From Solibacteraceae bacterium (GTDB taxonomy: Bacteria > Acidobacteriota > Terriglobia > Bryobacterales > Bryobacteraceae): a stretch of 64,000 nucleotides of DNA. The notes beneath the pieces were generated by a model. That model was given only the letters and a program-made list of their open reading frames with translations, was not told the origin of the DNA and searched no databases. The DNA is taken from positions 186,001 to 250,000 of the forward strand of contig JALSRK010000024.1 in NCBI GenBank assembly GCA_026984795.1. The letters run 5' to 3'. Made by a program: the position numbers and the translations under genes. Below, piece after piece: positions 1 to 64,000 of this stretch (position 1 is its first letter; each line of letters begins with the position of its first letter).

Positions 1-78
1 GCGCCGGAGCACCTGCTCGATGCCCTGCTCTTCGTTCAAGCAGGGGATGATCACGGTGATGCGCTGGTCACGGTACAA
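1..78 (-). CDS. GT2-family glycosyltransferase, N-terminus only
   Basis: Translating the minus strand off the left edge gives about 26 residues containing the pattern ITVIIPCLNEEQGIEQVL. This is the first beta strand and nucleotide-sugar-binding loop of family 2 glycosyltransferases such as dolichyl-phosphate mannosyltransferase-like enzymes. The frame is closed upstream by a TAG. No ATG lies between that stop and the motif, so the only usual start is a TTG at 78-76, with no convincing ribosome-binding site. The rest of the protein is outside the window, so donor sugar and acceptor cannot be assigned. The short divergent gap to the next gene fits a real gene start here. Confidence 0.6.
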   Translation of the reverse strand, partial: MYRDQRITVIIPCLNEEQGIEQVLRR

Positions 79-166
79 GTCGATGATTATTGTACGCCGA
101 CTTTTTGCGCCCTTTCGGAGTCTTCCCTATTGAGGCCAGGAGCCGCCTGCGCCCGCCAGGAGTACC

Positions 167-730
167 ATGATTAACATGAAAGCTGCGCCGGCACTCGTCG
201 CCGCCCTTTGGCTGTGGAGCGCCCCGGTCATGGGCCAGGGTGAGCTGGCCGCCATCCGCAAGGTCTATCTGCTGCCCATGGCCAGCGGGTTCGACCAGTA
301 CCTCGCCAACCAGCTTACCGTGAAAGGCGTTTTTCGTGTGGTCACCGATCCGCGAAAAGCCGACGCTGTGTTCACTGACCAGATCGGGCCTGCGTTCGAG
401 CTGCAGCTCCAAGAGCTATACCCGCCCGAACCCGAAGAGCAGGAGCCGGCGAAAGCCGCCGGGGAATCGGCTGAAGCGCCCGCGGAAACCCAGGCAAGCG
501 CCGAGGCTACAGCGGCGGCCGCCGAAGCAAAGAAAACGCGCGAAGAAAAGCGCCCGATCATCTCTTCGTTCCGGCGCGGTAAAGGGAATGTCTTCCTGGT
601 GGACCTGAAGAGCCGGCAGGTCGTCTGGTCCGCCTACTTGCCCCCGAAGAACTACTCGAGCAAACAGCTCAACAAGGCAGCCGGGAAGATCGTGACAGCG
701 TTGCAGCGCACCATCTCCGACACGCGCTAA
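167..730 (+). CDS. secreted hypothetical protein with Ala/Glu-rich insert
   Basis: A 187-residue protein. It starts with a signal peptide (charged start, hydrophobic stretch to about residue 20, cleavage near the MGQG sequence), so it is exported. Residues about 30-80 form a compact alpha/beta segment (VYLLPMASGFDQYLANQLT, then VVTDPRKADAVFTD) that loosely recalls the beta-alpha units of CsgG/LpoB-like envelope lipoproteins; that likeness is only an impression. Residues about 88-130 are a low-complexity Ala/Glu/Pro linker, followed by a short ordered C-terminal part with an FLVDLKSRQVVWSAYLPP stretch. The CCAGGAG ribosome-binding site sits 4 nt before the ATG, supporting this start. No catalytic motif is visible and no specific function can be given. 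Confidence 0.7.
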   Translation: MINMKAAPALVAALWLWSAPVMGQGELAAIRKVYLLPMASGFDQYLANQLTVKGVFRVVTDPRKADAVFTDQIGPAFELQLQELYPPEPEEQEPAKAAGESAEAPAETQASAEATAAAAEAKKTREEKRPIISSFRRGKGNVFLVDLKSRQVVWSAYLPPKNYSSKQLNKAAGKIVTALQRTISDTR

Positions 731-744
731 GCGCTGCTCCCCGC

Positions 745-1302
745 TCAGGACTTTCCGGTGGCCCGGGCGGCTGGCGGCCCGCCGGCGGCCTTTGCCGAGG
801 GGGTGGTTTCCGCCGGAGGCCGCGTGGCCGGTTTGGTCGGGGCCGGCTTGGCCGGCGCGGCCCGCACGATATCGATGCTGCCTTTGAAATAGGCGCCGTC
901 CTCGATGGAGATCGTAGCGCTTTTCAGGTTGCCCACCAAGTTGGCTGCACTGCGGATCGTGATCTTTGCACTGGCTTCGATGTCGCCGTTTACCGTGCCG
1001 TGGACGTCCACCTCCCGCGCCTTGATCGTCGCCTGCACCTTGCCGCTCTTGCCGATCGTCAGCCGGTTCTTGGGCAGATCCAGGGTTCCCTCGATCTGTC
1101 CGTCGAGGTAGAGGTCTTCCTCGGCATACAAATTGCCCTTGATCCGCACGCTCTTGCCGATTGTCGCCTCAGTACGCGTCACCCGGGGGGCCGGCGTGGC
1201 TGGCGCCGGCGCCGGCTGGGGCGGTTCGAACATTCCGCCCGGGCGCGCCGCCGCTTCCCTGGGCCTTTCCGTCGCTGTCTCTTCTTTGCGTCGCTTCCAC
1301 AT
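745..1302 (-). CDS. bactofilin (polymer-forming cytoskeletal protein)
   Basis: 185 residues. The N-terminal 45 residues are disordered and Pro/Ala-rich. The core at about 45-150 is the bactofilin (DUF583) right-handed beta-helix, recognised from its short repeating strands: TIGKSVRIKGNLYAEEDLYLDG, then GTLDLPKNRLTIGKSG and VDVHGTVNGDI. The tail is again Pro/Ala-rich. Bactofilins polymerise without nucleotide on the inner face of the membrane and act in cell shape, stalk formation or positioning of envelope enzymes. The ATG has an AGGTGA about 12 nt upstream. No peptidase or septation gene is adjacent, so the partner is unknown. The family assignment is firm; the cellular role is inferred. Confidence 0.92.
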   Translation of the reverse strand: MWKRRKEETATERPREAAARPGGMFEPPQPAPAPATPAPRVTRTEATIGKSVRIKGNLYAEEDLYLDGQIEGTLDLPKNRLTIGKSGKVQATIKAREVDVHGTVNGDIEASAKITIRSAANLVGNLKSATISIEDGAYFKGSIDIVRAAPAKPAPTKPATRPPAETTPSAKAAGGPPAARATGKS

Positions 1303-1477
1303 AAAGCCGCTTCACCTGCAATATTTACACTACCTTGCAACAAGTACACTCCGCCGCTGCCTCTCGGTGCAGCGATTCCGTACTTCCCGCTCGCTATCGC
1401 TTTCAGACTAGCAAACCGCGGGCCAGTGCGCCCCCTTACCGTGCGCCACTTCGGATCGCCGCTCGTGGGGGCAGTGG

Positions 1478-1483
1478 TAGAAT
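1478..1483 (+). promoter_or_regulatory. extended -10 element, short-leader promoter
   Basis: TAGAAT preceded by TGG (a TGn extended -10) lies 14 nt before the ATG of the metallo-beta-lactamase-fold gene. There is no Shine-Dalgarno sequence and no clear -35 box at the expected distance. Confidence 0.5.
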
Positions 1484-1497
1484 CCTCGCTAGCCCTC

Positions 1498-3393
1498 ATG
1501 ATTCGATTCACCGTGCTCCGGGTGCTTCTGCTCTGTGCTCTGGCCTTTCCGGCTTTCCCCGCCCAGTTCGAAACGGTCCGGCAGAACCTCCTCCGCTGGC
1601 GCGACTCTACCAACGTCTACGTCCTCCGGCGGGACGAGGCCGCCGTCTTGATCGGTCTGGGCAGTGGCACGGTTCTCGACGCGTTGCCGGGCATCGGCAT
1701 CACGAATGTCGAAGCGGTCTACCTCACCCACCGGGATCGTGACCAGTGGTTCGGGTTCCGCGAAGCGGAAGACCGGGGCGTTCCCGTTCACGCGCCCGCC
1801 GCCGACCCCCAGACCGGCGGCTACAGTGCGGCCTCTATCCGCCGTTACTGGCGGCGATGGTTCCCCATACCCAACAGCCGCTTTCCCTATTCGATCATCA
1901 CCCAACCCACCGACTACCCCCTCGTCGATGTACGCCCGGCGTCGGACATCGAGACGTCCGCGGGCCGCCTCCGCGTCCTCTCCATCCCAGGCCACACCAC
2001 TGACCAGGTCGCCTACCTGATCCGCTTCGGCGGCCGGCTCGTCGCCTTTACCGGCGATCTGATCTATGCCCCCGGAAAGGTCTGGCAGGGTTACCAGCTC
2101 GACTGGGACCACTGGCGGGGACTGGGCTACGAGGCGGAGTTCCGCTCCCTGCTCCGGATCAAAGACGAGCGTCCGGATCTCTTGTTGCCGGCCCACGGAG
2201 AGCCAATGGCGGGCAACATCGGCGAAAAACTGATGCTCACCGCGGACCGTGTCTGGCGGGCCGCTCGCTTGAAGAACTTCGAGCTGTTCGCCATGGCGGC
2301 TCAGCCGCCGATCACCGAGACGAGGATCCTGAACCGGCTCGAGATTCACCGCATCGGCCTGCCCAGCGGCAAGAAGACCGTCCTCGAGCGCCTCAGCCGG
2401 CATCTATGGTTGGCTGGGAACAACTATTTCCTTGTTTCGGACGGCGGCGCCTGCTTCGCCGTAGACAACAACCTCGCTCCCGAGGACTGGCAGCCGATCC
2501 TCGAACGCATCGGCGCCACGAAGGTCGAGTTTCTTTGGGTCACCCACCTGCACTCGGACCACACTTTGCGGCTGCCCGAGATCCGGCGGCGTTACGGCCT
2601 CGCGATCCTCACCGTGGAGCCGCTGGCGGACCTGCTCGAGAAACCCTGGGCCTACCTGCATCCGTATGCCAACTTCGCCGGCGTCAAGCCCGACCGGGTG
2701 CTGGAGGACGGCGAGGAGTTCGAGTGGCGGGGCTACCGCTTCCGGGCCCATTTCGCTCCCGGCCAGACCTGGTTCCATTCCTTCCTGGAGACCACCATCG
2801 ATGGACACCGCGCCGTCTTCTCCGGCGACAGCTTCTACCCGGTCGCCCACTGGGACCTCGCCGACGGCACCGGCGGCTGGAGCGGCTTGAACCGCGGCTT
2901 TCCTGAATATCACGCCCGCTCGGCCCGGCTGATGATCGACATCCGGCCGGAATGGGTGCTGGCCGAACACGCCAAACCCTTCTGGTACAGCGAGCGGGAG
3001 TGGCGCCTCCGCGTCCGCTGGGCCGAGGAGGCGGCAAGGGCCCTGGACGCCCTGTCGCCGAGCGGCAACCACCGCTATGATTTCAACCCCCATGTCTTCG
3101 GCGCCTACCCGTTGATTACGCGGGGGGCCGAAGGCACGGTCGAGCTGCGGGTGGACAATCCCTTCGACGAGCCGATGCAGATCGCATATCGGGTCAAGAG
3201 GGATGCGCCCGCCGCCGTCACCCCATCGAGCGGCGAGTTCATCGTCCCCACCCGGTCCGCGGCGGGCCGCCGCCTCGAGTTCCGGTTGCGCGAGGCCCGC
3301 CCCGGCGAGCGTTACGCGATCCCTGTAGAGATCACCGCGCGTGGCCTTTACCTCGGGCCGGCGGTCTTTTTCCTCGCGGACGTGCCGGACTAG
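1498..3393 (+). CDS. exported protein with two tandem metallo-beta-lactamase-fold domains
   Basis: 631 residues from the ATG at 1498. The start was chosen because a signal peptide (MIRFTVLRVLLLCALAFPAFPA) follows at once; the frame is open far upstream but overlaps the bactofilin gene. Domain 1 (about 30-260) has the MBL shape, but the metal motif HxHxDH reads H78-R-D80-R-D82-Q83; later elements PGHTTD, TGD and PAHG are kept. Domain 2 (about 295-525) has an intact H350-L-H-S-D-H355 motif, SGD and AEH, but the usual PGH reads PGQ at Q423. A C-terminal beta domain of about 90 residues follows. Each domain therefore lacks ligands that the other keeps. It probably acts as a periplasmic hydrolase of unknown substrate, with domain 2 the likelier active centre. 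Confidence 0.8.
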   Translation: MIRFTVLRVLLLCALAFPAFPAQFETVRQNLLRWRDSTNVYVLRRDEAAVLIGLGSGTVLDALPGIGITNVEAVYLTHRDRDQWFGFREAEDRGVPVHAPAADPQTGGYSAASIRRYWRRWFPIPNSRFPYSIITQPTDYPLVDVRPASDIETSAGRLRVLSIPGHTTDQVAYLIRFGGRLVAFTGDLIYAPGKVWQGYQLDWDHWRGLGYEAEFRSLLRIKDERPDLLLPAHGEPMAGNIGEKLMLTADRVWRAARLKNFELFAMAAQPPITETRILNRLEIHRIGLPSGKKTVLERLSRHLWLAGNNYFLVSDGGACFAVDNNLAPEDWQPILERIGATKVEFLWVTHLHSDHTLRLPEIRRRYGLAILTVEPLADLLEKPWAYLHPYANFAGVKPDRVLEDGEEFEWRGYRFRAHFAPGQTWFHSFLETTIDGHRAVFSGDSFYPVAHWDLADGTGGWSGLNRGFPEYHARSARLMIDIRPEWVLAEHAKPFWYSEREWRLRVRWAEEAARALDALSPSGNHRYDFNPHVFGAYPLITRGAEGTVELRVDNPFDEPMQIAYRVKRDAPAAVTPSSGEFIVPTRSAAGRRLEFRLREARPGERYAIPVEITARGLYLGPAVFFLADVPD

Positions 3394-3522
3394 CCTGTCT
3401 GCGCGGAGCCCCGCTCCTCCGCCACACGCCGCCGAAATCCCGTGCTCAACTCCAGCCGCTTCCTGGTAGACTGTTGTTTCCGCCGTTCGGGGATGACGGC
3501 GACCGGAGAGGCAAGGGCGGCA

Positions 3523-3921
3523 ATGTTGGGAATCGGGGGGCGCGTATCATTAGCTGGCCGGCGACAGCTCGGCGCGTGCTTGGCGTGTTTGCTATTGTGC
3601 CTCCACATTGGGGCCGCCGCCGGCGCCCTGTTCGGTTACGAAGGTTTCCACGGCTGCGGCTGCGAAGCGTCGCGTTGTCTTTGCCGGCACGACGATCACG
3701 GGCGTTGCTGCCGCCGCGCCGCCGCCCGGAAGGGCGACGGCTGGTCCCGCTGCTCCCAGCAGCCGGGTACCAGGCTGCTCGCCGTTCCCGCTGTGCTTCC
3801 CGGGCCGACGGCTCTATCCATCCCCGGCCGATGCCCGGACACGCTGTCCGCCCCGGCTGCTTCCCCGAGCAATCCCGCCTTTGAGGTAACCGTTCCGCCT
3901 CCACGGCCCGCCGGCCGCTGA
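3523..3921 (+). CDS. small exported Cys/His-rich protein, possible metal handling
   Basis: 132 residues. After an Arg-containing start comes a hydrophobic stretch (LGACLACLLLCLHIGAAAGALF), consistent with a signal or membrane segment, then a dense Cys/His cluster (HGCGCEASRCLCRHDDHGRCC) and a Pro/Ala-rich tail. It lies 166 nt upstream of a TonB receptor resembling copper receptors and in the same direction, so metal binding or metal-linked sensing is a reasonable guess. No known family was recognised. ATG 3523 has AAGGG 5 nt upstream; ATG 3493 in the same frame is the alternative. An extended -10 (TGGTAGACT) at 3464-3472 could drive it. That it is a real gene is likely but not certain. Confidence 0.45.
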   Translation: MLGIGGRVSLAGRRQLGACLACLLLCLHIGAAAGALFGYEGFHGCGCEASRCLCRHDDHGRCCRRAAARKGDGWSRCSQQPGTRLLAVPAVLPGPTALSIPGRCPDTLSAPAASPSNPAFEVTVPPPRPAGR

Positions 3922-4087
3922 TGCCGGCTCTGGCTCGCCGGAGCCCTGTCCGGCCAGGCGAACCAGCGTCCGCGGCTCCGTGTCTTTGGTAGTCCTTTTC
4001 GCAACCGCGCACAGACCGCCCCGGCCCCGGCCGGTGGGGATGTGTTCCATCAAGAAAACAAAACTACGTTTGCCATCGGAGGTGGTC

Positions 4088-6409
4088 ATGAGTTTGAAGT
4101 GGATCGCCCGGCTGGGCTCGGGCATGTTCCTGGCGGCGGGCCTGTTGGCCGCCGCGCAGCTTACCGTCAGAGTGCTGGACCCGAGCGGCCGTCCCGTACC
4201 GGGAGCGGCGGTCGAGTTGCGCTCCTCAGACGCCGTCGTGGCCTCGGCGCGGGCCTCGGACGAGGGCGTGGCGCGGCTCGAGGCGCCGCCCGGCGAATTC
4301 AGCCTGCGGGTCTCGGCCGCCGGCTTCGAGGACTGGGAGGCGCCCCGGTTGCGGCTTTCTGCGGACCAGACCGTCGAGGCCCGGCTGGAGATCTCTCCAC
4401 TGAGCACCGTCATCCAGGTGAGCGCGGAGGCCCCGCCGCGGATCCACTCGCAACAGGTGGCGGCCGAGGAGCTGGAAGCCGAACCGCCCCGCGACCTGGC
4501 CGAGATGCTCCGGGACGCAGCCGGCGTGGGAAGCGTGCGCCGCGGCCCGGTGAATCTCGACCCCGTGGTTTCCGGCCTGCGCGAGTCCCAGCTCGCGACC
4601 ATTGTGGACGGGACCCGGACGTTCGCCGCCGGACCCGCGCGGATGGACTCGGAGTTGAGCCACGTCGCGCCCCTGCTCGTCGAGGACGTCCAGGTCGTAA
4701 ACGGCCCTTACGCTTTGGCCGAGGGTAGCGGCACTCTCGCCGCGGTCCTCGTCCGCACCCGCAGCGTGCCTTACTACGACTCCTGGGCCTGGGGCGGGGC
4801 GGCCGCCGCCGGCTATTCCTTCAATGGCTCGGACCGTTTCGCCGACGGTGAGTTCCACGCCGGGAACCGGCGCTTCGGTTTCCTGCTGTGGGGCGGCGCG
4901 GGCCGCGCCAACGACTACCGCGCCGGAGGCCCCGCGCCACAGCTTTGGGTTCCCTCCCGCTATTCCCGCTACCACGGCGGCGGTAAGTTCCGGGCCGCCT
5001 GGGCCGATGTCCACGAGCTGCTGCTCGAGAGCGGCTACGACCAGCAGAGCGACGTCGATTACCCGGGCCGCCTGCTGGACGCCGTCTTCTTCATCACCCG
5101 CTCCTGGGCCGGCGCCTATCAGTGGAAGCAGCCCGGCGGCGTCCTGCAGCTCTTCAAAGCCAACCTCTACCTGAACAAGAAGAGCCACCGCATGAGCAAC
5201 GACAAGAAACCCACCGCCCGGGACATGCCCGGACGGATGCCCCCGTTCGGTTTGGACATCTCCGTGCCCGCCGAGTCCGACACCTGGGGCGGAGCCGCCC
5301 GAGCCGTCTTCGGCCCTGCGCCCCAGTGGACCGCCCGGGTGGGCTTCGATTTCTTCAACGTCGCCCAGGACGCCCACCGCTACATCTCCCGCCGCCGCGA
5401 CGGCCGGCTGCTGGTCCACGACCGCCCCTGGCCCGACGTCACGCTGCGCAGCCAGGGCCTCTGGTTCCAGGCCGAGCGCCGCTCCGAGGCCGGCGGCCTC
5501 TCGGGCACTTTCCGCCTGGACTTCTCGCAAGCCGACGCACGCGCCCCGTCGGACTTCTTCCTGGAGCACACTACCGGAGCCATCCGCCGCAGCGACATCA
5601 GCCCGAGCTTCAGCCTGGCGGCCTGGCGCAGGCTCGGCTCCGGCTTCACCCTCGGGCTCGGCTTCGGCCGGGCCGTACGCTTCGCCAACGCCGTGGAGCG
5701 CTACTCGGACCGGTTCCCCAGCACGAAGTTCCAGATCGCCGCCGAGTTTCTCGGCGCCCCCGGGGCGGGCCCTGAGGTCAGCTACCAGGGCGACCTTTCG
5801 CTCGAGTGGCGCGCCCAGCCGCTAGCGCTCCACGGCGGCCTCTTCTACAGGCGCCTCGACGGCTATATCACCGTGGCGCCCGACCCGGACTTGCCGAAGA
5901 AACTGCCCCTGAGCCCGCCGGTCGTCTACCGGTACCTCACCGGCGACCATGCCGTCTACCGGGGGTTTGACTTCGGGCTGCGCCTCCAGTTGCCGCACCG
6001 CGCCGAGCTGCGGGTCACGGGGGCCAAGACGCTGGCCGACGACATCGAGGCCCACGCCCCGCCCATCTACCGCAACGAGCCGCTGCTTGGCATCCCGCCG
6101 CTCGAGGTCCGCTCGGCGCTGCGCGGGCGCGGCTGGCGAGACCGGCTGTGGGGAGAATTCGCCATGCGCAACGTCTGGCGGCAGGACCGCGTCGCCTACT
6201 CCCGCTTCGAGACCCCGACGCCGGGCTTCACCGTCTTCTCCGCCCGTGGCGCATTCCGCGTCCACGGGGGCCTGCAACTGCTGGGGGCCGTCGAGAACCT
6301 GGGGAACAAAGGATACTACGAGCATCTGAACTCGCTCAACCCGTTCACCCGCCAGCGGATCTACGAGCGGGGGAGGAACGTCTACGCCGGATTGCGCTGG
6401 CGCTGGTGA
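4088..6409 (+). CDS. TonB-dependent outer-membrane receptor, OprC/copper-receptor-like
   Basis: 773 residues starting at an ATG preceded by GGAGG at good spacing; the frame is open further upstream. A signal peptide ends near AAAQ (about residue 24). Residues 25-105 form a carboxypeptidase-regulatory-like beta sandwich. A plug domain follows (about 115-235) with AEMLRDAAGVG, the region IVDGTRTF..RMDSELSH and VQVVNGPYAL. The rest is a 22-strand-type beta barrel ending in an aromatic residue (LRWRW), as expected for BAM recognition. The arrangement around RMD in the plug recalls copper receptors of the OprC/NosA type, so the substrate may be a metal complex. It would be energised by TonB-ExbBD, not encoded here. 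The upstream Cys/His-rich gene supports the metal idea; other substrates remain possible. Confidence 0.85.
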   Translation: MSLKWIARLGSGMFLAAGLLAAAQLTVRVLDPSGRPVPGAAVELRSSDAVVASARASDEGVARLEAPPGEFSLRVSAAGFEDWEAPRLRLSADQTVEARLEISPLSTVIQVSAEAPPRIHSQQVAAEELEAEPPRDLAEMLRDAAGVGSVRRGPVNLDPVVSGLRESQLATIVDGTRTFAAGPARMDSELSHVAPLLVEDVQVVNGPYALAEGSGTLAAVLVRTRSVPYYDSWAWGGAAAAGYSFNGSDRFADGEFHAGNRRFGFLLWGGAGRANDYRAGGPAPQLWVPSRYSRYHGGGKFRAAWADVHELLLESGYDQQSDVDYPGRLLDAVFFITRSWAGAYQWKQPGGVLQLFKANLYLNKKSHRMSNDKKPTARDMPGRMPPFGLDISVPAESDTWGGAARAVFGPAPQWTARVGFDFFNVAQDAHRYISRRRDGRLLVHDRPWPDVTLRSQGLWFQAERRSEAGGLSGTFRLDFSQADARAPSDFFLEHTTGAIRRSDISPSFSLAAWRRLGSGFTLGLGFGRAVRFANAVERYSDRFPSTKFQIAAEFLGAPGAGPEVSYQGDLSLEWRAQPLALHGGLFYRRLDGYITVAPDPDLPKKLPLSPPVVYRYLTGDHAVYRGFDFGLRLQLPHRAELRVTGAKTLADDIEAHAPPIYRNEPLLGIPPLEVRSALRGRGWRDRLWGEFAMRNVWRQDRVAYSRFETPTPGFTVFSARGAFRVHGGLQLLGAVENLGNKGYYEHLNSLNPFTRQRIYERGRNVYAGLRWRW

Positions 6410-6476
6410 ACACCACTGCGCCGGCGGCTTGGCCTGGTTCGATCGTGGGAATTGAGCGGGGGCGCGGGCCGGCAGC

Positions 6477-7886
6477 CTAGCGGCGGATTTCAAAAAGGGT
6501 CCACGGCCGGGACGGGATGTCACGCAGGTATCCCTTCTGCCAGGAGAACTCCGGGTGCTGCTTGAGATATTCCTCAGCGTGGAAATCGATGCCGCAGGCG
6601 TGGCCGGCCGCCGCCCACAAGGCCATCTGTTCGGCCAAGACCGAGTCGATTACTTTGTTCTGCACCGCTCCCGCCGGACCGTACGGCGGCTGCCACGGCG
6701 GCACGCCTCGGGGCGAGAGGTCCACGTGCCCGCACAAGGTCCGCTCGTTCGGCTCCTCTTTCTTCTGATAGGTGTCGAAGTGATCGGCCAGGAACCGCTT
6801 CGCCGCTTCGACGTCGATCCGCCCTTTGTACTCGGCCATCAGTTGCTTCCAGCGGATGTGCCGCGCGTTCGGGCTCAAGCTCGGGTCGGCCAGGTCGAAG
6901 GTCGTCTCCTCGCGCGCCAGCTTCTCGTTGACCGGGAAGTTCGATCCCACGAAATACCCGTCTTTGGTCCTTCGCAACGTGACGTTCTTCAGGCCGAGTT
7001 CCAGGCTCGCGATCTCGCCCGTCTTGCGGTCCCCCACCAGCCAGTTGTTCGCGTAGCCGCCGTTGTTGCCCTCTTTCATGATGCAGACGTAGTCGTCGAT
7101 TGAGGAGGAGTACTGCATCGCCTTCCGGGCCCGGACGAACTCCGGGACGCCGTCCGGATCGTAGCCCTCGAACTTCGAAATTGTCGTCTCGGTGATCATG
7201 ATCCCCGCGTCGTTCACGCCGAAATCGTCGGCCGAGTGGATCAGCCCGGGAAAGCCGTCCATCAGGATGCGGTGGCCCTTCTCCGGGACGATGTCGAAGA
7301 TGATGGTCCAGCGCTCGCCGTCCATGTAGCCGGTCCAGGCATTGTGGGCCATGACGATCCGGCCGTCCGTGGTATAGCTCCCGGTGGCCACGAAGGCGCT
7401 GCAGGATTCCGGCGCCCCTTTCGATTCCGGCGTCTCGATGCCGTGCAGCTTGTCGTAATACTTGGTGTAGTAATCCCACTCGAGCCAGGCGTTCATCGCC
7501 GCCACGTCCCAGAGGTCCATGGCCACGCCCCGGGCCTTCAAACCCTCGGCGATGCCCTGCAGTTCGCGCTGGTATTCCTCATCCACGTGCGGCCAGTGCG
7601 TCTCGCGGGCCGCCTGGCGATAGAACTCCCAATCCTTGTCTCCGTCGTGGGTGAGGTTCAGGCGGATTACCCCGAAAGCGTCTTCGATTTCCGGGGCCAG
7701 CAGGTAGCCGTGCTGGAAACCGATCTCCTCGGGATTTCCCTCCAGATGGACAAAGATCCAGCCGTTCTTTTCCGGGGCGCGCCAGGCCCGGGCTAGTCGG
7801 GGATCGGTTTCTTGCCCGCAAGAGGCGAGCCACAAGGCCGCCAGCACAACACCGGGAATGATTCGCAAGGAGCGGAGCACAGGCAT
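6477..7886 (-). CDS. lipoprotein of the C45 / phospholipase B-like Ntn-hydrolase family
   Basis: 469 residues. The N-terminus has a lipoprotein signal with lipobox L20-A-S-C23, so the mature protein is lipid-anchored in the envelope. The chain then matches the C45 acyltransferase/phospholipase B-like group of N-terminal-nucleophile hydrolases: a long helical part (about 55-155), then E-S-C162-S-A-F followed by GRIVMAHNAWTGY, the usual arrangement around the nucleophilic Cys freed by autocleavage, and later VNDAGIMITETT. Such enzymes hydrolyse amide or ester bonds; the substrate cannot be told. Upstream, TAGACT ends 6 nt before the ATG with no ribosome-binding site, divergent from treZ. Family assignment is good; activity is inferred from the retained Cys. 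Confidence 0.78.
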   Translation of the reverse strand: MPVLRSLRIIPGVVLAALWLASCGQETDPRLARAWRAPEKNGWIFVHLEGNPEEIGFQHGYLLAPEIEDAFGVIRLNLTHDGDKDWEFYRQAARETHWPHVDEEYQRELQGIAEGLKARGVAMDLWDVAAMNAWLEWDYYTKYYDKLHGIETPESKGAPESCSAFVATGSYTTDGRIVMAHNAWTGYMDGERWTIIFDIVPEKGHRILMDGFPGLIHSADDFGVNDAGIMITETTISKFEGYDPDGVPEFVRARKAMQYSSSIDDYVCIMKEGNNGGYANNWLVGDRKTGEIASLELGLKNVTLRRTKDGYFVGSNFPVNEKLAREETTFDLADPSLSPNARHIRWKQLMAEYKGRIDVEAAKRFLADHFDTYQKKEEPNERTLCGHVDLSPRGVPPWQPPYGPAGAVQNKVIDSVLAEQMALWAAAGHACGIDFHAEEYLKQHPEFSWQKGYLRDIPSRPWTLFEIRR

Positions 7887-7892
7887 AATCGA

Positions 7893-7898
7893 AGTCTA
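7893..7898 (-). promoter_or_regulatory. -10 element of a probable leaderless transcript
   Basis: On the minus strand TAGACT ends 6 nt before the ATG of the C45-like lipoprotein gene. No Shine-Dalgarno sequence fits between them. Confidence 0.45.
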
Positions 7899-7971
7899 GC
7901 AATCGATGTGCCGGCGCTCAAACCACGGGTCTGGAGGGTTCCTGGCCATCTCGGCGAGCGTGGCGGGTCTC

Positions 7972-7977
7972 TATCTT
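7972..7977 (+). promoter_or_regulatory. -10 element of a probable leaderless transcript (treZ)
   Basis: TATCTT ends 8 nt before the treZ ATG, with no Shine-Dalgarno sequence between them. Confidence 0.4.
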
Positions 7978-7985
7978 TTCTCACC

Positions 7986-9824
7986 ATGACGGAACCAGCT
8001 CAGGCGGGCGGCAAACTCGGGGCCACACTCGAGAAGGGCGGCGTCGAGTTTCGCCTGTGGGCCCCGGAGGCCCGGGAGGTGGTGGTCGCCATCGAGGACC
8101 GAGGCGTCTTCGCCCTGGATCCGGAACCCGACGGGTATCATGCCGCCTTCGTCCCCGGAGTCCACGCCGGCGACCGGTACCGCTACCTGGTGGACGGCCG
8201 CGGCCCCTATCCCGATCCGGCCTCCCGCCACCAACCCGCCGGCGTCCACGGGCCTTCCGAGGTATGCCCCGGCGGGCGCCGTTTTCCGTGGCGGGACGGG
8301 GAGTGGCGCTGCCCGCCGCTCCCGGAGCTGGTCCTCTATGAACTGCACGTGGGAGCCTTCACCCCCGAGGGCACGTTCGAAGGCGTCCGGCGGCGGCTCT
8401 CCTACCTGCGGGACCTGGGGGTGACGGCGATCGAACTCATGCCGGTGGCCGATTTCCCCGGCTCCCGCAACTGGGGCTACGACGCCGCGGCTTTGTTCGC
8501 CCCGGCGCGCTGCTACGGAACGCCGGACGATCTGCGCCGGCTCGTCAACGACGCTCACCGCCTCGGCCTCGCCGTTTTCCTCGACGTCGTCTACAACCAC
8601 CTCGGTCCGGGAGCCTATGTGAAGAAGATCTCGAAGCACTACGTCTCCCGGCGCCACAGCTCACCCTGGGGCCCGAGCCCGAACTTCGACGAGGAGCACT
8701 CGGCCGGCGTGCGGCGTTTCCTGATCGAAAACGCTCTTTATTGGATCGAGGAGTTCCACTTCGACGGGCTGCGCCTGGACGCCACCGGCTTCATCCACGA
8801 CGCGAGTCCCCGCCACTTCGTGGCCGAGCTGGCCGAGGCTGTCCGCCGTGCCGCCTTCCGCCTGGACCGCCGCGTGACACTCATCGCCGAAGACCACCGC
8901 GACTTCGCCGCGCTGCTCGCGCCGCAATGTGAAGGCGGTTGGGGGCTGGACGCCATGTGGGTGAACGGCCTCCACCACGAGCTGCGCCGCCGGCTCACCG
9001 GCGAGCGCCACGGGCTGCTGACCCGGGCCGAAGGCAGCGCCGCCTCGATCGTCCGGGAACTCCGGCTGGGCCTGTCTCGTCCGGGCGGGCGGCCCGGTGT
9101 GGCCGCCACCCGCGGTCCCGAGCGGTTCGTCGTCTACCTCGAGAACCACGACCTGGTGGGCAACCGTCCGCTGGGAGATCGCTTCCACGCTTCAGCCGGC
9201 CCGGCGGCGTGGCGGGCCGCCTCGGCCCTGCTGTTGCTCGCCCCGCAGACGCCCCTGCTGTTCATGGGTCAGGAATGGGCGGCCTCTACGCCGTTCCTCT
9301 ACTTCACCGACCATCACCCCCGCCTGGGCCGCAGAGTGGCCGCCGGGCGGTTCAGAGGGTACCGGCGGCAGCTTGGCCGCTCCGTGCCGCCAAACGTTCC
9401 GCATCCTCAAGCGCTGGCCACCTTCACTGCCAGCCGCCTTCGTTGGGACGAACGAGAGGAGCCGCCTCACCGCAGCGCCCGGGCGCTCTACCGGGCGCTG
9501 CTGGATCTGCGCCGGCGCGAGCCTGCCCTCCGCGGCGCCTCGCGCGCCGAATGCCTGGCTGAGCCGATTGGCGGCAACTGCGTAGCCCTGCGCTACGGCG
9601 GTGGTTTTCTCCCGCCCCTGCTCGCCATCGTCTGCCTCGAGGGCCCGGCGACAGTCGATCTTCGCCGCAAGTCTTGGAGCCGCCTGCGCCCGGGCGACCA
9701 GTGGCGAGTGCTGCTCTCGACCGAGGAGGAACGCTTCGTCGCGCCTGGCCCGCCGGCGCCCATTGATGTGAGCTCCGCTCGAGTGAGGTTCCGGCGCCCC
9801 GGCGCAGTGGTGCTCCGGCGGTGA
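7986..9824 (+). CDS. treZ: malto-oligosyltrehalose trehalohydrolase
   Basis: 612 residues. This GH13 enzyme releases trehalose from the maltooligosyl-trehalose made by TreY, in the cytoplasm. An N-terminal CBM48-like beta domain (about 12-100, VEFRLWAPEAREVVV) is followed by the (beta/alpha)8 barrel. Catalytic residues are all visible: nucleophile D265 in LRLDATGF, acid/base E302 in LIAEDH, and D389 in LENHDLVGN. The order and spacing fit TreZ rather than glgB, including the short YELHVGAFTPEGTF strand at the barrel start. The length is typical of TreZ. The start chosen is the ATG at 7986, just after a TATCTT box. treY and treX are not in the window, so the pathway must be completed elsewhere. 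Confidence 0.93.
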   Translation: MTEPAQAGGKLGATLEKGGVEFRLWAPEAREVVVAIEDRGVFALDPEPDGYHAAFVPGVHAGDRYRYLVDGRGPYPDPASRHQPAGVHGPSEVCPGGRRFPWRDGEWRCPPLPELVLYELHVGAFTPEGTFEGVRRRLSYLRDLGVTAIELMPVADFPGSRNWGYDAAALFAPARCYGTPDDLRRLVNDAHRLGLAVFLDVVYNHLGPGAYVKKISKHYVSRRHSSPWGPSPNFDEEHSAGVRRFLIENALYWIEEFHFDGLRLDATGFIHDASPRHFVAELAEAVRRAAFRLDRRVTLIAEDHRDFAALLAPQCEGGWGLDAMWVNGLHHELRRRLTGERHGLLTRAEGSAASIVRELRLGLSRPGGRPGVAATRGPERFVVYLENHDLVGNRPLGDRFHASAGPAAWRAASALLLLAPQTPLLFMGQEWAASTPFLYFTDHHPRLGRRVAAGRFRGYRRQLGRSVPPNVPHPQALATFTASRLRWDEREEPPHRSARALYRALLDLRRREPALRGASRAECLAEPIGGNCVALRYGGGFLPPLLAIVCLEGPATVDLRRKSWSRLRPGDQWRVLLSTEEERFVAPGPPAPIDVSSARVRFRRPGAVVLRR

Positions 9825-9906
9825 ACGATGCCAGCCTCCAATGCGCGGAGGGCGGTGATCCGCGCAACCCTGCCGCCGAGCCGTGGCTCCCGTGTCTTCT
9901 CGCTGG

Positions 9907-11538
9907 TCAGTTGAAGGCCGTACCAAGTTCGGATGCCCAAGCGCGCCGCCCGGCCGCCGCTCTCCCGGACGGGCGGCCGAGATGCGTATCGAGGACGATC
10001 AAGAGATCGTCTCTGGAATAAGGCTTCTGCATCACCGCGTCGGCGCCTGACGATCTGGCGGCTTCGAGCAAGTCCCCGTGGAAATATCCGGTGGCCAGGA
10101 CGGAGACGGCTGGAGGGCACTTCTCGCGGATGGTTCGGACGAAATCCGTGTCGGGCGAAGCGGACCCTGCCACTTCCACGACGCAGAGGTCGAACTCCTT
10201 CTTCTTGAGCCACCCCGAAGCTTCTCTTTCGTCTTGCGCCGTGATCACCGTGTATCCCCGTTCCTGCAACGGGCGAGACGCTGCTTCCCGCCAGATCGGA
10301 TCCCCGTCCACTACCAAAGCAAGCTTCTGTGAAACGGATTCCGCCAGCACCTTTCTTACCACGGCGAGCAGCTCACTGCTGGAAAACGGCTTCAGCATCG
10401 TCGGCGTGCCCGGTTTGACACGATGCTCTTTCACCAGCGCCTCGTCCCCGCTGTTGGACGTGTACACCACCCGAATTTGCGGCTGTGACGCCTCCATCGC
10501 CGCGACGAACTCCGGGGCCCGAGCAGCGGCGATATCGGAATCAGCCAGGAGCAGATGGATCACGGCGGGGTGTTGTGTCACGATTCTCGCCGCGGTTTCG
10601 ACGTCTTTGGCGACCAGGACTCTGTACCCGGCGCCACGCAAGATCCGCTGGAGGGTCTCGCACAGGCGGCTGTCGTTTTCCAACACCAGTACCGTCTCAC
10701 CTCCACACGGCTCCGGTTCGCAAGGCTGTTTCGGCTGTTCCCGGACCCGCGCAGGCCGCGCACGGGGCAGACGTACGGCAAACGTTGTTCCTTCCCCGGG
10801 CTCGCTCTCTACCCCGATCGATCCGCCGTGGCGCTTGACGATCTCCGCAACGGTGGACAGCCCTACACCGTTGCCGCCGGTCGCCGACTTCGTCGTCACA
10901 AACGGCTCGAAGATCTTTTCCTGGATATCCGTTGGGATTCCAGTACCCGTATCGCGTACCGTGAGTTGGAAAAAACGCGCTGGCTCTGCACCGGTTCGGC
11001 CTTGATCGGCGGGATCGGCGTCTGGAAGCGGCTGGAGTTCGATCGAAAGACGGCCCCCTTCCGGCATGGCATCTCTCGAGTTCAGCGCCAGGTTGAGCAG
11101 TAGCTGCTGGATTTGAACGCGGTCTGCCGCCACGAAAACCGGTTCCGACGCTAGCCGCACGGAGAGTTCGATATCGCGGGGCAGCAGCCTTCGCAGCATC
11201 CCCTCAGCGTCGGCAAGCAGTTCATTCAGGTCGAAGCTGCTCTTGCGGGACTCAACCGGCCGGCCGAAGGTGAGTAATTGCCGGGTCAAACCGGCCGCCC
11301 GGCGGCAGGCCTCCTCGACCCCTTTTAAGCTGTCTTGCACCTCGTCCTCGGCCGGAAGCCTCTTTGTGAGGGCATCGCAGCATGTGAGAATGACGGTCAG
11401 GAGACTGTTGAGGTCATGTGCTACTCCCACGGTCAATCGGCCGAGTGTTTCGAGTCTGTTGGCCTGTAACAGCTCTGCCTTGCTCCGGTCCCCGGCTCGA
11501 TCGGACTCGGAGTTTTCGTTCTTCCCGGTTTTTTCCAT
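9907..11538 (-). CDS. hybrid histidine kinase with two receiver domains
   Basis: 543 residues, soluble, with no membrane segment or PAS sensor. Residues 20-90 are a HisKA dimerisation domain with H41 in the H-box (GVAHDLNSLLT). Residues 130-260 are the HATPase with N-box (NLALNSRDAM), G1 (DTGTGIP) and G2 (GNGVGLST). Then come two receivers. REC1 (about 285-400) has the phospho-acceptor region LLADSD, with D333 most likely. In REC2 (about 405-525) the acceptor aspartate is replaced by E455 (CVVEVAG), which could mimic a phosphorylated state. Input is unknown; it may be set by a partner protein. The ATG has GAGGT upstream, embedded in an inverted repeat. No output regulator is adjacent apart from the small winged-helix gene on the other side. 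Confidence 0.9.
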   Translation of the reverse strand: MEKTGKNENSESDRAGDRSKAELLQANRLETLGRLTVGVAHDLNSLLTVILTCCDALTKRLPAEDEVQDSLKGVEEACRRAAGLTRQLLTFGRPVESRKSSFDLNELLADAEGMLRRLLPRDIELSVRLASEPVFVAADRVQIQQLLLNLALNSRDAMPEGGRLSIELQPLPDADPADQGRTGAEPARFFQLTVRDTGTGIPTDIQEKIFEPFVTTKSATGGNGVGLSTVAEIVKRHGGSIGVESEPGEGTTFAVRLPRARPARVREQPKQPCEPEPCGGETVLVLENDSRLCETLQRILRGAGYRVLVAKDVETAARIVTQHPAVIHLLLADSDIAAARAPEFVAAMEASQPQIRVVYTSNSGDEALVKEHRVKPGTPTMLKPFSSSELLAVVRKVLAESVSQKLALVVDGDPIWREAASRPLQERGYTVITAQDEREASGWLKKKEFDLCVVEVAGSASPDTDFVRTIREKCPPAVSVLATGYFHGDLLEAARSSGADAVMQKPYSRDDLLIVLDTHLGRPSGRAAAGRRAWASELGTAFN

Positions 11539-11541
11539 GTC

Positions 11542-11566
11542 TGAACCTCTTAACCGCAGCGGTTCA
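11542..11566 (-). promoter_or_regulatory. inverted repeat overlapping the ribosome-binding site of the kinase gene
   Basis: On the minus strand TGAACC at 11566-11561 can pair with GGTTCA at 11547-11542. The second arm contains the end of the GAGGT ribosome-binding site, 3 nt before the ATG. A competing hairpin (AACCG, loop of 3, CGGTT) uses the same first arm and leaves the site free. Confidence 0.4.
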
Positions 11567-11948
11567 GCTTGTGACTGCCGTGCTCGTTGTTGAGTTTGAA
11601 TTCCAGGGACCGTGGGCGCCGGTATTGCCCAACGGAAGCAGGAGCCGTCGGACCCCTAACGGCCGCTCTCGGCACAAGAGTGTGACTCTCCCCTGGCATC
11701 GGCCCTAGGCGGTTGCTGACCGGACTCATTACGCCGCACACAGCCCGCCGTTCCTTAATCCAATCGTAGATGGAGTCGAAATGAGTGTGCAACGCTTTAT
11801 TCCGCAGGCGCGTCAAAAAAACAGGAAACGTACCGAGACTCGCAAATCGTCTCCGATATTCGTAGTACCTTTATCCATCAGGGCGTCCTCGACTATATTC
11901 GGCGGTTGGAGGTTGCCGATATAACTTGCACCGCGTGAGAGGTGTGAT
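11567..11948. other. intergenic region, no gene seen
   Basis: About 380 nt between two divergent genes, richer in A/T than its surroundings. A TATAAC hexamer at 11920-11925, about 23 nt before the next gene, could be a -10 element, but no good -35 box is present. The open frames here have no coding character. No RNA gene or repeat was recognised. Confidence 0.5.
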
Positions 11949-12560
11949 GTGCTGCCTTCAGGAAACGGAGCGGCGCATCGGAATCCGCCTCAAGCCAGAC
12001 AACCGAGTCGCCGCATAGCTGTGAAGGGAAACAACCGAGTTGCCCGCAGCCAAGGTGTCAGGCGAGTGCCGAGGTATATCTCTAGTCGTACTTACACAGT
12101 CAGCCCGCCACGAGCGGGCAGGACTTCGAGTATCGCCCGCCTGGCAGCACGGCTGCGCGAGTCGATCCGAAGACTGGAGAACGCGACCACCTTGATCACT
12201 GAAAGGGAACAGGCCCTGGAACAAGCCCTGCGAAGGGTCGAAACGCTGTTGGCGGGAGCGCCGCAGTTAGCGCCCGCTCCCGCCGAGGCCCCCGTTTCCA
12301 AGCGGAAGCTGCTGCTTTCTCCCCGGCTCCTGCAAGTGTACAATGTCGTTAAGAAACACAGGGTTATGACTCCGGGCCAGCTCTCGCGGTTGATGAACCT
12401 GAGGCCCAACACCTGCTCGGAGTATTTGAAGGAGCTCGTGTTTCGGGGGCATCTCCAGCAAGTGGCCCACGGAATGTACGCCATCGCGGAGTACTCGGAG
12501 GGCATGCCGGAGATGAAAACGAATCGGTCTGCCGGCAATAAGCCCATGAAAGCCCGGTAG
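11949..12560 (+). CDS. small protein with coiled coil and C-terminal winged-helix domain
   Basis: 203 residues. The first 55 are basic and disordered. Residues about 60-103 form a likely coiled coil (heptad-rich, LRESIRRLENATTLITE). After a Pro/Ala linker, residues 122-180 read as a winged helix-turn-helix: LLSPRLLQVYNVVKK, then TPGQLSRLMNLRPNTCSEYLKELVFRG as the recognition helices, and HLQQVAHGMYAI as the wing. It is probably a DNA-binding regulator that dimerises through the coiled coil. The GTG start at 11949 is uncertain; an internal GTG near residue 25 is possible. It lies divergent from the hybrid kinase, so it may belong to the same regulatory unit, but it lacks a receiver domain. Confidence 0.6.
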   Translation: MLPSGNGAAHRNPPQARQPSRRIAVKGNNRVARSQGVRRVPRYISSRTYTVSPPRAGRTSSIARLAARLRESIRRLENATTLITEREQALEQALRRVETLLAGAPQLAPAPAEAPVSKRKLLLSPRLLQVYNVVKKHRVMTPGQLSRLMNLRPNTCSEYLKELVFRGHLQQVAHGMYAIAEYSEGMPEMKTNRSAGNKPMKAR

Positions 12561-12997
12561 CGAGGTCCGTCAGCGCCCCACCGGCCCCGGTCATCGCCCC
12601 CAGCGTACAAGGCGGCGGGCGTGACCGGAGAGATCAGCGACTATCGTAGACTGTCGTAACAGGTCTACGACAATCTGCCTAATTCAGCTCTCGTTCTTCG
12701 GGTCGATCTAAAGAATATCCCTGCCGCCCCCGATTACACGCACGCGAACACTCCAACGATAACCGGCACAGGAGACACGTCCGGGCGGGGACTGCGGCGG
12801 CAGAATGGTTTCTCCTGAGGGGCCAGGCCGCATTCCCCGTTCGCCGTGGCCGTCCGGTGGTGGAGTTTCGCGTTCGAGACCCGCTTGGGCAAGTGAGCGG
12901 ATCCTGGCAGCCTCTCCGGAGGTTCCCTTGGGGTGGTGGGGGCCGCGTTCGAACTCTAGCGGTTCCTCGAAGGTGGGTCGCGGGCGGGAGGACAGAG
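12561..12997. other. intergenic region, no gene seen
   Basis: 437 nt between the winged-helix gene and a small membrane-protein gene. The only structure noted is the hairpin at 12645-12669. Open frames on both strands lack plausible starts and composition. Cloverleaf pairing was looked for around the GTTCGAA at 12948-12954 and not found. Confidence 0.45.
12645..12669. repeat. imperfect 25-bp inverted repeat
   Basis: CGTAGACTGT and its complement ACAGGTCTACG (one bulged base) are separated by a 4-nt loop. No T-tract follows, so an intrinsic terminator is unlikely. An operator, perhaps for the adjacent winged-helix protein, is possible. Confidence 0.45.
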
Positions 12998-13510
12998 ATG
13001 CAAGCACTGACTGACGACAAAATACGACTCGCCGGGGCGATCATTGGGTACCTGCTCGCCTCGAGCGCTTCGTTCGCCCTCCTGTGGCGTGGGTCGAACT
13101 GGAGGTTCCGTTTTCTGGCGGCCATTGTGGGAATGTTGCCTCTTTATAAGGCGGTCACGCTGGCAGCCAAATACAGCAGCGTCGTTGTTCCCGTCACCGG
13201 GTGGCTGAACCAGATGGTCGAAGCCATCGTCGCCACCCTGTTCCTGCTCACCGTGCTGTTGCTTGACCTCGAGATCCGCAACCGGAAGACTCTCGAGACC
13301 CGCCTCAGGTTGGCGGAAGCCGAGGGCGGCTGGCCTCAACTTGCCAAACTGGATCCCCGCAAAAGACGGCGGAACCGGGCACCTGCAAACGCCCGCGCCG
13401 AAGTGCGGGCGCAGCACCGAACGGCGGCGCCGGGCCAGCAGGCTGGTGGCCCCGCGGCAAGGCCTTCGAACGAAACGGGATGCTCGTCCGGCGTCTCCGC
13501 AGGTCATTGA
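12998..13510 (+). CDS. small inner-membrane protein, three predicted helices
   Basis: 170 residues from the ATG at 12998, which follows a GGAGGACAGAG ribosome-binding region; the longer open frame upstream has poor composition. Hydrophobic segments lie at about 10-31, 38-58 and 75-92, followed by a charged cytoplasmic tail that begins helical (EIRNRKTLETRLRLAEAE) and then becomes Ala/Pro/Gln-rich. No family was recognised. The juxtamembrane coiled-coil-like helix suggests oligomerisation or a partner. It follows the winged-helix gene on the same strand after a 437-nt gap, so co-transcription is uncertain. The gene model is likely; function is unknown. Confidence 0.6.
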   Translation: MQALTDDKIRLAGAIIGYLLASSASFALLWRGSNWRFRFLAAIVGMLPLYKAVTLAAKYSSVVVPVTGWLNQMVEAIVATLFLLTVLLLDLEIRNRKTLETRLRLAEAEGGWPQLAKLDPRKRRRNRAPANARAEVRAQHRTAAPGQQAGGPAARPSNETGCSSGVSAGH

Positions 13511-13667
13511 GGCGGCGGTCTGGACTGGCCACCCGGCCGGCGTCGGATCCGGGCGAAGGCCGGCGCTTCTCTCGGGCGCCAGGCCGCGGCCGGGGCGCAG
13601 GACTCAGTCCCTCCCTCGCCCACAGTCGCGGCCCGATGAATGGAATGGCGCCGGAGCCCCGCCGCTG

Positions 13668-14228
13668 CTACTCCTCGTCCACGCGCCCGTCGCGGTACAC
13701 GATCTTCGGCCGCAGGCGTTCCACGTCCATCGTTACCCCGTCGTTCAGTCCGACGGGGGCGCGGTTGACCGCCGTGTAGACCACCGCCGCGTCGAGCCGG
13801 AGCGGCGAGGCGATCGTCAGGAAGCCATCGACCTTGTCCGGAACATCGGCGTTGCCGCCGAGCATCTCCTGGATCACGCGGCAGCCCAGAAAGACGGCCT
13901 GGCCGGGGGCGAGCCGCTTCTCGATCCTCCCCGACGCTCCGGGCTCCGGGTTGGCGATGTGATGCGCTTCGATGGCCCGGACGAGGATCTTCACCGGACG
14001 GGCGTGAAGGTTGTGCAGATTGACGACCGTGCGGTAGACCGCCGGAACGAACGCCCGGGCCGCGTCGGTGGCCGGCACGCCGGCGTCCTTGCAGACGAAT
14101 TTGGCAGAATAAACGAAGGTCCGGGCGCTGTCACCAGCTGACTCTTGCGCCGGCATCGCCACGATCGTCGCGAGAGCGAGCAGCAGCACTCGGACCCCGG
14201 TTCCCTTCCACCTGCATGTCGTTTCCAT
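13668..14228 (-). CDS. secreted protein of unknown function
   Basis: 186 residues. The start at 14228 was chosen because AGGAGAG lies at the right distance upstream; the open frame continues 13 codons further. A signal peptide (VRVLLLALATIVAMPAQ) is followed by a mature domain that looks all-beta: FVYSAKFVCKDAG, a strand with YRTVVNLHNLHARPVKILV, and VDGFLTIASPLRLDAAVVYTA. The pattern of short strands with NLHN resembles a small immunoglobulin-like or adhesion domain, but no family was recognised. The two cysteines could form a disulfide in the periplasm. It lies alone between a plus-strand membrane-protein gene and the M1-like gene. Confidence 0.65.
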   Translation of the reverse strand: METTCRWKGTGVRVLLLALATIVAMPAQESAGDSARTFVYSAKFVCKDAGVPATDAARAFVPAVYRTVVNLHNLHARPVKILVRAIEAHHIANPEPGASGRIEKRLAPGQAVFLGCRVIQEMLGGNADVPDKVDGFLTIASPLRLDAAVVYTAVNRAPVGLNDGVTMDVERLRPKIVYRDGRVDEE

Positions 14229-14396
14229 CGTTCTCTCTCCTGAAAAGCGGATTTCGCACGGCCACACCCATCCCGTGGGCGGCGGCGGGAAGAGAGACTC
14301 GTGATGGCCGCTTGGAGGATGGGCGCGGGCCGTACATAGGACAAAACCCGCCGCCCCAGGAAAAGTTGCAGGGAAAAACCGGAAATAACCGGTGGT

Positions 14397-16394
14397 TCAG
14401 ATGTGTTCGGCCGGCCGCTCGTAAGGCTTTTGCAGGTACTTCGCGGCTTCCTCGAGAGCGCCCTGGGTGTTGTCTTTGGTGCGCAGCGCCCGCTGGTACT
14501 CGTTCACCGCGCGTTCTCTCTGCCCGGTGATGTCGAAGATCTTGCCCAGATTGATGTGCGACCAGACGACCGTCCACTTCGGCTCCTGGTCGCCGTTGAT
14601 CGCTTCGCGGAACTCGTTGGCCGCCGCCTGATAGTTGCGCTGGAGGAAGAAGACCTCGGCCACCCGGTAGTGAGCCAGCGAGCTGTAACGGTTGACGTCG
14701 AGCGCTTTCTGGTACTCCCGCAGCGCGTCGCTGAACTCGCTGATCTCGGCGAACTGCTCGCCTCTCCGGATGGCCACTGCGACGCGCATCTTGTCGTCGT
14801 AGCGCAGCACGTCGCCGTCCGGATCGATGATGATGTTCTTCGGCTTGCCGAAGGTGTCGATGACGAACTCCGTCGACGGGCCCACCACTTCGATGACCTT
14901 CTCTTCCGGATTGCCTTCGGTCTCGATCCGCAGCTTCACCGGCATCCGGAACGTGTCCATGTCCTGCATGATCCGGCCGATGATCCGGAAGCCCTTCTGC
15001 GTACGGTACACGGTGTACTCGATGTCGAACTCGGGCGCCCCGCTCGATTCAATCCACTGGATGAAGAACCCCTTCAGGTTCTGCTGCGAGACCGCCTCGG
15101 CGACCTTGCGGAAATCGTCGGTGTAGAAACTCTTCCAGGCGTATTGCTCGAGGAAGCGTTTCAGAATGGCGTTGAACTTCTCATCGCCGGTCACCTGGCG
15201 CAGCATGTGGAGCACCGCCGCCCCTTTGCCCGCCGTGGCCGCCCAGAACTCCGGCGAGTAGTCCTCGATCCGCGCCGCCTGGATCAGCGGCACGTTGTCC
15301 ACGGTGAGCGCTTCGACGTAGTCGTCGTGTACGAGTGCCCGCGCCGCCGCCGGGCCTTCGGTCTCCTCAACCCATAGCAACTCGGAATAGCGGGCGGCGC
15401 CGTTGGTGAGCCACAGATGGTTCCGCGTCGCCGGCGACGTGAGCACGCCCCACCATTGCCGGGAGATCTGGTTGACCAGGAGCCGGGTGTTCACCTCTTC
15501 GCCGATCGCCCCCGGCGAGAGGAACAGCAGGCCCGGAGCCGCGTATCCGTTCGGCGCCGTATCGCTGGTTTCGATCACCGTGAGATTGCTTTCCGGGGGC
15601 AGGCCGTAGCGGTCGGTCAGGAAAGTCATGATCCGGCCGATCTCCTGGCCATAGGGCCCGGCCATGGGGGCCGCATCCTCACGGAGATAGAAAGAGGTGC
15701 GCACCCCTTCGCTCTCCACCACTTGGGGCTCCCCCCGCACCACTGCGATCGAGCCCGGGAAGGATTCCTGCGTATACTCCAGCGTGTAAGTGGTCCGCCC
15801 GTCGCTGCCCGTCTCGGTCAGAGTGATTCCGCTGCCGACGACCGTGTAGCCTTCGGGCACCGTGATTTTCAGGGTCGCCTGGTAACGGTCTGTCGTGTAG
15901 CCGCTCACCGGGAACCACCGCGCCGGGTAGAGCAGGTAAGCATAGTCCTGGTTGATCACGGCGAAATCGATGCCCCACACCGGCGATTCATCCGGTCCCG
16001 TGAAGTGGCCGCCATAGGTGAACGTCAGGGTCTCGGTATCGGCCTTGAGGCGGCGGCGCCCGAAATTCACCCGGACGCTGAAGTCATCGTAGGAGCGGGA
16101 GAATTGGAGTTCCTCGCCGTTACTGTCGGCGACGCTGTCTACCTCCAGATCGTTGTGGAGCTCGAAGGAGACAGAGCGGATACCGTCGTCCACGACGGCG
16201 AACGTGACGGCGGCTTTGGCGGTCAGTTCCTCGCTCGAGGGATGGATCTCGGCTTCGATGAGGTAGCGCTGGACGTCGATCGGGGGAAGTTCACTCTGGG
16301 CTACAGCGCGCCCGGTCGTCCCCCAAACCACCAGGGCTGCTGCGAGGAGGACCGGAGCAATCGAATGGGGTAGTACAGCCGCTCGCCTGCGCAT
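14397..16394 (-). CDS. M1-aminopeptidase-like protein with destroyed zinc site, plus TPRs
   Basis: 665 residues with a signal peptide (ending near AVAQ). Residues 40-225 match the N-terminal beta saddle of M1 peptidases and 230-430 the thermolysin-like helical domain. The zinc motif HExxHx18E is lost: the two His, the general-base Glu and the distal Glu are N308, Q309, R312 and N331 (LVNQISRQWWG, then LWLTNGAARY). The flanking WWG and the C-terminal helices are kept, so the fold should be intact but without metallopeptidase activity. Residues about 545-655 are TPR repeats. It starts 5 nt after the lpxB stop and is probably translated from the speA-lpxB unit, or from a TATAGG box overlapping that stop. 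It likely serves as a periplasmic binding scaffold. Confidence 0.82.
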   Translation of the reverse strand: MRRRAAVLPHSIAPVLLAAALVVWGTTGRAVAQSELPPIDVQRYLIEAEIHPSSEELTAKAAVTFAVVDDGIRSVSFELHNDLEVDSVADSNGEELQFSRSYDDFSVRVNFGRRRLKADTETLTFTYGGHFTGPDESPVWGIDFAVINQDYAYLLYPARWFPVSGYTTDRYQATLKITVPEGYTVVGSGITLTETGSDGRTTYTLEYTQESFPGSIAVVRGEPQVVESEGVRTSFYLREDAAPMAGPYGQEIGRIMTFLTDRYGLPPESNLTVIETSDTAPNGYAAPGLLFLSPGAIGEEVNTRLLVNQISRQWWGVLTSPATRNHLWLTNGAARYSELLWVEETEGPAAARALVHDDYVEALTVDNVPLIQAARIEDYSPEFWAATAGKGAAVLHMLRQVTGDEKFNAILKRFLEQYAWKSFYTDDFRKVAEAVSQQNLKGFFIQWIESSGAPEFDIEYTVYRTQKGFRIIGRIMQDMDTFRMPVKLRIETEGNPEEKVIEVVGPSTEFVIDTFGKPKNIIIDPDGDVLRYDDKMRVAVAIRRGEQFAEISEFSDALREYQKALDVNRYSSLAHYRVAEVFFLQRNYQAAANEFREAINGDQEPKWTVVWSHINLGKIFDITGQRERAVNEYQRALRTKDNTQGALEEAAKYLQKPYERPAEHI

Positions 16395-16399
16395 ATTGC

Positions 16400-17527
16400 C
16401 TATAACAGATCTTCTACCAACTTCGCCGCCGTTTCCATCGGATCTGCGTCTGAAAATAGCTTCGCTCGCACCGCCTCCAGGTTCCGTTTCATCGCTTCGC
16501 GGGCTGGCGGATCCTCCAGCAGCCGCTGAACTTCACCAGCGAGGGACTCTGGTGTGCACCGCTCTTGTACCAGCTCAGCCGCCACGGGCTCTCCGGCGAT
16601 CAGATTCACCATCGAATAATAGGGAACCCGGACCAGCAAGCGGCCCAGCCGCCACGTCAGGGGTGAGACGCGATAGAAGGTCACCATCGGCGTCCTGAGC
16701 AGCGCCGCCTCCACCGTCACCGTACCGCAGGCGGCCAGCGCCAGGTCGGCGTGCGCGATCGCGTCCCAGGTTTCGCCCTCAATAACTTGGATGGCCAAAC
16801 GGGAAATCGGTTCCCAGAAATTGCCCCCCCAGCGCTCGAGCGCACCCGGCGGGGCGGCGAGCAGGAACGAAGTCGGCCGGCGCTGGAGGATCTGTTCGGC
16901 GGCTCCCGCCACCACCGGAAGATGGCGGGCTACTTCGTCCCGGCGGCTGCCCGGCAACAGGACGACAAGCGGGCGATCCTCCGGAATTCCGTGCCGGCGG
17001 CGGAACTCCTCCCGCGGGGTGTGGGCGGCGATCAGCCCCGACAGTGGATGGCCGATGTAGACGGCGTCTACGCCCCGTTCGCGGAAGAAGCGCTCTTCGA
17101 ACGGGAAGATGCAGAGCAACTTCTTGACGTCGCGCCGGAGCCGCCGCAGCCGCCAGCGCCTCCAGGCCCAGACCTGCGGCGCCACCAGTTGCACGACAGG
17201 GATGCCTTCGCGGTGCAGTGCCCGCGCCACGCGGAGGTGGAAGCCCGGGTTGTCGGTGAGGATGGCGAGACGGGGCCGCTCCCGGCGGGCGGCGGCGATC
17301 AGTTTCCGGTACTCGCGGTGGATTCGCGGGATGTGGCGAAGAATTTCGACGAGGCCGACGACGGCAAGCGATGAGGCGTCCACCACGCGCCGCACCCCAG
17401 CTTCGGCCATCCGCGGACCGGCGCAGCCGAACAGCTCGATCTTCGGGCGGCGCGCCCGCAGCCGCTTCGCCAGCTCGGCGGCGTAGAGATCCCCCGACGC
17501 CTCGCCCGCCGAGATCAGGATCTTCAT
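16400..17527 (-). CDS. lpxB: lipid-A-disaccharide synthase
   Basis: 375 residues, the normal length for LpxB. It joins UDP-2,3-diacylglucosamine and 2,3-diacylglucosamine-1-phosphate at the inner face of the cytoplasmic membrane, a step of lipid A synthesis. The family N-terminus MKILISAGEASGDLYAAEL fixes the start at 17527 although the frame is open further upstream. Further signatures are ILTDNPGFHLRVA, VAPQVWAWRRWR, FPFEERFF, IGHPL, LLPGSRRDEV and AACGTVTVEAAL. It is a GT-B (GT19) enzyme. It lies 58 nt after speA and 5 nt before the M1-like gene. Its presence implies an outer membrane with lipid A, in line with the TonB receptors. Confidence 0.96.
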   Translation of the reverse strand: MKILISAGEASGDLYAAELAKRLRARRPKIELFGCAGPRMAEAGVRRVVDASSLAVVGLVEILRHIPRIHREYRKLIAAARRERPRLAILTDNPGFHLRVARALHREGIPVVQLVAPQVWAWRRWRLRRLRRDVKKLLCIFPFEERFFRERGVDAVYIGHPLSGLIAAHTPREEFRRRHGIPEDRPLVVLLPGSRRDEVARHLPVVAGAAEQILQRRPTSFLLAAPPGALERWGGNFWEPISRLAIQVIEGETWDAIAHADLALAACGTVTVEAALLRTPMVTFYRVSPLTWRLGRLLVRVPYYSMVNLIAGEPVAAELVQERCTPESLAGEVQRLLEDPPAREAMKRNLEAVRAKLFSDADPMETAAKLVEDLL

Positions 17528-17585
17528 GCTCGCCGCCGGGCCTCGCCGGCGAAGCCGGGAACCGACATCCGCGGCCGGAGAGGCT

Positions 17586-19532
<1,947 letters not shown>

Positions 19533-19638
19533 CAGAACACCCTCCCGAAAACTTCAGTTTCCTGCACTAGGGCGAATTCGGCAACCATCAAGAAGATACG
19601 GCGGTCCGGCGGGACAGTGGAAGGCGGGCGCCGGCTCG

Positions 19639-20346
19639 TCAACCGCGTGGCCGGATGAGGCGGCGCGCCTGGTTGAAGACGGCCGCCAGCATGGGCTCGG
19701 TGAGCCGGCCGGTCTGGGTGTTCTGCTGGGACGGGTGGTAGGAGGAGATCAGCGCCGGGGCGCCCTCGACGGCGGGCTGGAGGCGATTGTGGGCGAACTG
19801 GAAGGCCGCCCGGCTGCGGATCCGCCCCTGGTCGCGCAGGATCGAGAGGTAGACGTCGAAGGCCAGGCGGCCGAGGGCGACGACGACGCGCAGCCGGCGC
19901 AGCAACTCGAGTTCCCGCTCGAGGAAAGGGCGGCAGTTGGCGATCTCCTCGCGGGAGGGCTTGTTGGCCGGCGGGGCGCAGCGCACGGCGGCGGTGATGT
20001 AGCAGTCGCGCAGCTCGAGGCCGTCGTCGCGGGAGACGGCTTGCGGCTGGGAGGCGAAGCCGGCCCGATGCAGGACGCGGTAGAGGAAGTCTCCGGAGCG
20101 GTCGCCGGTGAACATGCGGCCGGTGCGGTTGGCCCCGTGGGCGGCCGGGGCGAGGCCGATGAGCAGGAGCCGGGCGCCGGGATCGCCGAAAGAGGGCACC
20201 GGGCGGGCCCAGTAGTCCCAGTCGCGGTAGGCCCGGCGCTTCTTGCGCGCCACCTCCTCGCAATAGGAGCGCAGCCGAGGGCACCGGGTGCAGGCGACGA
20301 CTTCGCGTTGAAGGGCTTCGATCTTCCGCATCGGCGTCTGTGCCAT
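19639..20346 (-). CDS. uracil-DNA glycosylase, family 5 (UDGb) type
   Basis: 235 residues. It removes uracil (and probably other deaminated bases) from DNA. Motif A reads GLAPAAHGANRTGRMFTGDRSG, the family 5 form that lacks the polar Asp/Asn of families 1 and 4; motif B lies near ISSYHPSQQNTQTG. Cysteines in ACTRCPRLRSYC and in AAVRCAPP fit the four ligands of the [4Fe-4S] cluster. Two starts are possible: ATG 20346, or ATG 20331, which a TACAAT box at 20345-20350 would precede by 13 nt. It lies 29 nt after rlmN on the same strand, so it is probably co-transcribed. Confidence 0.9.
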   Translation of the reverse strand: MAQTPMRKIEALQREVVACTRCPRLRSYCEEVARKKRRAYRDWDYWARPVPSFGDPGARLLLIGLAPAAHGANRTGRMFTGDRSGDFLYRVLHRAGFASQPQAVSRDDGLELRDCYITAAVRCAPPANKPSREEIANCRPFLERELELLRRLRVVVALGRLAFDVYLSILRDQGRIRSRAAFQFAHNRLQPAVEGAPALISSYHPSQQNTQTGRLTEPMLAAVFNQARRLIRPRG

Positions 20347-20375
20347 TGTACCGGCGCGCCGGCCGGAGCGCCGCT

Positions 20376-21419
20376 TCACGGACGGACGAGCTCGCCGGCG
20401 GAGGCGCGTTTGAGCTGTCCGCAGGCGGCGAAGATGTCGCGTCCCCGCGGCTTGCGGATGAACGTCGGGAAGCTGCGCCGGAGGATGGCCTGAAAGGCTT
20501 CGACCCGCTCCGGTTCCGGGGTTTCGAAGGGCAGCCCAGGGCCGGGATTCCAGGCGATCAGGTTCACCTTGCAGTTCAGGCGCGACAGCAGGCGGACGAC
20601 GCGGCGGGCGTCCTCGGGCGAATCGTTCACCCCTTTGAGGAGCACGTACTCGAAGGTGAGCTTTTCCCAGGGCCGCAGCGGGTAGCGGCGGCAGGCCTCG
20701 ATGAGTTCCTCGAGCGGGTACTTCCGCGCCAGGGGCATCAGCTCGGAGCGCTGCTCCCGGGTGGAGCCGTTCAGCGAGACCGCCAGCTTCGGGCGCACGG
20801 GCGCCTGGCCCAGCTCCCGGATCTTGGGGACGATGCCGACAGTGGAGAGGGTCATGCGGCGTTCCGGGACGCCGACGGCCCGGGGGTCGGCGAGGATGCG
20901 GACGGCTTTCAGCACCTCGGGCAGGTTGAGCAGCGGCTCGCCCTGGCCCATGAGCACGATATTGAGGCGGCGGGAGTGCGGATCGAGCCCGTTGTCCCGG
21001 GCCAGCTCCAGCACCTGGCCGAGGATCTCGCCGGCGGTGAGGTTCCGCTCGAGGCCCATGAGCCCGGTGAGGCAGAACCTGCACCCAGCGGGACAGCCGA
21101 TCTGGGTGGAGATGCAGAGCGTGTCGCGGCTTTCTTCGGGCATGAAGACCGCCTCGACGCTGCCCCCCTGCCCGGTCTCCAGCAAGTAGCGGCGCGTGCC
21201 GTCGGCCGATTCGTAGCGTTCGAGGATGTGGGGAAGCCCGAGAGACGTCTCTTCGGCCAGTTTCCGGCGGAGGGCGGCGGGCAGGTCGGTGGCCTCGGCC
21301 AGGTCGCGGATGCGCCGGCGGTAGAGGGCCTCGTAGAGCTGGCGCGCGCGGTAGGGGGGCTCAGCAGGGCCGAGCAGCCCCCTCACATCTTCGAGATCGA
21401 GGCCGATCAAAGCTCGCAT
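20376..21419 (-). CDS. rlmN: dual-specificity 23S rRNA/tRNA (adenine-C2) methyltransferase
   Basis: 347 residues. A radical-SAM methylase that modifies A2503 of 23S rRNA and A37 of some tRNAs. The [4Fe-4S] cysteines are C109, C113 and C116 (CPAGCRFC). The SAM-binding GQGEPLLN and the C-terminal FAACGQL with the catalytic mixed-disulfide Cys are present; the partner Cys should be the one near NPGPG. The start at 21419 ([12 protein letters not shown]) fits the family; the frame is open upstream into poor sequence. TAAGAT ends 11 nt before the ATG. The gene is followed by the uracil-DNA glycosylase gene. Confidence 0.95.
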
Positions 21420-21430
21420 CGTCTGATTCG

Positions 21431-21436
21431 ATCTTA
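21431..21436 (-). promoter_or_regulatory. -10 element of a probable short-leader transcript (rlmN)
   Basis: On the minus strand TAAGAT ends 11 nt before the rlmN ATG. No Shine-Dalgarno sequence lies between them. Confidence 0.4.
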
Positions 21437-21906
21437 GCCGACCCGGCACGGCGACGGCCGGCGCCGCTGGAAGCAGTATGTTTTCCACAGGATAATTAAC
21501 ACATATTAAGAAGGATAAGTGCGAATTGGGTTCGTTCGGCACGGACCCTTTCCGGGAGGGCGGGTTCCACGGGACCGTCGCCGGGCGCGGCGGGAAGGGC
21601 TCCTGGTCGATCGTTGGGTCGGCCGGGTGGAAGCGAAAGGGGCGGCGCTTCCACAAAGCGCGGCGGCGGGAGAGGACGGCGCGGCAGGTCCTCGCATCCT
21701 GTTGCTATCCCAAGAGCTGGAGTGGCCCGGGGGTGATCCCCCGGCCGGGAGAAGGGGGCCGCAAAGACGTCGGGGCCAAGCACACAGACGGCTGGCAGGA
21801 TGCCCGAAGCCGGCTGGGGGCTCCAGGTTTTGAGGCCCGGAGGGACCGGCGTCCGCGGGAGGCGGAGGCCGTGGCTTTCCGGGTCTTGGGGCGCTCTCGA
21901 AACCCG
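21437..21906. other. intergenic region with strong potential RNA structure
   Basis: About 470 nt with no convincing gene. It holds a strong hairpin at 21724-21746 (GGCC, bulged C, GGGGG, loop TGAT, CCCCC, GGCC). Next comes a segment containing CCGCAAAGAC, then a second hairpin near 21789-21812 (CGGCT, GGC, loop, GCC, AGCCG). The segment around 21705-21746 (CTATCC, AAGAG, TGGAG, GGCCC, TGAT, CCCGGC) loosely resembles the start of a SAM-I aptamer. Conserved downstream elements were not found, so no riboswitch is called. Confidence 0.35.
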
Positions 21907-21935
21907 TTGAGGCGGCTACCTCGTTCTGCTATAGT
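21907..21935 (+). promoter_or_regulatory. sigma-70-type promoter of the phoH-ybeY-corC-era unit
   Basis: TTGAGG and TATAGT are separated by exactly 17 nt. Transcription would begin near 21942, giving a leader of about 80 nt before phoH. Confidence 0.7.
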
Positions 21936-22024
21936 CAAAGTGGATGTTGACAAGGATTCCGCGGAAGCGGATGTACGCCTTCCACCCAATCCGCCCTTCT
22001 GGAGGTAGCGCCGTTCCCTAACTG

Positions 22025-23047
22025 ATGAAAGTCTGTGTCGAGATCAGCCGGGGTATCGAGTCCCTGTTCGGGACCCGTGACGAGAATATCCGGGTGCTCG
22101 AAGACGGCCTGCAGATCCGGACCCGCCTGTTGAACGATTCCTTAGAGATTGAGGGGAACGAAGCCGGGGTGCTTCGCGCCGAAAGCATCCTGGAGGACTA
22201 TGTCGCCTTGGTTCAGGAGGGGCACGAGTTCTCGAACGGGGACTTGAACGGCATTCTGAGAGCGCTGGTCGCGGATCCCGAGATCAGCCTGAAGCGGCTG
22301 GTCGAGAGCGGCCGGAAGCGCAGCTTCGGCAAGAAACTGATCGCCCCCAAGTCGTTGAATCAGCGCCTCTACCTGGAGGCGATCGAGCGCAACGACCTGG
22401 TGTTCGGCATCGGGCCTGCCGGCACCGGCAAGACGTACCTCGCCGTGGCCATGGGCGTTTCGGCGCTGCTCAACAAGAAGGTGACCCGGATCATTCTGAC
22501 GCGGCCCGCGGTGGAGGCGGGCGAACGTCTAGGGTTTTTGCCGGGCACGCTCCAGGAGAAAGTCGATCCGTACCTGCGGCCGCTCTACGACGCGCTTTAC
22601 GACATGCTCGAAGTGGACAAGGTCGAACGGCTGCTCGACCGCAACGTGATTGAAGTGGCGCCGATCGCCTTTATGCGCGGCCGGACGCTCAATGACAGCT
22701 TCGTCATTCTCGACGAAGCCCAGAACTCCACGCCGGAGCAGATGAAGATGCTGCTCACCCGGGTCGGCTTCAACTCCAAGATGGTGGTCACCGGAGACGT
22801 GACCCAGATCGACCTGCCCGCTGGGCGGCAGAGCGGCCTCTTACAGGCCGTAGACGTCCTTCGCGGCATCGATGGGATCAGCTTTGTCTATTTCGATGAA
22901 CGGGATGTGGTCCGGCACGCATTGGTGCAGAAGATCGTCAAGGCGTACGAGAAGTACGAGGAGACGACCGGGGCCTCCCGTCAGAGCCTCCTCCGCCTGA
23001 ACCACGCCGGGGACGCCCCTGACAACGGGCACGATCCTCAAGCCTGA
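22025..23047 (+). CDS. ybeZ: PhoH-like ATPase (YbeZ type)
   Basis: 340 residues. An N-terminal domain (1-110, KH-like) is followed by a RecA-like ATPase: Walker A GPAGTGKT near residue 135-142, Walker B FVILDEAQN, and sensor VVTGDVTQIDLP. PhoH/YbeZ proteins are RNA-associated ATPases that bind YbeY and take part in 16S rRNA processing and ribosome quality control. The gene is followed after 9 nt by ybeY, then by a CorC-like gene and era. That order is widely conserved in bacteria and supports the assignment. The ATG at 22025 gives the normal family start (MKVCVEISRG). Expression is probably from the promoter at 21907-21935. Confidence 0.95.
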   Translation: MKVCVEISRGIESLFGTRDENIRVLEDGLQIRTRLLNDSLEIEGNEAGVLRAESILEDYVALVQEGHEFSNGDLNGILRALVADPEISLKRLVESGRKRSFGKKLIAPKSLNQRLYLEAIERNDLVFGIGPAGTGKTYLAVAMGVSALLNKKVTRIILTRPAVEAGERLGFLPGTLQEKVDPYLRPLYDALYDMLEVDKVERLLDRNVIEVAPIAFMRGRTLNDSFVILDEAQNSTPEQMKMLLTRVGFNSKMVVTGDVTQIDLPAGRQSGLLQAVDVLRGIDGISFVYFDERDVVRHALVQKIVKAYEKYEETTGASRQSLLRLNHAGDAPDNGHDPQA

Positions 23048-23056
23048 TTCCTTTCC

Positions 23057-23536
23057 ATGTCTGCCGACGACGACAGTAGAGTCCTCTTCCGACGGGCCGG
23101 CCGGGATTTCGACCGGCGGGCCGTACGCCGCCTCGCGCGGCGCCTGGCCGATGAGGTAGCCGGCGGCCGTCCCTTCACCTGCCTGCTGACCGACGACCGC
23201 GAGCTGCGGCGGCTGAACCGCCTCTTCTTCGGCAAGGACCGTCCGACCGACGTCATCTCGTTCCCCGCCGCCGAAGGCGCCGCGCCCGACGGGTCCGGTC
23301 CTGGGCCGCTGGGAGAGATGGCGATCTCAGTGGACCGGGCGCGCGAGCAAGCGGCGGCGCTGGGCCACTCCGTCGAGGAAGAGATCGGCATCCTGATGCT
23401 CCACGGGCTGCTTCATCTGCTGGGGATGGATCATGAGACTGACCGTGGCCGGATGCGCCGCGCCGAACGCCGGTGGCGGCGACGGCTGGGTTTGCCCGCC
23501 AGCCTGACGGAACGGACCGGGAGGGTCGAGAGATGA
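23057..23536 (+). CDS. ybeY: endoribonuclease YbeY, rRNA maturation factor
   Basis: 159 residues. The zinc motif HGLLHLLGMDH, the hallmark of the family, is intact. The substrate-channel sequence RPTDVISFP and the preceding LTDDRELRRLNRLFF are also present. YbeY cuts or matures the 16S rRNA 3' end and supports ribosome quality control in the cytoplasm, working with YbeZ and Era, both encoded alongside. Its TGA overlaps the ATG of the next gene (ATGA), indicating translational coupling. The C-terminal part is Arg-rich. Confidence 0.96.
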   Translation: MSADDDSRVLFRRAGRDFDRRAVRRLARRLADEVAGGRPFTCLLTDDRELRRLNRLFFGKDRPTDVISFPAAEGAAPDGSGPGPLGEMAISVDRAREQAAALGHSVEEEIGILMLHGLLHLLGMDHETDRGRMRRAERRWRRRLGLPASLTERTGRVER

Positions 23537-24786
23537 TCCTCGGGGTGGCGGCCGGCTTGACCGTACTGCTGGGCCTGGCTGCCTTCGTGCAGCTGCTCTA
23601 CCAGGAGTCGATGCGGCTCCGCGCTCGTGACGTTCCCGCTCTGGAGTACTTCAAGGAAGAACTCGAGCAGCGCATCGGCCTGAAACCCGAAGAAGGACTT
23701 CTTGCCTTCTCCATGCTCAAGCATTCCCTTCTGGTCGGTGTCGGGCTTACCGCAACACTCCACATGGTGTCTACCGGGCCTGTCTCCTGGAAGCTCACTG
23801 CCGAGGCCTTCGCCCTGGGCCTCTTGCTGATGTTCGCCGGGGCTTATCTCGGTCCTCATCTGCTCTACCGGGCGACGGGCGCCCGTTGGCTGGTCCCGCT
23901 GACTGCGCCTCTCCGGCTGGTTGGACGTGTCGCAAAGCCTTTTGTCGCCACCCTGTCGCTGGTCGGGAAACTGGCTTCCCTGGGAGACGAGAACGGTGGG
24001 GAGCCCGAGGAAGGCTCCACGGCCGAAGACGACCTGGAGGCCCTTATCGAGGCCGGCGCCGACGAGGGCCTGATCGAAGAGGAAGACCGCGAGTTGATCC
24101 ACTCCGTGGTGGCCCTGGGCGACAAGACCGTCCGGCAGGTGATGACGCCGCGGCCGGCAATCGTCGCCATTCCCGAGGACGCGACCATCGAAGAAGCCCG
24201 CGCCGTGGCCCTCGAGCATCCGCACTCGCGGTTTCCGGTCTACCGGGGCTCCATCGACAACATCACCGGCTTCATCCACGTGCGCGACATCCTGCAGCTG
24301 GACTACGAACAAAGAGAAAAGCGGAAGGTGAAGGAGTTCGCGCACCCGGCGAAGTTCGTGCCGGAGACGAAGCCGATCGTCGATCTGCTGCGGGAGATGC
24401 AGAAAGAGAAGCTGCACCTGGCGATCGTCGTGGACGAGTACGGGGAGACGGCGGGCATCGTGACTATGGAGGATGTCCTCGAGGAGGTCTTCGGCGAGAT
24501 CCGCGACGAGTACGACTCGGCTTCCGAGATCATTCGGGAATCCGACGGCGTCTATCTGGTCTCGGGCAACGTGGACCTGGACGCGCTCGAGGATCTGGTC
24601 CTGTACCGGCCGAAGGAGGCCCCGGAATCGACCACCGTGGGCGGGCTGGTCTGCGAGTGGCTGGGCCGGGTGCCGGAGCCTGGCGAGGCGGTGGAGCGCG
24701 ACGGGATTCGCATGGAAGTCACTGCCGCCGACGACCGGCACGTGGAGCAGGTGCGGGTGAGCCGCGTGGCGCCGGTGAAGCACTGA
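23533..24786 (+). CDS. CorC/HlyC-type membrane protein with CBS pair
   Basis: 417 residues from the ATG that overlaps the ybeY stop; an in-frame open stretch upstream is inside ybeY. Hydrophobic helices lie at about 1-20, 75-95 and 100-120, forming a reduced membrane part. Then come a CBS pair (about 195-320; VMTPRPAIVAIPEDATIEEA and IVVDEYGETAGIVTMEDVLEEVFGEI) and a C-terminal CorC_HlyC domain (about 330-410; VDLDALEDL..TTVGGLVCEWLGRVP). These proteins are linked to magnesium/cobalt efflux or membrane-ion homeostasis. The position between ybeY and era is the usual one for this family. The exact ion is not known. Confidence 0.92.
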   Translation: MILGVAAGLTVLLGLAAFVQLLYQESMRLRARDVPALEYFKEELEQRIGLKPEEGLLAFSMLKHSLLVGVGLTATLHMVSTGPVSWKLTAEAFALGLLLMFAGAYLGPHLLYRATGARWLVPLTAPLRLVGRVAKPFVATLSLVGKLASLGDENGGEPEEGSTAEDDLEALIEAGADEGLIEEEDRELIHSVVALGDKTVRQVMTPRPAIVAIPEDATIEEARAVALEHPHSRFPVYRGSIDNITGFIHVRDILQLDYEQREKRKVKEFAHPAKFVPETKPIVDLLREMQKEKLHLAIVVDEYGETAGIVTMEDVLEEVFGEIRDEYDSASEIIRESDGVYLVSGNVDLDALEDLVLYRPKEAPESTTVGGLVCEWLGRVPEPGEAVERDGIRMEVTAADDRHVEQVRVSRVAPVKH

Positions 24787-24810
24787 ACCGGCGCGGGGTG
24801 AAATTCCAAG

Positions 24811-25704
24811 ATGAGTGAAGAGTTCGTATCCGGTTTCGTGTCGATCCTGGGGCGGCCTAACGCGGGCAAGTCCACTTTGCTGAACGCATTGCTGGGAAGG
24901 AAGGTGGCCATCGTCTCGGACAAGCCGCAGACGACGCGCACCACGATTCAAGGCGTCTTGAACCTGCCCAACGCGCAGATTGTCTTCGTGGACACGCCGG
25001 GCATCCACCGCCCGGATTCGCTGATCAACAAGAAGCTGATGCAGGAGGTGGCCGCGGCGCTCGAGGGCCGCGACCTGCTGCTCTACCTGGCCGACTGCGT
25101 GCGGGGCGTGAGCACGGAAGACGAACAGGCGGTGGAGCTGGTGGCGCGCTCCGGCACGCCCTGCCTGCTGCTGCTGAACAAGATCGACCTGCTGCGCGAC
25201 AAGGCCAAGCTGCTGCCGCTCATCGAGCGCTACAAAGAACTGGCGAACTTCGAAGAGTTCATTCCCATCTCGGCGTTGACTGGGGAGGGGCTCGATGCCG
25301 TCCGCGAGGCGATCGTGAAGCGCCTGCCGCCGGGGCCGCGCTATTTCCCCGAGGATATGATCACGGACCAGCCGGAGGAGTTCTTCGCCGCCGAGATCAT
25401 CCGCGAAAAGGTGCTGGCCCACACGCGGCAGGAGGTGCCCCACGCGGTGATGGTCCTCATCGACGACTGGGAGGAGACGGACCGGCTGCTGCGCATCAGC
25501 GCTTCGATCGTCGTCGAGCGGCCCGGGCAGAAGGGTATCGTCATCGGGGCCAAGGGGGCGATGCTCAAGAAGATCGGCACCGAGGCGCGGCTCGAGCTGG
25601 AGCATTGGTTCGGGCGGAAGATCTTTCTCGAGTTGTTCGTCAAGGTGCGCAAGAACTGGCGCGACAACCCGTCCTATCTGCGGGAGATCGACTGGAAGCA
25701 CTGA
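24811..25704 (+). CDS. era: GTPase Era
   Basis: 297 residues, the typical length. G1 is GRPNAGKS, switch/G2 region TTRTTIQG, G3 DTPG, G4 NKID and G5 SALTGEG. The C-terminal KH domain has GQKGIVIGAKGAMLKKIG, which binds the anti-SD end of 16S rRNA. Era assists 30S assembly and couples it to cell-cycle events. It ends the phoH-ybeY-corC-era unit, 24 nt after the CorC-like gene. No anomalies. Confidence 0.97.
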   Translation: MSEEFVSGFVSILGRPNAGKSTLLNALLGRKVAIVSDKPQTTRTTIQGVLNLPNAQIVFVDTPGIHRPDSLINKKLMQEVAAALEGRDLLLYLADCVRGVSTEDEQAVELVARSGTPCLLLLNKIDLLRDKAKLLPLIERYKELANFEEFIPISALTGEGLDAVREAIVKRLPPGPRYFPEDMITDQPEEFFAAEIIREKVLAHTRQEVPHAVMVLIDDWEETDRLLRISASIVVERPGQKGIVIGAKGAMLKKIGTEARLELEHWFGRKIFLELFVKVRKNWRDNPSYLREIDWKH

Positions 25705-25754
25705 CCGGCGGCCGCTTCCCGGGAACCGATCGCCCGCGCCGGGTCCGGCGGTGA

Positions 25755-25760
25755 TAGACT
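25755..25760 (+). promoter_or_regulatory. -10 element of a probable leaderless transcript (GH28)
   Basis: TAGACT ends 9 nt before the ATG of the GH28 gene, with no Shine-Dalgarno sequence. Confidence 0.45.
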
Positions 25761-25769
25761 CGTCGCGTC

Positions 25770-27332
25770 ATGGCCGAGAAGAATCCTCGCCGCAGTTTTC
25801 TCGCCGCCCTGGCGGCCACTGGTCTCGTGGGAGCTTCCCGCAGCCGCGCGGCCGACCCGTTGGACGGCACGAGCGTCTTCAACGTCGCCGACTTCGGCGC
25901 CCGCCGCAACGGCCGCGACTACGACACCGAAGCGATCCAGAAGGCCATCGACGCCTGCGCCGCGGCCGGCGGCGGCACGGTCTACTTCCCCGCCGGACAT
26001 TACTGGACCGGCGGGCTGATCCTGCGCAGCAGGGTGCACCTCTACCTCAGCGCCGGAGCGGTGGTCCAGGGCAGCCCGCACCTGGAGCAGTACCCCCGCA
26101 CTATTCCGCGTTTCCGCTCCTACACCGACAACTACACCGAGCGCAGCCTCCTGTTCGCCGAGGACTGCGAGAACATCGGCCTGCACGGCGAAGGGGTGCT
26201 GGACGGCAGCGGCGCGTCGTTCGAAGGCCCCTACAAGGTGCGGCCGTACATGATCCGCTTCGTCTCCTGCCGTAACGTGAGCGTCACCGGGCTCACCATC
26301 CGGAATTCGCCCATGTGGGTGCAGCACTACCTGGCCTGCGACGATGTGCTGATCGACGGAATCCGCGTCCACAGCCGCGTCAACAAGAACAACGACGGCA
26401 TCGACATCGACTGCTGCCGGCGCGTGGTGATCGCCAACGCGAACATCAGCTCCGGCGACGACGCCATTGTGCTGAAGAGTACGGCGGACCGCGCCACCGA
26501 GAGCGTCGCCGTCACGAACTGCGTGCTGAGCAGCCACTGCAACGCCTTCAAAATGGGGACCGAATCGAACGGCGGCTTCCGCGACATCGTGGTGAGCAAC
26601 TGCACGATGTACGACACGCGGCTCAGCGGCATCGCCATCGAGTGCGTGGATGGCGGCGTGCTGGACGGGGTCGCCGTTTCGGGCATCACCATGCGGGACG
26701 TCAAGAACCCGATCTTCGTACGCCTGGGCAACCGGGCGCGGCCGTTCCGGGAAGGCGGTCCGAAGCCCGGCGTGGGCGTGCTGCGCAACGTCGTCATCCG
26801 GGACGTGAAGGCCACGGGGGCGAGCCGGATCGGCTGCGCGATCTCGGGGATCCCGGGCCACGCGATCGAGCGCCTGACGATCGACACGGTCTACATCCTC
26901 TCCGAGGGAGGCGTCGCCGAGGCGATCGAGGAGGTTCCGGAAAAGGAAGACGCCTATCCCGAGCACAAGATGTTCGGCACGCTGCCGGCCCACGGCTTCT
27001 TCTGCCGGCACGTGCGGGACGTGCGTTTGAGGAACGTGGAAGTCGCGACCGAGGAAGCCGACGCCCGCCCGGCGCTGGTCTGCGAGGACGTCGCCGGGTT
27101 GGAACTGGAGAACTGGGTGTTCTCGGGCAGCGTGACGCCGGTACGGCTGGAAGAGGTGCGCGACGCCATGATTCTCGGCTGCCGGCTGCGCGATTCCGTG
27201 CCCGCGTTTCTCGATGCCTCGCGGGGCGGCGTCCGGGACGTGGCCGTCGTGGCGAACGACCTGCGCCGGGCAGGGAGGCTCGCCGCCGGACGGATCGCCG
27301 ATCTCCGCGCCGCGGGCAACGGCGGAGGCTGA
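25770..27332 (+). CDS. Tat-exported GH28 polygalacturonase-like glycosidase
   Basis: 520 residues. The N-terminus PRRSFLAALAATGLVGAS is a twin-arginine signal, so the folded protein would be exported. The mature part is a pectin-lyase-like right-handed beta-helix: FNVADFGARRNGRDYDTEAIQKAID at the start, the GH28 catalytic motifs NNDGIDID (first Asp) and SSGDDAI (paired Asp), and SHCNAFKMGTES in place of the usual GHG element. The basic RxK-type element is not obvious. It probably cuts alpha-1,4-galacturonan or a related pectic or rhamnogalacturonan substrate in the envelope. The next gene begins 1 nt after its stop, so the two are co-translated. Confidence 0.88.
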   Translation: MAEKNPRRSFLAALAATGLVGASRSRAADPLDGTSVFNVADFGARRNGRDYDTEAIQKAIDACAAAGGGTVYFPAGHYWTGGLILRSRVHLYLSAGAVVQGSPHLEQYPRTIPRFRSYTDNYTERSLLFAEDCENIGLHGEGVLDGSGASFEGPYKVRPYMIRFVSCRNVSVTGLTIRNSPMWVQHYLACDDVLIDGIRVHSRVNKNNDGIDIDCCRRVVIANANISSGDDAIVLKSTADRATESVAVTNCVLSSHCNAFKMGTESNGGFRDIVVSNCTMYDTRLSGIAIECVDGGVLDGVAVSGITMRDVKNPIFVRLGNRARPFREGGPKPGVGVLRNVVIRDVKATGASRIGCAISGIPGHAIERLTIDTVYILSEGGVAEAIEEVPEKEDAYPEHKMFGTLPAHGFFCRHVRDVRLRNVEVATEEADARPALVCEDVAGLELENWVFSGSVTPVRLEEVRDAMILGCRLRDSVPAFLDASRGGVRDVAVVANDLRRAGRLAAGRIADLRAAGNGGG

Positions 27333-27333
27333 A

Positions 27334-28503
27334 ATGACGGGCAGGGAACGGATCCTCGCCGCGTTCCACGGCGAGACCCCCGACATGGTCCCCTTTGCGC
27401 CGAACCTCTACTACTGGTTCTACAGCCGCAAAGTGCGCCGGGCGCTGCCGGAGGAGCTGGCCGGCGCCGAGCATCCTTTCGACGCCCTCCGCGCGCTGGG
27501 GGCCGATATCCTGGCCCGCTGGGACACCCAGCACTGCACCCGCGAGGTCTACGCGGCCGGCGAGTACTCGGAGACGTTCGAAGGCGACTCCGGCTTCGAC
27601 GAGCCCGTCGTCACCGCCTTCAACATCTACCCGCCACGCAGGAGCGTCCGGCGTCGCGTCTTCCGAACGCCGTACGGAACCCTCACCCACACCTGGCGGC
27701 TCAGCGAGGAGGCCGGAGCCGACTTCGAGACGGAACACTGGTGGAAGCGCTGGGAGGAGTACCGGGCCGTCCGTTTCTTCCTCGAAGCCCGCGACTATGA
27801 GTTCGACCGGGAATGCTTCCAGGAGTGGGTGAAGCGCGCCGGCGACGACGGCGTCGTGATGGTGCATTTGACCGAATGCCCGCTGAAGACCCTGCACTGG
27901 CTCGCGGGCGCCGAACAGGCCAGTCTCTTCATCGCCGACCATCCCGACGAGATGAAGGAGCTGGCGCGCATCCATGAGCGGAAGGTGCTCGCTTTCCTGG
28001 AGAGGATCGCGGACTACCCCGAATGCGAGGTCTTCATCACGCTGGACAACTTGGACTCGGCCTTCTATCCGCCCTATCTGTTCCGCGACTATTGCCGCGA
28101 CTTCTTCGCCGCCGCGGCCGAGATCGTCCACAGCCGGGGGAAGATCCTGTGCTCCCACGCCTGCGGGCGGCAGCGAAAGCTGCTCCCCCTGGCGGGCGAG
28201 TGCCGGATCGACTGCCTGGAGGGGCTCACGCCGCCCCCGATGGGCAACGTCGAACTGGGCGAAGCCCGCGAGCTCACCGGTTATGAAGGGTTCACGGTGA
28301 ACGGCGGCATGGACGCATCACGCATGGAAGTCTCCGAGGACGCCGAAGGCTTCTTGCACGGCTACACGCGGGAGCTGTTCGCCTCGATGGGCGACAAGCG
28401 GCACTTCATCTACGCCTCGAGCTGCACCACCAGCCTGTTGACGCCGTGGGAGAACCTGAAATACGCCCGCGACGCGGCGCGCAAATACGGCCGGATCCAG
28501 TGA
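27334..28503 (+). CDS. uroporphyrinogen decarboxylase-superfamily protein, methyltransferase-like
   Basis: 389 residues from the ATG 1 nt after the GH28 stop. It has the URO-D barrel opening (RERILAAFHGETPDMVPFAPN), but the residues that define HemE are not evident. Instead it carries the zinc motif of MtaA-like corrinoid methyltransferases: H275-A-C277 (CSHACGR) and C364 in SSCTTSLLTPWENL. This favours a methyl-transfer role, for instance demethylation of a methoxylated compound, over haem synthesis. No corrinoid protein or reductive activase gene is adjacent. Coupling to a polygalacturonase raises the idea that it processes methyl groups from pectin, which is speculative. A second paralogue lies at 55407-56555. 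Confidence 0.8.
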   Translation: MTGRERILAAFHGETPDMVPFAPNLYYWFYSRKVRRALPEELAGAEHPFDALRALGADILARWDTQHCTREVYAAGEYSETFEGDSGFDEPVVTAFNIYPPRRSVRRRVFRTPYGTLTHTWRLSEEAGADFETEHWWKRWEEYRAVRFFLEARDYEFDRECFQEWVKRAGDDGVVMVHLTECPLKTLHWLAGAEQASLFIADHPDEMKELARIHERKVLAFLERIADYPECEVFITLDNLDSAFYPPYLFRDYCRDFFAAAAEIVHSRGKILCSHACGRQRKLLPLAGECRIDCLEGLTPPPMGNVELGEARELTGYEGFTVNGGMDASRMEVSEDAEGFLHGYTRELFASMGDKRHFIYASSCTTSLLTPWENLKYARDAARKYGRIQ

Positions 28504-28542
28504 ACGGGACCGGAACGGCGGTGGCGTTCTGCGAGCCGGCGC

Positions 28543-30447
28543 TCACTCGAGCCGGATGACGACCTTCTTCGTGCCCGCCGGAACCTTCACCTCGTAGGCT
28601 GGCTCTTCCCCGGTTGGGGCCGGCGGCTCGCGGCCGCCGTCCTGCTCGGCGAAGGTGAAGCGGGCGATGACCGGGGCGTGATCGCTGATCTGGTCGCGGA
28701 ACTTGGGGATGTCGCGGTCGATGCGGGTGACGCTGACGGAGCCGGGGTCGTAGTTCACCTTGGCTCCCGGGGTGACGTAGATGTGGTCGATGAAGCCCTT
28801 CTTGCTGCCGAGGTAGGTGTAGGCGTCGGGATCGCCGCTCTGGGCGTCGCCGCTGGTCAAGGCCACGGCGCGGAGGGTGTCGGCGAGTGGATTGAAGCTT
28901 GGCTCCTCGAGCCTGGCGTTGAAGTCGCCGCCGACGATGACGTCGTCCTCGCCGAGCTCGTCCATCACCGCTTTGAGTTCGGCCACCAGCCTCTTGGCCG
29001 CCTCGGCCCGGACCTGTTGGGGAACGCCGGGCTCGTCGAACGAGGTGGTGGCCTTGGCGTGGACCACGCAGACGAGGAAGTCGAAGGGCTCGCCGTCGAG
29101 GCTGCGCTCCGCCGTGGTCGTGACCCGCGCCAGCAGCGGCAGCCGGTACCAGGCGCTCTTGTTCGTGCCGGGAACCTTTGCCCTGAGCCTCTCGGCGGCT
29201 TCGGCGCTCCAGGGGATCTTCTCGGCCCGCACCGTGCGGGCGTCGTAGACGAGGGCGAGGTCCTGGGAGCCCGGGGCGTCTTCGACGATCATCTTCATGC
29301 GGAAGCCGCGCCGGTTCAGCTCCTCCACCACCCAGCGTACCGGCGCTTCCTGAATTTCGACCAGGCCCATCACGTCGAGGGACAACTGCTCCAGCAGGTC
29401 AGCCACCTTGCGGCGGCGCCACTCGGGGGCGGAGGCGTTGAAGCGTTCGATGTTCCAGAACCCGACGTCCAGGAAGGTGTCCTGGCCCTGGTAGTTGTAG
29501 ACGACTTTCTCGGCCCCGGGCCACTCCTCGGGCACGCGCGGCCGCCGGCCCCAGACGCCGAACAGTCCCTCGTAGGGATTGACGCCGGCGGCGTGCCCGA
29601 GAACGTCCCGCACGCGCTCTTCCGCGCCCCCGGCCAGCAGCTCCTCGAGGTACCGGACAATGCTGGCGATGCGTACGCCCTCGTTGTTGAGCCACTTGCC
29701 ATCCTGGCGCTCGCCGCCGGCGTGGTGCAGCGCCACCACCCGCCAGCCGTTGTCGAAGACCGGTGACCCGCTCGAGCCGGGTTCCGTATCGGTGGTGTAG
29801 AGCAGTACGCGGGTCTTGACGTAGGCGACGTGGTTCTCCTGCAGGCAGACCTCTTTCTTGCGCCCGCGCGGGTGCTGGACGATGTTGACGTGCTCGTGCC
29901 GGCTGATGATGTGGGGATCGCGGTTCAGGGGCAGATAGCCGTATTTGTCGCCGGGGCGGCCCTGGACGGCGCACAGGGTGAAGTCGAGTTCCTTGTTGGT
30001 AACGAAGAGGCGCTCGGGGGCGAGGCGGAAGATTTCCGGTTGGCGCGGCTCGCCTTCGTCGTCGAGCTCGTCGCCGAAGAGCAGCCGCGCGGCCTCGGCC
30101 CATTCCGGCGCCTCGAAGACGTGGTTGTTGGTCATCACCACTTCGGGAGTGACCAGGAAGCCGGTGCCCCAGGCGCGCCAGCGGCCGAGGGAGTCCGACA
30201 TCTCGATGCGGCAGACGGCCCGGGCCCGCTGCGCACCCACCGAGAGGAAGTTCACCGGCAGGAAATTGGCCACCTCGACGATGCGCTCGAGCGGCGTGTC
30301 GTAGTGTTCGCCGCGCTCAGGCGGCGGCTCGATCTCCAGGGCGGCCAGCCGGCGATCGACCATCCAGTGGTAGTCTTCCTGGGTCAGATCGAGCGAGGTT
30401 TCGGCCAGGCGGCGCGGCGGCCGCGGCATTTCGGGAATCAGCGACAT
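28543..30447 (-). CDS. trypsin-like protease fused to an EEP-family nuclease
   Basis: 634 residues, no signal peptide or membrane segment, so probably cytoplasmic. After a helical N-terminus (20-60) and a linker-type segment (ERIVEVANFLPVNFLSVGAQRARAV), residues about 75-270 are a trypsin-fold domain with the full triad: H109 (TNNHVF), D155 (LDFTL) and S226 (GSSGSP). Residues about 325-610 are an endonuclease/exonuclease/phosphatase domain with N332 (FWNIERF), metal-binding E364 (GLVEIQE), VHAKATT, GGDFNA and the terminal SDHAPVIARF. A short beta tail (residues 620-634) ends the chain. AGGAGG lies about 10 nt before the ATG. Cytoplasmic proteases joined to nuclease effectors occur in bacterial conflict systems; a role in defence is an inference. 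Confidence 0.88.
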   Translation of the reverse strand: MSLIPEMPRPPRRLAETSLDLTQEDYHWMVDRRLAALEIEPPPERGEHYDTPLERIVEVANFLPVNFLSVGAQRARAVCRIEMSDSLGRWRAWGTGFLVTPEVVMTNNHVFEAPEWAEAARLLFGDELDDEGEPRQPEIFRLAPERLFVTNKELDFTLCAVQGRPGDKYGYLPLNRDPHIISRHEHVNIVQHPRGRKKEVCLQENHVAYVKTRVLLYTTDTEPGSSGSPVFDNGWRVVALHHAGGERQDGKWLNNEGVRIASIVRYLEELLAGGAEERVRDVLGHAAGVNPYEGLFGVWGRRPRVPEEWPGAEKVVYNYQGQDTFLDVGFWNIERFNASAPEWRRRKVADLLEQLSLDVMGLVEIQEAPVRWVVEELNRRGFRMKMIVEDAPGSQDLALVYDARTVRAEKIPWSAEAAERLRAKVPGTNKSAWYRLPLLARVTTTAERSLDGEPFDFLVCVVHAKATTSFDEPGVPQQVRAEAAKRLVAELKAVMDELGEDDVIVGGDFNARLEEPSFNPLADTLRAVALTSGDAQSGDPDAYTYLGSKKGFIDHIYVTPGAKVNYDPGSVSVTRIDRDIPKFRDQISDHAPVIARFTFAEQDGGREPPAPTGEEPAYEVKVPAGTKKVVIRLE

Positions 30448-30572
30448 CGTCTTCCCCTCCTGGGACGGAAATGTGCCTCCATTGTCGCCCGGTCCGGCGG
30501 CCGGCGGAGACAGAATCCCTGTATGTTTACATGCGTGAGCCGGGCGGGATACCGGTCACAAGTGGGATGTTT

Positions 30573-30944
30573 TCAACCCTGGGCGGCTTCCCTGAGCAGG
30601 GCGGCGCAGCGCCGGGCCCGGTAGCGGGTCTCCAGTTCCCCGGCGAGCTCGAGGAGCCGCTCGCGGGTGGCCCGGCCGGGGCGCAGAGCGGTGTAGATCT
30701 CCAGGATCTTCTCTTCGGGCACGGCCACGAGCTCGGCCGCCCGCCGCAGATTCTCGGCGAGCTGGGGCCGCAAGGCCTCCTCGGCGATTTCGGCTTGCAT
30801 GGCGAGGGCCTCGGGCGTGATGCGGAGGTCCTCGATCGTCACTTCGCCCGCCAAGACGGCGTCCACGGCGATTTCGTCGAGCTTCTTGCCGGTGGGTGTG
30901 CGGAGCCGGTCGCGGGCGGTCTCGATGAGCGGATACTCACTCAT
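30573..30944 (-). CDS. pduE: diol dehydratase small subunit
   Basis: 123 residues matching the gamma subunit of B12-dependent diol/glycerol dehydratase: SEYPLIET, then VTIEDLRITPEALAMQAEIAEEA, RAAELVAVPEEKILEIYTALRPGRAT and a C-terminal ALLREA. It lacks the 35-40-residue disordered N-terminal extension that enteric PduE uses for microcompartment targeting, so a soluble cytosolic enzyme is likely. The ATG lies inside the end of the upstream gene (8-nt overlap), indicating coupled translation. It pairs with the fused large/medium subunit. The assignment is firm; the pdu name follows the enteric nomenclature. Confidence 0.93.
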   Translation of the reverse strand: MSEYPLIETARDRLRTPTGKKLDEIAVDAVLAGEVTIEDLRITPEALAMQAEIAEEALRPQLAENLRRAAELVAVPEEKILEIYTALRPGRATRERLLELAGELETRYRARRCAALLREAAQG

Positions 30945-33162
30945 AGCCGGCCTCCTGCGGACCCTTGTCCGGATCCACCTGCTCGGTCTCGCGCAGGTGG
31001 AGGATGGTCGTCTTGACGATGTACTTGAGCCGGGCCATGTTGTCGATGGTGACGGGCACCGGCAGCACCGGCTCGCCTTTGGCGTACTTGGCGGCGTTGC
31101 GGCCGATGACGCGGTAGGACTCCAAGGTGAGGTTCGGCGCCTGGGGGAAGAGCTCGAGGTTGTCGAGCGGCGGCAAGTCCTTGCGGTGGATGACTGCCGT
31201 GCCCTTCGATTGGATGCCCACGGCGACGCCCGATCCGGAAAGCCGGGCCCCGGCATGGCCGATGAAGCCGCAGTCCGAGGTGGAATAGATCTTAACCAGC
31301 CGCGGCCGCAGGCCCTCTTCGGCGACGCCCTGGATGAGGGCCCGGGCGACCTCGTCATGCGGCAACCCGAGGATCGTCTCCCGCAGGGCCGATCCGAAGG
31401 CCGGGCCCACGGCGATGACGATGTCGTTGGGATCGCTCGAGGCCCGGGCCGGGCCGTACTCCTGGAGCGCGGGGCCGGCGGCGGCGCCTGTGCCGATCGT
31501 CCGCGGATCGAGCGCCTGGGGAATGGCATTGATCTCGGCTTCCCGCGCCGGGCAGAGCTGGTAGCCGGTGCCCGGGCCGCGGTAGTCGTTCGGATCGTTG
31601 ACGGCGCTGACGACGCGGGGCCCCGGCAGCACCATGGCGGCGGTCTGCAGGTGGTCGCCGGAGATGCGGAGCTTCTGGACGGCGAGGATCTTCTCGGCGA
31701 TGTCCCGGAAGCCGCGGCGGGCCAGGGCGCGGATGACGTCCAGCACGTTGCGGCGCTCCTTGAGGAAACGGTCCGCCGCCGCCAGGTCGGCGACGACGTC
31801 GCGGTCCGGCATGTCGCCGCTGGCGCGGGCCGTCACCGCCGCTTCCACTTCTTCGTCCGTGATGGGCGGCAGATCGAGCTCCGCGAAAACCGCCTGGACG
31901 GCCTCGGCGGCCCGCCGGCGGACGCCGAGCAGCTCCTCTTCGGTGATGGGGCGGAGGCCGCCATCGGCCTGCATGTCGCGCTGGAGCACGTTGTAGTCGT
32001 CCAGGTCCTCGCCGTCGAAGTTGCCGCCGCCGAAGAGGTTGTCCTCCCGGGGCATGACGCTGTAGCCGGAGAAGACATAGTCGGCGCCGGGCAGGAACTG
32101 GAGCATCAGCTTGGCCGACTTGCGGATCTCCGAGTGCGAGGCCATGGCGTCGTTGCCCGAGGCTAGCTCGAGATCGAGCATCGCCGCGAGCAGGTTCTCG
32201 GCCAGGACGCCGCGAACCCCGCCGGGCAGCGATTCCGGCAGGGCGATACAGGAGATCGAGCCGTTCTGCACCCCCTGCGAGCCGGCGCCCTTGATCGCCA
32301 TCAGGCACCGGGCCTCCAGATAGAGCATCGACTTGCCTTCCGAGTGCCCCATCAGCGCCTCCGAGCCGCTGCCGGAAGTGAAACGCACCTTGATGCCGCG
32401 GGAGGCGTAGGCCGAGGCCAGGAAGGCTTTCGACCAGGGCGAATCGTCGCCGTCGCGGAAAGCCAGTTCGGTGCCGTAGACCGAGAGCGTCTCGGCGTAG
32501 GAGGTGAGCCCGAGCCAGGCCAGGCGCAGGCCGAGGGACTCCTCGACGGCGCACTGGGTCAGCGCCGTGCCGCGGCCGGTCTGCGAGCCGATCAGGATCG
32601 CCAGGGCGTTGAACGGGGCGTAGCGGGAGATGCCCACCGTGGTCTCCAGCTCCGAAAAACCCCGCTCCACCGCTTCGGCGGCGTCGGCGGCGAGTAGCGC
32701 GGGGTGCTCCTTGCGGTTCGTCACGTGGGCCTGGTTCGAGGGCGTGCGGCGGGCCCGCAGCTTCGCCAGCGCCATCATCATTTCGAGCACGTTGAGGTGG
32801 CTGACGACCTCGACGAGCCGGGCGGGGGTGAGGCCCGAAGCGATGTGTACCACCAGCTCCCGCGGGATGCAGATATCGACCATCATCCGGGCCAGCGCGC
32901 GAGACTTGAGCGCCATGGCTTCCGGGGCGACCTCGGCGTCGATGGCGTGGCGGGCGATGAAGCGGTCCAGCAGGTCGAATTCGCTCTCGGGCCGGCCGTC
33001 GAGCTCCACCACGCGCCCGTTCTCGACGCGGATGGAAGGCTTCGGGTCGGCCGGGCTGTGGAAGACCGCCAGACCGGCTTCGGGCCACTCCTGAATGAAG
33101 CTGTCGCGGTTCACCGGCCGGGCGCGCCGCGCCCGGGACCGCTTCGACTCAGCCTCGCGCAC
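30937..33162 (-). CDS. pduCD: B12-dependent diol/glycerol dehydratase, fused large and medium subunits
   Basis: 741 residues. About 1-550 match the alpha subunit (PduC): RPVNRDSFIQEWPEAGLAV, PKPSIRVENGRVVELDGRP, VVSHLNVLEMMMALAKLRARRTPSNQAHVTN, SVYGTE, FTSGSGSEALMGHSEGKSMLYLEAR and SSGYS-like FSGYSVMP. About 565-735 match the beta subunit (PduD): IGPA.., STSDCGFIGH, LSGSGVAVGIQSKGT and DLPPLDNLELFPQAP. The two are joined without a stop. The enzyme dehydrates 1,2-diols or glycerol to aldehydes using adenosylcobalamin. The GTG at 33162 was chosen because TACAAT ends 6 nt upstream and because the N-terminus then matches PduC length; GTG 33186 is in frame. No reactivase, aldehyde dehydrogenase or shell gene is nearby. 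Confidence 0.93.
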   Translation of the reverse strand: MREAESKRSRARRARPVNRDSFIQEWPEAGLAVFHSPADPKPSIRVENGRVVELDGRPESEFDLLDRFIARHAIDAEVAPEAMALKSRALARMMVDICIPRELVVHIASGLTPARLVEVVSHLNVLEMMMALAKLRARRTPSNQAHVTNRKEHPALLAADAAEAVERGFSELETTVGISRYAPFNALAILIGSQTGRGTALTQCAVEESLGLRLAWLGLTSYAETLSVYGTELAFRDGDDSPWSKAFLASAYASRGIKVRFTSGSGSEALMGHSEGKSMLYLEARCLMAIKGAGSQGVQNGSISCIALPESLPGGVRGVLAENLLAAMLDLELASGNDAMASHSEIRKSAKLMLQFLPGADYVFSGYSVMPREDNLFGGGNFDGEDLDDYNVLQRDMQADGGLRPITEEELLGVRRRAAEAVQAVFAELDLPPITDEEVEAAVTARASGDMPDRDVVADLAAADRFLKERRNVLDVIRALARRGFRDIAEKILAVQKLRISGDHLQTAAMVLPGPRVVSAVNDPNDYRGPGTGYQLCPAREAEINAIPQALDPRTIGTGAAAGPALQEYGPARASSDPNDIVIAVGPAFGSALRETILGLPHDEVARALIQGVAEEGLRPRLVKIYSTSDCGFIGHAGARLSGSGVAVGIQSKGTAVIHRKDLPPLDNLELFPQAPNLTLESYRVIGRNAAKYAKGEPVLPVPVTIDNMARLKYIVKTTILHLRETEQVDPDKGPQEAGYE

Positions 33163-33168
33163 GCCCCA

Positions 33169-33174
33169 ATTGTA
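33169..33174 (-). promoter_or_regulatory. -10 element of a probable leaderless transcript (diol dehydratase)
   Basis: On the minus strand TACAAT ends 6 nt before the GTG at 33162, helping to decide that start. No Shine-Dalgarno sequence is present. Confidence 0.45.
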
Positions 33175-33213
33175 ATGCAGGCGCACTTCGACGGCCGGAT
33201 GCAGCCGGCGGGG

Positions 33214-34029
33214 CTACGGAAGGTTGGCATCGAGATAGGCGAGATAGGCGGCGGCGAGGGCGTAGGTCTCGTAATATTCGTTCTCGCGGATGGCTTCGAC
33301 GATGTCCCGCTCGTCCCGGCGGATCATGTAGTTGGACGGGGAGACGGAATGGATCGTCAGCGCCGGGATCCCGCGGCGGGCGAAGGCCTGAGCGTCGGTC
33401 TTGCCGAGCTTCTCCGGCGGCATGACGTCCACCGGGAGCATGGAGGTGCGGGAGACCCTATTCAAATATCGGGCGAGCCGGCGCTCGTTACTGTAATCCC
33501 AGGCGAGCGGCCGCACCATGCCGATCGATTCGAGGTTGATCATGGCCCGAATGTCGCGCTTGCGGAGGCTTCTGGCGAAGGTCTTGGAACCTCGGTGCTT
33601 CGGCTCGCCGCCGGCGAAGCCGACGAACAGGAACGTGTGGCGACGGGACCGCCCCCGGAGGCTCTGGTACAGGCTGGGGAGCAGCGCTGCGCCGCTCCAG
33701 TTGTCCACCGCTCCGTCACCCGCTGGGTGGGCGCCGTAGTGGGCTCCAACGACGATGATGCCCCCAGCCTCGCCCGGCAGCCGGCACACCAGGTTCGGAA
33801 GCTCCAGCTCCGGCACAGGCTGTTCGGTGAGCTGCTCGCCGCGGCACCCGGCGCGCTCGAAGAGCTCTTTCAGCTTCGCCAGCCGGGCTTGGTCTCCGCG
33901 GACGACCGTATGCAGCCGCTTGAGAATCACTTCGCGGTCCAGGCGCTGATACTCCGCCGGAACTTGGGCTCCGGCCGGAGCCGCGCACGCCAGCACCACG
34001 ACCGGGACAAGCAACCTGTTCGGGACCAT
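33214..34029 (-). CDS. M28-family metallopeptidase-like exported protein, catalytic base missing
   Basis: 271 residues with a signal peptide (LLVPVVVLACAAPAGAQ). The M28 fold is recognisable: metal ligands H97 (GAHYGAH) and D109 (GAVDNWSGAALL), then the FVGFAGGE segment where the normal EE pair reads G141-E142. The second Glu (metal ligand) is kept but the catalytic general base is Gly. NLESIGM replaces the usual NLDMIG. The last His ligand is probably in TIHSVSP. It may be a metal-binding protein of low or changed activity, or a cyclotransferase-like variant. TAGAAT ends 9 nt before the ATG. It is transcribed upstream of the dehydratase genes on the same strand but with a separate promoter for them. 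Confidence 0.8.
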   Translation of the reverse strand: MVPNRLLVPVVVLACAAPAGAQVPAEYQRLDREVILKRLHTVVRGDQARLAKLKELFERAGCRGEQLTEQPVPELELPNLVCRLPGEAGGIIVVGAHYGAHPAGDGAVDNWSGAALLPSLYQSLRGRSRRHTFLFVGFAGGEPKHRGSKTFARSLRKRDIRAMINLESIGMVRPLAWDYSNERRLARYLNRVSRTSMLPVDVMPPEKLGKTDAQAFARRGIPALTIHSVSPSNYMIRRDERDIVEAIRENEYYETYALAAAYLAYLDANLP

Positions 34030-34038
34030 GTGAGGACG

Positions 34039-34044
34039 ATTCTA
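34039..34044 (-). promoter_or_regulatory. -10 element of a probable leaderless transcript (M28)
   Basis: On the minus strand TAGAAT ends 9 nt before the ATG of the M28-like gene. No Shine-Dalgarno sequence. Confidence 0.45.
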
Positions 34045-34092
34045 ATCGACGCCGGACCAACGGTGCGGTATCGTGCCGCCCTTGGGCTGTCA

Positions 34093-34098
34093 TAGAAT
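34093..34098 (+). promoter_or_regulatory. -10 element of a probable leaderless transcript (Gfo/Idh/MocA)
   Basis: TAGAAT ends 7 nt before the ATG at 34106. It is divergent from the matching box at 34039-34044; no Shine-Dalgarno sequence. Confidence 0.48.
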
Positions 34099-34105
34099 TG
34101 GCCCT

Positions 34106-35320
34106 ATGGAAACCACGCGGAGGTCTTTTCTGAGCGCTGCCGCTACGGCGCTGTCGGCTCGCAGCTATGGCCAGGTGAAGGGCGCCGGAGAGCGGCTGCG
34201 CGTCGGCGTCATCGGCTGCGGCGGCATGGCCAAGAACCACATGCGGAACCTCGTCAAGATGCGCCAGAGTGACAACGTCGAGGTGATCGCCGTCTGCGAC
34301 GTCTACGAGAAGCGCCTCGACGAGGGGGCGGCCTTGACCGGCGGCAGGAAGTACCACGACTACCGCCGGCTGCTCGAGAACAAGGACATCGACTACGTGC
34401 TCATCGCCACCCCCGAGCACTGGCACTACCAAATGGCTGTGGATGCGCTCGAGGCGGGCAAGCACGTCTACTGCGAGAAGCCCATGACCCAGACCTCCGA
34501 ACAGGCCGCCAAGCTGGTGGCCAAGGTGCGGGCGACCAAGCTCAAGCTCCAGGTGGGCGTGCAGGGCATGTCCGACGACTCCTACGAGACCGCCAACCGC
34601 TACATCCGCGAGGGCGCCCTGGGCAAGGTAGTTCTGGCGCAGATCGACTACTCGCGCAATTATCCGAAGGAGTTCTGGCCGTACAAGATCGACCCCGACG
34701 CCAAGCCGGGCGTGAACCTCGACTGGGAGGCCTGGCTCGGCCCGGCGCCGAAGCGCCCGTGGGACCCGCTGCGCTACTTCCGGTGGCGGCACTATTGGGA
34801 CTACTCGGGCGGCATCGCCACCGACCTGTTCATCCACCGAGTCACGCGCATCATCCGGGCGGTGGGTCTGACGTTCCCGAAGTGGGGCACGGCCGCCGGC
34901 GGCAAGTTCTATTTCGTCAAAAGCCCGGCCGAGGTACCCGACACGCTGAACATCCTGCTCGACTATCCTGAGGGGCTCACCGTGCAGCTCGTCTCTTCGA
35001 TGGCCAACGGGGCCAAGATCCATCACATGATCCGCGGCCACAAGGCCACCCTCTACTTCCACCCCGACGGGTTCGAGATCGTCCCCGAGGAGCGCGTCGC
35101 CGAGGGGATGGAGAAGATCACCCACACCCGCACCGGCGGCGAGCGCGTGGACCTGCACCACCGGAACCTGATGGCGGCCATCCGCGAAGGCGAAAAGCTG
35201 AAGTGCGACTGCTGGACGGGCTGGTACGGCGTGGTGGCGGCCGAGATCGGCAACCTGTCCTACCGCCTGCGCAAGTACATGCGATGGGACGGGGCGCACA
35301 AGCGAATCGTGGAGGCTTGA
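34106..35320 (+). CDS. Tat-exported Gfo/Idh/MocA-family oxidoreductase
   Basis: 404 residues. The N-terminus TTRRSFLSAAATALSA is a twin-arginine signal, so a cofactor-loaded enzyme is exported. The Rossmann domain has RVGVIGCGGMAKNH, the NAD(P)-binding glycine motif, with IAVCDVYEKR at the second strand. The catalytic Lys lies in VYCEKPMT. The C-terminal alpha/beta domain has WEAWLGPAP and DYSGGIATDLFIHRV, typical of Tat-targeted members found in Planctomycetes and Acidobacteria. The substrate is probably a sugar or inositol derivative and cannot be specified. The ATG was chosen for the Tat signal and the adjacent TAGAAT box. Confidence 0.9.
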   Translation: METTRRSFLSAAATALSARSYGQVKGAGERLRVGVIGCGGMAKNHMRNLVKMRQSDNVEVIAVCDVYEKRLDEGAALTGGRKYHDYRRLLENKDIDYVLIATPEHWHYQMAVDALEAGKHVYCEKPMTQTSEQAAKLVAKVRATKLKLQVGVQGMSDDSYETANRYIREGALGKVVLAQIDYSRNYPKEFWPYKIDPDAKPGVNLDWEAWLGPAPKRPWDPLRYFRWRHYWDYSGGIATDLFIHRVTRIIRAVGLTFPKWGTAAGGKFYFVKSPAEVPDTLNILLDYPEGLTVQLVSSMANGAKIHHMIRGHKATLYFHPDGFEIVPEERVAEGMEKITHTRTGGERVDLHHRNLMAAIREGEKLKCDCWTGWYGVVAAEIGNLSYRLRKYMRWDGAHKRIVEA

Positions 35321-35438
35321 AGCACAGGCGCCGGGCGCGCGGGGCGGGAACGGCTCTGCAGGCCCTCTAAGGGCGGACTGGAGGCTCCCGACGCTTGCTT
35401 CCCTTGATTGAGAACATCGCACGCGACCCCCCGCCGCC

Positions 35439-36581
35439 GTGAGACTGGCCATCTTCATCGCCGTCCTGCTGTTCATCTTGGCGGTGCTCCCCGCTTACGT
35501 GGCGCACCGGCTCCTGGCGCCATTCGAGTGGAGCCGCCGGCGGAAACGGCTTGGCTGGGCCGTCATCGAAGTCCTGCTGCTGGCGACCCCGGCCACGATG
35601 GGGCTGCACCGCCGGGTCGAAGCAGGGTGGACGGACGCGGTGACCGCGGCGGCGTATGTGGGCTTCGGTCTCTTCATCTTCCTGCTCTTCTATGTAGCGG
35701 CGCGCGACGTCGCCTGGCTGGCGCTGCGCCTCGCCGGGCTGCCCGCCGCGCCCCGCCGCCGGTTGTGGCTCCGGCGGACCAGCCTGGCGGTGATCGCGGT
35801 CTCAGCGGCGAGCCTGGCGATCGGGATGTGGCAGGCGCTGGGGGAGCCGCGCGTGGTCCGGGTGAGCGTGCCGATCGCCGGGTTGCCGCCGGCGCTCGCA
35901 GGTTTCCGGATCGTTCAGCTCAGCGACATCCACTTAGGGCCGTGGAAGAAGCGGCGGGACCTGGCCCGCATCGTGGCCGCCGTGAACCGGCTCGATCCGG
36001 ATGTGGTCGCGATCACCGGCGACCTGGTGGACGGCAGCGTCCGGTTCCGCGGCCGCGACGCCGAGCCGCTGAAAGATCTGAACGCCCCGGCCTTCTTCGT
36101 CATCGGCAACCACGACGTCTATTCCGGCGCCGAGGCGTGGGCGCGGTTCGTTGAGACTCTCGGCGTCACTGTCTTGGCCGGCGACCGCCGCGTCCTCTCC
36201 ATCGCCGGCGAGCGTGTGCTCATCGCCGGTTTGGTGGATCCGGCCATGGCCCGGGCCGCGCCGCCACGGGCCCGCGATCCCGTCCTGCTCGCTTCCGGCG
36301 ACGGCCCGGCCGCCGTCCGCATCCTCCTCGCCCACCGCAACACCGACGCCTTCGCCGCCGAGGCGGCCGGCTTCGATCTTCTGCTTTCCGGCCACACCCA
36401 CGGCGGGCAGTTCTTTCCGGCCACGCTGATCATCCCGCACCTGCACCCGTTCCCTGCGGGGTTGCACCGGTGGAAGCGGCTTTGGGTCTACACCTCCACG
36501 GGGGTGGGGTTCTGGGGGCCGCCGGTGCGCTTCCTCAATCCGCCGGAAATCGCTGTCATCGAGCTGCGGCGGGCGGATTGA
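35439..36581 (+). CDS. membrane-anchored calcineurin-like metallophosphoesterase (YkuE/YaeI type)
   Basis: 380 residues from a GTG start. Four hydrophobic helices (about 1-25, 40-58, 65-90 and 110-130) are followed by the phosphoesterase domain (about 150-375). All metal motifs are present: LSDIHLG, ITGDLVDG, IGNHDVYSG, LLAHRNTD and LSGHTHGGQ. YkuE and YaeI relatives act on UDP-2,3-diacylglucosamine-like or other lipid-linked phosphoesters; with lpxB in the window such a link is possible but unproven. No Shine-Dalgarno sequence stands out. The gene stands alone, followed by a convergent 51-codon gene. Confidence 0.88.
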   Translation: MRLAIFIAVLLFILAVLPAYVAHRLLAPFEWSRRRKRLGWAVIEVLLLATPATMGLHRRVEAGWTDAVTAAAYVGFGLFIFLLFYVAARDVAWLALRLAGLPAAPRRRLWLRRTSLAVIAVSAASLAIGMWQALGEPRVVRVSVPIAGLPPALAGFRIVQLSDIHLGPWKKRRDLARIVAAVNRLDPDVVAITGDLVDGSVRFRGRDAEPLKDLNAPAFFVIGNHDVYSGAEAWARFVETLGVTVLAGDRRVLSIAGERVLIAGLVDPAMARAAPPRARDPVLLASGDGPAAVRILLAHRNTDAFAAEAAGFDLLLSGHTHGGQFFPATLIIPHLHPFPAGLHRWKRLWVYTSTGVGFWGPPVRFLNPPEIAVIELRRAD

Positions 36582-36593
36582 CGGCCGGGTGCT

Positions 36594-36749
36594 TCATTTG
36601 AACAACGCGTAGTAGATCACATAGAGCCAACTGAAGATTCCGTGGATGATGGCCCACAGAATCGAGTGGTTCTCCGACCACGAGATGGCGATCGCCAGGG
36701 CGGTGCCGAAAGTGATGCCGGAGCGGGTGACTTCGTATTTGATGGCCAT
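36594..36749 (-). CDS. 51-residue small membrane protein
   Basis: A short gene: GAGGA lies about 10 nt before the ATG at 36749 and the stop is at 36594. The product has a hydrophilic start (MAIKYEVTRSG), a hydrophobic segment from about 12 to 25, a polar turn with WSENHS, and a second hydrophobic segment (ILWAIIHGIFSWLYVIYYALF) ending in Lys. It looks like a two-helix hairpin in the inner membrane, rich in Trp/Tyr/His. No family was recognised. It is divergent from the glucokinase-like gene and convergent with the phosphoesterase. Good ribosome-binding site and amphipathic design support a real gene. Confidence 0.65.
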   Translation of the reverse strand: MAIKYEVTRSGITFGTALAIAISWSENHSILWAIIHGIFSWLYVIYYALFK

Positions 36750-36830
36750 AGGATTTCGTCCTCGTTCCCGTATTGGAATCCACCGGAGGGCGGTGCCGCA
36801 ACGGGCGTTGTCGGATACCAAGGAATCCGC

Positions 36831-36836
36831 TAAACT
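36831..36836 (+). promoter_or_regulatory. -10 element of a probable leaderless transcript (glucokinase-like unit)
   Basis: TAAACT ends 7 nt before the GTG at 36844. Only a weak GGGAA lies in between. Confidence 0.4.
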
Positions 36837-36843
36837 CGGGAAC

Positions 36844-37554
36844 GTGGCCCAGGCGACTTCTACCCAACCGAGAACGCTCTCTATCGACATCGGCGGCTCC
36901 GGCTGCAAAGCGCTTGTGCTCGACGCCGAAGGGCAGCCGATCACCGAGCGCGTCCGCATCAAAACTCCCGACACTCCCACGCCGGCGGTCGTGCTCGAGG
37001 TGCTCGGCCGCCTGGCTGAGAAGTCGGGCGAGTTCGAGCGCGTCTCTTGCGGTTTCCCCGGCGTGGTGATCGACGGTGTGATCCTCACGGCGGTGAACCT
37101 GCACCCGGATTGGGTAGGGGTGAACCTGGCACAGGAGCTGGAGAACCTCACGGGCAAGCCCGCCCGGGTGGCCAATGATGCCGACATCCAAGGCATGGCC
37201 GTCGTCGAGGGCAAGGGCGTCGAGATGGTCTTGACACTGGGTACGGGGATGGGCTCCGCCCTGTTCACCGACGGCCGCCTGGTGCCGAACCTCGAGCTCG
37301 GCCACCACCCGTTCCGGAAGAACAAGACTTACGAAGACTGCCTCGGCGAGGCCGCGATGAAGGAGAAGGGCCTCAAGTGGTGGCGCAAGCGGCTCCTGGA
37401 GGCCATCGACCTGCTGGCGGCGATCTTCAACTACCGCGTGCTCTACATCGGCGGCGGCAACGCCAAGAAGATCGAGATGGAACTGCCGAAGAACGTGAAG
37501 ATCGTCCCCAACGTCGCCGGGCTGCTCGGGGGCATCTATCTCTGGAAGCACTGA
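36844..37554 (+). CDS. ROK-family polyphosphate/ATP glucokinase-like protein
   Basis: 236 residues from the GTG at 36844. It is an ASKHA-fold kinase: phosphate 1 motif SIDIGGSGCKALVLD, catalytic region RVANDADIQG, phosphate 2 motif TLGTGMGSALF, then NLELGHHPF and the adenosine/glycine motif VLYIGGGNAKK. The combination TLGTGMGSALF..DGRLVPNLELGH is that of polyphosphate glucokinases (PpgK), which phosphorylate glucose with polyphosphate or ATP in the cytoplasm. The usual ROK zinc motif is absent, as in PpgK. It leads a unit with yggS and a GT4 glycosyltransferase. Sugar specificity is inferred. Confidence 0.82.
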   Translation: MAQATSTQPRTLSIDIGGSGCKALVLDAEGQPITERVRIKTPDTPTPAVVLEVLGRLAEKSGEFERVSCGFPGVVIDGVILTAVNLHPDWVGVNLAQELENLTGKPARVANDADIQGMAVVEGKGVEMVLTLGTGMGSALFTDGRLVPNLELGHHPFRKNKTYEDCLGEAAMKEKGLKWWRKRLLEAIDLLAAIFNYRVLYIGGGNAKKIEMELPKNVKIVPNVAGLLGGIYLWKH

Positions 37555-37604
37555 ACGGCTGGGCCGCCGGCTTGCGGGGCCGGCGGTGGCCGAGGCGAAG
37601 CACC

Positions 37605-38297
37605 GTGGCTGACGCTGCTCTCGATTTGAGGAACGCGATCCGGGCGCGCCTGGAAACGGTCGAAGAGCGCATCGAGCGGGCCTGCGCGCGGGCCGGCCGG
37701 AAACGCGGGGAAGTGACGCTGGTCGCGGTGACCAAGGTGTTTCCCGCCGAGGTGATCCGGGCCGGCTACGAGGCTGGCTTGCGCGAGTTCGGCGAGAACT
37801 ACGTCCAGGAGTTCGCCGCCAAGCGCCCCGCTCTCGAGGATCTCCACGAGGCGCGCTTCCACCTGGTGGGCCATCTTCAGTCGAACAAAGCCAAACCGGC
37901 GGCCCGGATCTTCCACGTGATCCAGACGGTGGATACGCCCAAGCTGGCCCGCCGGCTGGACGAATATGGACGGGATCTCGAGGTGATGATCGAGGTGAAG
38001 CTCTCCGAGGAGGAGACCAAGCGCGGCGCGCCGCCGGAGGCCGTACCCGAGCTCGCCGATGCCATCCGCTCCTACCCCCACCTGCACCTCAGCGGCCTGA
38101 TGACCATGCCGCCCTTCTTCGAGGATCCGGAGGCCGCCCGGCCCTATTTCGTCCGGCTGCGCGAGATGGCCGAGCGCCTTGGGTTACCCTGCCTGTCGAT
38201 GGGCATGTCGAACGATTTCGAGGTGGCCATCGAAGAGGGCGCCACGCACGTCCGGATCGGCACCGCCCTGTTCGGACCTCGGCCCAGGAAGCAGTGA
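37605..38297 (+). CDS. yggS: YggS-family pyridoxal-phosphate homeostasis protein
   Basis: 230 residues. A fold-type III alanine-racemase-like barrel that binds PLP at the Lys in VAVTKVFPAEVI. Other family signatures are FGENYVQEF, HLVGHLQSNKA, VDTPKLA, GLMTMPPFF, LSMGMSNDFEVAIEEGATHVRIGTALFG. YggS has no known catalytic turnover and balances cellular PLP. The GTG start at 37605 follows 50 nt after the glucokinase-like gene, and its TGA overlaps the start of the glycosyltransferase gene, so the three are likely co-expressed. YggS is often next to proC or division genes; here the context differs. Confidence 0.94.
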   Translation: MADAALDLRNAIRARLETVEERIERACARAGRKRGEVTLVAVTKVFPAEVIRAGYEAGLREFGENYVQEFAAKRPALEDLHEARFHLVGHLQSNKAKPAARIFHVIQTVDTPKLARRLDEYGRDLEVMIEVKLSEEETKRGAPPEAVPELADAIRSYPHLHLSGLMTMPPFFEDPEAARPYFVRLREMAERLGLPCLSMGMSNDFEVAIEEGATHVRIGTALFGPRPRKQ

Positions 38298-39448
38298 CCG
38301 TCGGCTGCCACGCTCCGCTCGCTCCCGCCCGGACCGGCGTGGCCGACTACGCCGCCGCTCTCGCCCGCGAGCTAGGGCGCCACGCTGAGATCCGGATCAA
38401 CCCTTCCCGGCCCTGCGATGTCGAGCTCTATCATCTGGGCAACAACCAGCTCCACCGGGAGATCTATCGGCGGGCGCTGGAGCGGCCCGGGGTGGCGGTG
38501 CTGCACGACGCCGTGCTCCAGCATTTCTTCCTAGGGGCCCTCGATGAGGAGGACTACGTCGCAGAGTTCGTCTACAACTACGGGGAGTGGTATCGCGGGC
38601 TGGCGCGGGAGCTCTGGCGGAGTCGCAGCCGGTCGGCGCAGGACCCGCGCTACTTCCGCTACCCGATGCTCCGCCGCATCGCCGAGCGCTCCCTCGCCGT
38701 CGTGATCCACAATCCCGTCGCCGCCCGCCTGGCCGCCGCCCACGCGCCCGAGGCCCGCATCGTCGAGATCCCGCACCTCGACCTGCCGCTCCCGCCCACC
38801 GATCCGGTGGAAGTCACCCGCCTCCGCGAGCGGCTGGGAGTGGCGCCGCACGCGGCGCTGTTCGGGATTTTCGGCTATTTGCGGCCGGCCAAGAGACTGG
38901 CGGTGATCCTGCGGGCTTTCCAGAGGGTGCGCCGCCAGGCGCCGGAGTGCGTCTTGCTGGTGGCCGGCCGTTTCGAATCGGAAGAGTTCGAACGCAGCCT
39001 GGCTCCGTGGCTGAGAGCGCCGGGTCTGCGCCGCGCTGGCTTCCTCCCGCTCGGGGAGTTCGCTCTCCACGCCGCCGCCGTCGATGTCTGCCTGAACCTG
39101 CGCTACCCGGCGGCCGGGGAGATCTCAGGCATCGCGATCCGGTTGATGGGGATGGGCAAGCCGGTGATCGTCACCTCGGGCGAGGAGACGGCCCGCTTCC
39201 CCGAGTCCGCTTGTATCCGGATCGACGCCGGGCCGGCGGAAGAATCGATGCTCGCTCACTACATGCTTTGGCTTGCCCGGGACGCTGCGGCCCGTCGGCG
39301 CATAGGCGCTCTGGCTGCTGCGCACATCGCCCGCGAGCACGATCCCGGGCGCTGCGCCGAACGGTATTTGGAGGTTCTTCGGCAAGCGGCCGCACAGGGC
39401 CGGGTCGCTACTGCGAATCCGTCGGCCCGCCGGCTTCCGGCTCGGTGA
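38294..39448 (+). CDS. GT4-family glycosyltransferase
   Basis: 384 residues. GT-B fold: the N-terminal half has CHAPLAPARTGVADYAAALA, typical of the acceptor-side domain of GT4 enzymes, and the linker leads to a C-terminal donor domain with IFGYLRPAKRLAVILRAF, LLVAGRFESEEF and LNLRYPAAGEISGIAIRLMGMGKPVIVT, the E-x7-E type region. It transfers an activated sugar, probably onto a glycolipid or polysaccharide. The GTG at 38294 overlaps the yggS stop (GTGA). The last 41 nt overlap the convergent CRTAC1 gene. Its acceptor cannot be deduced. Confidence 0.85.
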   Translation: MTVGCHAPLAPARTGVADYAAALARELGRHAEIRINPSRPCDVELYHLGNNQLHREIYRRALERPGVAVLHDAVLQHFFLGALDEEDYVAEFVYNYGEWYRGLARELWRSRSRSAQDPRYFRYPMLRRIAERSLAVVIHNPVAARLAAAHAPEARIVEIPHLDLPLPPTDPVEVTRLRERLGVAPHAALFGIFGYLRPAKRLAVILRAFQRVRRQAPECVLLVAGRFESEEFERSLAPWLRAPGLRRAGFLPLGEFALHAAAVDVCLNLRYPAAGEISGIAIRLMGMGKPVIVTSGEETARFPESACIRIDAGPAEESMLAHYMLWLARDAAARRRIGALAAAHIAREHDPGRCAERYLEVLRQAAAQGRVATANPSARRLPAR

Positions 39449-41117
39449 CGGTGAGGATCTGGTCGGCCTTTACGCTCTCCAGCTTCTGCACGATGCCGCT
39501 GGGCCAGGTGATTTCGAGCAGTTTCACCCTGGTGGCCGCGCCCAGCCCGAAGTGCACCCGCTTGTCGCTTGCCGAACAATAGCTTCCGGTCGTCGTTACG
39601 ATACTGTATTGCTCGGAGCCGTCCGGCAGCACGATGCGGATGCGGGCGCCGATCCCGTCGCGGTTGCTTTTGGTTCCAACGGTGTTCACCAGCAGCCAGT
39701 GGTTGCCGTTGCCGCCCTCATTGTGCAGGATCACCGCCTCACAATCTTTGCAGTAGATCACTGCGTCGAGCCAGCCGTCGTTGTCGATGTCCCCGAAAGC
39801 GACTCCGCGGGACGCCATCCGGATCCGAAAATCAGGCCCGAGCTGATCGGAGACGTCTTCGAAGACTCCCTTGACGTTGCGCATCATCAGGGGCGGTTCC
39901 CAGTACTTCAGCTCCGGCTGCGTCAGCTCGATGTTGTCCATCACGTGGCCTTGGGCGACGAAGATGTCCTTCCAGCCGTCGTTGTCAAAGTCGAGGAAGC
40001 GAGCGCCCCAGCCCGAGTGCAGCTTGGTGATCTTCTGAATTTCCGAGGGGCCCGAGTAGTAAACGAACATCCCCTCCATGTTCTTGTAGAGCGAGTAATG
40101 TTGCCGCGCCAGGGCGTTCAGGAAGATATCCGGCCAGCCGTCGTTGTCGTAGTCGTTGAAGTCGGCTCCCATGCCGGCGTAAGCGTTGCCGTCGTCATCG
40201 TAGGCGATGCCGAGAACCAAGCCGACTTCTTCGAAGGTGCCGTCGCCGTTGTTGTGGAACATCTGCTGTGCCGTCGCGTCGTTGGCGACGAGGATGTCCA
40301 GCCAGCCGTCGCGGTCGTAGTCGTTGAAGGCCACGCCTAGCCCTTTGCCCGGCGCATCGGCGAATCCAGTTGCCTTGGAGACGTCGGTGAAGGTGCCGTC
40401 GCCGTTGTTGTGAAAGACAAGGTGATGAATCGCCGGGAATTCATCCGGATGGCAATAGGAGCGCCGCCCGGGCTCATGCCCGCCGCACCAGATGTTCTTG
40501 TCGAAGCTCCAGTCCATATAGCGGGCGACGATCAGGTCGAGCCACCCGTCGTTGTCGTAGTCCACGAAGCAGGTGCTTTCCGACCAGTTCCCGCCGGCCA
40601 CGCCGGCCTCCTCGGTGACGTCGGTGAAGGTACCATCGCCGTTGTTACGGTAGAGCACGTTGAAGGGAAACCCGGTGACGTAGAGATCCGGATCACCGTC
40701 ATTGTCGTAATCGCCGACGGCCGTCCCCATGCCGTAGTGCTTCCCTTTGACGCCGGCCTCTTCGGTGACATCGGTGAAGGTGCCGTCGCCGTTGTTGCGG
40801 TACAGGCGGTCCCAGTACTTTGGATCGCTCTTGTCCGGCAGCGCGCCTTTGGGCATGGGGTCGGAAATCGCTCCGCCATTAACGAAGAAGAGGTCCTGGT
40901 CGCCGTCGCCGTCGTAGTCGAACATCGCCACCCCGCCGATCATCGATTCGACCAGATACTTCTGCGAAGTCGGCGACGATTCGCCCCGAAAGTGGATTCC
41001 GGTGGACTTGGTAATGTTGCGGTAGATGGGCAGCGGCGGCTCCGGTGTCTCGGCGCCGGCGGCCGCGACGGCCACGGCGAGTATCGAAACCAGACAGGCT
41101 TTCACCGGGAACCCCAT
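39408..41117 (-). CDS. secreted CRTAC1-type protein (FG-GAP/VCBS repeats, ASPIC/UnbV end)
   Basis: 569 residues with a signal peptide. The mature chain is a seven-bladed-type propeller made of FG-GAP/VCBS repeats, each with a calcium loop (DYDGDGDQDLF, DYDNDGDPDLY, DYDNDGWLDLI, DYDRDGWLDIL, DYDNDGWPDIF, DFDNDGWKDIF, DIDNDGWLDAV) and NNGDGTFTDVT hairpins. The last 100 residues are an ASPIC/UnbV domain (NRDGIGARIRI...VHFGLG...ITWPSGIVQ). Such proteins are exported and thought to act in surface binding or as cofactor-less scaffolds; no activity is established. It is divergent from a TPR gene. A TATAAT-like box lies about 25-30 nt upstream. A close paralogue follows at 44414-46048. Confidence 0.92.
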   Translation of the reverse strand: MGFPVKACLVSILAVAVAAAGAETPEPPLPIYRNITKSTGIHFRGESSPTSQKYLVESMIGGVAMFDYDGDGDQDLFFVNGGAISDPMPKGALPDKSDPKYWDRLYRNNGDGTFTDVTEEAGVKGKHYGMGTAVGDYDNDGDPDLYVTGFPFNVLYRNNGDGTFTDVTEEAGVAGGNWSESTCFVDYDNDGWLDLIVARYMDWSFDKNIWCGGHEPGRRSYCHPDEFPAIHHLVFHNNGDGTFTDVSKATGFADAPGKGLGVAFNDYDRDGWLDILVANDATAQQMFHNNGDGTFEEVGLVLGIAYDDDGNAYAGMGADFNDYDNDGWPDIFLNALARQHYSLYKNMEGMFVYYSGPSEIQKITKLHSGWGARFLDFDNDGWKDIFVAQGHVMDNIELTQPELKYWEPPLMMRNVKGVFEDVSDQLGPDFRIRMASRGVAFGDIDNDGWLDAVIYCKDCEAVILHNEGGNGNHWLLVNTVGTKSNRDGIGARIRIVLPDGSEQYSIVTTTGSYCSASDKRVHFGLGAATRVKLLEITWPSGIVQKLESVKADQILTVTEPEAGGPTDSQ

Positions 41118-41234
41118 TCAGCACGGGCCGCACACGGTGGCCGTAACCCGATTATATCGGAGTGGCGTGCTGCGCCCGGCCGTCTCGCCGGGTTCGCTAG
41201 AATGCAGTCAGCGAAGCCCCTCAGGGACTGGTCC

Positions 41235-42731
41235 ATGGGCAGACGGTTGACGATCCGCTTCGTCTGGCTGGCCCTGGCGGCCGCCGTGGCCGCTGCGGCT
41301 CAGACAGCGGTTGTGCGCCAGAAGCTAGCTCAGGCAAGGGAGCTGGTCTTGTCCGGGCGCGCCGCCGACGCCGTGCCCATCTATGAGGAGCTGCTCGAGG
41401 CTTCTCCGGACAACCCCGGCCTGATGATGAACCTCGCCGTCGCCCGCTTTAAGGCAGGTCAATACGAGAAGGTGATCCCGCTGTGCCGAAAGATCCTCGA
41501 GCGGCGTCCTGACGCTGTCGGGGCTTGGCTGTTTCTGGGCGCGAGCCGGTTCCAGACCGGCCGCTACGAGGAGGCTATAAAACCTCTTCGGAAGGTTCTC
41601 GCGGCCAAGCCGAACGAACGAAACGCCCGGCTGATGCTCGGCGAGGCCTTGTTACAACTCGGACGGCCGGAGGAAGCCGTCGTTGAACTCGAACGCGCCG
41701 CCGAACTGCTGCCTCGGGAACCGCGCGTCTGGTACGGGCTGGAAAGGGGCTACACCTTGCTTGCCGAGCGCGCTGAGCGGGACCTCGAGCGACTGGGGCG
41801 CGGCTCGGCCTGGTGGCACGCCGCGGCGGGCGATTTGTTCTTCCGCCGTGAAGACTACGGCCGGGCGCTGCACCACTACCGCCAGGCGCTGGAGCTGCGG
41901 CCGGACTTCCCGGGCCTCCGCCGTACGATCGCCCGGCTCTACCGCGCCGCGGGCAAACCCGAATGGGCGCAAGCCGAAGAAGCCAAAGCCTCCCGGAACC
42001 CGCCGGATTGCTCCGCCTGGCCGGGAGCCTGCGATGCGCTTGCCGGGAAGTTCGTTGCGGCGGTGAGCCGCCTTGCGAAAGAGACCTCGGCCGCCGCCTA
42101 TTACTGGAAGGCCGTCGCCTGCCGCAAACGGGCCCAGCAGGCCTTCGCTCGCCTGGAAGTCCTGCCCGAGTGCGAGCAACTGCACGAGCTCCGTGCCCGC
42201 CGTCTCGATGAGCTTGCGCGCTTCCGGCAGGCGGCCGCCGAATGGCGAAAGGCCTTGGCGCTGGCTCCGGGCAATTACGCGCTCCAGAAAGGGCTCGCGC
42301 TATCCCTCTACCGGGACCGCGACTGGGAAGGCGCTCTCCCCCTGTTCGAGAAGCTTGCCAGGCAGAAACCCGGCGATCCCGACGTCGCCTACTTCCTTGG
42401 GCGCACTCTGCTCCAGACCGGCAAGCCGGGCGAGGCCGTTCCCCACCTGCGGCGCGCGGCGAGTCTCACCCCGGACCGTTTCGAGGCCCGCGCCGCCCTG
42501 GGCGAAGCCCTCCTGAAAACGGGCCGCGCCGCCGAAGCGGTGGCGCACCTGAAGGCAACTTTGCCGGAGGACGAAGACGGGTCCTTTCACTTCCAGTTGG
42601 CCCGGGCTTACCAGATGAGCGGGCAGCCGGATCTCGCCCGCGAGGCGATCCAGAAATACCAGCAACTCCGGCGGGAGGCCGAGAAGCGCCGCAAGGCACT
42701 CGACCGCGACTACCCTCTTACTCCGCCGTGA
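41235..42731 (+). CDS. exported TPR-repeat protein
   Basis: 498 residues from the ATG at 41235, which begins a signal peptide (MGRRLTIRFVWLALAAAVAAAAQ); ATG 41202 in frame is the alternative. At least nine tetratricopeptide repeats are visible in two blocks, about 30-200 and 290-470, split by a less regular Cys-containing part (PPDCSAWPGACDALAGK, CRKRAQQAF, PECEQL). Repeats read for example RAADAVPIYEELLEASPDNPG and GRYEEAIKPLRKVLAAKPNE. It is probably a periplasmic protein-protein scaffold. It is divergent from one CRTAC1 gene, and its stop lies 1 nt from that of the convergent VWFA gene. The pairing of TPR and CRTAC1 genes is repeated just downstream. Confidence 0.85.
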   Translation: MGRRLTIRFVWLALAAAVAAAAQTAVVRQKLAQARELVLSGRAADAVPIYEELLEASPDNPGLMMNLAVARFKAGQYEKVIPLCRKILERRPDAVGAWLFLGASRFQTGRYEEAIKPLRKVLAAKPNERNARLMLGEALLQLGRPEEAVVELERAAELLPREPRVWYGLERGYTLLAERAERDLERLGRGSAWWHAAAGDLFFRREDYGRALHHYRQALELRPDFPGLRRTIARLYRAAGKPEWAQAEEAKASRNPPDCSAWPGACDALAGKFVAAVSRLAKETSAAAYYWKAVACRKRAQQAFARLEVLPECEQLHELRARRLDELARFRQAAAEWRKALALAPGNYALQKGLALSLYRDRDWEGALPLFEKLARQKPGDPDVAYFLGRTLLQTGKPGEAVPHLRRAASLTPDRFEARAALGEALLKTGRAAEAVAHLKATLPEDEDGSFHFQLARAYQMSGQPDLAREAIQKYQQLRREAEKRRKALDRDYPLTPP

Positions 42732-42732
42732 A

Positions 42733-44454
42733 TCAGTGCTTCTTGAGCCGGCTACGGTATGGCGCTACCGGAATGATCACCGATCCCAGCGCCCCGGAAG
42801 CGACGTCCCGAACCATGACCTTCACGAGCAGCGCCTTCTTCTTCGGCTTCACCCGGCCCATCAGCCGCAGGCCGCCCGCTCGGCGGACCCGCTCGTAATC
42901 GAGCGGCGAGAGGGTCAGGTTCGTCGTCTGGGCGTCCGTCTCCAGATGGCGTTCCTTGCTGTCTAACTGCACCATCCACAGATCCAGCGACGCCTTCCAC
43001 TGGCCTTTCACCGGCTCGAACGTGATGTCGCCGGCATCGACTCCGAGATCCAGCACCATCGATCCGTCTTCCGGAGTCACCTGAACCGTGAGCCCCACCT
43101 CCGACGCCTCCAGTGGACTGAACATCGCCGCCTTCAGCACTTCTTCGCGGTACCAGTGCTCCCGGGGCTCGTCCGGCTGCGCGAAGTAGCCGGAGCGGTA
43201 CAGCAGCTTCACGTCCGGTCGCACGACTTCCACGCGGATCTCGCGAAACCGCCCGTTCCACTCGTCGTGGCCCGGATAGTAGCCCAGCGTGTAGGTGGCC
43301 CGCACGTCGTCGGCCGCCCGGCGGAACGCTTGCACCAGATCGTTGTTCTGGTAGAAGGCGCGCCCGCCGGTGCGCGCCGCCAGCTTCCGCATGACGCTGA
43401 ACGTCTGTGCGTCCTGCAGGTGGTCGTCGGCGACGACCGCCCGGCTGTCGGCGCGATAGTTCCGCGGCGCGATCAACCCCCGGGCGTCCACCGGATAGAT
43501 AGCCAAGTTGGCCCGGCTCAGAGCTCGCATCAGCCGGTCCGTTTCCGGCCATCTCCCGGTCGAAGCGGAACGTTTCAGCCGCTCGGGCAAGGGGATCGAA
43601 CTTCCGGCCACGGAAATCGGAAAGCTCCCCGACACCCAAAGCAGGTTCTTCCGCCCGGGAAGCCGTTCCAGGTGGCGAGCGATCGCTGTCAGCGCCCGCA
43701 CCGTGCGGAAGGCGCGATCCCGGTCGAAATAGTCTGCCAGATTGAAGGTCAGCTCGCCCAGCCAGGCGTTGAAGTGCGCCACCGGCGTGAACGAGGGATC
43801 GTACAAGGGCGCGTCAAGCGAGGGACGCTGCTCGGGTTTGTAGTGCTCCAGCGCCGCCGCCAACGCCCCTGCATCGCCCGAGACGTCCTTGATCACCCGC
43901 GGCCCCCGGCCCATGACGTAGACGGCCACGCGGTCCCCCGGTTTAAGCTGCTGCAGAAACTTCAAGATCTGCTGCCGCGCATAGACCTGGTCCACGAGAG
44001 GGGTGTTCAGCCCATCGAACAGGATGACCGTCACGCCGGGGATGTCCTCGCCGAGCTGCTCGAACCGGTTCGTGTAAACGTTCGGAGGCAGTTGCCGCGG
44101 CAGCCTGCTTCGAGGCGGCGCTTCCCGGTCGAAGAAGACGATCTTCTGCGGTTCGCCGTTGTCATAGAGCCGGAAATCCTCAACCTTCAGGTTCCGAGCC
44201 GGACCGCCGTCTTTGGTTTTCGCCACCACGCTCACCTCCACGAGGCGCGTGGTCACCCGGAACGTTTCTCCCGTTTTTCCTGCCGGCGCGGATTTCTTGC
44301 CCGCCCGCGCCGAGAGCGGCGCTGCGAGGACCATGAGTAAACCGGCGGCCACGCAGGCCGGCCTTCCCCACCGGGTAACCGCTCCGGGGGCCCGGCGCCG
44401 GCAGTTCCGGCGGTTACGGTTCCCGGACTTCGAGCACTTGATTGGTTGCCACAT
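42733..44454 (-). CDS. VWFA-related secreted protein of the acidobacterial type
   Basis: 573 residues. A basic start is followed by a hydrophobic export segment (ACVAAGLLMVLAAPLSARA). Residues about 60-420 form the VWFA-related domain common in acidobacteria (TIGR03436-like): FRVTTRLVEVSVVAKTKDG, LKVEDFRLYDNGEPQKIVFF, VILFDGLNTP, DRVAVYVMG, GRKNLLWVSGSFPI, LARTGGRAFYQNNDL and ATYTLGYYPGHDEWNGRFREIRVEV. A beta-rich C-terminus follows. The metal site is only partly MIDAS-like. The ATG lies inside the end of the upstream CRTAC1 gene (41-nt overlap); a later start is possible. Probably an envelope adhesion or assembly protein. Confidence 0.88.
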   Translation of the reverse strand: MWQPIKCSKSGNRNRRNCRRRAPGAVTRWGRPACVAAGLLMVLAAPLSARAGKKSAPAGKTGETFRVTTRLVEVSVVAKTKDGGPARNLKVEDFRLYDNGEPQKIVFFDREAPPRSRLPRQLPPNVYTNRFEQLGEDIPGVTVILFDGLNTPLVDQVYARQQILKFLQQLKPGDRVAVYVMGRGPRVIKDVSGDAGALAAALEHYKPEQRPSLDAPLYDPSFTPVAHFNAWLGELTFNLADYFDRDRAFRTVRALTAIARHLERLPGRKNLLWVSGSFPISVAGSSIPLPERLKRSASTGRWPETDRLMRALSRANLAIYPVDARGLIAPRNYRADSRAVVADDHLQDAQTFSVMRKLAARTGGRAFYQNNDLVQAFRRAADDVRATYTLGYYPGHDEWNGRFREIRVEVVRPDVKLLYRSGYFAQPDEPREHWYREEVLKAAMFSPLEASEVGLTVQVTPEDGSMVLDLGVDAGDITFEPVKGQWKASLDLWMVQLDSKERHLETDAQTTNLTLSPLDYERVRRAGGLRLMGRVKPKKKALLVKVMVRDVASGALGSVIIPVAPYRSRLKKH

Positions 44455-46048
44455 TTTCCAGCACCTGTTTCACTCCGCTCGGCCATCGGATTTCGATCCG
44501 GTCCACTTTCTTCGCCTGGCCCAGGCCGAAATGCACACCGAAATGGCTCGACGAGACGTAGCCCACGCTCGTCGTCATATGGTTGTATTGCGACCCGATC
44601 CGGATCCGGGCTCCGATGCCGTCACGATTGCTCTTCGTCCCCCGCAAGCGGAGGATCAGCCAGGAATTGTCGCCCCCTGTGATGTTCTCCCAAACTTCTG
44701 CCGGCTCACGCAACGCCGAGACCACCACGTCGATTCGCCCGTCATTGTTGAAGTCGGCGAACCCGCAGCCGCGGTGGGCCCGCGGCCGTCCCTTGTCCAG
44801 CCCCGAGCCGGGAGTCGCGTCCACGAACGTCCCGTCGCCGGCGTTGGCAAAGACGCTGTTCGGCAGCTTGTACTTCGCCGCTTCGAAGAACTCGACGGTG
44901 TCGTTCACGTGGGAATCCGTGGTGAAGATGTCTTTCCATCCGTCGTTGTTGAGATCGAAGAGTCCGATGCTCCACCCGCTCCGGTTGTGACTGAGGGGGG
45001 CCATTCGCGTCGTGTGCCCCGCGTCGCGGAACATCCCGCCCTCGTTGAGAAAGATGGGGAAGGTCTCTCCCGCCAGGGCGGCGAAGACGATGTCCGGGTC
45101 GCCGTCGTTGTCGGCGTCCCGGAAATCGGCGCCCATGCTCGAGATCTCCATCCCGCTGTCCAACAGCGCTCCGCCGGCGAGCAGCGCCACCTCTTCGAAG
45201 GTTCCGTCACCCTTGTTGTGGAACAGGAAGTTCGGTACCTTGTCGTTGGTGACGAATATGTCCACATAGCCGTCGCCGTCGTAGTCGGCGATGGCGATGC
45301 TCATCCCTTTGCCGACATGCGAGGCGATTCCTGAGGCCTCGGAGACATCTTCGAACGTCCCGTCTCCCCGGTTGTGGTACAGCGCGTTCGGGTATCCATC
45401 GAAGAGCCTCGGGTGGCAGTAGGCCCGCACGCCGGCCGCCCGGTCCCCGCAATAGACGTCGAAATCGGGCGACCATTGGAGGTAGTTGACGACGAACAGG
45501 TCGAGCCAGCCGTCGTTGTCATAGTCCAGCCAGGCCGCTCCTTCGCACCAGCGTCCTCCCTTGATGCCGGCCTCTTCGGTGACGTCGCGGAAGGTCCCAT
45601 CGCCCTCGTTCCGGTACAGCGTGTTGCGCCGGACCCCGCCTACGAAGAGATCCACGTCGCCGTCGTTGTCGTAGTCGGCCGCCGCCGCACCGATTGAGTA
45701 CCCGGCGCCCGCCAGCCCGGCTTCTTCCGTAACGTCCCGGAACTTCATGCCGCCCTCGTTCCTGTAAAGCCGGTTGAAGTACTTCGGCGATTCCTTCTCG
45801 AGCGACGGGATCACCGCTCCATTGGTAAAGAAGATGTCGGTGAGCCCATCGCCGTCGTAATCGAAGACGGCCACCCCCCCGGCCATCGTCTCGATCAAGT
45901 GTTTCCGCTCGGTTGGGTGGTTCTCGAGGACGAAATCCACGCCCGCTGTGCCGGCTACGTCCCGGAACCGGATCTGAGGAGCCGGCGCCTGTGCGCCGGC
46001 GGCAAAGCCGATGAGCAACGCTAGTGCTGGGATATGCGAGGAGTTCAC
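44414..46048 (-). CDS. second CRTAC1-type secreted protein (FG-GAP/VCBS, ASPIC/UnbV)
   Basis: 544 residues from a GTG whose GTGA overlaps the stop of the upstream TPR gene; the longer open frame lies inside that gene. A signal peptide (IPALALLIGFAAGAQA) precedes the propeller of VCBS repeats with calcium loops DYDGDGLTDIF, DYDNDGDVDLF, DYDNDGWLDLF, DYDGDGYVDIF, DADNDGDPDIV, DLNNDGWKDIF and DFNNDGRIDVV. The C-terminal ASPIC/UnbV domain reads NRDGIGARIRIGSQ...VHFGLG...IRWPSGVKQVLENV. It is clearly paralogous to the gene at 39408-41117 but diverged in sequence. It is translationally coupled to the TPR gene before it and overlaps the VWFA gene after it, so the three form an operon. Confidence 0.92.
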   Translation of the reverse strand: MNSSHIPALALLIGFAAGAQAPAPQIRFRDVAGTAGVDFVLENHPTERKHLIETMAGGVAVFDYDGDGLTDIFFTNGAVIPSLEKESPKYFNRLYRNEGGMKFRDVTEEAGLAGAGYSIGAAAADYDNDGDVDLFVGGVRRNTLYRNEGDGTFRDVTEEAGIKGGRWCEGAAWLDYDNDGWLDLFVVNYLQWSPDFDVYCGDRAAGVRAYCHPRLFDGYPNALYHNRGDGTFEDVSEASGIASHVGKGMSIAIADYDGDGYVDIFVTNDKVPNFLFHNKGDGTFEEVALLAGGALLDSGMEISSMGADFRDADNDGDPDIVFAALAGETFPIFLNEGGMFRDAGHTTRMAPLSHNRSGWSIGLFDLNNDGWKDIFTTDSHVNDTVEFFEAAKYKLPNSVFANAGDGTFVDATPGSGLDKGRPRAHRGCGFADFNNDGRIDVVVSALREPAEVWENITGGDNSWLILRLRGTKSNRDGIGARIRIGSQYNHMTTSVGYVSSSHFGVHFGLGQAKKVDRIEIRWPSGVKQVLENVATNQVLEVREP

Positions 46049-47103
46049 CGTCGCTGTGTCGGCGCCTTCCGTTTCGCTTCGCGGAAGCGTTTCAGGGTCT
46101 CGATGCCTTTTTGTTTCTCGCCCAGCTTGACATAGAGCTGCCCCAAGGCATAGAGAGCGTCCGTATAGTCGGGATCCAGGGCGACCGCCCGCTCCAGCCA
46201 CTTTCGGGCGTCCTCCATCCGCTTGAGCTTGACGAGCGCCTTGCCGCCGAGGAAGAAGTTCCGGGCGCGGTAAGGGTTCCGCTTCGCTGCCTGCGTCGCC
46301 GCCTGGTAGGCTTCTTCGTATCGGTTCTGCCGCAAGAGCAGGTCTGCCAGGTTGGCGTAAGGCCACTCATACTCCGGGTGGTCCTTCTCCACCAGCTTGA
46401 TTGCCGTGAGGAAATGCCGGATCGCCATCTCCGTGTCGCCCAGCGCGTCATAGCAGAGCCCCAGGTTGTCCCAAGCTTTGTAGTGTTTGGGATCGAGCCG
46501 CAAGACGCGCTGGAACATCCCCATGGCGTATTCGGCCCGGTTGTCCATGTAATAGATCCGGCCCAGCATGTAGGCGGCGTCCACGTCGTCCGGCTTGACA
46601 TCCAGCAAATGCTGCAATGTCTTCTCGGCCTTGTCGGTGTTTCCGAGAAAGTATTCGTTGTTGCCCTCGAGCAGCAGCGCGGTGGGGTTATCGGGCTCCA
46701 CCGCCAACACCTTGTCCAAGACCTCCTGGCACTTTTCCCACTGCTGGTCCATGAACAGCGCGTTGGCCAGCACCAGCAGGCCCGGGATGGAGGCGGGCTC
46801 ACTCGCCAAGTACTCGTTGGCCGTCCGGATCGCTTCGTCGAACTTGCGTTGGCCGGTCAGCGCCCGCGCGACCTCCAGCAACAAGACGCGCTTGGCGGGG
46901 CACGCCTCGTAAGCCTGGCGGAACAGCCCCGCCGCCATGGCCGGATCCCCGCCCGAGAGCGCTGACCGGGCCCGCGCGGCAAACTGATCGCTGCGTTCCT
47001 GGTTGCAGGGAAGCGGTGCGGCAGCCCGCGGTGTTTCGAAAGTAATCTCCTGGGACCCGAACGAGATTCCGGTCAGGGCTAAGGCAAGAAGAATCCACAT
47101 CAT
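46045..47103 (-). CDS. exported TPR-repeat protein
   Basis: 352 residues from the ATG at 47103, with GGGGGTGG upstream; two GTG codons a few codons earlier are possible. A signal peptide (MMWILLALALTGISFGSQ) leads into a Pro-rich linker and about eight TPR units: ALSGGDPAMAAGLFRQAYEACPA, KFDEAIRTANEYLASEPAS, QWEKCQEVLDKVLAVEPDN and so on to the end, with a charged tail. Likely periplasmic. Its stop overlaps the start of the CRTAC1 gene, so the TPR and CRTAC1 proteins are probably made in fixed ratio and may interact. It begins after the terminator of the TonB gene and so has its own promoter. Confidence 0.88.
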   Translation of the reverse strand: MMWILLALALTGISFGSQEITFETPRAAAPLPCNQERSDQFAARARSALSGGDPAMAAGLFRQAYEACPAKRVLLLEVARALTGQRKFDEAIRTANEYLASEPASIPGLLVLANALFMDQQWEKCQEVLDKVLAVEPDNPTALLLEGNNEYFLGNTDKAEKTLQHLLDVKPDDVDAAYMLGRIYYMDNRAEYAMGMFQRVLRLDPKHYKAWDNLGLCYDALGDTEMAIRHFLTAIKLVEKDHPEYEWPYANLADLLLRQNRYEEAYQAATQAAKRNPYRARNFFLGGKALVKLKRMEDARKWLERAVALDPDYTDALYALGQLYVKLGEKQKGIETLKRFREAKRKAPTQRR

Positions 47104-47137
47104 GGCTGTTGCCACCACCCCCAGTTACTATCGAACC

Positions 47138-47169
47138 AAAAAAGCGCCCCGGCCGGGGGCCGGGGCGCT
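47138..47169 (-). terminator. intrinsic terminator of the Oar-like TonB gene
   Basis: A 12-bp perfect GC-rich stem (47143-47154 with 47158-47169) and 3-nt loop is followed on the minus strand by six T. It lies 31 nt after the stop of the TonB receptor gene and separates it from the TPR-CRTAC1-VWFA operon. Confidence 0.9.
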
Positions 47170-47200
47170 GGTCTGTCCGGTCGTGCGCGGGTATTCTCGC

Positions 47201-50200
47201 TTACCACGTCAAACGGCCTTCGAGCTGGATCACCCGTTGGCCGCCGCCGGAAATCCGGAGTTTTCCGAAGTCCGGGCTCATGATGTTCGTGGTCACGAAC
47301 CCCCGCCCGTGCCGGTTGAACAGGTTCACTGCTGTGAATCCGAACTCGAATTCCAGCGTCTCGTAGATCGGGAAGGTTTTGGTCAAGCGGAACCGCTCCG
47401 AGCTGGAGTGCGGCCCCCGCAGGTTCGGCTCGTACCGTGGAGCTGTGCCTACGCGCAACGGGACGTTGTTGCCGGTCTTCGGCACCGGCGCCCAGCCGCC
47501 GGGGTTCAGATAGGGCGTGCCTACGAAGAAGTCGAGGTCTTCGGGGGCGCCGCCCACGGTCTGTTCGGCATTCGTCCGGTCGGGGCGGATCTCACCGAAG
47601 CCGCGCGGTGTGCGGATGCCCGACTGGCCCACGGCCACCGGGAAGCCGGAACGGTACTCCTGGATCGCACTGAGCGTCCAGCCGCCCAGGACCCAGTTCC
47701 AGCCCCCCAGGTTCCACTTCTTGCCGCGCCCGAACGGCAGCTCGTAGATCCACGTCAGCCGGAGCACGTGGGGCACCGAGAAGGACGCCACCGAGCGTTC
47801 CAGGCCGCGGTTGAAATAGTCCTGGGTTCCCCGGGTCCAATCGATCTGTAGCGCGTTGTCGTCGTAAGTCAGAGCTTTCGACCACGTGTACGCCGCCAGC
47901 ACGCCCAAGCCCTCGGTGAAGTTCCGTTTCAAGGTCACTTGCAGCGAATTGTAGAAAGATGTTGCGTAGTACGGATAGGCCTCCGAAACGCCGGTGTACT
48001 GCGGCCAGGGCCGCAGCGCCTGGGCCACCTGCTGGCCGTCCGGGAAGCCGTCCCACGGCTTGTAGCCGGGATGGTCCCCGGTTGGCTCAATCAGCAGATC
48101 GCCCGCACTCAGCATTGAGGCCGGCAGAACGTTGAGCTGGTTCCAGTAGCTATGCCGCAGCCGAGTGCCCTTGTTGCCGATGTAAGCGGCCTCCAGCACG
48201 AACTCCTGCGGCAGCAAGTACTGGATGGTGAAGTTCCAGTTCTGCACGTAGGGCAGCCGGTTGGAGTCCGGCGCCGTCGTCGTCACACCGGTGAACAGTC
48301 CCTGTCCAGGGTCCGTATTGGGCAGCGGCGCCTCGAGCGGCGGATAGGGATCGTCCAGCCAGTACGCGGGATCGTCGGCGAAGCCCGTAGGGCTGGTACC
48401 CGCAATAATCGGGATGCTGGCGCTGAAGCCCCGGGTGAAGCCGCCGAAGCCCCAGTCGTTGCGGATCTGCGGCATGTTGGTGATGCCGTAGCCGCCCCGG
48501 ATCACCATCTTGTCGCTCACCCGGTACGCAAACCCGATCCGCGGATCGATCATCCACGGGTAGGTGTCCTGGAACCGGTCGCGGAACACGAATGCGCCGG
48601 GCAGGCCGCCCGCGGCCGGGTTCGGGGCGTCCAGGTCCGCCATCGACATGCGGTTCGTCACCTCGTAGAACGGCAGGATGATCTCCCACCGAAGGCCGAG
48701 GTTCAAGGTCAGCTTCGGAGTCACCTTCCAGTCATCCATCACGTAGAAGGCGTGGGACGGATGGCGGAAACCGCTGTAGAGTGTCGTCACACCACGGCCA
48801 GCACTATGCACCGCGCCGAGCAGGAAGCTGGCGAAGGCATGGCCGGTCTCATCGCCGAAGCCCGACAACTGGGTCTCGATCGGCCGGAACTGGAAGACGC
48901 CCGAGCCGTTCTTCGAACGCGTGTTGTAGTAATACTTCCGGTACTCGTAACCGAACCGGAACGTGTGGGCGCCCTTGATGACGGTCAAGTCATCCTGGAC
49001 AATCCAGCTTCCGTTGAAGCTTTCACCAGCCGTGCTCGAGCCGATCTGCGCCAGCGTGCCGCCTTGCCACTCGTTCCCGCCGAATCTCATGCTCGGGAAG
49101 TGGGTCGGGGCGACACCTTTCAGGCCTATCTTCTCGGGCCAGCCCTGGTCGACGTACACCGACTCGTTGCTGTTCCGGAAGCGGTTGTAACCGGCGGCGA
49201 TCCGGTTGAGCACCGTCGGGGCCAGCGTGGAGTTCAACGAGAGGCGGACCATCCGCGAGGGAGTGTACTGGTTCTGGAAGAAGCCTGTCGGAAGGCCCGG
49301 CACCGGCGGATAGCGGCCGCCCGGCGAGTTGTTCCGCAGGCGGTACTCGTGGTTGTAGTAGCCGGACAGGTGGTGGCTCTGGGTAATGTTATAGTCGCCT
49401 TTCACGCCGATCGTGTAGAGCTTGAAGAAGGGGCAGCAGGTGCCGATCGTCGGCGTGTTCCGCACCATCTGGTCGATTTCGGGGTCGATGATCCCGACCT
49501 GCTCGACGATGTTCCGCGCCACCGTACTCCAGGCATCTTTCGGGATGATATTGCCCGGGAACGGATCGCGGACCACCGAGCCGTCCGGCGCCAGCCGGGT
49601 CGTTCGGGGATCATAGATCTGCCCGAACACCACCGGCCGGCCGAGGGCGTCGGTGCCGACGACCGTCCCCGACAGCGGGTTGCCCGTGAATGCCGGGTCG
49701 AACAGCCGCGAAAAGTCGCCGTTCTTGAAGTCACGCGTCGGCAGCGTCGTGTTCAACCCCGAGATGTTGAAGTCCGACCGCGTGGTCCGTTCGAAGAACG
49801 TATAGAAGAACGCCTTGTTCTTCCCGTTGTAGACCTTCGGGATGTAGATCGGGCCGCCGACCGAATAGCCATAGTTGTGCTGCCGCAGCGGCGATTTCTT
49901 CCGGCCGCGGGAACTGTCGGAATAGCGCGTGGCATTGAAGGCGTCATTCTGCCCGTAGTAGTACAGCGAGCCGTGCAGGTTGTTGGTACCGGACTTGATG
50001 CTGAAATTGGCCACCGCCGTCTGGCCGCCGTTGTACTGGGCGCCCATCGCTCCCACGTGCAACTTGAACTCGCCGATCGCTTCCGCTGAGGGGCTCATCT
50101 CGTTGTTGTTGCCTCCGGAGAGGTCCATGCGGCCGAGCGGGATGCCCTCGATCAGGATCTCGTGGGAGTACTGCTGGCCGCCGTTGATCGAGCCCTGGAA

Positions 50201-50710
50201 GGTGCCCCCAGTGGTACCGGGCAGGCTGCGGAAGATGAAGTCCTGGATCTGCCGCTGCCCGTCGCCGACCATGATCGGCCAGTTCTGGTACTCCTCCGAC
50301 GTAATGTAGCGCCCGATTTCCGCCGTGCCCGCTTCGAGCAAGGGTGGGGCGGCGCTTACCGTCACTTCTTCTGTCACTGCGCCAAGCTCCAGGGTGATGT
50401 TTACCGTCATCACCTGGCCGACGCTCAGGATTACGTTCTCCCGGACCGCGGTACGGAAGCCGGGAGACGAGACGCGAATCGTGTAGGTCCCCGCCGGCAG
50501 GTACGGTATGGTATACGCGCCTGCCGAGGTCGTTGTCGTTGTGTGTTCCACGCCTGTGGCAACATTGGTCACTACGACCGTGGCCCCTGGTATCACGGCC
50601 CCGGTCGAATCCATTACGGTCCCGTTCAATGTACCGACGGAACCTTGCCCCCAGGCGATGCCTAGCGAAACCACCAGGCAGAGCAGAAGACGGAATTCGA
50701 TTCTTCTCAT
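47201..50710 (-). CDS. Oar-like TonB-dependent receptor with carboxypeptidase-regulatory domain
   Basis: 1169 residues. Signal peptide 1-21 (LLLCLVVSLGIAWGQ). Residues 24-110 are a carboxypeptidase-regulatory-like (CnaB-type) sandwich: GTLNGTVMDSTGAVIPGATVVVTN...GAYTIPYLPAGTYTIRVSSPGF. A TonB plug follows (about 112-240) with LIEGIPLGRMDLSG and the GGQTAVANFSIKSGTN end. The rest is a large barrel with Asn/Gly-rich loops, AAYIGNKGTRLRHS and a C-terminal EGRLTW. This Oar-type group is greatly expanded in acidobacteria and is linked to uptake of oligosaccharides or peptides; the substrate is unknown. TAGGTT ends 8 nt before the ATG. It has its own terminator. Confidence 0.94.
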   Translation of the reverse strand: MRRIEFRLLLCLVVSLGIAWGQGSVGTLNGTVMDSTGAVIPGATVVVTNVATGVEHTTTTTSAGAYTIPYLPAGTYTIRVSSPGFRTAVRENVILSVGQVMTVNITLELGAVTEEVTVSAAPPLLEAGTAEIGRYITSEEYQNWPIMVGDGQRQIQDFIFRSLPGTTGGTFQGSINGGQQYSHEILIEGIPLGRMDLSGGNNNEMSPSAEAIGEFKLHVGAMGAQYNGGQTAVANFSIKSGTNNLHGSLYYYGQNDAFNATRYSDSSRGRKKSPLRQHNYGYSVGGPIYIPKVYNGKNKAFFYTFFERTTRSDFNISGLNTTLPTRDFKNGDFSRLFDPAFTGNPLSGTVVGTDALGRPVVFGQIYDPRTTRLAPDGSVVRDPFPGNIIPKDAWSTVARNIVEQVGIIDPEIDQMVRNTPTIGTCCPFFKLYTIGVKGDYNITQSHHLSGYYNHEYRLRNNSPGGRYPPVPGLPTGFFQNQYTPSRMVRLSLNSTLAPTVLNRIAAGYNRFRNSNESVYVDQGWPEKIGLKGVAPTHFPSMRFGGNEWQGGTLAQIGSSTAGESFNGSWIVQDDLTVIKGAHTFRFGYEYRKYYYNTRSKNGSGVFQFRPIETQLSGFGDETGHAFASFLLGAVHSAGRGVTTLYSGFRHPSHAFYVMDDWKVTPKLTLNLGLRWEIILPFYEVTNRMSMADLDAPNPAAGGLPGAFVFRDRFQDTYPWMIDPRIGFAYRVSDKMVIRGGYGITNMPQIRNDWGFGGFTRGFSASIPIIAGTSPTGFADDPAYWLDDPYPPLEAPLPNTDPGQGLFTGVTTTAPDSNRLPYVQNWNFTIQYLLPQEFVLEAAYIGNKGTRLRHSYWNQLNVLPASMLSAGDLLIEPTGDHPGYKPWDGFPDGQQVAQALRPWPQYTGVSEAYPYYATSFYNSLQVTLKRNFTEGLGVLAAYTWSKALTYDDNALQIDWTRGTQDYFNRGLERSVASFSVPHVLRLTWIYELPFGRGKKWNLGGWNWVLGGWTLSAIQEYRSGFPVAVGQSGIRTPRGFGEIRPDRTNAEQTVGGAPEDLDFFVGTPYLNPGGWAPVPKTGNNVPLRVGTAPRYEPNLRGPHSSSERFRLTKTFPIYETLEFEFGFTAVNLFNRHGRGFVTTNIMSPDFGKLRISGGGQRVIQLEGRLTW

Positions 50711-50718
50711 CGTGGATT

Positions 50719-50724
50719 AACCTA
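50719..50724 (-). promoter_or_regulatory. -10 element of a probable leaderless transcript (Oar-like TonB gene)
   Basis: On the minus strand TAGGTT ends 8 nt before the ATG at 50710. No Shine-Dalgarno sequence. Confidence 0.4.
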
Positions 50725-50950
50725 TCCCTGTCACTGTTCCTGATGTCTCGAAACCACTACCCCTGTTTTTTCCGAAGAGGAAATCTTGTTTCACTTTTCG
50801 GAACTCGTTCCGACGGGCAGAACCTGCCCGTGTGGCAGCAGTGTATAACCGTTCGCCGGAAAAGTCAACCCGAAAGATGGTTTCGTTTATTTTCGTTTTC
50901 TGTGGCCGTCTCCCGCGCCGCTCCGGTTCCCGCTACGCCGCTTGCGGGCA

Positions 50951-50956
50951 TATCCT
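50951..50956 (+). promoter_or_regulatory. -10 element of a probable short-leader transcript (NPP)
   Basis: TATCCT ends 10 nt before the ATG at 50967, with only a weak GAAGAAG between. Confidence 0.35.
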
Positions 50957-50966
50957 GAAGAAGACC

Positions 50967-52310
50967 ATGCGCTCCCTACGCTTCGCACTGCTCCTCTTCG
51001 CCGCTCTCTCGGCTCCGGCCGCCGTCCGCCACGTCGTTCTGGTCTCCGTGGACGGACTGGCCGCCTACCAGCTTCTCGATGACCGGCTGGAGGTGCCGAA
51101 CATCCGCGAACTGATCTCTGAAGGGGCGTGGTTCGTTTCCAGCCAAACCGTCTTCCCCAGCGTCACCCACCCTTCGCACACCACGATCCTCACCGGCGTG
51201 ATGCCCCGCACCCACGGCGTGCTGAGCAATAACATGGTGAACCGCCGCACCGGCGAGCGCTTCCACCCCACGAACAAGAAGCGAACCGAAGTCGTCCACG
51301 TCCCCACGTTGTTCGATGCTGCCAAGCGGGCCGGCCTCGTCACCGCCGCCTTCTACTGGCCCGAGACGAGGGGGGATCCGTCGATCGACTACAACCTGCC
51401 GGAAGTTTTCGACGCCGAACATCGCGCCGATGTCCGCGCCGTCCCGGCCGCCTTCCTCGAAGAGTTGCGCCGCGGCGGCATCGGGATCGACTACTTCTTC
51501 CGCTGGTACGGCACGCCCCGGCGAACAGCCGGCGACGCTTTCCTGGCCGAAGCGGCAGCCTACGTCATCCGCCGCCACCAGCCTGATCTGCTGGCCATCC
51601 ATCTGGTCTCCACCGACGCCACCCAGCACCGCTGGGGACCCAGCCACTACCTCACGCGCGCCGCCTTCACCGACGCCGACTTCGCCATCGGCCTGTTGCG
51701 CAAGGCCGTCCGCGAGGCGGGCATCGAAAACGAGACTGCTTTTTTCATCGTCGCGGACCACGGCTTCCACACCGCCACCCGGGAGGCGAGCGTAGCCCCT
51801 GCTTTCCGCCGCGCTGGCCTCGCGGGGAGAATCCGTCTGCACGGTGGCGGCTGGATGGTCTGGGTAGAACTGACGGAGAAGTTCGACCCCGCCACTGACC
51901 GGCCCCGCCTCGAAGCCGCCTTCGCTTCGCTCCGCAACGCCGGCCTTCTCCACCGTTTGATCACCCCGGACGAGATGCACGCGATCGGCCTCCCGCGCTA
52001 CGAAGAGAACGATTTCGTTCCGGGCCACTACATCCTTGTTCCGGATATCGACACCTATCTCACCACCGGCCCCGCGGGTTCCCTAGAGCGGCGGCCCATG
52101 GCGCGGCCGGTCCATAGCCACGGCTACCTGCCGTCCCACCCGCGGATGTTTCCGGCCTTGGTGATCTCCGGCGCCGGCGTGAAACGCGGCGTCGTGCTGC
52201 CCCACACGCACAACCGCAACATTGCTCCTACGATCGCCCGTTTGCTCGGTTTAAAGCTCCCTTCGGCCGAAGGCGTGGTTCTCGAGGAGGCCTTGCGTGA
52301 GGACCGCTGA
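50967..52310 (+). CDS. exported alkaline-phosphatase-superfamily nucleotide pyrophosphatase/phosphodiesterase
   Basis: 447 residues from the ATG at 50967, with a signal peptide (LRFALLLFAALSAPAAV). It is an NPP-type member of the alkaline phosphatase superfamily: first metal Asp D29 (SVDGL), nucleophile T67 in FPSVTHPSHTTILTG, second-site residues in HLVSTDATQHRWGP, then VADHGFHT and the C-terminal HSHGYLP. All six metal ligands can be accounted for. It would hydrolyse phosphodiester or pyrophosphate bonds in the periplasm. It is divergent from the Oar-like TonB gene. The substrate is not evident. Confidence 0.9.
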   Translation: MRSLRFALLLFAALSAPAAVRHVVLVSVDGLAAYQLLDDRLEVPNIRELISEGAWFVSSQTVFPSVTHPSHTTILTGVMPRTHGVLSNNMVNRRTGERFHPTNKKRTEVVHVPTLFDAAKRAGLVTAAFYWPETRGDPSIDYNLPEVFDAEHRADVRAVPAAFLEELRRGGIGIDYFFRWYGTPRRTAGDAFLAEAAAYVIRRHQPDLLAIHLVSTDATQHRWGPSHYLTRAAFTDADFAIGLLRKAVREAGIENETAFFIVADHGFHTATREASVAPAFRRAGLAGRIRLHGGGWMVWVELTEKFDPATDRPRLEAAFASLRNAGLLHRLITPDEMHAIGLPRYEENDFVPGHYILVPDIDTYLTTGPAGSLERRPMARPVHSHGYLPSHPRMFPALVISGAGVKRGVVLPHTHNRNIAPTIARLLGLKLPSAEGVVLEEALREDR

Positions 52311-52346
52311 TCAGCCGCTGGCCGTGCGCCGTCTTGTTCCCAGGCT

Positions 52347-53105
52347 TCAGAAGGGTTTGAGCGATCGCAAGATGGAGTCCGTACTCACGCCCCCGGGCAG
52401 CTTCACCGAATGAACGGTGCGCCATTGTCTGTCCTTGGCGCCGATGTAGCGGGCGCTTTCGCGATCGGCTCCCATCAGGATCACGGTGATGCCGAGAGCC
52501 GGGTAGTCCAACGCCCGGAACTGGCGTTCGCCGGCGCCCGGTTTCCAGCGGTCGCGGCTCGGCTGGCCCAGCTTGCGCACCACGGCGAAGTAGTCGTCTT
52601 CGGCGGTCAGGTCCAGCTCGGCTTGGAGCACCGGTTCAAAGCTCACCCGCTCGCTGCTTTGACGGCCCCGCGTCAGCAAAGTCGCCAGGAAGGCGACAGA
52701 GACGGCTACTGCCAGGGTGAGCAGGATGAGGTGCTGGATGCGGCGCTCCGTCGCCGACGGACCTGAGGGGGGCGGAATCTTTTCGGGCTCTCCGCCCACC
52801 TCGCTCTCCGCCGATTTGCCGGCGGCGGGGATCTCGATCACCCGGCGGCGGTGCGGGGCGACCATACCAGCGGCGTACTCGAGCTCCTGCTCGAGTCCCA
52901 CGATCATCACCGGCTTGTCTACCTGGGAAACTTCGCCGAGGAAGCGGCGCGGAATCCATAGGTCCTGGCCGGTCTTCGTGTTGCGGACCCGTACCTCGGA
53001 CCAGGAGCCCTCCTGATAGGTCCACTCGTTGTGTTCGATGTTGAGGATCGGCGGGTAGAACGAGAACGGCCGGCCGGCGAACTTCTGGAGATCCGTCGTG
53101 GCCAT
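52347..53105 (-). CDS. membrane protein with single helix, unknown function
   Basis: 252 residues. The N-terminal 95 residues form a compact cytoplasmic domain (FYPPILNIEHNEWTYQEG, VRVRNTKTGQDLWIPRRFLGEVSQVDKPVMIVGLEQELEYAAG). After a Pro-rich linker, one transmembrane helix lies at 126-144 (LILLTLAVAVSVAFLATLL), followed by an outside domain of about 100 residues (EDDYFAVVRKLGQPSRDRWK, FRALDYPALGITVILMG). The N-terminal region looks like a small beta domain that may bind a partner. It was not recognised as a named family. TAAGAT ends 11 nt before the ATG. Confidence 0.7.
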   Translation of the reverse strand: MATTDLQKFAGRPFSFYPPILNIEHNEWTYQEGSWSEVRVRNTKTGQDLWIPRRFLGEVSQVDKPVMIVGLEQELEYAAGMVAPHRRRVIEIPAAGKSAESEVGGEPEKIPPPSGPSATERRIQHLILLTLAVAVSVAFLATLLTRGRQSSERVSFEPVLQAELDLTAEDDYFAVVRKLGQPSRDRWKPGAGERQFRALDYPALGITVILMGADRESARYIGAKDRQWRTVHSVKLPGGVSTDSILRSLKPF

Positions 53106-53116
53106 CGGTCGCTAAC

Positions 53117-53122
53117 ATCTTA
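53117..53122 (-). promoter_or_regulatory. -10 element of a probable short-leader transcript
   Basis: On the minus strand TAAGAT ends 11 nt before the ATG at 53105. No Shine-Dalgarno sequence. Confidence 0.4.
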
Positions 53123-53179
53123 ACCCACGGCCGCCGCCGTGAAGCGCAAATCCCTCCGACGCGCCGGCCGCCGGCAGTG

Positions 53180-53185
53180 TAGGCT
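53180..53185 (+). promoter_or_regulatory. -10 element of a probable leaderless transcript (hydroxyacid dehydrogenase)
   Basis: TAGGCT ends 5 nt before GTG 53191 and 8 nt before ATG 53194. No Shine-Dalgarno sequence. Confidence 0.4.
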
Positions 53186-53193
53186 GGACAGTG

Positions 53194-54159
53194 ATGCCGA
53201 GGATCGTGATTCCCGACGACTATCCCCCGGTGATGGGCCCGAGCCGGGCGTTTCAGGAGTGGGATCTCGCCCGGGAGGCCGAACTGTACGATACGCTTCC
53301 CGGCTCTGAAGAGCAGTTGATTGGCCGCATTCGCGACGCCGAGGCGGTGATTTGCGTGCGCGCTTCCACCAGGTTCACCCGGAAAGTGTTCCAAGCCTGT
53401 CCGGCCCTGCGCCTCGTCTCGGTCTTCGGCACCGGGACGGACAACATCGACCTCGAAGCCGCCGCGCGGCACGGCGCCACCGTGACCAACACTCCGGAGG
53501 TGGCGGCCGATTCCATCGCGGAACACTGCTTCGCGTTGATGTTCGCGGTTGCCCGGCGGATTCCCCTGGTGGACGCCGCCACCCGGCGGGGCGACTGGCC
53601 GGCGGCCGAGTCCGTTCAAGTGATCGGAAAGACCCTGGGCGTCCTGGGGCTCGGGGCCATCGGCCGCCGGGTCGCGCGTTTGGGCATCGCCCTGGGCATG
53701 CGCGTCCTCACCTGGACCTTCCACCCGAAGCCCGAGCTCGGCTTCGACCACCATTCTCTGGAACGGGTCCTCGCCGACAGCGACGTCATCAGCCTCCACG
53801 TAAGGCTCACTCCGGAGACGCGACACATGATCGGGCGCCAAGAGCTGGCGGCCATGAAGCCCGGGGCGATCCTGATCAACACCGCCCGGGGCGCGGTGGT
53901 GGACGAAGAAGCACTCGTCGAAGCGCTCCGCGAGCGACGGATCGCCGGGGCGGGCCTCGACGTTTACGAAACCGAGCCGCTGCCGGCCGGCCACCCGCTG
54001 ACGGCGCTGCCCAACGTCGTCCTCACCCCCCACGCCGCCGGCAACACCCGCGAAGCGGTGGAGGCCGCTCTCAGGCTGGCCCTGGACAATGTGAGCAACT
54101 TTTTCGCCGGAGCGCCCACGAACGTCGTCATCCGGCCTGCCGCGCCACCCGCGCCATGA
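53194..54159 (+). CDS. NAD-dependent D-2-hydroxyacid dehydrogenase
   Basis: 321 residues. The NAD-binding domain sits at about 100-285 with GKTLGVLGLGAIGRRVARLG. The catalytic set is complete: Arg in NTARGAVVDEEAL, Glu in LDVYETEPLP and His in LTPHAAGNT. The substrate-binding strand VSVFGTGTDNIDLEAA is that of phosphoglycerate dehydrogenase- and glyoxylate reductase-like members. It lacks the C-terminal ACT or ASB domains of SerA, so it may act on another 2-oxoacid. GTG 53191 is an alternative start. The last 32 nt overlap the convergent aminotransferase gene. Confidence 0.9.
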   Translation: MPRIVIPDDYPPVMGPSRAFQEWDLAREAELYDTLPGSEEQLIGRIRDAEAVICVRASTRFTRKVFQACPALRLVSVFGTGTDNIDLEAAARHGATVTNTPEVAADSIAEHCFALMFAVARRIPLVDAATRRGDWPAAESVQVIGKTLGVLGLGAIGRRVARLGIALGMRVLTWTFHPKPELGFDHHSLERVLADSDVISLHVRLTPETRHMIGRQELAAMKPGAILINTARGAVVDEEALVEALRERRIAGAGLDVYETEPLPAGHPLTALPNVVLTPHAAGNTREAVEAALRLALDNVSNFFAGAPTNVVIRPAAPPAP

Positions 54160-55300
54160 TCCGCGCCACGCCTTCGGCGAACGTCTCTGGCGGCGTGAGC
54201 AGACTGAGGACCGCGAAGGCCTCTTTCTCGAAGTCGAAGAAGTAGCCCGGCTGCACGAGCACCCCGTCGTCGAGAAAGCTCAGCGCCCAGTCTTCCTCGC
54301 TGCGGATCCGCGGCAGCCGCAGCACGGCGTACCAGCCGCCTTCGGGGCGCAGCACATCGCAAGGGGTTCCCGCCACGGCGGCTTCGAGCCCCCCGAGATT
54401 GGCCCGGAGGCGCACCTTGACCTGGGCTTGGAAGCGCCGACGGAGCCCCAGCCACTCGCCCAGCGCCTGCTGCACGGGCGTAGCCACCGAGAGATAGGCG
54501 TCGGAGATCCATTCCAGGCGGGAAAGGATTCTCTCGTGCCCCGGCCCCAGCGCTGTGATCCAGGCCAGCTTCATCTGCGGCAGGCCGAGGATCTTCGAGA
54601 GCCCGTTCAACACGAGCACCGGGCACTCGCCCGCCTCGATCTCAGGCGCGGGCGTCTCTTCGAGCCGGTAATCCCAGAAGACCTCGTCAACCGCCAAGGC
54701 CGCCCCGTGCGCCTCGCAAAGCGCCGCCATCCGGGCTGTCTCTTCCGGGCTCAGATAGGAGCCCGTGGGGTTGTTGGGCGTGACCGCCAGGACGAGCCGG
54801 GCGCCGCGCGCCAAAGCCTGCTTCAACGAGTCGAAGTCCACGTGCCACCGCCCGTCGTAGCGGAGCCGGTAGTAGCGCAGGCGGACGCCGTCGAGGTCGG
54901 CCAGGTAGTCCAAGAGAGGATAGGAGGGCTTCGCCGCGGCGGCCACGGCTCCAGGATCGGCGAAGAGTTTGAAAAGGTAGCCGTAGGCCTCGCTGGTGCT
55001 CGCGGTAAGCAGGATGCGGTCGGGTCCGACGGCGAGTCCGCGCTCGGCGTAGTAGGCGCTGACGGCTTCCCTCGCCCGCCTGAGCCCGGCCGGCTGGGGT
55101 TCATAGATCATCGACCCGGGCCGCGCCAGGGCGCCCAGAATCGCTTCGGTTTCGTAGAGGAAGCCCGCCCGCGTGGGGTTCGATTCAGTCAGATCGAGGA
55201 CCGGCTCGCCGGCGGCGCGTTTTTCGGCCAGCGCCCGCGCCAGGCGGTTCGGAGGTTGCTCCCAATCGAGGCGCTGGGAAAACCTGAGCTCGAGACCCAT
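54128..55300 (-). CDS. PLP-dependent class I aminotransferase
   Basis: 390 residues from the ATG at 55300, preceded by GGAAGG; an open stretch upstream is not coding-like. The fold-type I aminotransferase signatures are present: LDLTESNPTRAGF at the substrate gate, LLTASTSEAYGYLFKLF, AVTPNNPTGSYL (PLP-binding Asn), ALAVDEVFWDY (Asp) and LNGLSKILGLPQMKLAWI with the Schiff-base Lys in SK. The C-terminal GGWYAVLRLPR holds the carboxylate-binding area. It probably interconverts an amino acid and its 2-oxoacid; the exact pair is unknown. It is divergent from the second URO-D gene. Confidence 0.9.
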   Translation of the reverse strand: MGLELRFSQRLDWEQPPNRLARALAEKRAAGEPVLDLTESNPTRAGFLYETEAILGALARPGSMIYEPQPAGLRRAREAVSAYYAERGLAVGPDRILLTASTSEAYGYLFKLFADPGAVAAAAKPSYPLLDYLADLDGVRLRYYRLRYDGRWHVDFDSLKQALARGARLVLAVTPNNPTGSYLSPEETARMAALCEAHGAALAVDEVFWDYRLEETPAPEIEAGECPVLVLNGLSKILGLPQMKLAWITALGPGHERILSRLEWISDAYLSVATPVQQALGEWLGLRRRFQAQVKVRLRANLGGLEAAVAGTPCDVLRPEGGWYAVLRLPRIRSEEDWALSFLDDGVLVQPGYFFDFEKEAFAVLSLLTPPETFAEGVARIMARVARQAG

Positions 55301-55336
55301 GCCAACCTTCCAGTGTGGCAGACGCGGCTGTGGGCG

Positions 55337-55366
55337 TTGACACCGGAGTCGCGGCCGTGGTGCGAT
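55337..55366 (+). promoter_or_regulatory. possible sigma-70 promoter for the second URO-D gene
   Basis: A perfect TTGACA at 55337-55342 is followed 18 nt later by TGCGAT, a weak -10. It would place the start of transcription near 55373, downstream of the ATG at 55365 and upstream of the GTG at 55407. Confidence 0.4.
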
Positions 55367-55406
55367 GATTTCCGGAGTGCTCCCGACCGCAAGATCGGTC
55401 TCCTGC

Positions 55407-56555
55407 GTGGCGAAGCTCGACCGCATGCGTAAGGCGCTCCGCCATGAAGAGCCGGACCGCGTCCCCGTGAGCGACTTCTTCTGGGGCCGTTTCCTCGAGC
55501 GCTGGCGCCGGGAGCTGGGCCTGCCCGCCGACGCCGATCCCTACCGCTACTACGATCTCGATTGGATGGTGGTAAACCCGAACATGGACCCTCACATCAA
55601 ACCCTTCGAGATCCTCGAGGAGAACGAGCGCGAGGTGGTGGTCCGCACCGGGTTCGAAGCCGTGATCCGCAAGCGTCTGGATCTGCCCATGCCGGCTTTC
55701 CTCGAATTCGAAACCGACACCGTCGAGAAGATGCGCGCGTTCCATTTCGACGACCCCTGGGACGAGCGCCGCTTCTTCGCCGCCGGCGACAATCAGATCG
55801 ACGGCGTCGGCGACGGCTTCCAGCGCAACATCCCCGCCTGGATCGAGCGCGTCCGGGAGGTCTACCCCGACTTTCCGGTCTTCGGCTCGGTCTGCGAGGG
55901 CCATGAGATGCTCTGGCGCATCGTCGGCTCGGAGAACGCCATGCTCTGGATGGGCCGGTACCCGGACGAGGTGGCGCGCTTCGTCGAACGGATCAACGCG
56001 TTCTCTTTGGAGCTGATCCGGGCCCAGATCCGCGCCGCCGGGGGCATGCTGGACGGGATGGTGATCTGGGGCGACGTCGCCTACAAGAAGGGGATGCTGT
56101 TCTCGCCGGACTACTGGCGGCGGGTGTTCAAGCCGGGCGTCAAGGCGATGATCGAGGAGTGCCATTCCCACGGGCTGCCGGTCATCTACCACGGCTGCGG
56201 GAACGTGAACCGGATCTTCGGCGACTTCATCGAGATCGGGGTGGACGCCTACAACCCGCTGGAAGCCAAGGCGGGCCTGGACGTCATCGACCTGAGGCGC
56301 CGTTTCGGCCACCGGATCGCCTTCTGCGGGAACATGGACGTCCGCGTCTGGGCCCGGGGCGACCGTGAGGAGCTGAAGCGGGTGGTGCTCACCAAGTTGA
56401 ACGCCGCCAAAGGCGGGGGCTACATCTTCCAATCGGATCATTCGGTGCCGGACGACGTCAGCGCCGCCGGCTACGAATACGTCCTGGGGCTGGTGCGAGA
56501 CAAGGGGCGGTACCCGCTCGATCTGGGGGAGTTCGACCTGCCGGATCTGGTCTGA
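55407..56555 (+). CDS. uroporphyrinogen decarboxylase-superfamily protein, second copy
   Basis: 382 residues from the GTG at 55407; ATG 55425 and ATG 55365 are in frame. The barrel begins RMRKALRHEEPDRVPVSDFFWG, as in the URO-D superfamily. The zinc motif of MtaA-like members is partly kept: H262-G-C264 (YHGCGN), but the later Cys position reads SDHSVPDD, a variant seen in several URO-D-like proteins. The HemE-specific Arg and Asp residues are not apparent, so haem synthesis is unlikely. It may act on methyl groups or be a nonmethyl decarboxylase-like enzyme. It is only loosely similar to the protein at 27334-28503. No corrinoid protein is nearby. Confidence 0.8.
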   Translation: MAKLDRMRKALRHEEPDRVPVSDFFWGRFLERWRRELGLPADADPYRYYDLDWMVVNPNMDPHIKPFEILEENEREVVVRTGFEAVIRKRLDLPMPAFLEFETDTVEKMRAFHFDDPWDERRFFAAGDNQIDGVGDGFQRNIPAWIERVREVYPDFPVFGSVCEGHEMLWRIVGSENAMLWMGRYPDEVARFVERINAFSLELIRAQIRAAGGMLDGMVIWGDVAYKKGMLFSPDYWRRVFKPGVKAMIEECHSHGLPVIYHGCGNVNRIFGDFIEIGVDAYNPLEAKAGLDVIDLRRRFGHRIAFCGNMDVRVWARGDREELKRVVLTKLNAAKGGGYIFQSDHSVPDDVSAAGYEYVLGLVRDKGRYPLDLGEFDLPDLV

Positions 56556-56584
56556 GGCGCTCCGGCGCACCGCGTCTGCCCGAT

Positions 56585-57433
56585 TCATTCCCCGGCGGCG
56601 TACCGCAAACGATAGCCGCTGTATTCGCCCAGGTGCAGCGGCAGAGGGGTGCCGTTCCAGTAGGCCCGAATCCGGCCCGGCATCAGCAATCCCCGCACCC
56701 GCAACCAGTCCTCGTAACGCAGATCCCCCACCGCCCAGCGTCCGTAAGCGGTCACGGTGAGGACCACGCGCGAGAGGACTCCCGTCGCTGCGTCGAAGAA
56801 TGCTTCGTAACGGTCTTCCGGAGTGACTCCGGTTCCCGGCGCGAAGGTGATCAGCACGACCTCATAGCCCTTGTTCCTTCCGCGGTACTCGATCCGCGCG
56901 CCGCGGTCCAGGAACCGCCAGGGCAACAGAGTGATGTAGCGCGTGCGCGGGAGCGCGAACTCCCCTTTCCAGTCGAGCTTCGGTGGTTTCCCGTCCGGAC
57001 CCGACACCTCGAGCTCGCGGCCGCCGCCGCGGTCCCGTACCAGGAACTGCCGGGCGGCCTGGCCGCCGAACCGGATAGCCGACGCTTCCCGGTGGAGCCA
57101 CAGGGTCATCGTTCCCTGAATGGGGTTCCGGGGCCATGGGTTCAGTCCCAGCCAGGCCGCCGGCGGAAACCACCTTTCCGAGTAATGGAAGGTCACGGTT
57201 TCGTAGCCCCGCCAGCGGTCGAGACCCCCGTGGGCCCGGACGGCGCGGGCCACGACCGCTCGCCCGTCGGAACGCTCCGGGCCGAGGCCGGCCGGGGCGG
57301 GGGCGCAGCCGTTCCAGGCGGCCGCGAGACACACTGCCATCACCGGGACCGGCCACCGCCGGGACGTCTGGACGGCGCCCTGCGGGTACGGGCCTGCCCT
57401 GCTCCGACCACGAGTATCCTTTGCCGCCCTCAT
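56585..57433 (-). CDS. putative lipoprotein, outer-membrane carrier-like
   Basis: 282 residues from the ATG at 57433; the start is uncertain because the region before the hydrophobic core (VPVMAVCLAAAWNGC) is long. C43 follows a plausible but non-standard lipobox. The mature part is beta-rich, with AHGGLDRWRGYETVTFHYSERW, a conserved-looking MTLWLHRE strand, RYITLLPWRFLDRGARIEYRGRN and GDLRYEDWLRVRGLLMPGRIRAYWNG. This pattern resembles LolA/LolB- or MlaC-like antiparallel folds that carry lipids or lipoproteins, but identity is not proven. It is convergent with the URO-D gene. Confidence 0.6.
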   Translation of the reverse strand: MRAAKDTRGRSRAGPYPQGAVQTSRRWPVPVMAVCLAAAWNGCAPAPAGLGPERSDGRAVVARAVRAHGGLDRWRGYETVTFHYSERWFPPAAWLGLNPWPRNPIQGTMTLWLHREASAIRFGGQAARQFLVRDRGGGRELEVSGPDGKPPKLDWKGEFALPRTRYITLLPWRFLDRGARIEYRGRNKGYEVVLITFAPGTGVTPEDRYEAFFDAATGVLSRVVLTVTAYGRWAVGDLRYEDWLRVRGLLMPGRIRAYWNGTPLPLHLGEYSGYRLRYAAGE

Positions 57434-57535
57434 CAGTCTGGCCCCACCCGGACGGATCTTCCCGTCCCCCACCCCTCCATCATGGCGGAAGCGGCCCCAC
57501 GATGGTGTCCCTGCGGGGAATCTTGAGTTCGTGAT

Positions 57536-57562
57536 TCAAGCGGGCCGCTGATCTTCCGATAC
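57536..57562 (+). promoter_or_regulatory. sigma-28-like (flagellar) promoter of motAB
   Basis: TCAAGCGG at 57536-57543 and TCCGATAC at 57555-57562 are separated by exactly 11 nt. The sigma-28 consensus is TAAAGTTT-N11-GCCGATAA, so four of eight and six of eight bases match. It lies 34 nt before the motA ATG. Confidence 0.5.
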
Positions 57563-57596
57563 GAGTTTCTGGGAGCGTCTGCGGCGCCGCACGCTT

Positions 57597-58370
57597 ATGG
57601 ACATCGCAACCATCATCGGGCTGGTACTCTCGGCGGTCTTGATCGTGGTCGCCGTAGTCCTCGGGGGCTCGCCCGGGATGTTCTTCAACGCGCCCTCGAT
57701 CCTGATTGTCGTCGGCGGCACTATCGGAACGACGCTGGTCAAGAACCCGCTGGCCGTCGTGTTGCAAACGTTCAGGATCGCCGGCAAAGCGTTTTCCTCG
57801 AAACTCCCGTCGCCCCCGGAACTGGTTCAAGAGATCGTCGAACTGGCCAAGGAAGCCCGCAAGAAGAAGGACATCCTCGCCCTGGAGAACGTCGAGATCC
57901 GCTACGGGTTCCTCGCCAAAGGGGTGCAGATGCTCGTCGACGGTATCGAGTTCGAGAAGATCCGGGCGACGATGGAGAACGACCTTCGCGCCACGGTGAG
58001 CCGGCACAAGGTGGGGCGGGAGATTCTCGAGGGCATGGGGCAGGCGGCTCCGGCCTTCGGCATGATCGGGACGCTGATCGGCCTCGTCCAGATGCTGACG
58101 ACGATGGACGATCCCTCGAGCATCGGCCCGGCAATGGCGGTGGCCCTGCTGACGACGCTTTACGGCGCCCTGCTGGCCAACGTGGTTTTCCTGCCTTTGG
58201 CCGCGAAGCTGAAGGTGCGCTCGCAAGAGGAGCTGCAGCTCATGATGATGTGCCTGGACGGGGTGGAGAGTCTGGCGGCGGCCGATAACCCCCGGGCGAT
58301 CGAACAGCGGCTGTTCGCTTTCGTGCCGCCGAAGCTGCGTAACAACAATGAGGAACAGAAGGCTGCGTGA
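57597..58370 (+). CDS. motA: flagellar motor stator protein MotA
   Basis: 257 residues. Four membrane helices: about 5-24 (IIGLVLSAVLIVVAVVLGG), 33-50, 150-172 and 183-205. The cytoplasmic loop holds charged residues for rotor contact (RATMENDLRATVSRHK and GREILEGMG). The conserved AAPAFGMIGTLIGLVQML and MAVALLTTLYGALLANVVFLPLA are typical of proton-driven stators. With MotB it forms the torque unit that couples ion flow to flagellar rotation. Its TGA overlaps the motB ATG (TGATG). No other flagellar or chemotaxis gene lies in the window. Confidence 0.95.
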   Translation: MDIATIIGLVLSAVLIVVAVVLGGSPGMFFNAPSILIVVGGTIGTTLVKNPLAVVLQTFRIAGKAFSSKLPSPPELVQEIVELAKEARKKKDILALENVEIRYGFLAKGVQMLVDGIEFEKIRATMENDLRATVSRHKVGREILEGMGQAAPAFGMIGTLIGLVQMLTTMDDPSSIGPAMAVALLTTLYGALLANVVFLPLAAKLKVRSQEELQLMMMCLDGVESLAAADNPRAIEQRLFAFVPPKLRNNNEEQKAA

Positions 58371-59209
58371 TGCTACCGGACGATAGCGACGAAGCGGCAG
58401 AGGGCGCCCCGGAGTGGATGGTCACTTTTGCGGACCTGATGTCGCTGCTGCTGACCTTTTTCATTCTGTTGTTGTCATTCTCCACCACCGAGGTGATGAA
58501 GTTCCGGGAAGCCATGGGCTCGATCCGCGAGGCCTTGGGACTCCACTCGCCCGATGACCCCTCGAAGATCCCGACAGGCAAGACGCCGCTCACCGACGAG
58601 ATCGCTGAGATCGGCAGTCCCAACCTGCCCTTGGCCAAGGTGGAAAAGCAGCTTCAGGCCGTCCTGGAAACCTTCGGCCTCCAGGATCAGGGCGAGACCC
58701 AGAGGACGCCCTTCGGCGTCATCCTCAGGCTCAAGGGCGACCTCATGTTCCAATCCGGCAAAGCGGAGCTGAGCCCGGAGACCTTCGATCTGCTGGAAGG
58801 CCTGGCCCGCTATATCGGCGGGATCGGCGGCCGCATCGACGTGATCGGCCACACCGACAACGTCCCGATCTCCACACCGGTTTACCCGAGCAACTGGGAG
58901 CTTTCGGCCGCCCGCGCCGGCCAGGTCGTCCGGTTTCTGGTGGAGCACGGCGTTGCGCCCGAACGCCTCCGCGCCATCGGCCAGGCCGACACCGTGCCCA
59001 TCGCCGACAACTCAACGCCCGAGGGGCGGGCCCGGAACCGACGCGTCGAGTTTCTCTTCGTCCCCGTCACCCCCGGACGTGTGCCGGAAACCACCATGGA
59101 GGAGCTTGCCAAAAGAGCCGCGGCCCCTCCGGAACCGTCCGGGCAAACCTCTGCCGGTAGTGCCCCATCGTCCAAGCCGCCCGAAGGCGCCGGCAGCCGG
59201 TCCAAGTAG
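58370..59209 (+). CDS. motB: flagellar motor stator protein MotB
   Basis: 279 residues. One helix at about 18-42 (VTFADLMSLLLTFFILLLSFS) holds the ion-binding D22. The periplasmic OmpA-like peptidoglycan-binding domain (about 110-235) has LMFQSGKAELSPE, VIGHTDNVPI, NWELSAARAGQVVRFLVEHGV and GRARNRRVEFL. A Pro/Ser-rich tail ends the protein. It anchors the MotA5-MotB2 stator to the cell wall. The ATG at 58370 was chosen over a GTG one codon earlier; both overlap the motA stop. Length and domains are normal. Confidence 0.95.
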   Translation: MLPDDSDEAAEGAPEWMVTFADLMSLLLTFFILLLSFSTTEVMKFREAMGSIREALGLHSPDDPSKIPTGKTPLTDEIAEIGSPNLPLAKVEKQLQAVLETFGLQDQGETQRTPFGVILRLKGDLMFQSGKAELSPETFDLLEGLARYIGGIGGRIDVIGHTDNVPISTPVYPSNWELSAARAGQVVRFLVEHGVAPERLRAIGQADTVPIADNSTPEGRARNRRVEFLFVPVTPGRVPETTMEELAKRAAAPPEPSGQTSAGSAPSSKPPEGAGSRSK

Positions 59210-59247
59210 CCCCGGCTACTGGCGGCCGAGCTGGGCGCACTCTGTTC

Positions 59248-59253
59248 TAGTCT
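59248..59253 (+). promoter_or_regulatory. -10 element of a probable leaderless transcript (DUF1593 gene)
   Basis: TAGTCT ends 6 nt before the ATG at 59260. No Shine-Dalgarno sequence. Confidence 0.4.
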
Positions 59254-59259
59254 GGTCCT

Positions 59260-60654
59260 ATGCGGCGATTGGCGATCGGTATTCTCCTCGTTTGGGCGGC
59301 CGCGGCCGCCGTGCCGTCGAAGCCGCGGGTGATCGTCCTCACGGACATCACCAATGAGCCGGATGACGAGCAGTCCATGGTCCGGTTTCTTGTCTATTCG
59401 AATGAATACGACGTGGAGGGGCTCATTGCGACGACGTCGATTTGGTTGAAGGACAGGGTGCGGCCGGACCGCATCCGCCGGCTGGTCGAGACCTACAGGA
59501 AGGTGCGGGACAACTTGCAGATCCATGCCGAGGGCTATCCGCCGGCGGAGCAGTTGCTCAGCGTGATAAAAGCGGGAATTCCTGAATTCGGTATGGGGGG
59601 CGTGGGGGAGGGCAAGAGCTCTCCGGGATCCCGCCACATCATCGAAGTGGTGGACCGGGACGATCCGCGGCCCGTCTGGATCTCGGTCTGGGGCGGTGCC
59701 AACTGCCTGGCGCAAGCGCTCTGAGAAGTGCGGCGGACACGCACGAAGGAGGAACTCGACCGGTTCGTATCGAAGCTGCGCGTCTACACGATCTCGGATC
59801 AGGACGATTCCGGCCACTGGCTCCGCACCAACTTCCCCAACCTCTTCTACATCGTCTCGCCTTGCGCCATGGGCTACCGGGAGTATTACAAAGCGACCTG
59901 GACCGGCATCTCCGGTGACCGTTTCTACAAGAACGGTCCGGGATATCGCTGGGAGCTGGTCACCAATGAATGGCTCAGGGAGAATGTCATCGAGAACCAC
60001 GGCCCGTTGGGGGCGCTGTACCCGGAGTGGAAATACATCATGGAAGGGGACACGCCGTCTTTTCTAGGGCTGGTGAACAACGGCCTGGGAAGCTACCTGA
60101 GCCCGGCCTACGGCGGCTGGGGCGGCCGCTACGTCCTTTACCAGTCCTACGGGGAGGCCCGGCCCATCTGGACCAACGTGGGCGGCGCCCGCGACACCGT
60201 CCGCGCCGACGACGGCCGCCTCTACGCCTCGGCCCAGGTCACCATATGGCGCTGGCGCGAGGCTTACCAGCACGATTTCGCCGCCCGCATGGACTGGTGC
60301 GTGGCCCGGTCGTTTTCCGAGGCCAACCACAACCCGATGCCCGCCATCGGTGGGGATCGCACCAAGAACGTCATCGAGCGCCCCGTCCGCCCCGGAGAGC
60401 CCGTCGTCCTGGACGCCTCCGCCTCCACCGACCCCGACGGCGACGCCCTCACCTACCGCTGGTTCCATTACGCCGAGGCCGAAGGCTATCAGGTCCGCAA
60501 ACGCGTGACGCTCCGCGGGGAGACGACGCCGCGCATTAGGGTGACGGTGGAAGAGGCGAAGCCCGGCACGCGGGTCCATATCATCCTCGAAGTGCGCGAC
60601 GACGGTAAGCCGTCGCTTTATGCCCACCGTCGCCTGATCCTCACCGTCGAGTGA
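59260..60654 (+). pseudogene. DUF1593 nucleoside-hydrolase-like exported protein, broken by in-frame TGA
   Basis: One reading frame of 464 codons is interrupted only by TGA at 59722-59724. The first part has a signal peptide (IGILLVWAAAAAV) and the nucleoside-hydrolase-like fold KPRVIVLTDITNEPDDEQSMVRFLVYSNEYDVEGLIAT, ending VWGGANCLAQAL. The second part continues in the same frame with VRRTRTKEELDRFVSKLRVYTISDQDDSGHWLR and closes with a PKD-like beta domain (VVLDASASTDPDGDALTYRW). In DUF1593 relatives the interrupted position is normally Trp, so one G-to-A change (TGG to TGA) explains it. Either a recent nonsense mutation or a sequence error. The GTG at 59728 is unlikely to rescue a functional protein. 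Confidence 0.75.
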
Positions 60655-60724
60655 CGTCGGCGCTCCGCGACTCCCCGCCCCAGGGGTCGGGCGTGTCCAC
60701 TGGTGGCATCGGGCGGGCCGCTGT

Positions 60725-60754
60725 TTGACTCGGCCGCAGCCGGTTCGCTATCGT
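60725..60754 (+). promoter_or_regulatory. sigma-70 promoter of the lysine-riboswitch operon
   Basis: TTGACT at 60725-60730 and TATCGT at 60749-60754 are separated by 18 nt. Transcription would start close to 60761, at the 5' edge of the riboswitch. Confidence 0.6.
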
Positions 60755-60761
60755 GGAATTT

Positions 60762-60920
60762 CCCGGTAGAGGCGCGGGAGCCATCAGTAAGCCGGTCCGT
60801 AGTTCCGGGCAGCTCCGGAGGCCGGCTGAAAGGGGTGCACAATTCCCGCCGAAGCCGCCGGCGAAAGCTTGCTTTGCCGGCGGTTGGGGGGTGAGGTTAA
60901 GACCTGCCCACTGTCATCCG
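60762..60920 (+). ncRNA. lysine riboswitch (L-box)
   Basis: The conserved L-box elements occur in order: GGTAGAGGCGCG (60765-60776), AGTAAG after a short stem (60786-60791), GGAGGCCGGCTGAAAGGGG (60817-60835), CGCCGAAG (60847-60854), a GC-rich hairpin closed by GCCGCCGGC and GCCGGCGG (60854-60883), TTGGGGGGTG (60884-60893) and the closing CTGCCCACTGTC (60904-60915). This aptamer binds lysine and lowers expression of lysine biosynthesis genes. It precedes the M20 deacylase, asd and lysC. The expression platform is not certain: a hairpin follows at 60934-60959, but no U-tract. Confidence 0.9.
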
Positions 60921-60933
60921 GCCACTCGCCGCG

Positions 60934-60959
60934 CGGCAGTCCCCGATGGAGTGCTGCCG
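60934..60959 (+). promoter_or_regulatory. hairpin downstream of the lysine aptamer
   Basis: CGGCAG TCC, a short loop, GGA GTG CTGCCG can pair with one internal bulge. No T-run follows, so a Rho-dependent or translation-linked expression platform is more likely than an intrinsic terminator. Confidence 0.4.
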
Positions 60960-61077
60960 GAAACGATAGCCGCGGGCTGGATGGAGCGCTACTGAGGAGT
61001 CTGGCGGGCCTTCCCGCAAGCCTTCCTCGATGCCTCCTTCCCCCAGCGGTCACCGGCTCCAGCTTTCGGGAGTAGCA

Positions 61078-62091
61078 ATGGACCTATTCGACCTCGCCAG
61101 GCGGCTGATCGACATCGAATCGATCACCGGCAACGAAGGAGCGCTCGGGGAGTTCCTGTGCCGGCGCCTCGAGCCGTTGGTCCGCCGTTACGGCGGGCGG
61201 CTCGAGAGAATGCCTGTCGGGGAGGGCCGATTCAATGTGTTGGCGCATTGGGGTGACCGGATCGACGTCACCCTCTCCACCCACCAGGACACCGTACCGC
61301 CGTTCATTCCCTCCCGCGAAGACGAAGAGTGGATCTGGGGCCGTGGAGCCTGCGACGTGAAGGGCTTGATGGCGGCCATGATCCAGGCGGCGGAGAACCT
61401 GCTCGCCGGTGGAGTGCGCAATTTCGCCTTGCTCTTCGTGGTCGGCGAGGAGCGCAACAGCGCCGGAGCTTTCGCCGCCGCCCGCCAGCCTCGAGGCTCG
61501 CGCTACCTGATCAATGGTGAGCCGACGTCGAACAAGCTGGCGCTGGGCTCCAAGGGCGCTCTGCGTTACGAACTCGTCGCCCGGGGCAAGATGGCCCACT
61601 CGGCCTATCCGGAGTTGGGCGAGTCGGCGATCGAGAAGCTGCTCGATGTCCTGCAGGAGCTGCGCGCGATGCCGCTGCCGCACGACGAGCTGCTCGGGGA
61701 CTCTACGCTGAATATCGGCGTCATCCGCGGCGGCCGCGCCCCGAACGTCATCCCTGACGAGGCCCGGGCGGAGATCATGTTCCGGCTGGTGGACGATGCC
61801 GCCTCCATCCGGCGCGGCGTCTCCCAAATCACCTCCGGCCGGGTGGAAGCCAACGAGGTGATCTGTATCCCCGCCTTGCGCCTGGGTTCCCTCGACGGGT
61901 TCGAGACTTGCGTGGTGGGCTTTGCCACCGACATTCCGGCTTTCGGCGGCTCCTGGGGCGAGCCGTTTCTCATCGGCCCCGGCTCCATCCACCTCGCTCA
62001 TACGGCCGAGGAGCGTGTGCCGAAGCGCGAGCTGGTGGAAGCCGTCGGGTGTTATCAGCGCCTGGTCGAGCGTTTGCAGGCGCAAACGTGA
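61078..62091 (+). CDS. M20-family deacylase, DapE/LysK-like
   Basis: 337 residues from the ATG at 61078, preceded by GGGAG. Metal and catalytic residues of M20 enzymes are present: STHQDTVPPF (His ligand and Asp), GRGACDVKGLMAAM (bridging Asp), VVGEERNSAG (catalytic Glu and ligand Glu), INGEPTSNKL (ligand Glu) and LAHTAEERV (last His). The dimerisation lobe includes KGALRYELVARGKMAHSAYPELGESAI. Behind a lysine riboswitch and before asd and lysC, it is most likely succinyl- or acetyl-diaminopimelate deacylase (DapE) or an equivalent lysine-pathway deacylase. ArgE-type activity cannot be excluded from sequence alone. Confidence 0.88.
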   Translation: MDLFDLARRLIDIESITGNEGALGEFLCRRLEPLVRRYGGRLERMPVGEGRFNVLAHWGDRIDVTLSTHQDTVPPFIPSREDEEWIWGRGACDVKGLMAAMIQAAENLLAGGVRNFALLFVVGEERNSAGAFAAARQPRGSRYLINGEPTSNKLALGSKGALRYELVARGKMAHSAYPELGESAIEKLLDVLQELRAMPLPHDELLGDSTLNIGVIRGGRAPNVIPDEARAEIMFRLVDDAASIRRGVSQITSGRVEANEVICIPALRLGSLDGFETCVVGFATDIPAFGGSWGEPFLIGPGSIHLAHTAEERVPKRELVEAVGCYQRLVERLQAQT

Positions 62092-62155
62092 CAGGGCTGA
62101 AGCATGAGTCTGAGAAGCAAAAAGACAGCACCAGAACAGCAACCAAGAGGCAAAC

Positions 62156-63205
62156 ATGGCTGACAGAATCCAAGTGGGTATTTTGGGCGCCACCGGCATG
62201 GTGGGCCAGCAGTTCATTAGCTTTCTTCAGGGACATCCATGGTTCGAGATCGCCTGGCTGGCGGCCAGTGACCGCTCTGCGGGCAAACCGTACGCCGAAG
62301 CTACTACCTGGCGCCTGGACGGGGAAATGCCCGGGAACGTGAGCGGCCTCGTGGTGCATGAGTCCAAACCCGTCCCGGGCGCGCCGAAGCTCGTCTTCAG
62401 CGCCATGGACGCCAGCGTGGCCACCGAGATTGAACAGGCTTTTGCCGCCGCCGGCCACATCGTCGTTTCCAACTCCCGGAACCACCGCATGGAGCCGGAC
62501 GTTCCGCTGCTCGTCCCCGAGATCAACCCGGATCATCTGAAAATCCTCCCGTTGCAGCGCAAGAGCCGCGGCTGGCCGGGAGCCATCGTGACGAACCCGA
62601 ACTGCTCGACCGTCGTGCTGACCATGGCGCTCGCTCCCCTCAAGCCGTTCGGCATCGAGAAGGTGCTGGTCACCACGATGCAGGCGATCTCCGGCAGCGG
62701 GTACCCGGGACATTCGGCCTTTGACATGACCGCCAACGTCTATCCGTTCATCAGGAACGAAGAGCCGAAGATGGAGAGCGAGCCGCAGAAGATCCTCGGC
62801 GGGTGTTCCGGCGAAGGCTTCACCGCCCACCCGATGAAGGTCTCCGCCGCCTGCAACCGTGTCGAGGTGCTCGACGGCCACACGGAGACGATTTCCATCG
62901 AGTTCCGCGAAAAACCGTCGGAAGCCGATCTGCTCGAGGCCTTCCGCTCCTTCCGCGGGCTCCCCCAGGAACGCGGGCTTCCCAGTGCCCCGCCGCACCC
63001 CGTGATCTACATGACGCAGCCGGACCGGCCCCAGCCCCGCCGCGACGTCAACCGCGAGAACGGAATGGCGGTTTTCGTCGGCCGTTTGCGCGAGTGTCCG
63101 GTGCTGCACTGGAAGTTCCTCGCCATGGGGCACAACACGGTGCGGGGAGCCGCCGGGGCGGCGGTGCTGAACGCGGAACTGCTCTCTTCGGAAGGGCTGC
63201 TCTGA
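62156..63205 (+). CDS. asd: aspartate-semialdehyde dehydrogenase
   Basis: 349 residues, AAGAGG before the ATG. N-terminal NADP domain: VGILGATGMVGQQFI, then VSNSRNHRMEPDVPLLVPEIN. The catalytic Cys lies in TNPNCSTVV. QAISGSGYPGH and PMKVSAACNRVEVLDGHTETISIEF follow, and the later region with CPVLHWKFLAMGHNTVRGAAGAA gives the C-terminal helix. The sequence is of the archaeal/fungal-like branch of Asd rather than the E. coli type. It reduces aspartyl phosphate to the semialdehyde, the branch-point of lysine, methionine and threonine synthesis. It is followed by lysC after 4 nt, so the two are coupled. Confidence 0.95.
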   Translation: MADRIQVGILGATGMVGQQFISFLQGHPWFEIAWLAASDRSAGKPYAEATTWRLDGEMPGNVSGLVVHESKPVPGAPKLVFSAMDASVATEIEQAFAAAGHIVVSNSRNHRMEPDVPLLVPEINPDHLKILPLQRKSRGWPGAIVTNPNCSTVVLTMALAPLKPFGIEKVLVTTMQAISGSGYPGHSAFDMTANVYPFIRNEEPKMESEPQKILGGCSGEGFTAHPMKVSAACNRVEVLDGHTETISIEFREKPSEADLLEAFRSFRGLPQERGLPSAPPHPVIYMTQPDRPQPRRDVNRENGMAVFVGRLRECPVLHWKFLAMGHNTVRGAAGAAVLNAELLSSEGLL

Positions 63206-63209
63206 GACG

Positions 63210-64000
63210 ATGATCGTAATGAAATTCGGCGGCTCGTCGCTGGCCTCCAGCGAGGCGATCCGGCGGGTTGCTTCCATCGTGGCCGAAAGACTGCCCCGGC
63301 GGCCGGTCGTGGTCGTTTCGGCGATGGGCAAGACGACCGACCGACTGCTCGAGGCAGCCGATCTCGCCGCCGCCGGCCGGCGGGCAGAGGCGCTGCGGCT
63401 CGTGGGTGAGCTCGAGGAGTTTCACCTCCGCGAGGGCCATCCGTGCAGCGGGCGCACCGAGGAGCTGTTCGCCGAACTGACGGAGTTGATCCGGGGACTG
63501 GCCGTCATCGGCGAGTTGACGCCACGCACCATCGACGCCGTCTCCAGCTACGGCGAGCGCCTCTCGAGCATGATCGTGGCCGAGAAGTTCCGCGCCGCCG
63601 GCATCGACGCCGCCCAGGCCGATTCGCGGGAACTCCTCGTCACCGACAGCCGGCATACCGCCGCGGCGCCGATCTTCGAAGAAACCTACGGCCGTATCGG
63701 GGCCCGCATCCCGCCGCTGCTCGCCGGCCACGACGCCGTCGTCATGGGCGGCTTCATTGCTCGCAGCCGGCAAGGCGTCACCACCACCCTCGGCCGCGGC
63801 GGCTCCGACTTCACCGCTTCGATCGTGGGAGCGGCCCTCGACGCCGAGGAGATCCAGATCTGGACCGACGTGGACGGCATGCTGACCTCAGACCCCCGGT
63901 TGGTGGAGGGAGTGCACCGGGTGAAGGTGATCTCTTTCGACGAGGCCGCCGAGCTGGCCTATTTCGGGGCCCGCGTGCTGCATCCGGCGACCCTCATCCC
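63210..64000 (+). CDS. lysC: aspartate kinase, N-terminal part (runs off the window)
   Basis: 263 codons are visible from the ATG at 63210 to the right edge, in one open frame. The amino-acid kinase domain has MKFGGSSLASSEAIRRV, VVVVSAMGKTTDRLL, SSYGERLSS (substrate binding), GVTTTLGRGGSDFTAS (ATP/aspartate site) and IQIWTDVDGMLTSDPR, then VISFDEAAELAYFGARVLHPATL. The C-terminal ACT domains, which give lysine or threonine feedback, lie beyond the window, so allostery cannot be judged. It phosphorylates aspartate at the head of the lysine/threonine/methionine pathway and belongs to the riboswitch-controlled operon. Confidence 0.96.
   Translation, partial: MIVMKFGGSSLASSEAIRRVASIVAERLPRRPVVVVSAMGKTTDRLLEAADLAAAGRRAEALRLVGELEEFHLREGHPCSGRTEELFAELTELIRGLAVIGELTPRTIDAVSSYGERLSSMIVAEKFRAAGIDAAQADSRELLVTDSRHTAAAPIFEETYGRIGARIPPLLAGHDAVVMGGFIARSRQGVTTTLGRGGSDFTASIVGAALDAEEIQIWTDVDGMLTSDPRLVEGVHRVKVISFDEAAELAYFGARVLHPATLI

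Follow-up and report, generated by a model that had tools for sequence, protein, structure and literature searches.

In the long M1 enzymes, another helical domain takes the C-terminal position. TAF2 is an inactive M1 homologue of eukaryotes, and both TAF2 and yeast Tma108 are eukaryotic, intracellular proteins not known to have a TPR tail or a link with lpxB. Tma108 is listed as an inactive M1 homologue in a review (PMC11266112), the accessible part of which names no bacterial case. According to the accessible parts of two papers on E. coli, BepA (YfgC) combines an M48 domain with a TPR domain that contacts LptD and Bam, and a weakened chaperone-like activity remains in its protease-dead variant E137Q (PMC8423444, PMC7950410). 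YejM/PbgA is described, in the available portion of its source, as a membrane-anchored protein whose arylsulfatase-like periplasmic domain senses LPS (PMC7773988). Among open-licence papers, no M1-TPR protein of Acidobacteria and no bacterial M1 pseudopeptidase was found; in the available main text of a Granulicella omics paper (PMC7074687), LptD is named, and no mention of the protein considered here was found.

The protein in question is encoded in a stretch of 64,000 nucleotides of a Solibacteraceae bacterium (assembly GCA_026984795.1, contig JALSRK010000024.1, positions 186,001 to 250,000), referred to below as the window. A sequence-only reading of this stretch had described an M1 peptidase with all zinc ligands replaced, joined to TPRs and located directly behind lpxB.

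Results

Gene, Protein and Predicted Fold

The ORF at 14397–16394 on the reverse strand runs uninterrupted over 665 codons from its ATG to its stop, and its product gave a Pfam Peptidase_M1 match (PF01433, E = 3.4e-15) at residues 306–447, with TPR_2 above its cut-off on the C-terminal side, so that the full-length frame with a TPR tail was confirmed. The features of the gene are as follows:

14397..16394, reverse strand: M1-fold pseudopeptidase with TPR tail, 665 aa, complete CDS (ORF, Pfam, AlphaFold2, VIA-align)
16299..16394, reverse strand: putative signal peptide, residues 1–32, cut likely after AVA (simple rules; cut site by sequence reading)
15402..15473, reverse strand: former HExxH-x18-E stretch, residues 308–331 (N308, Q309, R312, N331; sequence comparison)
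14427..14774, reverse strand: TPR domain, residues about 541–656, the most conserved part of the protein (Pfam and orthologue conservation)

The AlphaFold2 model, built from an alignment of 96 rows, had a mean pLDDT of 93.7 and a pTM of 0.91, and residues 1–30 were its only longer stretch with pLDDT below 50. In VIA-align, the model was superimposed on leukotriene A4 hydrolase (LTA4H, 5ni2; Z 36.9, rmsd 3.3, 413 residues) and on the M1 metallopeptidase of D. radiodurans (6a8z; Z 36.2). The prediction is thus of an intact M1 fold whose cleft has lost M1 chemistry.

Distribution of Orthologues

A match was accepted as an orthologue when its summed tblastn bits were at least 220 and it reached residue 560; after rows identical over the last 500 residues had been dropped, 190 orthologue rows were left. 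Genome searches were confined to Acidobacteriota. When the window protein was searched against the window's family, 199 of 200 genomes gave a match, and 196 were orthologue-grade (by hand count at a best E of 1.3e-58 or lower, as for the two counts that follow); the remaining four comprised G122, without any match, and G048, G053 and G101, with weak matches only. The class sample, which includes many of the family genomes, gave matches in 289 of 299 genomes, 288 of them orthologue-grade. The phylum sample gave matches in 215 of 297 genomes, many of which were ordinary M1 proteins, and about 96 genomes were orthologue-grade; G465, with a split match (E = 2.1e-45), is outside the 96.

Fifteen family and class genomes had no orthologue-grade match. 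Nine of these also had no LpxB match, three (G387, G048, G101) held only a cut LpxB, and in G255 the start of an orthologue was present at a contig end; gaps in the assemblies at this locus could thus account for 13 of the 15 absences. In G338 and G322 (99% and 100% complete, respectively), lpxB was present and no sign of an orthologue was detected in the lpxB contig. G338 (L299) is a small genome of 2.4 Mb, and both it and G322 (L301) would be useful for asking what stands in for the pseudopeptidase.

A pattern scan of GTDB contigs, in which NQISRQWW was one of six patterns and rows with that motif were therefore favoured, yielded 71 loci, all acidobacterial by title except one probably mislabelled record; the rows from genome searches are free of this bias. 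The record named Nevskia soli (L091) carries an acidobacterial pair of lpxB and pseudopeptidase with 58–59% identity to the window and is likely to be a metagenome bin with a wrong label.

State of the Active Site

The four positions of HExxH-x18-E read N308, Q309, R312 and N331 in the window protein, and the flanking QWWG was retained; the ORF, the Pfam match and the alignment agree with the changes first reported from the letters, including the conservation of WWG and of the fold. Two further losses had escaped that reading: at what we take to be the YxKG and GAMEN motifs of M1 enzymes, the catalytic tyrosine position is occupied by A388 and the exopeptidase position reads GYAAPG. Two other M1 proteins of the same genome (L002, L003) have HExxH..E and the tyrosine.

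The complete H-E-H-E-Y set was found in none of the 189 readable orthologues (190 non-redundant rows, of which L062 is a fragment unreadable at the motif). In the 95 readable rows of the closest 96, N308 was present in 92, Q309 in 85, R312 in 92 and N331 in 93. The commonest residues at positions 308, 309, 312 and 331 in f10 were N, T, H and N (29, 25, 29 and 23 of 31, respectively), the 10 rows of f6 had mixed residues at these positions, and R308 (25 rows) and Y312 (16 rows) were leading among the 30 most distant rows. In these alignments, the window's family alone has N/Q/R/N almost fixed, and other families have replaced the same positions differently. Conservation of the set in other acidobacteria, named as a check by the sequence-only reading, holds within the family and fails beyond it, where the residues differ. 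The idea that N/Q/R/N forms a new catalytic or binding site shared by the whole orthologue group was rejected, as the set is lineage-specific. Since L002 and L003 keep their motifs and N/Q/R/N is kept in related genomes, the altered active site is more than chance.

The zinc ligands H308, H312 and E331 were present, and the tyrosine was absent, in three of the 190 orthologues, namely, L164 and L233 (f9) and L151 (f11); L159 has D in place of E at position 331. These three proteins are possible natural intermediates between enzyme and pseudoenzyme. It should be noted that the sequence-only reading had named intact HExxH in close relatives, together with random changes at other conserved sites, as the mark of a decaying gene; the only orthologues with intact zinc ligands belong to other families of the class, and other positions of the fold are conserved, so this mark of decay is absent here.

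Conservation and Selection

Alignment A1 comprised the window protein and 95 of 113 prepared rows, and alignment A2 comprised the window protein and 46 of 78, near-copies and some other rows being omitted. Over the 96 aligned orthologues, columns 308, 309, 312, 331 and 388 ranked 386, 448, 455, 372 and 599 of 634 in conservation, respectively, which places them with the more variable columns; QWW and KG, beside the former catalytic columns, were among the most conserved (ranks 27–57), with Q313, W314, K390 and G391 at ranks 34, 27, 28 and 56. In the 24 rows of that alignment from the window's family, N308 was invariant, and Q309, R312 and N331 ranked 185, 207 and 155 of 634, so within the family the new residues are kept, though not exceptionally. 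Mean conservation over the 96 orthologues was 0.46 in the N-terminal domain, 0.48 in residues 236–340 and 0.66 in the TPR domain, where W607 was found in 188 of 188 rows, R626 in 187 of 187, D621, R628 and Y633 each in 186 of 187, and G617 in 183 of 187. In these alignments, the TPR tail, rather than the pocket, is the most constrained part.

The dN/dS ratio over 2929 pairs with dS below 1.2 had a median of 0.46 and values up to 1.19; distant pairs dominate this set, and it was set aside because synonymous sites were saturated, the calculation being rerun on pairs with at least 85% identity. The median over the 45 such pairs was 0.047 (0.048 for residues 236–470 and 0.022 for the TPR domain); the highest value belonged to the pair L055/L095 (0.228, strongest in the TPR part). 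A gene decaying toward loss would be expected to look as this one does at its catalytic residues, all of which are lost, but the presence of orthologues throughout most of the family and class samples, the low dN/dS and the near-invariant TPR residues speak against it. Decay was rejected on distribution and purifying selection, in line with the first reading, and its probability is considered negligible. The protein is thus a pseudopeptidase whose fold is kept, whose catalytic residues are lost and which is under purifying selection, and this conclusion is well supported.

Alternatively, the old cleft could retain enzymatic activity by means of another metal site or of a mechanism that needs no metal; the intact zinc ligands of the three orthologues and the strong purifying selection on residues 236–470 would fit such activity. 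However, all five catalytic columns vary across orthologues, the tyrosine is missing even in the three zinc-competent proteins, and the same genome already has two M1 proteins with full motifs, which makes persisting catalysis very improbable.

Phylogenetic Analysis

A tree of 112 of 213 rows (quick LG+G4, SH-aLRT only, 31 open forks, with a long-branch warning) separated 90 orthologues from 22 other proteins by one branch (SH-aLRT 97). The boundary of this clade is soft, since L213, assigned to the comparison group of 22 proteins by the score cut-off, has a degenerate site (RSYQF) together with a TPR tail. Inside the orthologue group, loss-only counting with an intact ancestor assumed requires at least eight losses of the zinc site, and plain parsimony on the same tree gave four changes of that site. 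Two Acidobacteriota proteins outside the orthologue clade, L212 (f40) and L214 (f49), had matches to the M1 domain and to TPRs, were alignable over most of their length and had intact zinc ligands (HEHE); the tyrosine is also present in L214, which may resemble the ancestral enzyme. The existence of such TPR-tailed M1-like proteins with intact ligands outside the group suggests that the fusion preceded the loss. A single phylum holds a natural series from enzyme to pseudoenzyme: TPR-tailed relatives whose motifs are complete or almost complete, orthologues that are zinc-competent and have no tyrosine, and diverse end states.

Export

Simple rules, rather than a trained predictor, identified a hydrophobic signal core in all 185 orthologues with a usable N-terminus, an A-x-A-like cut site behind the core in 149 of these and a lipobox-like Cys in one. 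In the window protein, no 19-residue segment past residue 40 reached a hydropathy of 1.0, and no second hydrophobic stretch or membrane anchor was found there. These simple rules suggest that the product should be a soluble exported (periplasmic) protein. The periplasmic binding or scaffold protein proposed from the letters is therefore borne out as regards export by these rules, and its binding or scaffold function is conjectural.

Linkage with lpxB and the Locus

The features on the two sides of the gene are as follows:

16400..17527, reverse strand: lpxB (lipid A disaccharide synthase), directly upstream of the pseudopeptidase; PF02684, E = 1.3e-90 in the window's own genome (G000); start codon inferred from MKILISAGEASGDLY
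14378..14393, reverse strand: terminator-like hairpin with T run just past the stop codon (consensus match only)

The stop of lpxB lies at 16400 and the start of the pseudopeptidase gene at 16394, with 5 nt between them, exactly the spacing initially reported, and the link with lpxB proved real. Of 177 testable non-redundant orthologue loci, 151, from 23 family codes, had lpxB as the gene immediately upstream in the same orientation (testable loci had at least 900 nt of upstream DNA; 13 further loci were too short). In seven of the 177 loci, lpxB shared the strand but its distance was unusual, and in 19 it was not found. Fifteen of these 19 loci constitute every testable locus of f4, f23, f30, f34, f45, f73, f82, f83 and f90, and the other four (L130, L156, L182, L191) belong to f1 and f10, families otherwise having the pair. 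Over the 158 same-strand loci, the codon of residue 36 lay at a median of 81 nt from the lpxB stop, about the length of one signal peptide, which means that the two genes abut or overlap in most pairs. The gene before lpxB varies, being speA in the window and in a few relatives and read elsewhere as mnmA or an ABC transporter (by reading, not by family search). A wider conserved operon was rejected, since lpxB is the only one of the clustered neighbouring genes to occupy a constant position in most loci.

LpxB was detected in 272 of the 297 phylum genomes, whereas the orthologue-grade pseudopeptidase was detected in about 96, of which two (G573, G620) gave no LpxB match. The pseudopeptidase nearly implies LpxB, and LpxB does not imply the pseudopeptidase; strict co-occurrence was rejected, as many LpxB genomes are without the pseudopeptidase. 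LptD is encoded in the same genome.

A terminator scan of 6.5 kb found two candidates versus 3.7 expected from shuffles, so the hairpin listed above is within chance, and no RNA family reached the gathering threshold in 12000–22000. Downstream, at 13668–14267 on the reverse strand, the window encodes a small exported-looking protein with no Pfam match, for which tblastn (E 1e-8) in the relatives' loci gave a match in the window's own genome only.

Two alternatives bear on the meaning of this linkage. The pseudopeptidase could have an envelope role outside LPS, for example, in protein secretion or with peptidoglycan, and its place behind lpxB could be no more than a relic of an old operon. The nine family codes that keep the gene away from lpxB in every testable locus, the two class members with lpxB and without the pseudopeptidase (G338, G322) and the majority of LpxB-bearing phylum genomes that lack the pseudopeptidase would agree with such a role; however, 23 family codes retain the pair even though lpxB has varying neighbours on its other side, and a role of this kind is considered unlikely. 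The protein could instead be a periplasmic lipid A/LPS sensor that reports lipid A supply in the manner of YejM/PbgA. The adjacency of lpxB, the almost fixed pocket residues of the window's family, another form of which is largely fixed in f10, and the precedent of an enzyme-like domain sensing LPS in the part of the source available (PMC7773988) are in keeping with this. Nevertheless, the protein has no anchor apart from its signal peptide and would depend on a partner to transmit the signal, and the pocket varies across families, although a common lipid A ligand predicts its conservation; a sensor is thus quite improbable.

Discussion

On balance, and somewhat more likely than not, the protein is an exported M1-derived pseudopeptidase with the TPR tail as its working surface, probably a catalysis-free scaffold or chaperone in LPS or outer-membrane assembly. 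It would combine a complete M1 fold devoid of the residues of M1 chemistry with a TPR domain as the main functional surface, and it is probably co-transcribed with lpxB. The TPR tail, perhaps together with the old substrate cleft, would hold a client or partner of LPS or outer-membrane assembly, a putative example being a Lpt or Bam component. We infer that the protein lacks zinc, acts as a scaffold or chaperone and is linked with LPS export. With the fold retained, no common chemistry left in the cleft and the strongest constraint on the tail, the simplest account would be a scaffold or chaperone whose TPRs bind a conserved partner, and the adjacency of lpxB together with export points to a role in LPS or outer-membrane assembly. 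The difference between the phylum-wide numbers of LpxB and of the orthologue indicates that the pseudopeptidase is dispensable for LPS, which counts against this scaffold or chaperone reading. So do the two near-complete class genomes with lpxB and no orthologue (G338, G322), the 19 loci in which lpxB was not found and the two orthologue-bearing genomes that gave no LpxB match.

A more specific form of it can be put forward only tentatively: the protein may be a factor dedicated to lipid A/LPS biogenesis in Acidobacteriota that works without catalysis, is made with LpxB and lost its zinc site repeatedly because its function had moved to a TPR tail binding one invariant partner. If this is true, it would be a phylum-wide component of outer-membrane assembly for which the E. 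coli model has no described counterpart. Lipid A/LPS assembly is known mainly from Proteobacteria, and a protein that adjoins lpxB across much of a phylum dominant in soil, and that has given up its active site and kept its binding surface fixed, is a candidate envelope component unnamed in the literature found.

Comparison with Known Systems

The window protein has the M1 fold (PF01433) in common with LTA4H, aminopeptidase N and the Deinococcus M1 metallopeptidase. Unlike the active M1 peptidases, it is devoid of HExxH-x18-E, GAMEN and the catalytic Tyr, and its TPR tail sits where the long M1 enzymes have their other helical domain. In Tma108 and TAF2, the M1 fold serves binding instead of catalysis, as is proposed for the window protein.

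The likeness to BepA consists in a peptidase fold that is exported (here by simple rules) and followed by C-terminal TPRs. BepA is linked with LPS and outer-membrane assembly, and the window protein would have the same role. However, BepA has an M48 domain with an intact zinc site, whereas the window protein belongs to M1: no M48 model matched it up to E 10, and only PF01433 and TPR_2 were above their cut-offs. By analogy of architecture and of probable role, the window protein probably works like BepA without being a BepA. Its own genome gave eight M48 matches, and the TPR model was absent from the three read at full length (L306, L307, L309). A comparison of the TPR domain alone with the PDB returned generic TPRs, MamA and designed TPRs first, and the absence of BepA from this list is no evidence. 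Another exported-looking protein of the same genome (L313:1493–3658, reverse strand, G000:C57) matches Pfam only in its TPR repeats; at the C-terminus, its TPR tail is similar to that of the window protein (29% over residues 568–664), and a gene reading like a TonB-dependent receptor adjoins it.

With YejM/PbgA, the window protein would share an enzyme-like periplasmic domain in LPS control, but it has no membrane anchor, and its domain is M1 by Pfam and fold, not arylsulfatase-like. Inactive M1 homologues are already known in eukaryotes, and what is new here is one that is bacterial, putatively exported, TPR-tailed, lpxB-linked and phylum-wide.
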